From Cloeon dipterum (taxonomy: Eukaryota; Arthropoda; Insecta; Ephemeroptera; Baetidae), in assembly GCF_949628265.1 (NCBI RefSeq), contig NC_088786.1, positions 32,447,681-32,511,680 of the forward strand: a stretch of 64,000 nt of DNA, written 5' to 3'. The notes under the pieces are model-generated. The model saw nothing but the letters and a program-made list of their open reading frames with translations, had not been told where the DNA came from and did not search any database. Positions 1 through 64,000 of the stretch are shown here, one piece after another (within the stretch, counting starts at the first letter, position 1; each line of letters starts with the position of its first letter). A program made the translations under genes and the position numbers.

Positions 1-885
1 TAGCTAAAAACAGTTGCCTGGACTCAACCGTGAAAATTCAGGATTTTGTCAGAAATTAAAAAATTTAATTCGATCAAATTGTTTTGTCAGGAGTAGAATG
101 CATCCCGAGTTTAATCATGATTGTTAGAAAAATGTTCCATTTTATAAATTTAACATGGGAAACTAGTGTCCGGCTTTGTCACTCAGTAATGATGCTAGAT
201 TGAAATTGTTTATTGGTATTTTTTTTCTCATTTCGTGAAGTTTGAGGCGAAAAAATTGCAAGTTAGAGCGAAACTTACCCCTTGTTAGTTTTGACAAAGT
301 AGCAAATTCACTAAATTTGTGGTTTTCCACACAAAAATTATTATTAGGAGCCTTTCAGAAATAAAATTGATAGGAGATTAAAAATTGGAAATATTTAACA
401 ATTGATTTTAATGCGTTAAAAAGCCAGTTTTCCTTTAATCGTGATATTTTAATTAGGACTCTGATGTAAATTTTTTTAAAAGTACTTTAGATCGCCAAAA
501 ATGTCAATTTTAAAATTTAACTCCACTATGATAGGCAATGAACATTCAGTGTGCTACTTGTCAAAACGTGTAATCAATCCTTGTCAGTCTGTGCTCGAAG
601 TGTCAATCTTGACCTTCGAATGTAGCAAAAAGGTTTTGGCACATATAAAGGTGATCTTATTCTTGGACACAGAGAAACGCACAAAAATGAATTATTTACG
701 CGGCAGGGGGTGGGTGGTGAAATGCCTCGACTGAGTAGGAAAATGCCATTTTTGTTAATGAAACAGTAACTGTCAACCCATGCAAGTCTATGTACACACA
801 CTGGACACGCCGGGGGTTACAAGAGATGTGCAAGCGCAAGAGGAAGCGTCCAACTCCACTGAGGGGTCAGCGGCGGCGTGCTCAC

Positions 886-3800
886 CTGTTCGCTGTCAGC
901 TGCCTTGGCCTCGGCCTCCGGAGCCGCCTCCTCGCTCTTCTCTTCGCTCTCCTCCTTGGCGGGGGTGACCGCCTCCTCCTCCACCTTGGCCTCTGGCTCA
1001 GGCTCGGTGACGGCGGCGGCGGCGGCGACGACAGCAGCAACGGGCTCTTCCACAGGCTCAGGCACAGCCTGTAAAAAGCGGTGGAAGTTAATGCCTGATG
1101 TTTGCAATTTTAAACGTTGTAACCTCATAAAGAGTACTTTTTAAGACAAATTAGGCTAATTATTAGGTTATCAGCCATTTATTTAATATTTTATTTGAAT
1201 TTTTTTCGGTAAATTTTCGTAGTTGCAAGGATGGAGCAAATCAGACACAATTGTTCCTCGAAGGTGCTTATCTTTATTTCAGTTCAGGGCGGCTAGGCTA
1301 GTTTTTTCCTACCTCTGGCTCGACAGGAGCGACCTCAGGCGCGGCGGGCTCCTCTTCCTTCACCTCCTCGACTGGTTCGGGCTCCTTGGCGGGCTCAGCG
1401 ACTGGCTCAGGCGCCTCTTCGACAACGGGGGCGGGCGTCGACTCGACCTCAGCCTCCTTGACTTCCACTACGGGCGCCTCCTCCACTTTCTCTTCCGCCT
1501 TTTCGGCGACGGCGGCAACGACGGCGACGGGGGTGGCGGGCTGCACGGTCACGGCTGGCACGGCCAGTTCGTCGGCCGGGGGAGGGGTGGTTGGCAGAGG
1601 CGGCGGCACTTCCTCGCTCGACTTCTCCTGCGAAAATTTGGCACAGTCAGCAACTATCTCCTTATTTTCCTCATCCAAAATATTGATTTTTTTTTAATTA
1701 TTACAAGGGTTGAAATTTTATTAAATGTCTTTCTTTCGTTCTCGAAAGGAGGGAAATTTACAAAGAAACTTTTCTTCTAAACTCTTTAAGCTTTACAGTA
1801 CATGTCTGATGCTAAAAATACTTGTAATTTTGGTTGGTATGCGGGGTTTCCTAGTTTGCTGAAGTTCCAAGACTTAAATTTCGATTAAAAGGAAGCTAAT
1901 ATTCTATCCCGTTCGCGCGGGAGGTTGTGGAACGACCATGGTTGGGCATGGGTGTTAAGCGTTTTTTTGCGGATCCGGTTTTTGCGTTTTTTTACAGCTA
2001 GTTTCTCACGCATTTTTGGTGCTCATGAAAAATTACATTTAAAATGTTTAAAAACCCACGACTCATATGAGTCAACAAAAACCAAAAACCCATTCTCTCT
2101 CCACTACACAACCATGAGGTGCAAAAAACCGCCAATTTTTTTAAGTTTAAAAATTTTAGTGATTTTTTTAGCAAGATTAGAATATAAGCAAGCAGAAAAT
2201 TTGATTCGTGTCACTTGTCACTTCCTATTTAAAACATTTTTTTCGCTTTATTTATTTTTTATTTTTTCCGCCTCACATTAAATTTGCTGGGAACTTAGCC
2301 AGACGCGTAGCAAAAAGTTCCTACCCGACGGGCACCAAATCGAATCGCCAAATTCGATCTGCGGACTAAAAGCAAAAACCACTGCACTGCAAGTTAGGGG
2401 AACACCCCGGGAGATACCCGCAACCCTGGGAATGACGTCTAAACCGATTAAAAACGATTTTTTAATTAATAGAGAAAAATTCCTTGGTGCATTTTAAAAT
2501 AAATTAAATTTCCCCTTCTGGCCGTTAAAGCAAATAGAAAATTTCGACCTCCATTTATGGCAATTTAAACTTCTGCCAGCGAAATTCATAAATTAAAATT
2601 ATTAATTGAATTTTGGTGCGTGAGACGCGGTAGAAACGCACCTCTGTCTTTTCAGCCTCCTTGGTCTCCTCAGGCTTCTTCTCGGCGTCGGCGGGAGCGT
2701 CGGCAGCATCCTGCAAAATTTGCGTGTTATTAGCCGTAACGAGATCTGCGCGGTGGTGCGGGTTGCACTCGCTTTCTGGCCGCAAAGACCAATCATGTGA
2801 CGGGCGAGGGAGCGGCCGTGACAACCGGTGTCGAGTGTCGCAAGCCAAGAGGGTTCTCCTCGCGCGCCCGGTCACAAGACGCGACGCATACACTCACCTG
2901 CTTGGGGGCCTCCTCCTTGACGTCCCCGGCGGCGGCGGCGGCGTCGACGGCGGCCGCCGTCTCCTCCTGGGTTGCCTGCAACAACGAGCACATTTTGTCA
3001 TGCGTCTGCATTCCATTTGCGGACAACAATCGCGGCTCCGATCACTTGTTTTGTATGCTAATTAGCCCACCGATTCGGGATTTCGCGCACGTCATTTTTC
3101 GGTGGGCCGACTCGAGGCGAATAAATAAGCGGATAGGTCGAGAAAGTTGCGAGGAAATAAATAAATTATTTGTGAGGCACAGCAATAAATAGGGGTTGGA
3201 AAAGTCTGGCCGTTCGCCAAGACGGACGCAACAAGCAAAGCGAGCGTAACAGTCGAACCTGTTGAACAACTTCGTCGGACATAGTGTTTGTCGTCGGTTG
3301 GCGGGGCGGACGAGAGAGAGAGAGCAGGCGAGGGATGAGCACCGAAAACCAAACAAGTGCACACTGAACACACACGACGACTAGTCACTGCGGCGGACAC
3401 AAAGAAAGAAGAGCGAATTGAGTAGGCAAGAGCGGCGAGTGCCTTTTATACGCGCGCACATCCCTCCAAGTCTTGCCGTTTCTAATTAAGCGAAATGGCA
3501 GGAGGAAGGGGGGGCGCCCGTTTTATTATTTGTTTCTCCATACATGCATATGCGGCTGGCTCATTTTTTCTTTATTGATACGCAGCACTGTGCGAATCGC
3601 GTGTGTGAGAAAGGGAGGCGCGCGGGCGCGTGCGACTTTGTTGACGCGCGGATCAAAATACCTGCGTCGCGCGAGGGGATTTGATTTGTGCCCACGGACA
3701 ACGCCCCGGTTCATTCACGCACGCTGGGAAAATGCGTCGACGTGTCTTACCAAAAATAAAATGAAATAAAATTGTTAAAAATTAATGAACCTTGACAGAC

Positions 3801-6800
3801 AAAAATGCAACGGACACGCTTGTCACTATGAAATCCGTAAAAAATGGCCCATCTTTTCTTGTAAGATGCTACTAACAAAAATTAATAATATTTGTATTTC
3901 CTCTGGACTTAACACGCAATTTTTTTTAAACTGAGTAAGGCATATAATTATATATTGTGTTCATCTTCTGTATTTTTCCTACCCCTCGTGTGGCATTTGA
4001 TTTTGCCATTCTTTGGGGTTTGTCCGACCCCTACGCTGGCCAATTGAGAGAATTCGGCCTACCAGCAGCATCAACTTCCCGAACAACGGCCCACTCACTT
4101 GAAAGCGCGTCATGTGACGTGATTAATTAATCATGGCAGGCGGCGTCAAGGGAACGCGGGCGAAACTTTGTGTCACTTTGTCTTCATTCATAGAGCGCTG
4201 ACCACGTGCGCCGAATATTATGCTGTAAACGCACACTGACGGCGTGGCTCAGACAGACATAGACAAGAAGCGCGGCCGTTGTGTTGCGCAGCAGTAATTG
4301 GGCTGCTGGAAGTGGACCGATTCTTGTACTCGGAATAAAGACTGCCTTTGAACTGCACGCCCATTAACAAAAAACACCAAGCAGCACTAAACTTGCGAAA
4401 TATCTTTTGCTGCAAAAAGCGTGCTCGGGACTATTAAGCTCAAGTGCCAATTACCACGATGAACGTTCCTGTTAAATTTATCATTAAAACTACTGCGATC
4501 TTTTTCCTCGAAAAACAGTTCAATCAAATCACGATCTCATTGTCTTTGTCAGGGTGCAATTTCAGCCGGCATATGTAGCAATGCAATCGATTTCCGCGTG
4601 TCTCTCGCACGCGTTTCGCACTCAGAGGAGTTCGCGCATTCCAGGCTGGCAGCGGTGCAACAATTTCGTTGAACGACACCTGACGCACTCACAACCCGAT
4701 ACACTTCTTGCGAGTGTTCATCGCGCGCGCGCGCCTCCTCCGGGGGATACCGTTTCTCCAAATGCCAGGGGCTTGGATTTCGCTTTTATCTTTGACCCTG
4801 CTCATCAGCTGTGGTGACGCGGCGACCGATCCGTTTTCAGACGCACAGAAACCCCAGCCGTGCCTAGCGCGAGGGCAGGGTAATTTAAACGCGCGCATCT
4901 ACTCGATATAAGCGCCGTCACCGCTCTCGTGATTGCAAACTGCGTTGCTTTCGTGAACGATGCACTTCTCGCCGGCAGGCTCCACTGGTAAACCGCATTT
5001 CCAAGTCGATTCAGGGGTGTCGTTGTGGTTTTCAACAACTGCGATCGTTTTGAAATTTATTTAAATTGCTCAATCTCATTTTTATTAGATGAAGAGCCAA
5101 TGCTTCTTAGTTTAAATTTTTTAATATTTTTTAGTAAGATAAGAATATAAGCAAGCAAGAAATTTGATTCGTGTCACTTATCACTTCCTATTTTAAACAT
5201 TTTTTTCGCTTTATTTATTTTTAATCTTTTCCGCCTCACATTTGGCGGGAACTAAGCCAGACGCGTAGCAAAAAGTTCCCACCCGACGGGCATCAAATCG
5301 AATCGCCGAATTCGATCTGTGGACAAAACGCACTGACTGGCTGGCGTGCCAGGCAAAGCTGGGAAAAGTCGCGGTTGGCGCACAACGCCGGCCTGATCGG
5401 GTTTCGCGCGCGACAAAGGTCATACGGCTGGAATCAGAGTCGGCCCGCCAAGGAGTCGAGGGCCAAGATGCTGCAGAGGAGGAGGAATTCGCCGGCAGAA
5501 TGCGAAACCGCGCGTCACTCACTCGTCTCGCCGCAAACGCACCGCTCGTGTCGCGTTGCTTCGCCTCTTTTTTATACCGCATCGATGTTGTTTTGCCACG
5601 CAGAGTGTCACTTGCACTCCACTTCCATTACATTGCAGAATTTTGCTTACATTGTAATCTCTCACTCTAATGATTTATTTTATAGATTAATTGCCAGTTA
5701 TTACAAACCATAAATATAATCAATAGGCATTTCGTTAGAATATTTAATTAACACGAGTGATTTATTAGCGATGGCAACGCGAAGCCTTTGAGGCTGTGGA
5801 ACAATAACTGTTTCGCCAAAGCTCTGGGGCCCGTCCGGAGATCCCCAGCAGCATGTGTGCGGTATTTGTTTGGGCCAAATCCCGGGGGATTGCGAAGAGT
5901 GGCGCCGGCGCAACTTCAAAGCGCCTCTCATGTGAGCCGGGATTTTGCGAGCGTGACGCGATCGCTGCAGCCTGCAGCACGTGACGCACGGTGCGCCAAT
6001 TTATTATGCAACCTGAGGCACATGACTGATTTGTTTTCGCGCGCGCAGCAAAGACGCAGAGCAGAGTCTCTCATTAAAACGAGGCGATTAGCCGCGATGA
6101 AAACAAAAACACCTCTCGTCAGGCTCGGCATAGGTAATTGATGATGCCCGCTGATAGCGAAGAGGACGAGCTCGAACTGCGCGTCTGCAATTGAAGGGTG
6201 CTGTGCATTTAATTTGACACGAGCAAGACGCGGAGAGGCTGCAGCTCTCCTGGATTGCCCAACGCCGGACACGAAGAGACGCCGATCTGGCGCCTGGCTC
6301 ACGAGCGTATGTGCTCAAGTTCCAAAACGTTTCGTAAACTCGAAGACACGGAAACCTGAGATGAGTGTAATTGCAAAAAAAGAAATATATCAAATTATCC
6401 GTAGACGAGTTCAAGAACAACAGCAAATCGAATTTCTGCATCACGTATTTTCAAAGGGAAAATAATTTGTATATGAAAGAGAAGTAAGAAAGAACTCTTT
6501 TTATTTCAAAACAAGGAGAATACCGTCAGAGGAATACACCGTCGAAGAGGTCTCATCAAGAGATATGCAATGGTGAACCGCAGTGGAATTAAAAGAAAAT
6601 CGGAAACTTGGTTGTGGTACATTCCCTTACTGAAGCCAACAATGCAAACAATTTTTTATTGCTGTCCAGATTGGTGAGTACACACATTTCTTTAAAGCAG
6701 ATAATTTTGTTGCTGTCAACTAATTCAGACTTGCTTGAAAAATAAATCAAATTTCAGCCAAGGGTCGACTTTCACGCAGCGTATCAGCTTTGGCTCTTCA

Positions 6801-9800
6801 TTTCATCTTCATCAGTTCGTTGGTCTCGCTCGTGCACAGCGAGGATTAAAAGCAAGGTGTTGGCACGAGAAGATTATTTGCTCGCACGATCTCATTTCTG
6901 ATACACAACCCGCAGTTTCCGTCCGTTTTTGCCGCTGCGAGCCGAGTAAAAAAACAAAAACAAGACTCGTGCTCCCTGCAGCGAAAAATCGCGCGGCGCG
7001 TGAAGATATTTCGCGATCGTGCATATAGCTGCGTCCATCTTGGCCGAGGGATTATGGTGTGCGCGAAGAGAGATACACACGTTCATCCGATTCTCTGCTT
7101 ACAAGCCGGCGCGGTGTTGTGTTTCGCGCTCTTTTAGCAACTCTATCCTCCTTCTTTTGCTCTCTGGCTGGCTGCGTCGCAATTATTTCCTCGGCAAACA
7201 CGCGCTCTCCCACTCGCTTCAAACACGCACAATTGGAAATATGTATATTCAATCCCGTGGAAAATATTATGACTTTTAAATGTTTCCCCATTTTGAAACT
7301 GAAAATTGAGTGGCACTTCCTTATTCTTCGCCTTGTTCAGAAGAACTCAATTGCTTTTCAAATTCCAAGTACGCGTCTCCTCATTACGTTAGGCTAGAGC
7401 TGACATTTCAATTAAAGTCAAGAGCGCCTGCAAGGCAAGCAACCGGCGCGACTCGGCTGCTGCGACAGTTCGTTTTCGCCCGCGACTCGAGATGATGAGG
7501 ATCACTCGCACGCACACTTGGCAATTCCTCTGCGCGAGACAGCGACAATTTAGCGCCAGACGATTGGATAATTGCGATTGTCTGGCGACATGACTGATTC
7601 ATTCACGGTCAAGCGAGGGAGATGCGCCCGTTTGGTCAGCTCCTAACTCTTTAAGGTCCAAAAAGAAGTCTCATATACAAGTCCATATTTGGCAAAGTGG
7701 ACACGTGATTGCGAAACACGTTTGCCGAGACGCCGCTAGATTCCGCTCGAGTAATAAAATTTTGGACGGTACAAGAATGTGCGTAATTACAAGAAGAGGT
7801 CGCGGCCGGCCTGGTTTCGAGAAGATAAAGAGAGGCATTTCCGCCCGATGCACCGGACAGAAATTAAAATCGGCCAAGGCGGAGTGCTGACAATCGCGCC
7901 TCATTCTCCTCCGCGAACTGCGCGCAATTTTTTTGCACCAACGCCAGATGCCGCTTGGCCCGAATTATTGCCAATGCCGCACCGAATTATGCTCAAGTGA
8001 GATTTATGCCTTTAGCACCAATTGCGCGGCAGCAGCGAATCATGAAAAAAAAGTGAAGGCCGATTTCCTCAATGGCCGTGTTATGACAAAGAACAGCGAG
8101 CATTAAGCTGTCGTCGCTGTTCAAATGATAAAAAGCAGAGCCATGTAAGTGCGATTTATCGCCTTCTGCAAACAAGTGTCGAGAATTTAAACACAGCTCC
8201 GTTGGAAAATTGGGTCAGGTTTTCTTCTATATTGTCTTTTTAAATACAAAACATTTACTCTTCTTGCAAAATATTTTTAAAAGTCTCGAGCTCATGAATA
8301 ATTCATCTCTGTTAAACATTTTTCAGCAGCTGAGACCAAATCCTCAACCGTGCTCATCCCGATTTGGCCATTCTCGGCTCTCAACGCGGAGCAATTAACC
8401 AAGCGCCAAGGTCGGCGGCGGCGGCGCTCTAAGGTGAATCGTCCTCAAATTCCAGCTGCAAATGCTAATTGCGTGCGAGATTCGATGCTGTCTGCCCGTC
8501 TGCACGTACGACTACGCACTCACTCAGTCAGTCAGCTCAGAGTCGCGGCTCGGCTCGAGTCAGCATCATACAATGTGAACACCATGTGCACGTTTGCCGC
8601 CCGCAGCTGTTCGCCCAGGGTTTCCGTTGACGCCGTCGCTTTATTAAAATAACAACGTCAGCAGCGCAGCCAGCCAACTCGAGCAGATATACATTCACAA
8701 AACAAAAAGCAACGCCTTATTACTATTATTACTCGCGGGGTAATCATACGGGCCGCGCCATTGTCGGGCAAACATGCGTGTAATTATCACTCGGGATTTT
8801 TTTCTCTCACTATCACGGCTTAAGTGAGTGGAGTGGAGGAATTTCTCGTTTGTAGGAATGATGAGACACGGCTAGGGGCGATTTTTTGTTATTAATTGTA
8901 GTAATTAGAGATGCCGCAATCAAACCGAAATATGGAATCCAGAAATGCTACTTTTCCAATACTCCCTTTTGAGAAGTTCAGTTAATTAAAATCTGAGCTT
9001 TTCCTCGAACAATCAGAAAGCGAGGCCGAGCAACTCGTCGTCTTCTTTCTCACACCAATTTCTCGGCGGCCTTCCAAACCTTGGACTCGCGTAATTCAGG
9101 CACCTTCAGATACAAATTCCCTTTCTCAGGCGTTTCAGGTTACGAAACGCGGATTAGTTAAATATTTCTCTTTTCCCTGCCGGCGGCACCTCACTCAAAT
9201 ATGGAATAATAAATAATCTCCGCGCTCATCCCCCAGGCGCGTCAGGTGACACGGCGGGGGATGATCTAGTGTGACAGGTCGGCCTCCCTTGCTTACCGGT
9301 ACAAAGAAGGATTTTTCGGGTACGCGGGGAGCAGAGCAGCAGGAATGCGTCTCTGCTCGCCTGTCTAATTCTAATTGGATGCTCCTGAAGCGAATAACAC
9401 GGAAAGGCATTTAAGCATTCAAGTGGTGCTTTTTCAATTTCGGATCCACTGATTAATCGCTATTTATACACTTATGGCACTTCAAAATGCCACTTCCTGC
9501 ATATCCACCGTCTGATCAAAAATAGATCCGTGGTGGGTATACGCTCTGTGGCACTTGGAATCTTGAGCACTCGCCTGATGAATTATCACTAATGAAGGAA
9601 TCCGACAAGAGGGGAAAAGTGCAGCTTCTAAAACAGCTTTTTGATTGAAAATTGTGACGCTTATTTCGTCGTTCAAATTAAAGCCAGCCTCTCCTTAAGC
9701 TGCAGATCGTTTCCAAGAGCCAATTTATCCGGCTTTGATCACGCGCGGCATTCGTTGCGTTCGCCGAATTCCACTTGCGCTCTGTTCTTCAAAGAAAAAA

Positions 9801-12800
9801 TCTGGAGTCGGTTCAACCTACCTCAAGGTTGTTCGGATTTATGGTAATGCATCTTGAAAGAGGCAGCAGGTAAAATGCTCGTGTCGCTTGGTCGCGTCCT
9901 CTCAAATCATCCCTTGGAGCCCACTCGTGATAAGAAATATATTACGAAGAAGAGACAGCGTCTGATTCTCCGGCTCGTTCAATTTCTATCTGCGTCGCCA
10001 GCAATAAAGGCTTGCGTCGTAAAAGCTGCACAGACAGTCCGTCGGATAACCGTGGGCGCGCAATAACATTAATCGGGGAAGCCCGGTGAGTTCGCAAACA
10101 TTGTTTCCCCCTCATTTGGCAAAATCCGTTTCCGGAAGAGTTCACACGTAATTGGATCGAAAAAGAGAGAAAAAAGGTCTGCCCAACATGAAATCCGATA
10201 TACCAATAGGACAACATTTTTATTTTCCGAGACAAGGCACTTAAGAAGCGTGCATTACTCCAAAAAGAGTAGAGGGACGGTTTTTCTCCACTCCTTCTCA
10301 AAAAGGCTGGTTTCATCAAGAAAGAGCTCTTATGTAATGCAACGGAGCGTCATTTGGCTGCGACCCGTCCTTCCTTTCGTGTTTTCATTCAGCGGAAAGG
10401 TTCAAAGCGTGTTCGCTCGCCAACCGCAGCCGCAACAGCGGCAAACATTTAGGGTTACCACACGTTTATTATAAATCCATTAGCCAATTTAATAATATCT
10501 TGAAATAATTTTGAATATTCTAGTTTCGTTGAAAATTAAATGGATATATATCAACACATTAACGGGGCTCGAAATATGAATTTACTCCACCCATCCTTCC
10601 GAAAAACATCCGTTGCATAAATATTCGGCCTCTGAAGCGGTTTCTATTTGACGAAGATTTATGCATTGGTGAATAAAAATCAACAGAAAAGAGCAACGAT
10701 CCGGGGGGAAAACCGCAGAGGAAAAAAAACGGTTGTCCGGGTGTCGTGGCATCCCTGGCGGGCGTGCAAAAGTGGCAGTCGCTCTCTCGCTCGCGTCGGG
10801 ATGCAAACGGGTGCGCGCGCGAATGTGGAGTAGCGAGGGTTGCATACGCGCGCGCGGCTGGTCGGCCCTACTAGCCCACTCGGCGGCGGGTGCGAGAGAG
10901 TGCATCTCGCCGTCTGGCTGGCAGCGGGCGTGGGGAGCGCCGAGGGTGGCTTTTCGTGCACCCGCCCGATCAATAGAGTCAGACAGAAAAGGGGGCCTCG
11001 GCCGGGAGGCGGTTGCCATGGCGACCCGCAACGCCGCACACATCCACCCCTGCACGCCTCGTGCGCTCGCCGGCCGGCCGGCGTGCTTTTCCGCGTGTTC
11101 TGAATTATTCGCAGGTGCATTTACACGTCCTTGCAATAAATAATGTAAAGCGAAGTGCGTGGTTTGCGCCTCCTCCGCAGAAAAAAGTAAACAGCAGATT
11201 AATTTTCGTTTCAGCGTGCTTTGATTACTGTTTAAAATTACTTTAAGTAGTTATGCTGTTTTACAAAAAATGTGGTCCCACGGCTGGAAATTGTTGCATA
11301 ATTAAACAAGCAATTTAATTTCGCTCCCCTCGCCACTTCCGATCGGATCATTTCAAATCCTTTCCAGTCTATTTGCCGCCGCGCAGCACGACTTCTTCAT
11401 TTAACAATTCCCAACTCGCTGTCGAGGTGGGTGGGGGTGAATTTCATTAAGCGCTGATCCGAACAAATGTCCTTTTCTTTCGCGAACGCAATAAAGTGGT
11501 CGGAGCTTTCTTTCGCCGTCAGCGAGCGCAGAATGGGAATTTTTCAACTCACCTCCTTCTCTTTCTTGGCGACGGCCTTTTTGTCCTTGCGCGAGAAGCT
11601 GATGGAGCGGAAGCTGAACTTCTTCTTCTTCTTCTTAGGCTTATCGGGGCTGGACGAGGAGGCCTCTTCCTCCTTGGTGCCGTTCTGCTTCTCCACTGGA
11701 ACGGCCTCTCCACCCTCGGCCGGGGCGACGACGTCCTCCTCGGCCTTGGCCACTGGAGCCACACCCTTCTCTACATCGCCATTCTCTTTCTGCAAAACAA
11801 ATACAAAAAATGGAACATTAAAACACTTGATCAGCGTTTAAAAAGGCCGTTAGTATTATGACAACTTCGGTTCGTTCATCAACTGCTGCCGAGAGAATTT
11901 TACATGAGCGACACTTGAAATGAGTGCTCTAGAGAGATAAAAAAATTAATGTATCCCCTGACAGAATCGAGTTTAATCTGTGCTAACTTCACGGGTCATA
12001 AAGCAGTTGAGCTACAATAAAAGTGTTAAAACGATGAGTCATCAGGCTGGGCGGGCTGCCACCCCTTTTTGCCCGCCCGCCACAAAGGCGGCCGAAAACA
12101 AAGGGTTGCAAAGGTGTCGTCGAAAACGAGTGAATATTTCGTCTGCTCTCTGGGGGTTGCATTATTTCTCTTTGCCTGCGCGATAATCGCCGGCGGGCGG
12201 GCGACAATGAGTGCGCAAATAAAACCCGTCAGATGCTCTTGTCACCTCGTGCAGCATAATAATATCGATCTGATTGCAACACATTGGCCAACTAACTGAC
12301 AGCGACCCTTGCGTGTGAACCGACCGCTTCATCAAAACTGCAGAGGCGGAAATGAAATGAGAAAAAGTGAGTCAGACTTGTTGGGAGAGCAGCAATTTCC
12401 CTACTCGCAATTTGGCTTTAATTTTGAAACAGGCCAGACATAAATAGACGCGGGCCATAAAAAGTCAAAAGTAACTTTAGGGCTTATAAAAAGTGTGCGC
12501 GTGTGAAGGGAACGGAGCAAAATTTCATCACAATCCCTCCTCGCGACGAACCGAGTCAGTTTGGCTGTTTTAAATTGTGTTTTTTTTGTGTGTGTATGAA
12601 AATAATTGTTTTTATAATTCGAGATAAAAAGCATGAAATAAAGCGACTTTATCTTTAGCGGCTTTGAAGAGCAGCCGGCTGCTGTCAGGCCGAATCTGAG
12701 GGTGTTTCTCGCGTCGGCAGAGCTAGCAATAAAGGTGATTTACGAAATTTCGCCAGGCCACCCGAGTGTGGGCACTGCCATTACGCTCACAAAGGGCGAG

Positions 12801-14787
12801 TGCGAGGCTCGAGCGCAGAACAAACAGAGAGCAGAGGCGGCCGCGGTAGTTGCAAATTGTTTTGTGCGGAGATATGCAAATTTCCTCGCTCCGGTGCACC
12901 CTCGACGCCAACAAACTCGCACTGCTGCACCAACCAGCTTGATAAATATTTGCCAGGACTCTCAATTGCGATTCTAGAGAGATAAAAAGTCGGATAATTA
13001 ACAGCCTGGCGCAACTTTCGGGCAATTTGACTCTCAACAAGCGGCGCCAAATTGAATAAAAGCCGGTTCGTGTCGCGTAATCTAATTTTTCATTCGGCCA
13101 GATTGCTCGGCGGGCGAGCGGGCGGGCGGGCGGCAGAGTCGACGTGTCACTGAAAATTAAGCCACCGCCGCTGCCTGGCTGGCCGGCCGGCCGGCAAACG
13201 CAATTACTCGCGGCCGGAGCGGCCAACCAGCCGCCGGCACGTTTCAGATAAAAAGCAAAACACGGAGAGTGCTGCTATCACCCGGCCCCGGCACTTCTGT
13301 ACCGTGAATTTCAATCAAGTCATTTGCTCGTCGCCGACAATGACAAGCCACGTGTGCAAATGCCCGCTGAGCAGACATCTCGTCAACTTATTCACTCCGA
13401 AATCGAGCGGGCCTCGTTGTTCCTGCTGCAAAGCTCATAGGAGCATGTTGTCATTGACGCGGCGTCAATTTCAATCGGGCCCGTGACTCGACGTTCGCTC
13501 CGGGTCCAATCAATCATGCGCACCGCGCGCGATTGCCGCAATTCGGATTCAATATTTTTTTTATTGTTTCACGCGGCAGCTAAACGATTTTGCTTGTTCG
13601 CTTTCCGGGGCGGTGATCTCATTATTCTCCAGTCGCATTTCCCACAGCGGTTTCGCGGATTGTCTGTCGCCCGCGATTACCATTGCCCATTGCGAGTGGT
13701 GACTAATAAAGAACCGGACAAAAAACCTGTCCCGTGCAGGCTAAAAATATCAAAAATACGCATGAGCATATACACAAGCCGACCGGTTCTCGTCGAGCGT
13801 GCAAGTGGAGGTGCGTGGTGGGAAAAGTTTTCTCATTTCGCGAGGCATGATCAAACCCATTCGCCGTACGAGCCAAGCGCCGAGACCAAAGTTCGGCGAT
13901 AACGACTTCCAGTTTGGTTATTTAAAGGGCATAGAAGGAGAAAAGGCTGCGAGTAATTTACAAATTGCTGATGACGTAGAGTTGAAACAAAGTTTGATGC
14001 AAAAATAGCAAATTTCGATCCAACCATTTTTTTTCATTTTTAGATGTTAACAAAAGGAAAATAAATAATGATGGAGTGTGATATTTATCCAAATAATTTT
14101 ACTATCAAAATAAGTAAGGTAATGAAGGGGATAACATATCAATTAAATTGATCAATCATTGGTTTCTATTGCAATTTCGGACTGCTGGTCATCATACAAG
14201 TGGATAAATCCATTATTAAAATATTTCAAGTTGACTTAATATTTTTACTAAAAGAAAACGCACACATGTTGCAAAAATAAATTTTAGCTGCTGAAAGAAA
14301 ATTTATTTTGACGCAGCTGTTTAGGATTTCAACCATGACGTCAGAACAATGGCATTCTATCACCGCAGCAACTGTTATATACTTAGAGCTCAATTAAATT
14401 ATGTATCCCGTCGGTATCAACATTAAACGATTAAAATGGCATGATTTCCTGCGAGCCTCAATTTTTGATCGCACGTGCTCGGCGAGAAAAGCAAGCGCAG
14501 AACGAGAGGACAAAATATATACTGACCGGTTCCTCGGCGTGTCCGTTGTGGGGCGTGGTGCCGTTCGGCGCTTTGTTCTCGTCGTTGTCGATGATCTTCT
14601 CGACCTTTCCGACCAGCTCGGTGCCATCGTCGGCCACCTTGCCGTTCTCGACGGCCACCTCACCCTTCTTTGGCGTGGCTGTGATGTCCACGGACCGTTT
14701 GCTCTGTCCCATACCCATGGTTGATGCTGCTGCTACTCGTTCACACGAATCTCAAGTAGGAATCTCTGTCTGGCGACCACGCTCGCT
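886..14787 (-). CDS. Akap200: Akap200-like A-kinase anchoring / MARCKS-like protein (3' end outside window)
   Basis: Insect Akap200 is a membrane- and actin-associated scaffold that binds the PKA RII subunit and carries a MARCKS-type effector domain. Exons in transcript order: 14787-14527 (ATG at 14718), 11789-11553, 2975-2898, 2710-2642, 1627-1313, 1068-886. The gene continues left of base 886, so the RII-binding C-terminus is not visible. The first 358 residues are encoded here. Residues 1-9 read MGMGQSKRS, with Gly2, Ser6 and Lys7 fitting an N-myristoylation signal. Residues 116-134 form the effector domain: six lysines, then FSFRSISFSRK with Ser123/126/128/130, the expected PKC and calmodulin site. 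The rest is a Glu/Ala/Pro-rich, presumably disordered tail. Every junction is phase 0 and every internal coding exon is a multiple of three. Reading past the donor at 1312 gives a stop after VGKN, so intron retention would end the protein there. Family assignment is confident; exon usage is inferred. Confidence 0.85.
2141..2370 (+). repeat. Dispersed repeat, copy 1
   Basis: This stretch of about 230 bp closely matches 5107-5327 in the same orientation, with a few substitutions and small indels. Shared blocks include the AGCCAGACGCGTAGCAAAAA core and the segment through the CGAATCGCC motif. It lies in the Akap200 intron between the exons ending at 2642 and starting at 1627. No terminal inverted repeats or coding capacity are evident. 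Confidence 0.8.
3259..3282 (-). CDS. Akap200: Alternative first coding exon of the Akap200-like gene (MSDEVVQQ)
   Basis: An ATG at 3282 opens an eight-codon exon, MSDEVVQQ, ending at a phase-0 GT (donor GTTCGA, weak). Splicing to the phase-0 acceptor at 2975 gives MSDEVVQQ followed by ATQEETAAA, so the frame is kept. The exon lies about 137 nt downstream of the initiator-like site of a TATA promoter. The product would lack both the myristoylation signal and the MARCKS-type effector domain, leaving only the acidic tail. This is inferred from promoter spacing and frame; the weak donor is the main doubt. Confidence 0.55.
3415..3450 (-). promoter_or_regulatory. TATA box plus initiator: internal Akap200 promoter
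   Basis: On the minus strand TATAAAA occupies 3450-3444. A TCAATTC initiator match (YYANWYY) sits at 3421-3415, with its A at 3419, 31 bp downstream of the first T of the TATA box, which is the usual spacing. The short coding exon MSDEVVQQ follows. Confidence 0.6.
5107..5327 (+). repeat. Dispersed repeat, copy 2
   Basis: Second copy of the element at 2141-2370, same orientation, about 3 kb away, inside the large Akap200 intron. The two copies are roughly 85-90% alike by eye. Either a local duplication or two insertions of one short element would fit. Confidence 0.8.
11012..11025. promoter_or_regulatory. RFX X-box-like palindrome
   Basis: GTTGCCATGGCGAC matches the palindromic X-box GTTGCCATGGCAAC at all but one base. 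It lies within a CpG-rich patch in the Akap200 intron. RFX factors bind such sites upstream of ciliary and sensory-neuron genes. Function here is untested. Confidence 0.35.
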
Positions 14788-17700
14788 CTGCAACACAACA
14801 AAAAGAAAATTGGTTAATCGACCAACAATAAGATGAGCGGATGCGTCAACAAGGCGGGTGGAAAGAGCCCATGTAAGACGATCGTCGCAACTGACGAGAG
14901 ACTTTATACATATTTCTATCGCGGCAGTTCGATTTCGAATCTATGCAACCTGTGCAGCACATGTGTGCAGAAATAGCCTAACCGCTTTATTGATCTGTAG
15001 CCTGATCAGTAAAAAAAATATTAAATACACCTGTTACCAAAGTTTTTCAAAGAATAGAAAGACGTCCGACTTTAGTGCAACTACTTAAAAAAAATTAATG
15101 ACCAAGAAGAAGATAAATAGAACAAACTTTTCCTCGTTGTTGGTCAAATGTTAGATTTATTCATTTCCGGGATGAATAAATAATCTTGGATATAAATAAA
15201 ACCGACATAAAACCAACTAGATGAGTCACTTTAATTTTATCCTCAGTATCATTCTTGAGTTAAAATACGTCATTAGAATTAATATATAAAAGTACCAAAA
15301 TTAAAAAAAATTGCTGACCCACAAAGCAAGCTGATTATCAAAGGTCGAAAAATAAACCAGCACTGTTGTGCCCCGACACAATTTATCGCATTTTATCGTA
15401 TGTCGTATGCTTCCCCCATTTCATTCCGCGTTGAGCTCGCTCGCCAAGACTTTTATTTGAAAAAGCAGGTGTTTTTTTCTAGTTGCAACACGCCTGGGTC
15501 GGATTACAGCGGAGGAAAATGCGCTCATAGCCGAGGGACAAAAATATTGAGCAGGCGTTAGTACTAAGGAAATTCACGATAGGCGCGTTGGATAATGTCG
15601 GCGAGACGGCGATCATTATAGATAGTTGTCTAGTCAAGTGGCAAGATGGCGCGGTCGATTGCAAAGGCAATAATAATAGTTCTTTGTTTCTTCGATTGTA
15701 CATAGAAGAAGTGCAGAAATATTGGTCGAGGGCGTCGCCGCCGCTGTTTGCTTTTCGCCCCGAATGCATCAGAAAAAACAATCCTTTTTCCGCCGCTGTC
15801 GGCACGTCTTTGTGTTTTTATTGAGAGTGCAGGCACACCCTGCAGCGCGCGCTCTAGCCCGCCGACCGGAAATTTGTCAAGATTTTGTGTGCAATTCATT
15901 TGTTCGCCGAAGAACAATAAAATAATTACCGGCGCGGACAATTGTGCGTAATTGCGACGCGGAGAAGAGAGGGGGAGCCGGCCGGTGACGGAGAGTGCAT
16001 TTATTTGAGTGTTGTTTACAGTTAGGCTGCGAGAAGCGAAGCGCGGGAAGACCGATTTGGAGCAACTCCTATGCACATTTCTTCCCATTCGTGGAATGCA
16101 TTCAAACAAGAGTTTCGTGCAAAAATATTAATATTGATAAAAATTATGTATATTCTGTTTCCAGAATGCTTTTAAGACAATGGGATCAGAACTCATTTAC
16201 ATTTTAACCTCGTTCTTATCGTGAAATGACGTTTTGATCCTTTGCAGGTGCCCGTTTCATTTTGTGTGATTTAATTTTATCTCTATTTGGCATTAATAAT
16301 TTAATTAGAAATTCGATTGCTGAATATAAAAAATATTTGTGAAAAAGAATCGCTTTCCTCGCCTTTAGCGTCTTTTGAAAAAAACTTTCGCCGAAACGAA
16401 AAGCTGCAGCGAAATGGAAGCCATAAATCGCGGCTGCAATTTCCGCCTGCCGCGCTCGTTAAAATGCAAATTTCGAGCGCCGCACGCCGTTTTTCCTTTT
16501 TAACGCACGCACATTTTCGCCAGCACAAACGGGGAAAAGTAGTCTGCGATTGGCATTCGTGAGTCCGTTCGGGTGCGATACGCATCGCCTCACGTTGGCT
16601 GAACGCGCTGGAATGTCCAGCCACCGACCTTTTGACACTTGTCGCGCCGACACCGATATCATCGATCAAAACCATTTGAGGAATGCCTAACTGTTCCCAT
16701 TTTATTGGCATTCTCGCGACACCCGATTAAAATTATTGCTCGCGGAGGGGACTTTCAATGACCCTAGGCAAATGAGACCGTTTCTAAAGATCCAACTCGA
16801 GCCAAAGTCATTCAAGTTGTAATTGTTTGTTATAGTTCGAAGAAAATTCCACATTCATGTCGCTCGAGCTATAATTCATATTTTTTCATTTCTAATAAAA
16901 AATTAAAATGATCTTTACGTCTCATACCAGCAGATCTCGATCCCCAACACATTTGACCGCTTCTCATTTTCACTTTCCAGCTGATTCAGCGTAAACCTCA
17001 CAAATTATTATTTTCGGGTGCCGACGTAATTGAGCCCGAGGAGTGGCAGACGACGGATCGTCGTTAAAATCGACGCGCTTTTTGTGCTTGGAAAGCAGCA
17101 GTGACCTTCTAAAACTGAAATCGAGCCGAGTCTTTCGAAAGTAGCAACCGCAGCATTTGATATTCCACAGTCAAGAAGGCCCAAAAAAACTTGCTGCTCA
17201 CCATTTCGATTTTTCCACACCATCAGCTCGGTGGACAAAGTGGCGCCAATTCCCATTGAATGGCTAAATAATATTGCCTTGATCAAATATTTCTCACCGC
17301 AAATTTATTCAAACTCGCGTGGCAGTAAAACAAGTTTTTTTTACTTTGTTTTCTGCGCTTAAACGCTTCAATATGTCAAGTGAACGCGATTGAAGAATAA
17401 TAATTATTGTGTTCTTGGCAGACGGACATTTCTCGACTTGGCATTCTTGGCGCGCATCAGTTGCGAAAACGGCCCGTGGCGCTCGTCGGCCCGTCCGTCC
17501 ATTCGCCTAATGAAATCTTCATTTCTTTTTTTTCAGGAGGCCTAAGGAGTTACACAGTTGTCGGCTTGATGCTGCTCTGCCAGCCGCGAGCACCACGTGA
17601 CGTGTTTGTTTATTTGCTCATTTTTAAAGGGCTATCCATCCGACTAACGAATAGAGCAAGCAGCCGAATTCCGACGCCCATTGAGAAATCAACCTGTGCC

Positions 17701-20700
17701 TTGTCGAGAGGGAAAGCAAGTGCACACACATGGAATCAAATAATCTTTCAGCAATATTTGGTAAAAAAAAATATTTCCCATGATGAGTAAGTTGTCTGTG
17801 CTTCAGCTGAAATTCGAGCTTTTTCAAGTTTGCAATAATTTAGGCGTTAGAAAACCTGTTTGAGTGCACGTTCAATGACTTTTCACCGACTTTCCGGCTG
17901 ATTAGCCCTCGTTCTTTTTACAGTGGGGCGACGGCCCTGGGTTTGGCCTACTGGAGGCTGATTTTCCAGCGGTTGGCTCGTCCGCCGCTTCTTGTGTTTC
18001 ACGTGTGTCGTTTTCTAGTACACCGGGGCGGGTGCATCGCATGTTGCCCGGCTGCATTCTTACTTTTTACGACGGACACACGTTGCTGCGGCTTATTACC
18101 GGCTGCCGGTGCCGCCATGTTTATTATGAAAGTGGCGCCGCGCCCAACCGACCGGTGAAAAATCGGGCCCAGCAAAACAAACCTGCCTACTTTCCAACGC
18201 AAACCACAAAATTTCGTGCAGAGAGAGAAATGGAGAAAATCAAATACAAAATAGCTCCCGTCGAGGAATTTGTTGGGAAGAGGGAGAAAGAAAGGGCAAA
18301 CAAACGCGGTGCACATGTCACGTTTCGGTGGCTGGCTGGCTGCTGGGCTACGCTCCTTTGTTTCATCAGCAGCGGCGGAGGAGGAATGGAGCAGGCAAAT
18401 CGGCTCTCCAAAGATTTATTGCCGCTCAGTAAACAAATCAATCGCGGGCTTGTGTTACAAAACGGGCGTCCAACTTGTCAGCATTTTGAACAGGAGGAAG
18501 TCGTGATACGTAAGTCCCGGCTCCGACTCTGAAAACGAACAAACCATGGGAGGTTCGACTCGAAATGTCAGAAAACATAATTACAAATAATAGTCGACGG
18601 CGCGGGGAACGCGAAAGTAACCGTAAAAGAGAGGCTAGATGAGCTTTAATTGTCCAACTCTCGCTCGCTGCAGGACCTGCTTCTGTTTAACAATTTACGG
18701 CGATGCGTTTTGACGTTGATTCCTGTTTTCAAAACAAAAGTGTCGCGCGCAGCTCGTATTCATGATTTCGAGTGCGAGTGCACGAGCGAGTCGAGTAATG
18801 GGACCATAAAAGTGTGATTAATTCTTGGAAATCGAAGCTGCGTCGAGCGTGACAGGAAGCTGAAAAAGTTCATGCAGCGGCTTTTCCAGTTCAAAATTCG
18901 TTTCGATGCTAACGGCTCTCGGAGCGAGCGGCCGAGCTGAAAGCAAAAACACAAATTGTAATCTGCTAGCTACTTGGCGGTGCCGGCGACCAGCCAGTTA
19001 AAGAACAACTCGTTCGCTCTCATTATGACATCAATCACTCGGCAAATCAGCCATAAATTATTCCGATCCCCTCTCCATCGGCGAATAAACGTTTGGTTAA
19101 CTCTGTTGCTGGTCACGACAGAAGAGCGAGACTTGAATACTAGCTGAAGGGCTTAACAGCTCATTTGGCACACTAATTAATTTTTACGATGATTCCCATT
19201 TTCAACGCATACACACTTAAATTCTAAAACATTTTAAATATTTATTATTTCCAAACGGTTTTTTCAAGCGTCTGTTGATCGCCTTTCCGCGTGTCCGTGT
19301 TTATTTACATATTCGTAAACGAGTGACCAGTGAAGGAGAAATGGAGCCGCGTGGGGCTTCGGAGAGGGCATCGGCGCTGTGAAAAGTGCAAGCTGAGAGT
19401 GACACCTCCTTCATCTCATCTCGTTCTCGCGCCTGTTCGCCACACTGGCTGCGTGTGTTCAGTGCGGTTGATACCAATCTCTGCAGCAGACGGCAACGAA
19501 GCTCGCGTCTCTGCTTATCATCATCTAAATTGAGCCTCCCTGGGCAGCGCGATCGCACCTCGCAGGCTAAAAGCGGCCACTCTCCAAACAAACACCACTT
19601 TCAGCGGTTGCAACCAACGTCCCATTTGTTGACCGAGGCGTTCGGAAAAATAAATAACGAGAAAAACGAGGAAAATAAAACGTTATCTTTGTTTGCCTGC
19701 GGCATCGGCGGTGACAGATTCAAAATTCCTCTTTTCTAATGATAAAATATATCTGTGCCAGACTTGAGTTGATAAGCATCTCTGGTAATCTTTTAATTTC
19801 CACGGGTGACGCCCAAAGCTAGAGATATGAACGCCCGCAAGCCACTGTTGTCATTGTATGAATATCTGCAAGCTGCACATGCACTCGAAAACCCGTTTTG
19901 CGTCGCTTTGAAGAGCGAAAATGACGTTTCCGCCAAGGTCGCAAGAAGTGCTTTCCTTTTGTCGTCCAACTCGCAGCACATTTTACAGTCTAATTGCCTT
20001 TTTGTTTAGTTTGTTGTTGCACACGTTGTGTGTAGTTAGTTGCCAGGTGAAACGACAAAGAAGCTCCCTCGCTCAGAGCAGAGAGGACCGGCGCGGAAAA
20101 TGTCGGCGTTAACCAGAGCGTAAAGACATCGGCAGTTTTATTTACTGGCCCATGCTTTAATTCACTTCAACAAAACAAGTAATTTTTATCTATAACTGGC
20201 GAATTGACAAACGTATTTTAATTTTTCCCTTTAGTGCTGTTTGAATCTACAAAACAATTAAAAAAAACTCCAATAAGAGAATAAATCCATAATTTAGAAT
20301 GCTTGAAAGAGCTGTTGAACGTCTCTCGCGTAGACCGTTGGCTGCGGCGGCGAAAGAGCGAAAAATGCTGTTTGCATGAGTCACTGTTGGCTGCTGCTGC
20401 TGCTGTGGTACAAAGGGCCCCGTGGTCGGTCGGCCGATTCTTGCTGCCCAGCAGGCCGGCCGGCATAATCATCATCAGTTGAGAGCGGGGGCATTAATCT
20501 CGCGTGCACCGAGCCGCCAACGAGGGCAGCAGCCAGGACGGCAAAACAAATTTCACGCGCGCGAAAAAACCGGCGTGCAGATTGAAAACTCCGTCATGTG
20601 TTGCGAGCGAGCGAGCGAGCTAGCGAAGGAAAGAACCAAGAAAGTGACGCTTGTTTATTTATTTTCACGCCGTCGATTCTGCACACATCGCTAGCGGCGC

Positions 20701-23700
20701 TCAAGCGAGCCCAATTGGTTTAATTTGCACGTTAATGGCGCTTTTTCGCCGAATGCGCGTCTCCAGTTTAATCGAGGATGTCGAGAAATCGGATTTTTAG
20801 TTTATTCAAAGTTACGTGGAAATCTCAAGCACACCCATTTAATTTTTCTACGTTAATGCAAGCGCATGTCATTGTTTCAATTGCGGCTGCTGGCTAAGTT
20901 GACAACCTCGTGACTTTGAGATTTGGAAAAGATACAAAGCGGACCTTGAGTGCGAAAATTCCCACGTGCAGTTGCATGAACGTCGCGGCGAATGGCAGTT
21001 GGTTGGTTCGTTCGTTGCTGGGCTCGCTAACTACCCTGGGCTCTTTTCTCCTTCTCCGCCAGAGTGCCCTGGCTGGCTACAAGGTCGAAATCGCGCGCGT
21101 CGATGGGAGAGGTAAGAGGCAGGCAAGCTAGAAAACGCGCTGCTCGCTGTGATCAACGCGCGGCCACGGCCGAAATCGTTGGTCGGCGCTGGGACCCGGC
21201 AGCCCGCTTCTCTTGTCGCAAAGCACAGCACAGGCAGGTGCTCCGCTCCTTTTCACTTTGCACGCGCTGCCGGGAATTTCGGAAAGAAGCAGAATCAAAT
21301 GATTTTAGTTCGAGCGGAGATTCAGCCTTGGTCTATCTCCGTTTCCCCGATGTTTAGCACGAATCCCGACTGTTAACCGCGTGAGCTCGCTATTACCATT
21401 ATTGTTTTATGGGGCTGCGCTCTAGGCACGAGAATTTCCTCACGTGTGCGTGAATTATCTGCCGTTTGTTTTCATCCGCTGTCTATGAAATGCGCAGCAG
21501 GCCAGCAGAGGATAGGAAATATCTGCGGCGAGTACTTTTCAACGATTTACAGCATAAATACAAAAACAAGAAACGACATTGGAAGAACTATTTATTTTTG
21601 TTTGTAGAGGCTGGCAGTGTTGGCCGATAATTGAAGGGAAGCTGATAAAAGAATTTCCGTTTTAATATAAAGAGCGACGAATTATTTTTTCCGTGTTCAG
21701 TCGCTTAAGACTTAAGAGACCAGGTTTATTTACATTTTTATCGAGTGCCTCCTTGTGATCCTTTGATGATGCTCACGCCAATCAAGTGGTACTTTTCCAC
21801 CACCCGAGCTGGCTGATTCCTCGTTTGTTTGCCGAGATAAGAAGCAACTTATGTATGTGTGTGAGTGAGTGAGAGAGAGAATTGGAATCGAACGGTAGCG
21901 GGAGGGAAGACACGAGCAAGCAAGCAACAATCGCGTTCGTTGTTCCTATATGGAGGACGCGGGGCAAATTGTGCATTAAGAGTCACGCCGACCGATATAT
22001 CACGGCAAAATATAAACACACTCACACACAATGCACCTATCAAAGCACAATAAAAACTAAACAAAACACGTAACCGTCGCGTTCTCGGAAACAAACTGGG
22101 TTTCGCGCGAAGCACGGAGCTTTCAGTAAAAAATTGAGAAAATAAGTTCCTCCTTGAAGCGGCCTTGGGTGCCGAGCTGCGAGCTGGTCAGCGCGCGACT
22201 TGTTTTTAATGCTGGACATTTGCACACAAAACGGGCACCCGTGAGATAAATCAAGATTTTCGCCGGCCCTCTCAGCATGTTGAGACGCAAATTTATAGCG
22301 CCTGGCTGGAGGCTCGGCGTAAAGTAAACTCGCCTTGTTTAAAGCACTCTCTGCGGCTCCACTCGCTCGCTCGCGGAATAATTGCAAAAACAACAGCTTC
22401 CTGTTCCCTTCCGCCTGGCCGGCCGGCTCGTCGTGTGCTATTCCTCCCTCCCCCGCCCGACTCGACGCCGGTGCGTTCGTGATTATCCACCATCAAAGGG
22501 GTAATTATTAAAGGTCCGCCCGCGCGCGCAGCCTTCTAACCCAGAGAAGCCGCAGAGAGAATTGGCCAGCCGGCGCGAATTTCCACCGAGGGTTTATTAT
22601 TTTCAGAGGAAGGATGTGCGCTCTATTGCGCGCCGCGTCCAAAGTGCTGCCTGCGCGATGACTCTCTGGAAATGTTTGGAGGAGTCTCGAACCCAAATCA
22701 AACAGTGGAGGGTGTGCGTCGAGATGGGAGATACTCCCTGACCTTTAATCCGCCAGAATCACACACAATGGACCACCTCAACGAGCCTTCGTTTCCGATT
22801 TGTGTTTCTCAACAGACAAAAGGGCTAGCGTGCATAACAATGTTTGTAATCCGACTCCGTTCTGGCTCGCTGTGCCGTGAGAAACTTGGTCTTTTGAAGC
22901 CAACTTTGTAATGACTCCATTAAGAGAATATGCTATTGCGTCAATATGATACCGAGATCTTTTAGCAAAGATGTTCTTTAGCCAAGTTCCGGCTGCTATC
23001 CGTTCTATTACAGTTCAAGTCAGTTGGTACACGCCCAAACAAAATCACTTTCTGAAAGCAAGCTGCACACGTGAATTTTTCCAGCTGCACAAAATGATTA
23101 TACAACTGGCATCCGATAAATTCCCATTAAGCCACGGAATAAACGAGAAAAATTCCCAGAGTACTTACTAATATATGAGTAAAAGTCAACACTAGAGTAA
23201 TTCAAAGCAGAACTCACCTGAAACAAATCAAGAAAAGCTTTATGAGTTAAGTTTGTAAAGATTAATGGCAAAAATTAGCAATGACGTAATGCAGCAAATA
23301 TAAAGCAGCTATAATTAAGAGCAAGATGTTGACGCACTTGCAGCTCATGAGCTCCGCTTCGTGATATTAAATTTGAGATAATTTTCCAATTATCTCAGTG
23401 CTGTTAATTAGGTCATCGAACGATACGCGAGAATTTCTTAGAGCGGATTATGCAGCGCGCGGGGCGGAGAAGTTTGTTTTTCATCTCGCGCTGTTCGCAT
23501 AGCAGAGAGTTAACTTGCGGCTCATGTAAATCCAGACGATCGGTGAAAATAATAGCAGTTGCTGAAATTCAGTGCGGAGAATAAAGCCGCAAAGAGCGCG
23601 ATGGCGGCAGCGGCGGCGGCAGTGGCCACGGGATAAAAAGCGAACCTGGCAAACAGGGTTTGAATCCCGTCAAGGGCATTCGAGTTCACTCTCCTCTCCT

Positions 23701-26700
23701 CTCTTTACTCACTCACTCGCGAGCCACATCACACACACACACATACACAAAAGCTTCTGCTGCCTCGAGTTTTATTTTTTATCGGCAGGCAGGCGGGCAA
23801 GCAGGCAAAAAACGGCTCACGGGGATAAAATGTGAGAAAATCGAGTGCAACGCTGACTAATAATCACACACTGGCGGTTATTTAGTTTGTTACAAGAATC
23901 TCGTGCTCTGCTCCGCTCCGCTCCGCTCCGCGAGTGCAGTGCAGAGAAAGGGACGCTGGTGAATGCATTCGACGCTGCTTATCAGATGCCAGATAAAAAT
24001 ACTCGACGAGGAAGTTTTCAAAACGGCACACTTGGTGGGGGATAAAACGGTAATTGGCCAAAAAGCAGCTGCCGTGATTTTCCATCAGACAGATTTTATT
24101 TTTAGGGGTGCGATAAATCATAATTCGATCGGTGTGAAGTTTTGGATGAAAGCAAGCCATTCGTATTTAGATCATTTTCAAAGAACGTCTGGAAAAAAGA
24201 GTTGCCGAGCGAAGAATCGTGAGCAATTGAGACGAGGAAAAAATGAAACAAGAGCCCTTGTTGAGCGCGCAAATCTGATGCTCGGGCGTTCGATCCTCTC
24301 TCTTTCTGCTAGCAGCAGCAATTAGACGGAAAAAGCGCGCGAGCTGCCGCGAAAGGGCGGCCTTGAGTGGCCTGTTGCCGAAATTAGTTCCAGCCGCCAC
24401 CATTATTTTGATTGCAATTGCAAAAAGCGAGCGAGAGAACGTCTCTCGTTCGCTCCAGCCGCGTCTGTCCCTTCCTCCGTGTACGTATCTTGCGCCGCAT
24501 CACGATGCATCATCGCAGCCGCAGCAGAGCTGCTACGGCGATGCCACATCTGCGAAACGACGTGCGCGGGGGAGGAAATGCTGGGCAGATGTGCACATGA
24601 GAGAGAGAGAAAGAGTAGCAGTCGGTGCAGAGCCAAACCACCCCCCGCGGACCAGAGCGGTAGGAGTGCAACGCGCCTACAATGCCACACGCACGAAACA
24701 GCCTTTTTGCTGGAAATTTCTGACGGATCGAACGAATTGGAAATTTCACACATCGCTTTGAGTGTGTTTAGAAAGCAGACCCTCTCTACAGAGCGACTCT
24801 ATTCTTTTTTTAAAACTGAACAAAAATAAAAGGTTGGGGGTGGAGGGCTAAGAATCGAAACTTTGAGGGACCCTGTTTATGAAAGAAACTGACTTCCTGC
24901 TCTCAAAAAACTTCATCCTTTATTCCTCCGTCATAAAAGAACCCTATTTCATGGGGAAAACATGACTGACCCCAACTTTAGAGGACGTTATCATAAAAAA
25001 AATCTGGACAGTAATTTTCAACTTAAAAGAGACTGGCTGTTTTTTAAAATGATTTCCGTTTATCTGGAAATGAGCCAGTTATCCCTGGAAAGCTGCTTTT
25101 CGCGAACGAACAGAGCAAATTCCCGCTCTTGCGAGTGGAATATTAATAGCCCCATAATGAGGATCAGCAGGGATTTGAATTAATTTTCGCGGGCTTAGTA
25201 TAGAAGCAGAGCACGTGGCCCCGTGTTCCCTCCATCCCACCCTCTCGCTTTCACTCTCCCGTAATAAATGTAACATTACTGCCGTTCGCCTTTCAACTTT
25301 TATTTTTCAGCATACAAAACGATGCGCAGGGAAAACACATAAAAACGGTGATTCGGAAAGCAACGAAAATAGCCGACGGACCGAAAGGACGCATTCTGAA
25401 AGATCTATTCAAGTCATCAAGGTTTCCAGTCAGCTGCAATGCGCCACAGAAAATTGGACTCTGTTTAAAAAAGCCAATTTAATCTCGCCTCAAGCGAGAT
25501 TTGTGCTTTTCTTGGAACGATAAGCAATTAGCACGAGGAAAAAAATTAAATTAATTTCACAATCGCATTTGTACAGCGTAAAATCAACTAATTTTTTTGT
25601 CTACAAAGTGAAGCTATAATTAAATCATAAGGCGTTCCCATAGGGTCTATATGCTGACGAGCTGTAAATTTTTCAACAAAAATTATGCAGCAGCTTGTGT
25701 CGCGTGCACGCGTGTGATAAGCCAGCCGAGGGCGAGGGGGGCGAATTAAAACGTCACGGAAGGGGGTTGCAAGTGGAGAGTAATTAATAAGAGGCCGATA
25801 ACATTACACTGGCGACTCACCAGGGCTTTATACACTGCTCTTCGGAGAAATATAGTGACAATCGGGCGTCGTTATCAGTCACAAAGTTCAAGCCCCAACA
25901 ATAATCGTGTGTGTGTTGTTGGAGAGCGCGCGCACTCGGCAGGAAGCTGGCCGCCAGATACTGAATCGTTCCTGCAGCCTGACGTGCGTCGCATTTTAAC
26001 GGATATGTTTGGTCAAACGCGTTGACGACAATGCAAGTGCACCGCGGCCACAAGAAAGACGCGCGGAAAAATCACCAGATTCGCGCGATTAAGATCCACA
26101 CCCGTTTCAAGGAGTGGTCAAGCCGACAATCTAGCCCAGAATAGAATTGATGTCAGATTTCAACATTTCTTGAGGACTTCTTTAGAATTGTACGTACAAG
26201 CGGAAACAAGGAAAAAGATTTTTAATCGAAATGATAAACGCTCTTGATAGTGGCTCAATTTGCGGTATCTGCACGAGTGCGCAACACACGCTGCTTCCTC
26301 CGATTCAAAAACGCTGATGAATGCAAAAATTTGCAAGCTTGACTTTATCTCATTTTGAGGTTAACGATATTTGGGTGTGGTTGGAAGGAGTTAATTTGTG
26401 CCGCTTCACCTGATTGTGAGCTCGTCGTCTCTGAATGAGCGAAATTCAACCCCGGTCTGCGAGACTCGCAATTCGGCGATCGGGAAAAAAAGAGCGCAGG
26501 TGCTGAGTAGCCCCGGCCGGACCGGTTCGGCGGCAATTTTCCTGCGCCGCGAAACCCCACACCGTCCTCAGCACAGAGAGGCACAGGGCGTCGCACTATG
26601 CAAATACGTGCACCACTTCCGCGTGCGTTTCTTTCGCCAGCTTGCGTGTGCGGCCACGTGTTCGGCCGACATCTGGAAACGCACGACCCCTGCCATTGCA

Positions 26701-29700
26701 GTGCAGACGAGGGTGGGTGCGTCGTGTCAGCCGAGCGGGCCGCGTTTACGTGGGAGGGCTACCAAATTGGCCTGAGAACACGTCGTAAAAATCAAAACAC
26801 GCGGCCGGCACACATTTCACGGCAATTTCCTCACCCCCGGTCTGCCGCAGCTTCTCAAGATTAGATTTACGATCGGCCGACGGATGAGGTTCCTCCCTAC
26901 GAGATTTGCACTTAATTACCGGCCATTAGTGCGGCTGCTTTCTTTCTCAGTCGAATGTCGAATTGAATGAAAATTTCAATTCTGACAGGGGGATGGGCGT
27001 TTCGTTTGAGTGATGGCCGTCGCCAGCCACAATGCTCAAATGACAATTACTATTATTGGCAAATTGGCCGCGTCGCGCCGGCTTCAATCTCGTTAGCCTC
27101 GCGCCAAACAATAGAGCAGCCAAGGAGAGGAACGAGCAAGCGAGCGGCGGCCAATTTATTTTCCGTCCGTCCAGGGCGCCGATTGAATTTAAATTTGGAC
27201 AAGTCGCGAGAGTGATTTGTACTTGCTTGACATCAGGATTTCCGCCACACGTCGCATTGTAACCTCAGAGTGCGTTGAAAAATCACGAGAGAAGGAAATT
27301 GGGCAGCGATGCTGACTGCAGATAATAAGCAGCAGCACGCGTGCCTCGTGCATATTCATTTTCTGCCGAATCCGATCTCTCGCGTCGATAAACCGCCTTT
27401 TAAACGTTGCGCTCACGATTAAACCAGCCTTTTACAGGCTCAATTCTAATTCAATTGAAAGAGGAAAAAATAAACGAGCGAGGTGTGCCGGCAGAGATGC
27501 AAAATAAATAAACTTTCTCTGCGGGTTTCTTCATTAATTCCCAACGGCTAATTAGTCGCTTCTTCTACTCCGTGATAGCGAAACATTTTTTTGTTTATCG
27601 ATCGGAAAGTGCGAGAGAGTTTATTCATCCCAATTTCACCTTTGGTCAGCGGCAGGCGTCGTCGTCCGCCGAAAAACTCCACACCTATGTGCGCTCGTTT
27701 CCTATTCAAATATCGACACTTCCTCTACCGCTCGCCGTTCAGCATGCTAATTCCAAATTTCTTCCACTCCGCCTGGCAAAGCGCCCGCTTCCCTAATGAC
27801 CATCGCGTATCAAAATTTAAATCACACTCGAGGTCTGCCGTCGGCGCATTGTTTGTTTGCCTTGCCGTTGGGAAAACAAGCAACAATCGCAATAAAAAAG
27901 TTAACTGCGAAAAAAATGGCGCGCCGTGACCAGCAGAGCGGCTAATTTCATGTACAGGGGGAAAATCCATTTCGACCACGGCAAAGAGGGAGGAAGCGTG
28001 GGTGTGTGCGGAGGAAAGAAGACGTTCCTTGTTTGGCGCTCGCCGGCCACTCCTCTTTCGCACCGCAAATTGAAGGAAATTACCCGGCCAGCATCTTGTG
28101 AGATCATTTTATCAAAATGATTTAGGAGGAAGCGCGTGAAACGTGACCAATTTTAGCTTCGTTGCGCTTTGCGCCTTCCGCTCTCACGCACCCTGTACTT
28201 AAAAACTTCAAACGCATTGTGTTTGCGCAAATATTTTTATTTTTAAATTTCCAAGTGGTTTTGGGTTGATCGTTAAAAATAAAAATAAATGGGGAGAGCG
28301 CAAGAAGCGTTTGCATTATTCATTAATCTCGTCTTGAAGCCAAGTGAATCACCAATCGATTGCTCTCGAAGGAGCAAGAGTGTATGATTTGTTTCGAGGC
28401 GTGAAGCCGCTTGCAAACTGTCAATTTCACGCTTTGGAAATGCGTGGGCATGGGCACAGCACACCAGGCAAATAGTAAATAAATAAATAAATTGCGGCCA
28501 CTTCTAAGAACGGCAGTAAACGCCATTGCAGGCAGACAGGGAGCTACCGAGCTACAGGCACATGTGTGTGTGTGCTTGCTTGGGTCGTGAGAAGCACGAG
28601 AAAAAGTCAACCCTGGCTGCTTGAGCAACTGCGGCTGCTCATCGGGAATGTGATAAACAGAGAAAAAGTCAGTCGGCTGGCTGGCTGACACGCATACATT
28701 TCCTTTTGGGGGTGAGCCCGACGGCAAGGTGACGAAAGACTGCGCTGGAAGAATGCCCTGATCAGCAACAAAGACTTTATTTAAAATAGTAATGCGCACA
28801 TTGCAGAATGAGCAGCGAATGACCGTGGAACAAAAGAGACACTGACGAAACGCTGGCCTTCTTGGGACAGGTAAAAAAATAAAAAAAAAACAGTGAGCGA
28901 GGGTGGTGCAACGACGCTTCGGCCTGAAGGGGAAAACACCTGAAAATATATACGTAACACAGCTCGCAACTTACTAAAAAAAGTGTGTTTTCGGATACTC
29001 CATCTTGTTGTTTTAAATCGTTGTGAAAAATATTTGAAATGTCCGAATATTGCTAGATTCGACAAATGATAACACACATGACATGTGTTGTCATATGTTT
29101 GACTTTGATTTATGGTCAATATTAATTTTGTAGCTACTGGCTGTACAAACTAGGAAAATATTACTCATGTCACCTAGAAATTTAATTGATTGAAAATCTT
29201 ACAGAATTATGCTTCTTGCATTGTTTGTTGTTATCAGTAAAATAAGTTAAAACATGTTTTACTTATCACTCTTTCTTGTTAGAACATTTAAAAATCAACA
29301 CCAAGATGTGGAATTAGCTCTCTTACATAAGTTTCCTCGTGAAAGAGAGAAAAAAATGTAAGCTACAGTGTCAAGTCTCGTTTTTCCTTTTATGTGAGGC
29401 TCGGTACAAATGTTTCACACCTCAAGCGAGCGAGCATTTTTCTGACAAGACGTTCCACTTGGGTGGTTGTGACAGCGGGCAGCTGCTTTTCTCAATCGAA
29501 CCAAAGTGAGGCCCACACCACACCACACCACACCAATCAGGCCAACTAAGTGTGATCGCTCCGTGAACGTCACCCTTTACATTATGACAAATTGTAATGT
29601 GGAATGTGGCTGAGTCAATTATTAACATTATTGTTTTCTCTCTGTTATTCACGCTCGTGTCGGCATTCCGAGAGAGCGAGCGAGAGGCGAGCATGATTAA

Positions 29701-31718
29701 CGAATGAGTAAGCAAGCAAGAGGCAGCGTAAAAGGTCACAACGGCTTACCTCCAAGATAAGCCGCGGCTCCAGCTGACTAGGATGGATGAGTGGGAACGA
29801 GAGCGAGCAAAGTTTCCGGCTGGCTCTGACTCAATGGGTGGCGGTTGCGGGACGCCACTTAATTGCCACTGTGATTCAGCCGAGGAATTTTATCGGGAGC
29901 AGCGAAAACGACTCACCTCGCAATATTACAGATTAGAAAGGTCCACTCGGCGTGTAATGGGCGCTCGCTCAAGACTGAGTTGACCGAGCGCGGTAATTGC
30001 CTCTTAAAGCTGTGTTACTCGAGACGCAAACAAAGCAGAAAAACACGCTTGATGAGCGAAAAATTCTCAGATTAGTTACAACGTGCTGCCTTTCAAGCTA
30101 TTTATTCACCGCTCTCTGCTCATCTTTTTGTTGCAACGGGGCAAAAATTATGAAAATAATAAAAAAATCCTGTTTGCCACTGCTTATCAAAATATTTTCA
30201 TCACTTTTACGCAATTCTTGCTATTATTTTCCGTTTCGTGTTGTATTCAAAGGCAGCGTTTGGGAAATACCATAATAAATTATCCCCCTCATAGAGTGGT
30301 AAATTCCGTCAGTAGAATTATACCGGAAATTAAAAATATTTACATATGTTCATGTGTCGTCCGCTTACAGTTAAATAATTTTGTCTACTCTTTAATACTT
30401 ACCAGGCAAATTACTCTGGCGCATACGAAAATATACGGTTCAAGGGTAATAAATCCCATCTCTAGATTTCGAGAGTAATAAAATTAGTTAAAATATAAAT
30501 AGGTTTAGCACTGTAAAAGGAGAAAAATTTATTCCGCGTGAGCGAGTTTGTTTTATTCTCACAACACAGACGAGTTTATATGATAAGAAGTGTCTATTCC
30601 GAAACAGAAAATAGAAAATATTTTCCGATTACCACAACCAACATTAAATATTATGCAAGCGGAGCAAGAGCTATTATCAAAGCAAGAACTATTTTTAAGT
30701 TGATCGAGTAATATTTATGCCAGTTATGTTGTGAAATCGTGATTGTTTGCCGGCTGCTACATAAAACCCAAAAACGGCATCGAAATTTTCAAGATGAGGA
30801 AAATTATTTCAAAAAATTAGGCAACTCTGACGAAATTCCCATTCTTTCTTTCACTCTTTCTCAATCCACTCCATTCAAGATCAGAAAAAAATTGAAAGCA
30901 TTCGGGAATTCGTTCTCAGGTAGCTTCCTCGTTGGAAGTGTCTGCTCGGAATTCGCGCGAGGCAAAAGGCAGAGTGTGTCTGTCGCCTCCTCCATTTTTA
31001 TTTCGAGAGGAATGCTGGAGGGCCACGCAGGTTGAATGACTGAGTCGACCGTGGTCGCCGCTGCCGCCGCCGCCGGACGACTCGTTCCTTCTTCCTTGCA
31101 GGCAAACCTGCTGAATTTTTTTCCGCCTCATCTCATGCTGGCGAGAAACAGAGCAGATGGCTCAGCTTTCGACCAAAGCGCACGCTTGCTCGAAATTCGT
31201 TCGGCGGACGGAAATTCGGCGCGTCAATCTTGATTTCGGCTATTTGCACAAACCGGTTCCCACAGCGTTAGTGTAAAAATTAGCACGGACTGCTCGGATA
31301 TTACGGGGCCGTGGGAGCTTTTTAACATATTTGCCAAGAATTATCGCAGCATCGCCAGGGAACAAAGCTGATGGTTGCAAAATCATCCGGACTGAAAAAA
31401 AATTTGAATTCCAAGTGCGCTCATAACCACAACTACAAACAGTCGCAAGTGCGACATTTTTCTTTAAAATTCCCCTGAGTTGAAATTGAGATGTTTTCGA
31501 CAGAGCAAAGCGTTAAGTTTGGGTTGGCCGGCGACTTGCACGATGGGTTCAGGTGTCTGTACATTCACGGCCTCGCCGAATTTCAAGGCTGGCCTGTCTA
31601 CCGGCGCTCAAGCACCATCCGCTTGCGCCAGACAGACGGATGTGCCGAATTCGACACCGCAACTGACGCGATTTCGGCGTGAAACAATTGTTGACAAAAA
31701 AAAGGGAATCATACTCAC
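14788..31718. other. About 17 kb without a supported coding gene
   Basis: I read this stretch on both strands and found no exon with a recognisable domain, no tRNA or rRNA, and no transposase. The frames present are short, Arg/Ser/Cys-rich and broken, as expected of chance frames in GC-rich, CpG-containing noncoding DNA. It holds small simple repeats, for example a (CTCCG)n run near 23907-23930, a CA run near 23730 and an ACACC run near 29514-29537. It is best read as a long first intron of the Akap200-like gene and/or regulatory DNA. Confidence 0.5.
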
Positions 31719-31835
31719 TGTTAATGCGTAGCTCGGTGGTTGTCTGTTTGTGCTGTTATTGGCGGAGGTCAGGACGGGTCTGCAGCATCCAGCAGACGTA
31801 TCCTTGCTCGAAAACGGCGAATACCGATCACCACT
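31719..31835 (-). other. Candidate noncoding first exon and promoter (possibly Akap200 5' UTR)
   Basis: On the minus strand a strong donor GTGAGTAT starts at 31718. About 117 nt upstream is TCAGT (31837-31833), the arthropod initiator core, and farther upstream is a GGCCAATAGG CCAAT-box match near 32045. No ATG-led frame of note crosses the donor, so a 5' UTR exon is plausible. The first downstream acceptor on this strand with a clear coding exon is at 14787 (Akap200), which would imply an intron of about 17 kb. The link is inference only. Confidence 0.35.
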
Positions 31836-32889
31836 GACTCAACCTCAACAATCACCACACTCGGCGGCTCGAGTTCTGTTACCAAATTCGAGCAATTGGC
31901 TTGGCAAGCAGTGCTTTGGTTTCGTAGATCGCGCGTCCACTCGCGTGCAGCACACCGGCTTTCTGATCGTTTTCACGATGGCAAACGAATGCTATGCTTG
32001 CTCCCCGCAGGCTGCCTGCGCCGCGCGCCTCCTAGCTGCTTTCCTATTGGCCGCTGCAAATGCGCACTCCCATGCTTGACGCTTGCGCGGACTACCAACC
32101 TGACGGTGCTAGATGACAGCAGGGTGTGGCACTAGGCAAATATTTTTACCTCTATCTTGATTTAGGCATAATGAAGTTTAATTCTTATACAAATATATTG
32201 GTTATGAAATTGTCGTTTTTATTAGTTCAAGAGCAAAACAAGCAAAATGTCCAAATCTTTGCCACTTCTTCATCGAGGGTTGGTTCGACTGCTCTCGGAC
32301 TCTGAATTTAAATTTTTAGGGGGGAATTAGGAGATGCTCCGACAGGCATGAACAAACGCGAGGGGTTGATCCATGCAATGACTCAGAGGGAATTAAAATG
32401 ATGGATCGCAAAGCAAATGCTGGGGGTGCCTTTGGGGTGGGCACGCACACGCATTGTATCAAAGCAGATGAAAGGGGCCAATTTACTGTTTGCTTAACTC
32501 TTATATACACTCAAAATGAAATTATAAAGCATCACAGGGTTATATCCAAAAAAGCTACAGAGCGCCAGACAGCTAATGCGTTTAAACAACTGTTCTAAAT
32601 AAAAATTTCATTATCTTATTTCGTTCTTTTATATATATTCACGGTCATGGTTCAAATCCGTGACATTCTGATTATGTGGTTTCAGCTCAAGAGATAAAGA
32701 GTTTCCTGTTCAGAGAATTGCTGCAGTAGATAATGCTCTGGCTTAATAGAGCCAAGCAAGAAGAATTATCTAGACAATTCTAGCTGCATTAAATACAAAA
32801 TTTGAACTTCAGAATCACCATTTTAATGAGATTCACAAAACAGAACCGTCCACCCCGTCCTTTGTGCACTAACAAACAACCATAATATA

Positions 32890-32895
32890 TTTAAT
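32890..32895 (-). terminator. Candidate polyadenylation signal of the SGPP gene
   Basis: ATTAAA on the minus strand, about 40 nt downstream of the SGPP stop codon at 32933. No canonical AATAAA lies closer. Confidence 0.45.
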
Positions 32896-32932
32896 AAACG
32901 CAAATTACTTTAAACGTGTTTTTGGACAGGAG

Positions 32933-34522
32933 CTAAATTTCTGTGTAGAACGACGGTCTCTCAATACCAATGAGTCGGAAAGTGTTTGGCTGGAGCCATA
33001 TGGTGTTGATGCCAATGGCAAAGTAGGTAATAAACTTGTAGGTCAACTCGACAATGGTTTGCCGCTGGTTGGCCACGTCCCTTTGCTTCATGGAGTCGCG
33101 GTCCAGCTGCAGCACAGCGCACATTGTAATGTACGAGGACCACCTGAAGATGGCCCTGGTGGCAATTGTGCAGCAAAAGCCAATCACAGTTCTCAGCAAG
33201 AGAAGCCCAAACTGGAGAGTTTAAGTTTGATTAAGGCAATTATTATTGCTTGACATCTATTTGTACCATTTGATATGAAGGCCAAATGATGGTGTAAGGC
33301 GGCTGCAGCAGAGATTCTTGCATGAAACCCATTTTGTAATTCAGCCAGGAAGCCAGTTGGATGCCGGAGCTCACTCCGATGATGACAGTAGTGTCACCCC
33401 TGCGACAGGAAATAGTGTTAAAAATCAGAAAAATTTAACAAAGGCGGGCGGACCTAGTGGGCGTCCACTTATCACTCTTTGGGGCAAGTATGACGAGAAA
33501 CACTGCAGCTAAAAAAATAATGTACGGAGACCAGTCCGAAGTCAAGATCCACGGATCCAAAGCGTCTTCCAGAGGAATGATAGGGATCATCAGCAGGGTG
33601 ACGAGCACCAGTCCACCAATCACGTCCTTTGAGTAAGTTGTTCATTTTCAATAAAAGCACTCTCTGTTAAACTCACTGATATGGAATGCATTCCAAGATA
33701 CAGTCTGCTAACACAGACGACGGCACACCAAGTGATGGCAAACATCAGTCCAATGGTAAAATTATACTGGAATAACAAAAAATATTTGGTAGATTAAATT
33801 TGACACTAGCTTGAAGACAAACCTGGTAACGATTGACTGTGTAAAAGAGGATTGAGAACGGGATGGCCACTCCAACCATGGCATGTGTTGAAGGCATCCC
33901 ATACTCCAGAGACCATTTCTTTTGGACTCTAATGGCTGGTGGACACGCTGGACGGGGCCATCTCACAATGTCTTTGATACCTTGTCCTACATCAAACATA
34001 AATAATTACTCAGATGCAAATTTGTTTTGGAGGCACACGAAATAATGACCGAATAAGCATTGCACAGCGGAGAGTGGATTTTTCCTCAAATTATAAATTT
34101 AAGGTTTCTATATTTTTAATAAAGAAATATAATAAAACATGAAACTCACCTATGTACATAACAATGGCCCAGACCATTACAAATCTGCGTCCAACCGCCC
34201 CGTCCACATTCCAAAACCAAAATGGAATGAAGCAGGCGTAAAATATTTCATCTCCGAGTATCGTGCCGAATGTGAAGAGGTAATACCAGAACTTATTGGT
34301 CACTACAAAGTCTTTAGTATCCGCTTCGGAGTCAGACGATGGCAAACTTGCCGGCTCGTTATCATCCGACTCTGATTTTGACTTGCGGCGCCGCAAGTTG
34401 AGGATTTGCCGTTTTTCTTTGACTCCATTGCTCTTTAGCTGTGTTTTTCGGTAAACTCCAAAGAAATTCTGGATGCGAAGAACCAGGTGAGGGTCGTTTA
34501 AGGACTCGATCCAAGCCCACAT
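32933..34522 (-). CDS. SGPP: Sphingosine-1-phosphate phosphatase (SGPP1/2 family)
   Basis: ER membrane lipid phosphatase that dephosphorylates sphingosine-1-phosphate to sphingosine. Coding exons in order: 34522-34150, 33986-33823, 33766-33677, 33626-33454, 33399-33267, 33211-32933. They join in frame to 403 aa, close to vertebrate SGPP2. All three PAP2 phosphatase motifs are intact: KDIVRWPRP (residues 129-137, K-x6-RP), MPSTH (155-159, catalytic His159), and SR-x5-H-x3-D (199-210, His206). Several hydrophobic membrane spans follow. The N-terminus (MWAWIESLNDPHLV) resembles the family start, and a TAG lies in frame upstream of the Met, so the start is well supported. A Lys/Arg-then-acidic Ser-rich linker spans about residues 33-65. 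An upstream 5' UTR exon probably ends at 34620 (donor GTACGT), joined to the acceptor just before 34531. Intron 4 has a weak donor, GTCCGC. Confidence 0.92.
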
Positions 34523-34662
34523 ATTCAGAATCTGTAAAGGCGGTTTCATTTTAGACTGATCTGCCGACTGCAGGTGAGAAACAAAAACACTGATGCTACT
34601 TTATGTAAGTGATACGTACCCAGGTTTCAAGCACGAGTGAATCACTAAATGCGTAAGCCTAG

Positions 34663-36100
34663 CAGATCATATTGTTATCTCTTTTTTATCAGTCTTCCTG
34701 TAATCTGCCGATCAGAATCTAAATTAGTATGGTGTTATTATGTATTTAAACGTCTCCAAACAAAGAATTCGCACCACTCCGAACGCCTTGGTGTCGTTAT
34801 CAGCAGCTCTAAGAAAGAGATTCACCACGAGTCAGATTGCCATAGCTTTCCCTATTAATCAAAATTTACCTGGCCACTTTCTGCAAGTCAGTAAAGCCGG
34901 GAATCGGTTATCAGTTGACGGAGAAATGAAAAATAATATTGCTCAACATACCGCTCGTGGAACCACCCCCGACCAGCTGCTGCGGCTCGGTTTGCCTGGC
35001 GCATGAGGATGAGGTGAGGAAAATCATGCTGGAGGATACTCAAGCGCCGCGTATTAGATAAACTCTAAACTATTTTTGTCTTTTTTGTCGCCTGGCGCAA
35101 CAGCTTTAGCATTTTGAAGCCAAAATTCTTATTATTTGGCCTTTGGTTGTTTGGTTCAGCTGGGCCTATGCTAATAAGCGAAAAGCATGAGTGAACAAGA
35201 AGAGCGAGAATTCCGACATTTACTGCGATAGATTTCTCCAGTTTAAAAGTCGGATAATGTTATTGGATTATTTTTAAATAAACCAGAACTTTCAATTGAT
35301 GTACAGTTTACACAATAAAAAGATAAAATGGAAAAATTCAAAATATGCTTTTGCGTATCTATTTTTAAGAAACTATATTACACTAACATGATTATTCCCG
35401 TTTTTTTGACCATGCGATTGAAGCATGGAATTATAACACACTATTTTAAATCTCGTGGCGATGTGGCGAGATTGCTGCCGCTAGTCGCTAGTCGCATCGC
35501 TGAAATAAAATTTCAAGCATGCTTTTAACAGAAAAGCCTTTGTCTCAGGAAAGGAATCCGATTATGAGAGATTTTCTAGAGCAAATATTAAGGCCGAGAG
35601 CTGACAATAAATAGAAAACAATAAAATGATGAGTGAGCACGCTAAATGCCAGCATACTGCTGACAAGTTTCCATAAAAAATTCCAAAAATTCATATATTG
35701 TACAGTGAAATAATTTTGTGGCTTAAGTTCGTATCCACCAAGTGATGGATTGCTGATAAAATACATATTAATAAATATAATAGCGTTTTATTTTTAATTA
35801 TTCTACGGAAAAAAATTATTTATCAAGGGCCGCAGAGCGCGTCATTAAATCAGTTGAATTATGTCCCCTTCCCTTTGTCTTTGCATAACCGCAGCTCAAG
35901 AAAATTCTTGTAAGCAAAGCGCAACTGGTGGGCAAAGTTGAGGGAAAAATATAAATTCTCCTCTCTCCTATCCTATAGGAGAGAGGACTCATGTTACATG
36001 ATCATTCTTTCACTTTTGCTTTTGATATTCTGATTCAAAATTCTCTATTCAGCCTTAAATGCAATTTTCATTGCTTATTCGCTTATTGTTAGTCTGTCTC
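34663..36100. other. Intergenic region between SGPP and the LOTUS/Tudor gene
   Basis: The two genes are divergently transcribed, so this region should carry both promoters. I see no coding exon. A near-perfect hairpin at 35959-35987 is listed separately. Confidence 0.5.
35959..35987. repeat. Perfect 13-bp inverted repeat (hairpin)
   Basis: Left arm TCCTCTCTCCTAT (35959-35971), 3-nt loop CCT, right arm ATAGGAGAGAGGA (35975-35987), with no mismatches. It lies in the divergent intergenic region upstream of the LOTUS/Tudor gene. Confidence 0.85.
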
Positions 36101-36109
36101 TTCAAGTCT

Positions 36110-36254
36110 TCAGCTCAGCGGGTCGTCATTATTCTTTTTCGCGAACTCAGCATTTCTGCTGGCGTGCAGGCGCAGGCTCGGGCCTGTTTTGTTAACTCGG
36201 ATTTCGCCTCCATTCCATGAGTTCAAAGATTTTGTTCTGAACTGCGTAACAAAG
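36110..36254 (+). other. Probable 5' UTR exon of the TDRD5-like gene (left edge uncertain)
   Basis: A strong donor AAAG|GTAAGAAA follows base 36254, and a good acceptor (TTTTTTGCAG) at 37086 precedes the ATG at 37112, implying an 832-bp intron in the 5' UTR. The transcription start is not determinable; the left edge given is a guess. Confidence 0.45.
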
Positions 36255-36587
36255 GTAAGAAATGCAATAATAGCAGTCATACTCTTTAGCTAATATATAT
36301 GAAGTTTGATATAAATGAAATCAGCCTCGAGTGGTCGCCTATTCCAAAATTTAATAGGAAGTTATGGATGTATGTATTTGTTATATTTTAATGTAAAAAT
36401 TTTCAACCTGCCTCATGCAAAACACAATGCATAACACTTTCTTCTTATGTACCTATGTATGAAATGTATCTACATCGCGGTCGTTTGAGTCAGTAATGTA
36501 TTGTACTATTCTGTTCTACACAATACCCATTAACTAATACAAATGAGCAGTAGAAAATAATTAATCCATGCATAAATACATATACTT

Positions 36588-36660
36588 TATGGAAAAGTTA
36601 CAGTTAAAGTAGGGGTGGCGAAAACTGTAACTCTGCGGCGAAAACTGTAATTTTTCCATA
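36588..36660. repeat. Inverted repeat enclosing a 20-bp-period direct repeat
   Basis: TATGGAAAAGTTACAGTT (36588-36605) pairs with AACTGTAATTTTTCCATA (36643-36660) with one G-T mismatch over 18 positions. GGCGAAAACTGTAA occurs at 36617-36630 and again at 36637-36650. It lies in the 5' UTR intron of the TDRD5-like gene. Confidence 0.8.
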
Positions 36661-36760
36661 TGTAATGTACGTATTGGAGCATGCTTATAATGCATTGTCC
36701 GTTTCTCTGGCTTCAGGTTCTTGTTTTCCCATTTTATAGAATGTTTGCAGCATGTACAAA

Positions 36761-36779
36761 ATACATACATACATACATA
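36761..36779 (+). repeat. (ATAC)n microsatellite
   Basis: Tetranucleotide run of four to five units in the 5' UTR intron of the TDRD5-like gene. Confidence 0.85.
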
Positions 36780-37111
36780 GTTGCTTTGGATTCACAACTC
36801 ATGCCCTAAATGATACTTAAATAAATTTAACAGTGTTGTATTCATCCACTAAATCTTTATGCTAAAATCTAACTTACATATGTAGTTCAATTGAAACTGC
36901 GGTTTATGATGATTATGGAATGCATAATATCTATGTATTACTTCCCCATGTTGTTGCACTTTTGGGCAGTCTCAACCGTGATTTTGCTTTGTACTAACTA
37001 AATTAATGTTATTTAATGCGTTCTAACTTGTTCGCGCAGTGGAAAAGGTGACAGAACAAGTCTAGAAAATATTTTATTTTTTGCAGCACGTCTACATTTA
37101 AAAAAACGAAA

Positions 37112-40100
37112 ATGGGCGGTGAGGACAAGAGAGCTGAATTTGAGCTTCTGAAGAAGCACCTGAAGAGTATAGTTGTTATGTCAAAGAGAGTGCTCACCCC
37201 AGGAGGCCTGGCACATGAATACCAAGATCAAATTGGCAAGCCGATGGACTTTGGTAAATTTGGTGTATACTCAATGGTCAACTTGTTGAAGCTGATGCCA
37301 GACACATTCATCTTGGTGCAAGTATTAATGAATCAATTTGAAAACATAATTATACTCATTCAATTTAATTTATGAATTAAGGCTGAATCGCAAGGTCGAA
37401 GTATATTGACTGTCCAGTTGAAGGACTTCAGTAAAGTGGGCCACATCCACGAAATGGTTGTCAATCAGCGCTGCAACAAAGTGTTTGGTATGGTCAAGAC
37501 AAACTGGAACACGTATGCTCCCAACAATCATACAGCCAATAGACCAACACAAGGCAAGAAAACATATCATTAAATATTTCTTTTGAAATAAACTTAGATA
37601 TTTGACAATTTTTCAAAAAGATATCAATAATTTTACTGGTGTGATCTTAAGTACTAACTTGAAATAACAGTAATTCATTAAATTTATTAATAATAATTTA
37701 CTGGACACCAGCAACGTGCGACTAAATAACAATTTTGTTTCCAATATTAATTTGAGAAATATTTTTATAAACGAAGGAAGTTACTTCTAAACTTGCGCGG
37801 AAATTAATTCAGGATGGACAGCTATTATATTGCAATTTATAATTGTGTTAACAATTAGGTTGGTGGTTAATATCATACAATTTTTTGACATAAATCGGTT
37901 TTTTTATTGTAATTAATGGCCGCTTGAAATAGGTTGCTTTATAATCGCTGTTAAGTTTTCGTATTTACTAATGTGTTGAATCAGTAATTCAAACTGGAGC
38001 TGTTTTTTACTCTCTTAAACCTCTGCTCAGCACATCCCGTGGGATATGAGCTCTCCAAGTCCCAATTTCACCTCTGAGCAGATAACATTGGGTCCGAAGT
38101 GGCCGCAAAAGAGCTTGGGCTCTATGTGGCCATATTTTCGCTTCCATTCACTGGGGTGTTTTATTGAAACACCAGACTTTTTTTGTCTTAAAGCCGCTGG
38201 ATCAGTGCGAAAACCAGCCTGCTTAGCTATTTGAGCATTTCTAGTCCCTTAATTAATCACCTTTTACCACCTCTGACAATGGACAGCCAGTATCCCCGAA
38301 CTGCTCATATATCTCCCATTGCTTTGAATCTCTTAAGACTGAGAAAATGCCTTGAAAATGCGAGCCAACAGCGCGCTGGTTCTTTAAATATTTAATTTCA
38401 TTACTTCCCAAATTAGCCATTTATTGTTAATTTAACTGGCTTAAAACCAGCTTTGCCAAGTCTGCTTTTTCGGAATACTGGCCATTAGTGAAAATTCTGA
38501 ATGGAAAAACAAAATAAAATTGCATGTTTTTTGTGTTGTACAAGATTTCTAATCGAAAATGGTATAAAGGTCACACTTGGAAAACGCGTCAAAAGATCAG
38601 TTTTTGGGCACTGTCTTCCCATTTCACGTAGTAAATATTCGGGCAATCCAATTTTTTTTACATTTGATAAATATTGACTATTTTGGGGCAAAACCAGGCG
38701 CACCGAATTGTTTTTCGGAGGGTAAGTATTCTGCTGATGAGGCATGCGGAGCAGTAACAGCCGCTGTGCAGTACAAGTGCGTGATTTAATGTTTTCCCAT
38801 AATATTCAATATTAACTGGCCAACATGAATTAGAATCCGAGCAGTGTTGAGCCATTTGTAAATTTTAAATATTATAGTTTTACTTTTTAAAGCAACAGAA
38901 ATTTATCAGATTACCTCTTAACGCTTGTACTAAAACATATCTGAAGAATTCTAGATAAAAATTAAGTAGCTTCAGGCGTTTTCCTAGAAAAAAATTATCC
39001 TTACAGCGAATATGCATTTTATGAAATTATCCAACTGCCCACACAGACCAGGACTACACACCTCGTAGAAGCCCAGACCGCTACTACCGCCCAAGGAGGC
39101 CAAGGAGCTCCAGTCCTGCGCCCCGACGTCGAAGTCACAGCCCTGAGCAGCAACGCCACCGTCGGTCTAGGTCACCCTCACGCAGCAAGTCTCGACCACG
39201 CCGGAGGTCGCGCAGTAGGAGACGCTCTCCCTCGCGACACAGGTCGGGCAGCAGGAAGCACCGACGCTCATCCACTTCTTCAGATTCCACCCATTCCTCG
39301 CACTCTACCACAACTTCTGAAGAGCGCCATAAATCATCTTCTAAGTTAAAGAAAAAAGTGGAAGAGCCGCCGCAAAACACCAACAACGCAACGAGCGGCG
39401 AGGAATGGGCTCCCACTTTAGAGAGCACAAGTGATGAGTCGCCAGTAAGGACTCAGCCGTCAGTAACCAGCAATCTGGAAATGTCAAAAATCACACAGTT
39501 GACCAGAGTCTTGATGGCAATAAATCTTCCTTTTGCGCCCAAAGGAAAGCAAGCCTCAGCTGAATCGGACCCAAAGGTTTTTAATTAATTATTATGAGTT
39601 TTTTCATGGGAACTATGCTTGTGAATAGCATTATAATTTTTTCGAAATTGCTAAAATAAATCTATCGAGTACTTAAAACTGGCGAGGGTGAAGAAATGGT
39701 CTGCAAGAAAACGCTAATAATCTAAAAAGTGTTTGGATTTGAATTTAAAATTTATTGGACCTACTTTATAGAAACCTTTATTTTATCATATCACATCTCC
39801 ATATTTATTATAATATATGGGTGTCCCATTTTTTGGCTGTTAAATTGAATCATATATATACATACGCCTTTTAAAATGCGCTTTATTCTTATTCTTTGCA
39901 AAACTATTGCCCTTAACATAAGTAAACTGTAAAATTGCTTTACTACAGAGAGAGAGAGAGAGAGTACATTTTAAACCTTGAGTAAATTTGCCGATATGAT
40001 TTTTGCACAATTTTTATTTTCACGTGTGATGTTGGGTTAGTTGAGAGGTTTCTGCTACCATAATTTCAGGCCAAAATATTTTATGTTATGTTCAAGCAGG

Positions 40101-43100
40101 TTAAAGTGCTTGCCCACTTTCTGGCACATTTTGAAAGATTTGATTTTAGAAAATCAATGATACATCAACAACTTATTCAGTTATGAATTAAAATATAGTT
40201 ATTTAACATAGTGCCAGTGCCTAAAAAATAATGTAGAATAATTCTCGGAATTTTTAATCAAATTAAATAACATTTCAGGCAGCAAATATCTCTGAGAGAG
40301 GTACAAAGAGGTCAATGGACACAATCCCATTAGAAGGGAACGCGGCAACAACAACTGCTGCTGCTACTACCAGAGGAGATGAAATCGTTAACCCACCTGC
40401 AAAGAAGGTTGGAGAAGAGACCATCTCATCTTCTACATCCGCTAGCATTCCCCCCCTGAACCCTGCGAAACAAAACTTTGGCTCATTTTACCAACAAACA
40501 AATTATGTCAGTCAGTCTGTTCGTGATGATAACGACTCTTTGGATAGCATGTCTATCTCGACATTCTGCAGCCAAGAGCCGCGGCGTCCGCTGAACGCGC
40601 CGGTGCATGGCGCCACTCTGCCCAGTTATGTGCTGAGAAACCTGACTCGTTTGATACAGAAGTACCCAAAAGGAATTGAGGCTTCTCAGCTCTGCAATAT
40701 GTACAAAGTAGGTTTATTTTCCTCTCTGCATGAATGTAAAATGAGCCAAAGTTAATTGCTGCTTTATTTTGATTTTCAGAATTAATTTTTTTCCCTTTCC
40801 AGACCTGCTATGACCAAGTTTTGAGAGTGCAAGACTATGGGTTTAACACCCCTGAGGAAATGGTCACCGCCATGCCTGGTCAATTCATCATGAGCGGCAC
40901 AAACAACAACATCATGGTATCCTGCCCTGCTGGTGCCCCATCAGGTAAGAAGTGTTAAATGTGCGCAATTTTTGCACATATATTAAGATGTATGGCATTG
41001 GTGTGTTACTATTGCAGTCGCAACAGTCCCTAAAGCAACAGTTCAAACAGAAGTTGCCGCAGCCCCAAGAGCAGCAGTTCCTTCTGATCCACGCCGGCTT
41101 CTACCTCTGGACTTAAAAATGAGGATTAGAGAAATTTCTTCATCTTTCAAAAATGGCGCTACACCTGAAGCTATTGATCAGCGATATAAGGTATACTGGC
41201 GACTATTGCTTCCAAGGAAACCGATGTATTGTAACATCATGAGTTAAGAGATATCACTAGTGGATCATTTTTTATTCTTCTGAGTTTGTGAGTTATGGCG
41301 GGGCCCCAAAGGTTACAAATCACTTCTAAATTGAATGTGAAGCCAATTTTCATTCGCTATATTTTATAGGTAGATTCTACTTAACAAAAAAAAAAAAAAA
41401 AAAAATCAATCGGTGCGGGTCACTTTCACCTGTCCAGTTCAGTCCTTTATATTATTTAGACTACATCCGGGAAAATGACCAATGGCTCTGTAAAGGTTGG
41501 AGATAATTCATAATTTTTTTGTGTGACTGGGAGGTCATGTAGCTTTATTTTTCACGAAGATAAAATTAATAATTCCTGGGAGGCGAAAAAATGGCCACAT
41601 TGGGCCCAAGCTCCATGTTATCCGCTTGGCGGTGTTATTGGGACCAGGTGAGCTCATAGCCCGACGGGACGTGCTGAGCAGAGGCTAAAAATAGTGTATG
41701 CTTCAATTAATTTTGAATTTGTCAAATTCTTAAAATCCAATCGTTGAATCGTAAATTCACACCACCAGGCATCATATAAGAAAGGTTACATGAATTCAAA
41801 TGATTTCTTAAACTTTGAAATGTTATAAAAAATCAAGTTTGTCAATTAATGTCTTGTTAATTCTCATCTACTTGGAGCAGGCGCTTTACAACACTGGCCT
41901 TGATCCTGCTAGATACGGCTTCAACACTCTCAAGGAAATGCTTCAAAATATCGATGGGATTAAAGTGGAGACTTTGGGAGTTATGACTAGGGTGATGCCA
42001 AACATCAGGACCACAGCCCCCAATTTGATAGAGACCACTAGGGCGATGCCAAACATCAGGACCACAGCCCCCAATTTGATAGAGACCATTACTATAAACG
42101 ATGAGGTGGAACCTCTAATAATTTTTCCTTTGATTTTAATATTTTCATTGATATTTTGCTAGTTCTTCATAGACAAGCATGATAGATTTGTCCGCGTCGG
42201 TTACGTCCTAGATGCGATGCCCAACAAGTTCACCCCGTCTCAGCCTAATATGTCTGTTGTTGTGTGTGAAGTCTACTCTCCCGCCCGCTTCTACATCCAA
42301 TACCAAAAATTCCAGACCAAAATTGATATTTTGATGGAGGAGCTAAGGTACTCGCGTAAATTTGCAGTACATTTTTAATTTCTCATGGTAAGCTGCCTCC
42401 AGGAAATGCTACAGTGGCAATGTCAATGACTTTCGTCTGGCCAGAATGGAAGAGGGAGTGTATGTGGCAACACAATATATGCAAAAGTGGCACCGTGGTG
42501 TGATTAGCAAAGTTCTAAGCCACACTACAGCTATGGTATGGTTGTATATTTTAAATTAGTGTGTGCTCTTTGTTTTCAAGTAAAGTCTTATGATTGAGAC
42601 CTACAAAAGAGAAAAATTCTTGGGACTTTCACTTCTTGGGAAATCACTCCTAAAACATGCTTATCAAAGAAAATGTTAATTGTTCTTGGCACTTTCTAAA
42701 AGAGTTAAAAGTCTTTTGAGAAGATCTTAGCATTTGCCAAAAATCAGTAATTTTGTAACTATTTTAACTGCTTAGCATATAATTTAAAATTTAAATACTC
42801 AACAACATGAACTTTCACCAGCTTTCATTATTTAAGTTTTAAGTTAGACCTGGAAATTTTTTGTCATGAAACTGCCATAATTATTTTTTCAGTCTTTTAA
42901 ATATTCTCACCTCATTTTGTCTCTTCAATTATAGTGTTTAAAATTAAAAGCCATATTTTAACTGGAAACTATGGATTTTTTAATTTCCCTTCCTTGTAAG
43001 CTTCAAGAATCATATGAATTGAGGAGCGCCATCAAGGTATACCGATTATTAATTAATTTTGACATAGGTTTCCTATGTGGACTTTGGAACCGACGAAGAA

Positions 43101-45777
43101 AAGAACATCACTGACCTTTACTACTTGCTGGACAAGCCTGCGCTTAAAGTGCACATGATGTCTGCAGTAGCAGAGCTTAACAACGTGAAGCCTTTAGGAC
43201 CTGAGGGTTGGACCACCACCGCTAGAGAGAGATTTTCTGAGCTTGTGGGTTCCAACTCCTTGGTTGCCAAATACAGGTCTGGAGGAACGGTGAGCATACT
43301 AAAATTATTTTATTGATATGTTTTCACACTTCAAGCTCGCCTATTAACTGTCCACAGTGCAGTTTAGATGTTTGAACATATTTTATGAATAAGTAACAAC
43401 AAATAAAATTAATAATTTAATAATATGTTTAATTTTGATTCTTTAAGATGCAAGGCCAAACTTTGAAGCTTAGCCTGTCCCAAGTAGACATCACGACGCA
43501 GCGCATAGTGCTTGATGTGGCCGAGCACTTGATTAACGAGGAGCACGCCACTTACATCGAACCCATGGCCAGCACTAGAGTTGAGCTTGTACCTCCAGAG
43601 ACCAGGGCGCACAACGCTGAGCCTTCCACGCCCAGCTTCCAGCAATCGAGTGTGCACGGCCGCTTTTCTAATGTCGACCTGACACCTTCTATGGAAGAGA
43701 TGCATGCCCAACAGCAGGCTGTTGCCTTCACGGCCGAAGTTGGCATGGTGACCAGCATTTTGCAGGTATGGAGATATTCAAATTAAAATATATTTGAGAT
43801 CGGATGCGAGTTTTAAATCGAGGTAGAACAATAAACAAAACAACGACGTACTTGGATTGTTTCTGATGGTCAATATGCTTAAGAATTGACCCCAAAATCG
43901 CCATGTTGTATGGTCTGGTCATGTATGTCTCGCAAAACCTAATTAACCTTGAAGTCCCCTTAGGGATGGGGTGGGTTCTAAACCCTTAAAATAAATGACC
44001 ATATATTATATGTTAATCATATATACGACTGAAGACCACTACTTGCATTTTAGAGGTCTCACAATCAGCCAGCCGCCTAATTGTGGGATATGGTAAACCG
44101 TCGTAAATTTTGCCAAGCTTTTCCAGCTGCTGGTAAAAAAACTCGAAAAAAATTTAGAGATGTCCGCCTCTTTTGGCAAAACTTTACTTTTAAATTATAT
44201 CTGCCGCCAAAAATTCGGTTGCAGTCAGCCGTGCTTAAAATCACGCGGCTAATGTTGAATGAATTTTACGTTTGTACACTTTGAACGTAACTATCTAGAT
44301 AAAGAGGAAAATTCTCACCATTTTCATATGTTATTCCCCTTTTAGTGAAGAACATTTTGGCTACTTTAAAATTTTTATCCCTTTCAAAATGGAAGAATTT
44401 TGCTATATTTTCGAACTAAATATGTTACAGACCTACCTTGTTGGTCATTCATTGGGAATATTTTTAGCATGAATTGAGAATTGAAGACAATTTTAAAACT
44501 AATATTCCTCGACGATAAGAACACAATACATGTAAACTTGGTTGGGAAAAATCTCAATGTGAAAATTTGGCTAACTTAGAGCACCTGATAAATAGGCAAT
44601 TCTTGGTTTCCTTCTGAAGTTTTTTTGCCATGGATATATATGCTCAAGGACAATACTCACACCAAATTTCCATACGTGTCAATAGTGGTATCCACATAGT
44701 TTAGGTAATGCCTGTTAAAAAATATTTTTTATAGATTGCTATATTGTTTATAGAATTAATTTATTGAGGTTTTGCATTGATTTTTAGCTAATGGAATATT
44801 TCTAATTTCCAAGGTTTTAACACTGTAATAATAAGGAATAAATAATAATGTCTTTTAGTCAAGTCTGTGTTGGTTAATTATTAATTTAATTTATGATTTG
44901 TTTTTTCTAGGACATCAATCGGAAATTGTCAACCAAGTATGGTGAGCGCGTGGTTGTGGAGGCACTTGAAAAAGTTAGGCTTAAGCCATTCGCTGACACT
45001 GGTAAGAATAGCATAATATACATATCATTTCCCCACATTCCTGCCAATTTTAAATATAGGTTTTCCTTTTTAATTTTTTTAAAAACTTTTGACAACAATG
45101 ATTTTCAAAAATAAAATTATAAAGGGAATTAAATCGGTATTCAGAAAGGATTAAGGTTGAAGTAAATATAAAAGTAAGATACCTTTTCAATTTGTCTCAA
45201 CAGGAAACTATATTAAAAATTTTAGACAATTTAAATGAGGTCAGTGTAACCTAATTCACATAGCGATTGACTGCACAAAAACTCGATATATTATGTACTT
45301 TCCTAAACTTTGGATCTTTTGCAAGACGTATGTGGGTAAATCGCCACAGATCCAAACATAGCCTTTTATTATGGGTTAAGAAATCCTTATCTAAGAGGGT
45401 AGCAATTTAACTGCTCCAATTTGTAACAATAAAACCCCCCTATTTTTTCAGATGTAACCACTCTGAGCCACATGAGCAACATGCTGTGGAGCAGCTTGTT
45501 TCCACCGCTCGCGCCTCTCGCAGCCGGTGGCCAAAACCTGCTGGACCTAAATAGCCGCTTGCCCTCCACCAGAGGCACCACAGTGGCTGCTGCCCCGATG
45601 ATGCCAATGATGCCTTCCATGGTGCCAAACATGCAGCCCACAGCGGCTCGTGCCAACCTGGCAGCTCACCACCCACAGTTGGCGTCGATGATCACCCCCC
45701 AGGGCATCAGACCACCCATGGAACGCAAGCCCACTATCATGGACTTGGTGAAGGCGGAATGTGGTAATAGGCAATAG
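37112..45777 (+). CDS. TDRD5: LOTUS/Tudor-domain protein, TDRD5/tejas type
   Basis: Germline nuage protein family acting in the piRNA pathway: LOTUS domains bind RNA or Vasa-type helicases, and Tudor domains bind methylated arginines. Thirteen coding exons: 37112-37321, 37382-37553, 39047-39576, 40279-40707, 40803-40944, 41018-41190, 41881-42105, 42163-42347, 42403-42535, 43068-43289, 43448-43765, 44911-45001, 45452-45777, giving 1051 aa. LOTUS1 is about residues 5-95, LOTUS2 about 415-485 (starting LPSYVLRNLTRL, with DYGFNTPEEM), LOTUS3 about 520-600 (with RYGFNTLKEM). The single Tudor domain is about 660-800 and contains EVYSPARFYIQY and VSYVDFGT. An Arg/Ser-rich segment spans about residues 128-215. 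Intron 2 starts with GC (CAAG|GCAAGA). Three LOTUS plus one Tudor fits TDRD5 better than TDRD7/tapas. A 5' UTR exon ending at 36254 probably joins at 37087. Confidence 0.88.
38020..38142 (+). repeat. Intronic repeat, copy A
   Basis: In intron 2 of the TDRD5-like gene. It matches the reverse complement of 41581-41684, starting with CCTCTGCTCAGCAC and running to GTGGCCAT and TTTTCGC. An internal gap of about 20 bp and scattered substitutions separate the copies. Probably an old short transposable element. Confidence 0.75.
39947..39964 (+). repeat. (AG)n microsatellite
   Basis: Pure AG dinucleotide run in intron 3 of the TDRD5-like gene. Confidence 0.9.
41581..41684 (-). repeat. Intronic repeat, copy B (inverted relative to copy A)
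   Basis: In intron 6 of the TDRD5-like gene, the opposite-strand counterpart of 38020-38142. A pure A run of about 20 bases lies near 41385-41405, about 180 bp to its left; whether it belongs to the same element is unclear. Confidence 0.75.
41986..42087 (+). repeat. 51-bp in-frame tandem duplication in a coding exon
   Basis: Two adjacent 51-bp units (41986-42036 and 42037-42087) differ at one base (GTG versus GCG, Val to Ala). They encode two copies of a 17-residue segment containing MPNIRTTAPNLIET in exon 7 of the TDRD5-like gene, just after LOTUS3. Confidence 0.95.
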
Positions 45778-45919
45778 CACACCCTTCTATATTAAATACA
45801 TTATTAAGTAATTTTCAACATATCTAGAGTTAAAATATTAAAACCATATATTTTAAGTGCAAAATGTTCAAGATAATATAAGCAATGAAATTTAATTTTT
45901 TCAGTGATGGGTGTTAAAA

Positions 45920-45925
45920 AATAAA
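45920..45925 (+). terminator. Polyadenylation signal of the TDRD5-like gene
   Basis: AATAAA, 143 bp after the stop codon at 45775-45777. Confidence 0.6.
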
Positions 45926-46264
45926 TTTGCAAAAACTCTTGCATGAGATGTAGTCTTTTATTTAATTTGAAACTTATTTTGCTCGGGACAAATTCATAAA
46001 TCAGCTAGCTAGCTTTCTCTTCCCTCTGCACTTTTTGCTATCTGCAGCCAACTCCCAATTTCTTTGGCGCACAATGAACTTCTGTTATGATCCAATGGGG
46101 AACAACCACAAAGTGTTTTGATTATTGTCACGCCAGAGGAGCACAAGCGAATAAAAAACAAAATTGCCGCTTTCTCTCAATTGAGCGGTGTGCGTTAAAC
46201 GCTTGAGCCACAGCGTGTCTCTCAGGGATCGCTCCAGCTTTGTTCCCTCTCCATGCCAAACGCA

Positions 46265-46271
46265 TATAAAA
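46265..46271 (+). promoter_or_regulatory. TATA box of the His-rich peptide gene
   Basis: TATAAAA 50 bp upstream of the ATG at 46321. Allowing about 30 bp to the transcription start, the 5' UTR would be only about 25 nt. Confidence 0.65.
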
Positions 46272-46320
46272 GGCGAGCACACGAGCCAAATGCAGCTAAT
46301 TTTGATCTCGCGGTGCAATC

Positions 46321-47013
46321 ATGAAGTTCCTAGCCGCGTTTGCCTTCGTCCTAGCCACTTTGTGCATCAGCCTCGGATGGGGCATGCCCGCACAAGACTT
46401 ACAAACTGCTGCTTCAGGACACCACTGTGAGTATTAAAATGTTACAATGTGCTAATTTTAGATTTTAGACTTTTTTAGGGTCCATCGCTTTGAATACGAA
46501 TTTTAATCTTGAAAATGAATCCAGGCAATTAAAAGTAGCAAAGCACTTTCCTAAAATATTAGGTTTTTTCTTCATTGCTAGTTTCATGCAGTGGAATTAT
46601 TGGCTCTATTCCTCAATCTTCGTTAAAACTTTTTCATTAAATCCATTTAGCGCCTCATATAATCTTACAGATTAAATTTAAAACAATTTAAGGTGCAGTA
46701 GATTTCAGGCAAAGTTAATTTAATTCTTGGTTTGCCGTTGCTATTATTTAATAAATTTGTTTAGCCGATTTTGCAGCACATTTAATTCTTCATTAATCGA
46801 TGAATTGTACAAATTTATAAAACTGGCCTTTTATTTTTCTTTTTAAATGACGTACAACAATCATAAACGATATTTTTTGTTTTAGCTCATGGACATGTGC
46901 AAATCAAGGTTTACCGCGGTCCTGACTCTGGTCATGGCAATGAGAAGGATGGACACCACGCACCCTTTGGATACTGGGTTAAGCAGCCTGCTGATGACGA
47001 GCACCACCACTGA
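46321..47013 (+). CDS. Secreted histidine-rich peptide, unknown family (77 aa)
   Basis: Two exons, 46321-46426 and 46886-47013, join in phase 1 at good splice sites (T|GTGAGT and TTTTAG|CT) to a 77-residue precursor. Residues 1-21 form a typical signal peptide (MKFLAAFAFVLATLC core, likely cleaved near LGWG). The mature peptide has ten histidines (34, 35, 37, 39, 52, 59, 60, 75-77) among about 56 residues, ends in EHHH, and carries no cysteine. Its middle reads VQIKVYRGPDSG and its end HAPFGYWVKQPADD. It has its own TATA box and AATAAA (47072-47077). I do not recognise the family. Clustered His suggests metal binding or pH-dependent behaviour, which is inference. The gene model itself is well supported by promoter, signal peptide, splice sites and polyA signal. 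Confidence 0.8.
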
Positions 47014-47071
47014 TCTGTTCAGCTCCAATAATTAATTCTATTTTTTGTAATTTTCAAAGATTATTTTTGCA

Positions 47072-47077
47072 AATAAA
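47072..47077 (+). terminator. Polyadenylation signal of the His-rich peptide gene
   Basis: AATAAA, about 60 bp after the stop codon at 47011-47013. Confidence 0.6.
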
Positions 47078-47091
47078 TTGTTTTCCTGAAA

Positions 47092-47750
47092 TTGATATTG
47101 CGTATATTTTATTTTGAAAAGAAAGAACAAGCACTTCCCAAAATATATCTAAGCAACAACTAATATGAAAATATATTACATATATGCTAATGATCTATGA
47201 TTTTAATTTAAAAAGTTATCTTCGAAGGCTAATATTTTGAAAAATTCCTGGAGGTGTTGGTTCCTTTGATTTTCCCCATTTTAACTGTTCTCTTGGAAAG
47301 TTTTTGAATTTTGCCTTGGGACCAATAGAAGGAAAAAGATATCTTTATTGAAAAAATCCCATAGTGGAAATTTTCCATTTGTACGGCCAGGAAGTGATAC
47401 TTTTTACAAATTTTGCGAGGAAATCAGTTAGAGCACTAGATTGTATTGCAATTGATCTCCATTCAAAATTTTCAAATTTCACTTCCTGCCGTAAAAGCAG
47501 ATGGAAATATTCCAATTTTTAACTAATATTTATATACAGATTTTAATTTTAAAGTCAATTGGCAGGTATAAGGATATGAAAAAATTTGAATTAATTTTAA
47601 AAACAGTTTTCTAGGGTTTGCACCAAATATACGGACCAAAATATTCCATTATCGGCTTCTTTCAAATTGCAATTATGAATAAAAAACTTTCGACTCCGGG
47701 AAATAAAAGTTGGCGACGTGCTAAAAGCTGCAGAGAGAAATTAATCTGGA
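47092..47750. other. Intergenic, AT-rich, upstream of nidogen
   Basis: No coding exon or recognisable RNA seen. It should contain the nidogen promoter, which I could not locate precisely. Confidence 0.5.
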
Positions 47751-47899
47751 GCCATGCAGCGTAGCACAAACTGTGAGTCGTGGATAAATTCGTGTCCTCG
47801 ACCGCCGCGATGGCCTCCGAACTTTGCGCCCTTGGCAGAGGGCAGCAGCTCCGAGTGCCTGGCTGGCTGTGTGTCGCGGCCGGCGTGCCTCCAGAGGAG

Positions 47900-50800
47900 A
47901 TGCAGCCACCCCCGAGCACACTCGTCTGTCTGCTGCTGCTGGCGGGCGCCGCCGTCGCGGTGCCACGCGAGCGGCTCTTTCCCTTCGGGCGCCAGTACGG
48001 CGACTCGCTGCTCACGCCCGACGACGAGGGCTCCAGCCCCGAAATCGAACTCGCCGTCCCTGTCAAGTTCTACGACGAAGAGTACAGCACCATTTATGTG
48101 AGTCTCCTTTTTTTTGGTTATTTAATGCCGCGCATTGCTATACATCATAAAGGCAGAGTGTGCCTTTTAAAAACGATACGGCATTTTTCTATTTCGGTGC
48201 ACATGCATCTCTCGCTCTGAATATAGAATCGGCACCCCTGTGAGCCGCGCTCTCGGTTATAATCCCTGCATCATTCAGGCCAGGGGTTGAAGGTGCGCGT
48301 TATTTTAAGCCTCTCGCCGCTTTGAGCAGACATGCTCTCCTGACGACCCTCTATATTACAAGGCGCAGCTGACTATTATGTATTTCTTTTACTCTGTGAA
48401 AAGCAGTGATTATCCACTGGCGGTTGACCTCACTCTGTGTACCCTCGATTCCTCCACAGGGGTTCAAAGCCGCGACCTTTGTTAGACTTACTTCCTTTCC
48501 TCGTTCTATTCAAAGCCTCGCGCGACGGCCCCCCAATAAACAAACAACTAGATTGGGAAAAGTATTCTCCAGGTCAAAGGGCAAACCATTCTGGCAATTG
48601 CGCTAAGTAATTGTTATTGCTTTTCGCTGCACATATATTCGAGGCCGGTCTGGTTTGAAAATGAGAGAATAGGACGCAGCAGTCGAGAAAATCTTTCTGC
48701 TTTCGAATACAATTTTTTATAAACAATAAATCTTTGCTATTTATAATTGTCTTTGAACGTTATCCAAGAACAAAGATAATATTTTCTCACGGCAGCAAAT
48801 AATATTATCCTATTGTGATTTAATGCTGTGTCTGCAAAGAAACCTCTAGCATTTTTTCGTGAACTTGAAATATTTCGCTGTGTGTGACACTTTCAAATTC
48901 AATCTGACGTTATCACGGCAGCTAGATATTGGTGCATAGTCGGGTCACGAAAGGTTATCTGTGACTGAGCATTCAAAGGCCGAACGGACTCGCTTTGATT
49001 CAGTTTATTTTACTCCAAATTTTAAATCAATATTATGTATCGAAATTCGTGCCTCAACTTTTAGGTTAGCATCAACGGATTGGTTTCCTTCCTGACTGAG
49101 ATTCCAGCCTTCTACAACATGCCTTTTCCTCTTGAATACCCGGTGATCGCGCCTCTCTACACGGACGTCGACACCAGAAGAGGCGGATCTATTTTTTACA
49201 GGTTAATCTCGCAATGAAACCCTGCGGATCCGACCGTCCCTAACAAAATATTTCTTTTACACAAAAGCTGTGCAATTTTAGCATGGACCAGTCAAAATCT
49301 AGCGAATTACTTTTCAGTAACAAACTGGACATTGTTTGTAAAAAAATTTAAAAGCCTTTAATTGGTTTTTTCAATCACGATGGTTTTTATATACATTGAG
49401 ATTCTTATTTATGAGACAAAGCGAATGGTGGGAGCCATTTAAAATTTACTGAAAAACCATAAATAAATTTAACGTTTAGGTTTAGTTTTTGTCAGATGGT
49501 GCAATAAGCCTTAATTCATACAAAAACTGCAAGCAGACGAGATTTTTTAGCCTAAATTAAAAATATCTATCAAATTTGCAAAAAAATCGAGAAATAGTCA
49601 AAATTTAAAAAGTTAAACATCGATCAATTTGTCTGAATACCAAAAAATTTCATATTTTTTCCAAACATTTAAATGGAAATCGCCATAAAACGCCATTTCA
49701 TTGGTAATTTTCTTCTAATTTTATAAAATTATATTTGTCTGATGCAATAAAATTTTAATTTCGGTCGGTATTCAGGGTTTCGCTGTCGGTAAAAATGTTT
49801 GCATCTCGCAATCGGATTTCAGGGAGACGAACGATTCCACCCTCCTGACGAGGGCGTCCGAGACCATCGGCTACAGCTTCTCCAACGGCAGGGGCTTCCA
49901 GGCCACGAGCCTTTTCATCGCGTCGTGGATCGACGTCGGCTACTTCGAGGAAGGCTCCGATAAGGCGCGCTCCGTCCCGTCGTAAATGCCAAATTTAACT
50001 TTTTCCCAATTACAGGCCAACACATTCCAAACGGTGATCGCCAGTGACAGTGCCACGTCCTACGTGTTCCTCCTTTACGCCGACCAGGGCGTCCAGTGGA
50101 TCCAGGGCAAGGGCAAAGGCTCCAGGGCGGACGCCAGGGCGCAGGCTGGGCTGATGGCGCACGACGGACGCCTCACGTCCCTCAGAGGCTCTGGCACCGA
50201 CCAGGTCAAGAATCTGGACAAGTGCGTCGCTCGTTTAAAATTTAAATTTCATCAATAAAACAATTATTTTAATTAGATGGACGAATGCCGATGAACCAGG
50301 CATGTGGATTTTCTTCACTGGCCCTTTGAACGAGGGAGAAAACGTTCAGCAGCCAGACATCCCAGTTTCTTGTAAAACTTTCATGCATAATTTGCGAGAG
50401 CAAGAAGTTTTAACGCTGATATTTTTAAAGTTGTACCTCAGGGAGGAGCTGCCACTTGCTCTTTTGGCGCCAGCGAGTGTCACAGCAAGGCCGAGTGCGT
50501 CAACTATCCCGACGGCTTCTGCTGCCTCTGCCAGGATGGCTACTACGGAAACGGCAAAAACTGCTTGCAGGATGGTACTAGAAATTTACTGAACTTAATA
50601 CTACCAAAAATTGGATCGTAATTAATCATTATTTGATATTTTTATAATGAATTGGAATTTAGTTTGAATTTTGCGCGTAAAATGATTTCATGTACGAAAA
50701 AAGAACAGAAGAAAATTTTAAAATCGTTATTTTATGCCTAGGAATCCCTGGATATATTCCGCTCTTACTTTTTACCTCAAATGTGTTCACTGAAGTTATG

Positions 50801-53800
50801 TTTACATGGACCACCAGTCCATTGTTTCAATCTAGTTTTGTTATTTAGCTACGGACAGGACAATTTTTTAGGGAAAACTTTGAAATCATTTTAAGAATAC
50901 GATTTTGGCGCAACCGTTATGAATTGTGGAATCTCCTTGACGAGACAAATCGATTGGTGGTCGGATATTTACCATGGAGGTGATATCCGGCGTCTATGGG
51001 ATATTATAGTTAATTAATAATTTAAAATTTTGAGAGCTGATAGAATTTGCTATTGTCCATATTACGACTTTTTTGTTTATTTGAGTATTAAATTACATAA
51101 TTTTAACTCTTGATTTAATATTTAACAAAATTTTGAATTATTTTACAAATTTTTTTCTATACCTTTTCTTGCCATTTTCTTCTAATTTCATGATAAGTTG
51201 ACAAGTTTGAGGTAAAAAATTCACATGCTAGAGAGGAACGTAAGAAACGTACTCAGGGTTCCCTTCTACAATATTGTAATCGAGGAAATAAAATTTTGCA
51301 GATATTCCGCTGAGGGTGAATGGAAAAGTGTCTGGCACCTTGAACGGCATCAGGCTGGATCAACTTGATTTGCAGTGCTACATTGTGACGTCGGACACGA
51401 GGGCGTACACAGCGATTTCCAAAGTGCCGAACGAGCTGGGCTTCGACATGCAGAGTCTCAACGTTATCGGCACCTCGCTCGCCTGGTTGTTTGCCAAGCC
51501 TACCAAGAGTGCCAAGAATGGATTCGAGCTCACAGGTTGAATTAAATACAAACGCGAATTCACAAATCTAACAGGGAGAATTTTCAGGCGGCGTTTACAA
51601 CCACACGTCGTCAATTTACTTTAGCAGCACTGGCGACAGAGTGACTGTCGTCCAGAGATTCCTGGGGATGGACGTTTTTGACCAGCTGAAGACTGAAATT
51701 TTTGTTACTGGAAGCATGCCGAGTATCGCCGCGAATAACCGCATTGAAAGCGATGATTTTGACGAAATATACACCAGAACTGGGCCAGGTGAGTGCGAAT
51801 TATTTACAAATAGCAATGATAGTTTAACACAAATGTTTTTAGGTGTGGTCAAGGCTCATCATAACAGAGAAATAAAAATCGGGGGCAGCGACAATATACT
51901 GTCTTTCACGGTCGACCAGACCATTGAGTACCAAGAGTGCGCCGCCCAAGAGTCAGACGTCACCACGCTGAGGCTCAAGTTGGAGAGGAACTATATTTTG
52001 TACGAGGAAAGGGAGCAAATCGTACGATACGCAACAAATAGTAAAATAGGTCCCCTCGGAGGTAAAATTTGGTGAAATCGCGTTTAGAATTAAATTGATT
52101 CGAGGTGTGCTGCAGACGATGATCCGTGCAGGGAAAACAAGTTGAACTGTGGAGAGCACAGCACCTGCTTGGTCGAGAATGATGAAGCCAAATGCGTTTG
52201 TGAGAAAGGGTTAGTAAATTATAATTCATTGGACTAGAATGAGCGAGAATTTTAACTTATATAATGTTTTAATTATATAATAACTAAATTTAGACGGTAA
52301 ACATATACAATCTTTTTAAATGGCTATATAAGTTCTAAATGCATAAATCTGATATCATCCTATGCTACGCATTTTTTCAAAAGGCCCAAAATAGATATGT
52401 ATTTTGAACAGTGTATCATTTGTAAAAATTGCGGTCAACTTGATGAGTTTTAATTGAGCTCTTTGTCCGGTAACCTTATGACGAGTTCAGAGGTCTTATT
52501 CTTTTTATGAAAAAATGAACAACAACTGTTACACATTAAGATATCCCTATATTCATTAATATTTAAGCAATTATGCTAAAATTCAGGAGAAATGACTTGC
52601 AGGTAGGCAACCTGCGTGATTTGGATGTCAAGGAAATGCCTAACTCTTGAACTCGTGATAATCTTGCAATATATAACTCCAAAAAAATTGATTCAGGTAC
52701 CAATTTTTGTACGACGATGGGACAAACGCGCCGCACTGCGTGGACGTGAACGAGTGCATCACCGGCCAACACCGCTGCAGTCAGGAGGCAATTTGTCTCA
52801 ACGAACCTGGCACCTACCGCTGCCAGTGCAAATCTGGATTCAGGGGAGATGGTCACATTTGCGAAAGTGAGTTTTAATTTAGTTCAGCTTAAAGTAACCA
52901 AAAATTTTGGTTCTCATTACGGGAATTTAATGCACCAAATTAAAAGAATATCTTCATAAAAATTAATTTTCAGAGCTGTTTTTAAAGTGCATAAAATGTT
53001 TTTTATTCATATAATGATTTTTTGAGGGTCAGAACTAAAAGCCCGTGAGATTCCTCACAAGTACACCAAGTTTCAAAGCGGCAATCGTAGTATCAAGTTT
53101 AAAAACCGGCCGTGCATGACACTTTTAAATTAAAAATGTGCCTTACGTTAGTAAAACCAAATTTTCAAGTCCAATTTTCTTAAACACTCCTCAGATAACC
53201 AAATTGAATCAATTTACGTCAATTGCAACCTTCCTGAGTGTCCAAACACGAAAAATTGTCCAAATAATCATTGATTTTGCTGGTGCGCAGTTTAAATTTG
53301 AAGTCAAAGTAATAATATAAATCATCTCGTAAATTTTTAAAATACAAACGGTTAAAAATACTTTCTAAATTTTGACATTCAATGTGCCCGAAGGGCCAAG
53401 CTTACCAAAAATTTGATGTCTCGTGTTCCCTTTATTAACATTGATTTGAATTTTCTGTCGGCTAGGACTGCCGACTTGCAGAGAGGCGCAGTGCCACCCT
53501 GACGCAGAGTGCCTAGAGAAGCCGTCGGGCGTGCCCGAGTGCCGTTGCAGACACGGGTTCAGGGGCAACGGTCTGCAGTGCGAGCCCGAGTACACAGGCG
53601 AGTCGTGCAACGTGGCGCACAACTGCTCGCCGTACGGCGTGTGCAAGTTCCTGGCGCAAAGCAACACGTTCAAGTGCTTCTGCGCGCCTGGCTACCAGGG
53701 CGACGGCTACAGCTGCGAGGCCGCCACGGCCTACAGGTACCTCGACCCTTCGGCGCCGAGCCCTGAGTGCAGCCAGGACGAGTGCCACTGCTCCGGCGGC

Positions 53801-56800
53801 TACGTCTACGCCAGGGAGCTGCACCGCTGCCTCGTCGAGACCACGCACTCCACCCACCAGGAGGAACAGGAAAATATCGAGGAAGAGAGCGAGCAGGAAC
53901 GTGAGTCGCCTTTTTGGTGCATTTTAGCAGGCTGATCGATCCATGTTTCGTCTAGTCCTAAGTAGACCGCTAGTCGAGTGTTTTCAAGGTCATTGCTTCT
54001 GCCCTCCGCGCTACGAATTAAGGGACAAAAAGTGCAGGCCGATCCCTGGAGCGTTGGATCCAGGTGTCAAACCTTCAGGCAGCACCCTTCAAAGTACCAT
54101 TTTAGAGTTTAAAAAAATGTTCACCGCAGCAGACATCTAAAATTTGAAATGAGATCATTCAGCAAATGTTAAAATTGATATTATTCTCTTTATCCAGAGT
54201 CTTGCGACAAGAACAACTACATTTGTCACGCACAGGCTCGGTGCGTGTACAACCGCGCCACCAGAAAGCACGAGTGCCAGTGCAACGCAGGTTTCGAAGG
54301 CGATGGAGTTGAGTGCTCCGAAATCGGTAGGAATAAAAATGAAATATTGTGAGAAAATTAAAAAAAACGTTGTTTAATCCAGAGTATTCGTGCAATGAGC
54401 TGGACATTTGCCACGCGAACGCCACGTGCCAGTACAACGACAGAATTGGCAAGTACTTGTGCTCGTGCAACAAAGGATTCGAAGGCGATGGATCATTCTG
54501 CGTCTCTAAAGGTACAGTTATTTTCACTTTTCTTTGAGTTGTCCTAACTAGGTCACTCAACCCATGGCACTAACTAATATTCCAATTTTACCCGTTCGCG
54601 CGGACAATAATGGAATGAAACACCTGCATAAACGATTTAGGATGATATAAAAATCCAAAATTAAAAAATATTTTGTTGGGCGTGAATTTTCTTTCCAAAA
54701 TTTCTGTCCCATTAACTAAGGAATATTTCACCATTTTGTTATTTATTAACTTTGCACGCTGATAAAATAAAACCGTTCATCAGGAATTTTTTTTATTTTG
54801 CACCCAGGAAAGGAATAAAGGTTTCATAGGATTATTAGCTGTTTTAAGTTCCCAAGGAATTAATTTGCAGGTGAATGCGAGGGGCACTCTGACTGCGGAC
54901 AAAACGCCCAGTGCATTTTCGACACAAACACCAGGATGTACAAATGCATGTGCAACGTGGGTTTCAGGGGCGACGGCCGCTTTTGTGAAGACGACAAAGG
55001 TGCGAGTGAAACATTTTCAGCCGTCCCGACCAGCAATCGAAATGATAAAATTTCAGAGGCGACCTGCCGGCAATGCCACGAGAATGCTGAGTGTAACTTC
55101 CTGCGCGACCTGAACCAATACAGGTGCGAGTGCTTGCCAGGCTACCAGGGCGATGGCAGGCACAGGTGCGAGAAGGTCAAGACTGGCTGCGACGTGCTCT
55201 ACGATTGCGGCAGAAATGCCGAGTGTCAGTATAACCCATACGAGAGCAACCACAAGTGCGTGTGCAAAAATGTGAGTTTTTTATCCAGCACCAAAGTAAT
55301 ATTGTACTCTGATGAAATGTTTAGGAAAATAGCAGACAATTTTTTAATCCTGCAAAATGAGGTTTAATCTGAAAATTGCATGTTTTAACCCAAGGTATTT
55401 TTTATTTAAAATTTAAAGTAGACAAATTTACGTGGAAAAGTTAAAATTTAAAGCAGAAAAATTGCATAGACTATGTGACATTTGTGCGATAGTAAATTCT
55501 TAATTAATTAATTTTCGTTGAAATTCGTTATTTTTCTGCTTTTCATCATGTAATATATTTTTGTACTCGTATTTTGAAGGGATTCTCCGGTGATGGTTAC
55601 TGGTGCGTGCCACAAATCACTTGCGACCAGGACCAGACGATTTGCAACGACGACGCCAAGTGCGTGGCGGATACGTTGACGCGACAGTACGTGTGTCGAT
55701 GCAACGACGGCTTCACTGGTGACGGCTTCTCCTGCAAGCCGAGCAAAACGCACGAGGGCAACTTCTTGCTTGTCAACCAGGGCATGGCCACCTTGCGCAT
55801 CCCCTTCAAACCCACGCACAACAACAAGGGCAGGATCATCCAGATACATTATTTCCAAACTGCAGTCGGTGAGTCGAAAAATTCAACTTAGAAGAAATTT
55901 ACAAAATTTAATTAAGAATTGAATGTGAAATAAACTCAACTAAAATTTAGTGTAAAAATTGCCGCTAGTAATGTAACAAATTAGTACTTTGAAAAATGAG
56001 AAATCAATCTTAGATAAATTTTAAAATTAATTTAAATATACTAAAAAAATTATAAATTTTATCATTTCTCACAGTAGTTTGTGTTACATGCACTTCCCGA
56101 AAATGTACGAATAAATTTCAAATGTTAATAAGAATGAAAGGGAAAAGATTGTTTTCCTTTTAATCATCGTAAAGAGTGTAAATGTGTTTAACTCTGTCAA
56201 AAATTGCAAATGCACCTTTAATTATTAATATTTTGCCCACAGGTATCGATATTGACTGCCACGAGGGCAGAGTGTTCTGGAGCGACATCAATGGCAAGGC
56301 GATTCGCAGTGCCGACTACAACGGCGTCAACAGCAGCCGCTTCCTGGGCGCCGAAATCGAGTCTCCTGAGGGCATCGCCGTCGACTACGTGTCAAGGAAC
56401 ATTTTCTGGACTGACTCGGCGCTGAACCACATCGCGGTCGCCAGCCTCGACGACACGGACAAGCGCAAGATCCTGATCAACGAGGGCCTGATCAATCCGA
56501 GGGGCATCGCTGTCTACCCGTCCTTTGGCAAGCTCTTCTGGAGTGACTGGAACAGGATGAGCCCCAAAATCGAGATGGCGAACATGGACGGTACCGACAG
56601 GTGAGATTTTAAATTGCATTTTTTAATCACATCGCTGATTTTTCTAGTCGATTCTTGTGCAAGAAAAAAAATAATTTGATATCGATTTTAATTTCTAACT
56701 TTTTAAAACACTTTTGGAATTTAAGGCGTTTTTTTTCAACATAAATAGTAATTTTCAGGCATGTTATGAAGTTTGATTTATCGGGCCACTGAATGTTTTT

Positions 56801-58016
56801 GGAAATCAATTCCAGACAAGTCTGAGTGTAAAATATTATCATAATAAACATCCTCATGTTCGATTACCCTTTGACAAAAATTCAATGATTTTCTAAAAAT
56901 TCATCCCCAACGAGTTACGAGGGAAAAATTAGGAGTGAAAACGGTTTTAGCTTATGTTTTTTAGGTATTGGGTTAAAACTGTGCAAAATAAGAGGTTATG
57001 TCCATTTTTTTGTGGCAAAAATCCACGTTTTTAATCATTCAAAAAATAATTCTAAAAAATTGTATCCGAGCATCACTGCTCCAATTTCTGGATCTGTTTT
57101 TCTCACTTAGTTGGCTACGTTTAGAGCAAAGAATATCACCATTCCAGGTGGGACCGTTTTCAAATTTGAATTTGAATATCCCGGAGTCACCGGGAACTGA
57201 CCTTGACCTGTGACCTCAGGAATGAACTCTTAAGTGTAATTAAAAGTCCTTCATCGAGATGAGTTCTACGGTTTTTGGTTTGAGGCAGTAGCATCAATTG
57301 GGACGAAGTTGTCAAAAGCCGTGACTCTTTTAAAAAACCACCCTGAAGTAGAGGTTTGAACCTTACAAGGGTGGGCTAAATGCACGCGGAAAATCAGGTA
57401 AATCTGCTGACCCCTGCCAAGCGATAGAGGAAAAATATTGACGCGGTAGCAAATAATAAAAATTATTAATAGAAAAGAATGTGATTATTTTTTTAACTGA
57501 CAAAATTCATGTAACCAATGTTATTAACTCTGCAGGTCTGTTTTCGTGAGGGACAACATCCGGCTGCCGAACTCGCTGATCGTGGACGCGGAGCGGGACG
57601 AATTGTGCTGGGCGGACGCGGGCACCAAGAACATCGAGTGCATGGGCGTGCGGAACGGGTACCGGCGGACGATCGTGTCCGAGTGCGAGTACCCGTTCAG
57701 CGTGGCCATGTCGAGCAGCCACTACTACTGGACCGACTGGGAGACCAAGAAGGTGGAGGCGGCGCTGCGGCCCAGCGGCCAGCGGGTGGCGGCGCTCGAC
57801 GTGCCGCTCGGCAGCAGCGGCCACCTGTTCGGCGCCGTCGTCGTGCCCGACACGTGTCCCGTCTACTACACGACGTGCCAGTCGCCGGACGCGTGTCCCG
57901 AGAACTACATCTGCCTGCCCAACGGCCGCAACGGACGCAGCTGCATCTGCCCGGAGCAGTCTGACGGCAGTGAGGACGGCGACGACGCCCCGAGAGAGTG
58001 CAACGACCTTATCTGA
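47900..58016 (+). CDS. Ndg: Nidogen (entactin), basement-membrane linker
   Basis: Secreted glycoprotein linking laminin and collagen IV. Twenty exons: 47900-48097, 49065-49201, 49823-49964, 50016-50221, 50277-50371, 50431-50574, 51302-51535, 51588-51788, 51843-52061, 52116-52209, 52697-52866, 53466-53900, 53956-54093, 54198-54326, 54383-54511, 54871-54999, 55057-55271, 55580-55868, 56243-56600, 57536-58016; about 1380 aa. Order: signal peptide (1-20), NIDO domain (about 40-260), EGF (about 265-305), G2 beta-barrel (about 308-525), a run of EGF modules (about 530-1050), then a YWTD propeller (about 1105-1330; VFWSD, IFWTD, LFWSD, LCWAD, YYWTD) and a C-terminal Cys-rich module. An in-frame ATG lies 30 codons upstream at 47810, but the one at 47900 starts a clean signal peptide. 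Exon 3 seems to end at a GC donor (AAG|GCGCGC), since the only in-frame GT would leave a 42-bp intron. The exon 5/6 junction is my least certain. Confidence 0.93.
57198..57216 (-). promoter_or_regulatory. Cluster of three nuclear-receptor half-sites
   Basis: Three direct TGACCT hexamers lie at 57198-57203, 57204-57209 and 57211-57216. On the minus strand this reads AGGTCA-C-AGGTCA-AGGTCA, a DR1 joined to a DR0, and also contains the extended monomer site TCAAGGTCA. It is in intron 19 of nidogen. Confidence 0.35.
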
Positions 58017-58215
58017 GCGCCTTTTCACCTTCTCGAGGATCGCGGATGCTTTATAAATAGTAACTTAAGGATTTTAACTAGAATTTTATAGCCTCTAGTT
58101 TTTCTTCCGTTTGTAAATCTGGCAGTTCCTTCGGTAGGTCTCGCATTTTTTTCACAACCGCATTTTCTACTCCATTTAGTTATTTTATTGCCTATTTTTA
58201 TGTGCTATATTTTTA

Positions 58216-58221
58216 AATAAA
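58216..58221 (+). terminator. Polyadenylation signal of nidogen
   Basis: AATAAA, 200 bp after the stop at 58014-58016. Further AATAAA motifs lie downstream near 58270. Confidence 0.55.
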
Positions 58222-58814
58222 AAAAGCCTACTGTCACAATTTTAGCTCTTAAAATCTTCCTTTTTACAATAAAATTTTCAACAAATTTTGAATCTGATCT
58301 TTTAAGTTACAGCAATCCTCCAATGATGTCGGATATATTATGTGAATGAATCCCTGATGAATTTAAATAAACTAATACCGTTTAAATTGCTTTTAATTAA
58401 TTATGTGGAACCTCTGGGAGCAATAAAGGTCAAGCTGAGAAAAGAATCTTTCAATATACGCTATGTAAATTTAAACTAAAGAGTTGCATCTTTTCATGGA
58501 AATTATAATCCATTATTTATTAGCAATATTCAAACGAACTATAAAATGGAGGTGTGAATTTCGACTGAATTTGTTATATACAAACATAATATCGGTAACA
58601 TTTTTGTCCACGTCTTAAGAAGAAATTAAAAGTGCCTCGTTAAATACACCTTGGGTGTGTTTTATTGCTCGTTCAGGGACATAAAAAAGATAAAATGACC
58701 TCCTTTTTCTGACGATTACTGAGCCGCAGTTCGTGAAAAAACTTGACATTTTATCAGCTCGTTTTCGTTTACGGTTCTCCCCAACATTTTACTACTCGCT
58801 ATAGAGTGGCGGAA

Positions 58815-60733
58815 ATGACGTCCTCCCGCAAAGGACACTCGCAGAGAAATGGTCTCCGTAAAAAAGGTGAAGCTTTAAAACCCACCTTTGGTTAAAATTG
58901 ATTTAATATAAATTACGGATTCCAGGATGCAAACACTCGGCAAAATATAGACGCAGGAAGGCCAGGAAGATGAAATTATTATTAGCAGTTCACATTTTAA
59001 TCTTTTTGGCCAGCTTTACATTCGGATGCGTTTTCTTGACTATTTTTTGCGGCTGGTGAGTTCATTTAGTAAACTTAATACAAGAGATAACTTTGAAAAT
59101 ATTCAGGAACTTAAAAAATGCTGAGAATTTTAAGCCCATTGACGAGGTCTTGTTGGCGAAGCTCATGCACAGATCGATAGACCTGAAAGCAACGGTTATT
59201 GAGAGACTCCACTTTGGTAGTGCTCTTTTATTAACTAAATTTAATTTTAAATCATTATGTTTAATTTAAGAATATCAAACGAAGCGGTCCAAGGCAATCG
59301 CGCAGAAGATACGGATTCTGTGCTGGGTGTGCACTTGGAAAGGACACCACCAGCGAAAGGCGGTGCACATCAAATCGACCTGGGGACGTAGGTGCGACAA
59401 GCTGCTCTTCGTCAGCGAATTCCCAGGCAAGTTATCTCTATACTGTCTCTCTTTTAACATGGAAAAAATATTTTAAAGAAAAACAAAATTAATATCAAGA
59501 TGGGTTGTTGAAATTAAAACATAAAAAATCCAAAAATCCGGCCCTTCTATAATAATGAGACTCACGAAAATTTTTCTTGGCCTGAATTTGCATCCACAGA
59601 CAAGGATTTGCCAACCGTGGCAGTTGACGCGCAAGCATCCAAATTGGGGCTGGCGATGAAAACATTTCACGCATTCAAATATATCTACAAGCACCACTTC
59701 GGAAAATACGACTGGTTTTTAAAAGCTGACGACGACACGTAAAATTGTCCCCCGCGAAAATTTGCAGTCATGAAAGTCTCCAGCACAGGTACATCGTGAT
59801 GGAGAACCTGAAGAAAATGCTGGCGGCGCACAGTTCCGAGGAGCCGCGGTATTTCGGGCTTCACATGAAACAAAACGACGAACGCATGGACGCAAATCTG
59901 GCCCCCGACGGATACATGACTGGCGCAGGTAAGCAAACATTGATTGAATCAAATTAATGCCATTATTTTCTGTTGCAAATCAAGCTTACGTGCTGAGCAG
60001 CGAGTCTTTGAAGCGGCTGGCAACGCATGCGTTTAGAGGCGAAACTCCGAACTGCTCTCTCGTGACCAACGAGACTGGAGAGGATTTGCTCATGGGTTTG
60101 TCTTTGAAATTTAGATTTGAAGAAAATAATTGCAAACGAAACTCAATTGAATAATCAATTGACAATCAAAAGAAATATAATTTTTTCTAAAAACCATTTA
60201 AAATGCAATAAAAATGGAAAAGCGGATATTACTCGTTAAAAAAGTAATCGTTTTTGTAAAACAATGACATTTTCCACGAGGAATGAACTGCCTTCAATAT
60301 GCATTTAAAATTTATGTCTTATCTTCAACTTTCCAATTTGTCCTGTGCTTGCAGCTCAGTGCTTGCATCAAGTCGGGGTCAAGCCAGCCGACACGAGGGA
60401 CTCGGAGGGAAATAACCAATTTTCCCACTTTGACGTTGAAACTATGGTGAATGGAAATTTGTCCGAGGAGTATTGGTACTGGCGCCATGTTGTCTGGCCT
60501 CAACCAGAAGTACGATTAGAATAATTCATCCACTCGTAATAGCAACAAGAGTTTTAAACTTCCAGGGAAATCAGCAGACGAAAGTGCCAATTTCTTTTCA
60601 CTACATGGCCCCGCATAAATTTTATTTCATGGAAAGCCTTATTTACAACACAAAGATTGTGGGAGTGAAAAATCTGCAAATGTTTGAGCGAGAGAATTAC
60701 AATGTTTCATTGTCCCCCATCGCAAGAACTTAA
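58815..60733 (+). CDS. C1GALT1: Core 1 beta-1,3-galactosyltransferase (C1GALT1 type)
   Basis: Golgi enzyme adding galactose to O-linked GalNAc on Ser/Thr to make the core 1 (T) structure. Nine exons: 58815-58866, 58926-59055, 59107-59216, 59271-59426, 59600-59738, 59789-59928, 59985-60095, 60355-60509, 60566-60733, giving 386 aa. It is a type II membrane protein: a very basic cytoplasmic tail of about 33 residues, then a hydrophobic anchor (about 35-59). Family motifs include STWGRRCDKLLF, YDWFLKADDDTY with the metal-binding DDD at residues 193-195, and HYMAPHKFYFMESLIYN. An in-frame Met33 directly precedes the anchor and could also start translation. Intron 4 has a GC donor with perfect context (CCAG|GCAAGT), also present in the duplicated copy. 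It lies about 800 bp downstream of nidogen in the same orientation. Confidence 0.92.
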
Positions 60734-60760
60734 ATACCAAAATCAGGCAAAGTTTGATTG

Positions 60761-60766
60761 AATAAA
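60761..60766 (+). terminator. Polyadenylation signal of C1GALT
   Basis: AATAAA about 28 bp after the stop at 60731-60733; conserved in the downstream copy. Confidence 0.6.
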
Positions 60767-60854
60767 AGAAAAGGATTTTCTAATTCACCGATAAATAGCA
60801 CGCTGTAATTATTTACGAGCAACATACTAAGCATTTTGAATGCGTTTAAATCCG

Positions 60855-63332
60855 GACGGCAGTGAGGACGGCGACGACGCCCCGAGAGAGTGCAACGACC
60901 TCATCTGAGCGCCTTTTCATCTTCTCGAGGATCGCGGATGCTTTATAAATAGTAACTTAAGGATTTTAACTAGAATTGTATAGCCTCTAGTTTTTCTTCC
61001 GTTTGTAAATCTGGCAGTTCCTTCGGTAGGTCTCGCATTTTTTTCACAACCGCATTTTCTACTCCATTTAGTTATTTTATTGCCTATTTTTATGTGCCAT
61101 ATTTTTAAATATAAAAAGACCACTGTCACAATTTTAGCTCTTAAAATCTTCCTTTTTACAATAAAATTTTCAACAAATTTTGAATCTGGTCTTTTAAGTT
61201 ACAGCAATCCTCCAATGATGTCGGATATATTACGTGAATGAATCCCTGATGAATTTAAATAAACTAATACCGTTTAAATTGCTTTTAATTAATTATGTGG
61301 AACCTCTGGGAGCAATAAAGGTCAAGCTGAGAAAATAATCTTTCAATATACGCTATGCAAATTTAAACAATAGAGTTGCATCTATTCATGGAAATTATAT
61401 AATCCATATTTATTAGCAATATTCAAACGAACTAAAAAAATGGAGTTATGAATTTCGACTGGATTTGTTATATATAAACATAATACATATTTCGGTAAAC
61501 ATTTTTGTCCACGTCTCAAGAAGAAATTAAAAGTGCCTCGTAAAATACACCATGGGCGTGTTCTATTGCTCGTTCAGGGACTTAAACAAAGATAAAATGA
61601 CCACCTTTTTCTGACGATTACTGAGCCGCAGTTCGTGAAAAAACTTGACATTTTATCAGCTCGTTTTCGTTTACGGTTCTCCCCAACATTTTACTACTCG
61701 CTATTGGAAAGGGGACCACCAGCAAAAGGCGTTGCACGTTAAATCGACCTGGGGACGAAGGTGCGACAAGCTGCTCTTCGTCAGCGAATTCCCAGGCAAG
61801 TTAGTCTTTTTTAACATGAAAAAAGTTTTTTTTTGAAGCAAAAAAAATAAATATTATTATTAAGATATTAGGAAAATAAAAAAATAAAAAAATCCTGGCC
61901 CTTAATAATGAGACTCTCGATTTCGGTCAAATTTTTCTTGGCCTGAATTTGCATCCACAGACAAGGATTTGCCAACCGTAGTAGTGGACGCGCATGCATC
62001 CAAATTGGGGCTGGCGATGAAAACATTTCACGCATTCAAATATATCTACAAGCACTACTTCGGAAAATACGACTGGTTTTTAAAAGCTGACGACGACACG
62101 TAAAATTGCCCTCCGCGAAAATTTGCAGTCATGAAAGTCTCCAGCACAGGTACATCGTGATGGAGAACCTGAAGAAAATGCTGGCGGCGCACAGTTCCGA
62201 GGAGCCGCGGTATTTCGGGCTTCACATGACAGTAAAGGACAAACGCATAGACGCAAATTTGGCTCCCGACGGATACATGAGTGGCGCAGGTAAGCAAAAA
62301 TTGATTGAATCAAATTAATTAATTAATTTTCGTAATTTTCTATTGCAATTCAAGGTTACGTGCTGAGCAGCGAGTCTTTGAAGCGGCTGGCAACGCATGT
62401 GTTCAGAGGCGAAACTCCAAACTGCTCTCTTCATGCCAACCTGACTGCAGAGGATGTGCTCATGGGTTTGTCTTTAAAATTTAGATTTGAAGAAATGATT
62501 GCAAACGAAATCCAATTGAATAATTTGACAGTCAATAGAAATTTAATCATCTCTAAAAACCATTTAAAATGCAATAAAAATGGAAAAACGGATATTACAC
62601 TCGTTAAAAAAGTCATCGTTTTTATCTTAATGCTTACTCATTTCGGCTGTCAACTGTTGACCTATTAAACGGAAAAAGATCATACAGTAAAATTTACACA
62701 GATTTTATAACTTTAAATTTACACAATAAAATATACCGGGAAAACTTTCAACAATAAACTATCCATTTCATGTCAGCCGAAACTAGTATAATATATATAG
62801 TCATAAAAAACAAAGACATTTTCCATAAGGAATGAACTGCCATTTACGCATTTAAAATCTTCAACTTTCCAATTTGTCCTGTGCTTGCAGCTCATTGCTT
62901 GCATCAAGTTGGAGTCAAGCCAGCCGACACGAGGGACTCGGAGGGAAATATCCGATTTTCCCACTTTGACGTTGAAACTATGGCGAATGGAAATTTGTCC
63001 AAGGAGTTTTGGTACTTGCGCTTTATTGTCTGGCCTCAACCAGAAGTACGATTAGAATAATTCATCCACTCGTATAGCAATAAGAGTTTTAAATTTCCAG
63101 GGAAATCAGCAGACGAAAGTGCCAATTTGTTTTCATCACATGGCCCCGCATAAATTTTATTTCACGGAAAGCCTTATTTACAACACAAAGATTGTGGGAG
63201 TGAAAAATCTGCAAATGATTGAGCGAGAGAATTAACAATGTTTTCATTGTCCCCCATCGCAAGAACTTAAACACCAAAATCAGGCAAAGTTTGTTTGAAT
63301 AAAAGAAAAAGATTTTCTAATTCACCAATAAT
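60855..63332 (+). repeat. Tandem segmental duplication, unit B
   Basis: Direct copy of 57963-60795. It starts inside the duplicated nidogen 3' end (orphan last codons and stop at 60906-60908) and ends after the duplicated C1GALT 3' flank. It lacks the equivalent of about 58803-59335, with the junction at about 61704. Confidence 0.93.
61705..63235 (+). pseudogene. 5'-truncated C1GALT copy
   Basis: Retained exon equivalents: part of exon 4 (61705-61795), then 61961-62099, 62150-62289, 62355-62465, 62891-63045, 63101-63235. The last five keep both splice sites, and the first four of them keep the exact lengths of the parent exons (139, 140, 111, 155). The GC donor at 61796 is kept, the DDD motif is intact and the joined frame has no internal stop. 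Exons 1-3, the membrane anchor and half of exon 4 are deleted. The frame runs open leftward to about 61645 but contains no ATG before exon 5 (MKTFHAF), and a TGA closes it at 61636. A 1-bp insertion near the end creates TAA at 63233, losing the last ten residues. Most changes seen in exons 4-6 alter amino acids. Probably a pseudogene, unless an unseen upstream exon supplies a start. Confidence 0.8.
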
Positions 63333-63335
63333 TTT

Positions 63336-63934
63336 TTAATATCAAACATTTTATATAATATCGCACTTTACATTCCGAACGCCTTCGATAATAATTATTA
63401 TTGTCCTTTGTTGGCTGGGGGGGGGGTGGTGTTGCTGGTCGCTTGTCACCCTCGTGCTGTTCGCGCCGTTCGCTGAAACACGACACCGAGGGAGATTAAC
63501 CCTGAAATGAACCAATAGCTGGCCCTGCAGCCTAAGGAGAATAGATCTTCTCTCCTCGCTGCATCTTGCTTTGTAAATGAGGGAGGAGCGTTTAGACGTG
63601 AGCTGAGTAGAAGCTAGATGAAGTACTTCGTGGGCCAATAGCAAGCTAAGAACCTTAGCTCCTTTCCTCACGCACGCTGCTGGGGTGCATCAAGTAGTGC
63701 ATCGTGCACGTGCATTTGCATCAGCGTCACAGCGTCATTCCAAGCAGTTAAGCCCGCGCGGATTGTGACGTTTTTGAGGTTTGACTGAGTGATATCAAGT
63801 GATATCTCTCAACAAAACTATCCACAATCAACGATTACATTCATACTGTATAGAACTGTACGTATAATAGATTTATAACGTGTGCCGTATCTATTTTTTC
63901 TCCGAATTTGTGCATTTGTCAATTACCACGGAAA
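63336..63934. other. Intergenic / probable promoter region
   Basis: No coding exon seen. It contains a run of ten G near 63417, an imperfect hairpin (GGAGAATAGATCTTCTCTCC, 63537-63556) and a GCACGTGC E-box followed by an ATTTGCAT octamer near 63703-63720. It precedes an ATG-led open frame at the window end. Confidence 0.4.
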
Positions 63935-64000
63935 ATGTTCACAGACTTCCAAAATGGTCAGCTCGCAGAGGAAAACCAAAGTAGACGCCGCCAGCACCAG
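63935..64000 (+). CDS. Possible start of a further gene (partial)
   Basis: Two ATGs in different frames are both open to the window end. One is at 63935 (MFTDFQNGQLAEENQ). The other is at 63954 (MVSSQRKTKVDAAST), which has the better initiation context (AAAATGG). Too little is visible to recognise a family or even to be sure that this is coding. Confidence 0.25.
   Translation, partial: MFTDFQNGQLAEENQSRRRQHQ

Follow-up and report, generated by a model that had tools for sequence, protein, structure and literature searches.

Arthropod genomes carry many small secreted peptides. The tick antimicrobials microplusin and hebraein are His-rich, helical and held together by disulfides between Cys residues, and holotricin 3 and tenecin 3, the Gly/His-rich beetle antifungals in which Gly is dominant, also contain His. 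In the excerpts on which we draw, microplusin and hebraein are described as working through acid-dependent activity or Cu2+ chelation (PMC5198042), and holotricin 3 is listed at 84 aa with a value of 64.1, which we take as percent Gly from a column whose header lies outside the excerpt (PMC5031766). His-rich proteins are also found in the Nereis jaw, spider fang and insect mandible; the portion of the source at hand gives 27 mol % His for the metal-hardened Nereis jaw protein and reports His-metal interactions in biting parts (PMC6477608). Two further groups of comparison are the RR cuticle proteins, defined by the Rebers-Riddiford domain (Chitin_bind_4, PF00379), and neuropeptide precursors, which contain dibasic cleavage sites.

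We analysed a 64-kb window (the whole stretch of 64,000 nucleotides from Cloeon dipterum to which the positions below refer) in which a predicted gene encodes a 77-aa precursor. Its translation holds ten His, at residues 34, 35, 37, 39, 52, 59, 60, 75, 76 and 77, bearing out an earlier note on this DNA that had described a His-rich peptide. That note had also claimed a signal peptide, and the N-terminus is signal-like by sequence, with a nine-residue hydropathy that peaks at 2.84 inside residues 1-12; cleavage is predicted, the probable site being immediately C-terminal to G21 or a few residues further on, which would leave a mature peptide of about 52-56 residues. Within the mature part the His residues form the groups HHSHGH, GHG, GHH and HHH, and this clustering exceeds the expectation from composition alone, with 311 of 20000 shuffles being equally clustered.

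The likeness to each described system is partial. With holotricin 3 and tenecin 3 the peptide would share the character of a short secreted insect peptide with His; however, Gly makes up just 7 of the 56 residues of its longer mature form. It resembles microplusin and hebraein in its His clusters, whereas its mature part is free of Cys, as the earlier note had it (the lone precursor Cys, at residue 15, lies within the signal peptide), and its low-confidence structural model is stranded with no helix. Extracellular His-metal coordination, which we propose here, would be the feature in common with the proteins of jaws, fangs and mandibles, although His accounts for 10 of 56 residues in a non-repetitive sequence, below the content given for the Nereis jaw protein. 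The Rebers-Riddiford domain is absent from the peptide, which matches no Pfam family at E <= 10. The dibasic sites KR, RR, KK and RK are likewise absent from all 77 residues, and the peptide is therefore not an ordinary neuropeptide precursor.

The earlier note had called the locus a complete small gene with a TATA box, one phase-1 intron and an AATAAA signal, and our coordinates agree with that model to the base (Table 1). The start of TATAAAA lies 56 nt before the ATG, and transcription would be expected to begin near 46295. In-frame stops precede the ATG at 46267, 46297 and 46303, and unspliced translation from ATG 46321 terminates after 38 codons. Speaking against the model, the final 50 nt of the intron contain no branch-point-like YTNAY, and a second acceptor passes the same filters from this ATG, with exon 2 beginning at 46582 and a product of 54 residues. 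Base composition changes along the gene, with a GC fraction of 0.547 in exon 1 and 0.531 in exon 2 versus 0.279 in the intron; upstream it is 0.304 between -500 and -250 and 0.464 over the 250 bp leading up to the ATG, and the 60 nt beyond the stop have 0.217. When 15 motif patterns were tried on the 500 bp upstream, with no chance control, the TATA box was the only convincing match.

Table 1. Features of the peptide gene and of its downstream neighbour (window positions).
Feature	Position	Strand	Basis or remark
TATA box TATAAAA	46265..46271	+	sole TATAWAW match on both strands in 500 bp upstream
Exon 1, coding part	46321..46426	+	signal-peptide-like start and residues 22-35; translation
Intron, phase 1, GTGAGT...TTTTAG, 459 nt	46427..46885	+	sequence reading; splicing predicted
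Exon 2, coding part: His-rich aromatic C-terminal part, stop TGA	46886..47013	+	translation
Poly(A) signal AATAAA	47072..47077	+	58 nt past the stop codon
Nidogen-like gene	47777-58064	+	G2F (E 1.9e-24), EGF and LDL-receptor class B repeats

The chance of encountering such a model was gauged with a set of mini-gene filters that were fixed post hoc, after the gene had been seen. They demand a TATA box, a signal-like N-terminus, a GTRAG donor with a pyrimidine-rich acceptor, an ORF and a poly(A) signal. ATG 46321 is the sole ATG in the 64-kb window that passes them all, and it is again the sole full model across the surrounding 264 kb, where it is one of six ATGs once the TATA filter is dropped. 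When the window was shuffled in 250-bp blocks with dinucleotides preserved (n=3000), at least one full model arose in 11 shuffles, rising to 288 when the TATA filter was omitted and to 33 when the poly(A) filter was; an initial smaller run had given 0 of 60. These figures flatter the gene because the filters were written with it in view.

Codon usage gives the frame no support. Measured against a reference of 1350 codons from nine segments picked by eye, the CDS scores 0.383 versus a mean of 0.462 for its own base shuffles, 1567 of 2000 of which score at least as high. All five other frames of exon 1 outscore the model's frame, three of them containing stops, and one of the five other frames of exon 2, likewise open, does the same. 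The 90 stop-free noncoding windows of 42 codons score below the gene (maximum -0.08), a difference that reflects base composition. For a peptide so short and skewed, we read codon usage as uninformative. A sceptical account would hold that there is no gene here, just a GC-rich stretch that contains the signals by accident, or that the model is wrong and another acceptor is used, and it can point to the unsupported frame, the post hoc filters, the passing acceptor at 46582 and a homologue not found in Pfam, NCBIfam, PDB or viral and prokaryote genomes. Against it stand the rarity of full models among the shuffles, the sharp GC steps at both exons and the ordinary spacing of parts that are all in order. 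We regard this account as quite improbable. The locus is very probably a genuine gene.

The earlier note could not place the peptide in any family. This holds for Pfam and NCBIfam (0 families at E <= 10) and for PDB, but not as a claim of novelty, as these collections are thin for arthropod orphan peptides and the result is therefore no proof that the peptide is new. The search covered Pfam, NCBIfam, PDB, viral and prokaryote contigs and the gene's own genome, so other arthropods may well have homologues. The sole PDB sequence match was to uL15 (E 2.3), which we took as chance. Among viral contigs 12 stretches fitted the search pattern and none was confirmed; among prokaryote genome contigs 57 did so and one was confirmed, a Duganella sacchari stretch matching at 65% over residues 9-25, which spans the hydrophobic signal segment only and was rejected as a chance match. 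Four short strings from the peptide were not found in the literature searched.

Within its own genome (10 contigs totalling 190,111,064 bases, five of them 33-43 Mb long) the gene appears to be single-copy. Searches with exon 1 and exon 2 recovered the gene itself only, among the best-scored candidates, and tblastn over the 264 kb around it found no second copy, the best other match having an E of 0.38. The degenerate pattern FGYWVKQP, allowed up to three mismatches, occurs genome-wide at 26 places (14 forward, 12 reverse) versus 25 when the pattern was reversed as a control; only the gene matches with none, and the remaining 25 places all carry three.

Several observations on the same assembly concern other features. 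None of the 10 contigs has a TTAGG dimer in its opening 3 kb, and the excerpt available reports that Odonata and Ephemeroptera lack the motif and that Diptera lost it separately (PMC8977481). Three of the ten contig starts (L008, L011 and L013) hold a repeat whose 10-mers recur 32-40 times per 3 kb, and four (L005, L009, L010 and L012) hold an AT-rich repeat with ATAACATT. A search for odorant-binding proteins, of a kind that reads short exons poorly, gave one match in four candidates; 191 such genes are reported for Cloeon dipterum in the part of the source consulted (PMC7250882). The COX1 search returned one nuclear fragment, which contains stops and falls under the cut-off.

The peptide gene lies between two neighbours on the same strand. 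Upstream, the coding exons of a Tudor-like gene on the + strand reach about 45777 as read by eye, and one exon carries a Tudor domain match (E 2.1e-4, 21.8 bits) slightly below the curated cut-off of 23. A 51-bp tandem duplication at 41986-42088 (two copies, 98% matches) apparently lies inside an exon of this gene, again judged by eye, and since the unit corresponds to 17 codons the reading frame would be kept. Downstream, the start of the nidogen-like gene was placed near 47900 from its ORF, the first-exon stretch having no Pfam match of its own. Farther away, the - strand has an open frame of 169 aa at 34094-34600 that resembles a portion of a membrane protein, perhaps a sphingosine-phosphate phosphatase, and has no Pfam match at E <= 10. 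GC in 4-kb steps moves from 0.44-0.48 over the first 32 kb of the window to 0.37-0.42 over the second half, and neither an Rfam search at gathering thresholds nor ARAGORN with the bacterial code found anything in the window.

Single-sequence AlphaFold modelling of the exon-2 part alone (41 aa) gave three strands and no helix, with a mean pLDDT of 69.8 and a pTM of 0.37, and the other four models scored 46.7-58.7. With one sequence as its only input, this fold is of low confidence and a beta core is weakly predicted; a Foldseek search of PDB with the model returned five matches at E <= 10 and none at E <= 0.001. For the 56-residue form we calculate a net charge of -2.62 at pH 7 and +4.83 at pH 5.5 (pI 6.32).

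Our best explanation, which we offer tentatively and rate a little short of probable, is that the gene is genuine, apparently present in one copy, and encodes a secreted His peptide that binds Zn2+ or Cu2+ extracellularly and responds to metal and pH. Its established part consists of the gene anatomy, the signal-like N-terminus, the composition and the calculated charge. From these we infer that the transcript would be spliced, the signal peptide removed and the peptide secreted, whereupon the His groups, arranged around a short and possibly beta-stranded aromatic core, may coordinate Zn2+ or Cu2+, as their composition suggests. A charge switch would make the peptide, slightly anionic at neutral pH, cationic under acid conditions, and it would most likely act in body fluid or as part of a layer outside the cells, such as the cuticle or the lining of egg or gut. 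The full anatomy, the rarity of the model in shuffles, the His clustering and the calculated charge switch speak for this explanation; codon usage, the low-confidence fold model from one sequence and the lack of a conservation-showing homologue in the databases searched speak against it. His content alone does not prove metal binding.

The earlier note had proposed metal binding, an antimicrobial role or a cuticle role, any of which may apply. Two narrower forms are compatible with our explanation. The peptide might be a structural component of the cuticle or of an egg covering, with zinc or its own His and aromatic residues providing the cross-links, as its content of His, Tyr, Trp and Gly would allow and as the His-metal hardening of insect mandibles, described in the portion of the source seen, would parallel (PMC6477608). 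The genome is also rich in cuticle protein genes, with 94 Chitin_bind_4 matches listed; however, none lies within the peptide gene, the nearest on the contig among those listed is ~142 kb off, the identified neighbours are the Tudor-like and nidogen-like genes, and the peptide is short and non-repetitive and has no chitin-binding domain. Taken by itself, we find this form rather unlikely. An infection-induced antimicrobial peptide of body fluid or gut, acting in a pH-dependent manner or by starving microbes of metal, seems unlikely to us, even though the product is small, signal-like at its start, His-rich and by calculation cationic in acid. A loose NF-kB-like match, GGGATCGCTCC, lies at 46225 close to the TATA box but is one of the 15 patterns tried without a chance control. 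Antimicrobial peptide genes are often multiplied, unlike this apparently single-copy gene, and no Pfam family was matched; moreover, the calculated negative charge at pH 7 disfavours an ordinary cationic antimicrobial peptide. Hebraein and microplusin, as far as the cited excerpt describes them, provide a precedent for the defensive reading (PMC5198042). We slightly prefer the role in cuticle or egg coat over defence on account of the peptide's negative charge at neutral pH, and the two are not separable here.

We think it doubtful that the gene stands for a lineage-restricted family of its own, as founder or only known member and so far undescribed in the literature searched, whose secreted, His-rich peptides lack Cys, bind metal and have an aromatic core of beta strands. 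The gene is one well-formed orphan of modest interest, and a new kind of system is not established. Should the peptide be expressed and bind metal, an arthropod genome would be seen to encode a compact metal-binding peptide that acts outside the cell, and this peptide would be useful for work on cuticle hardening, egg coats and metal-based defence.
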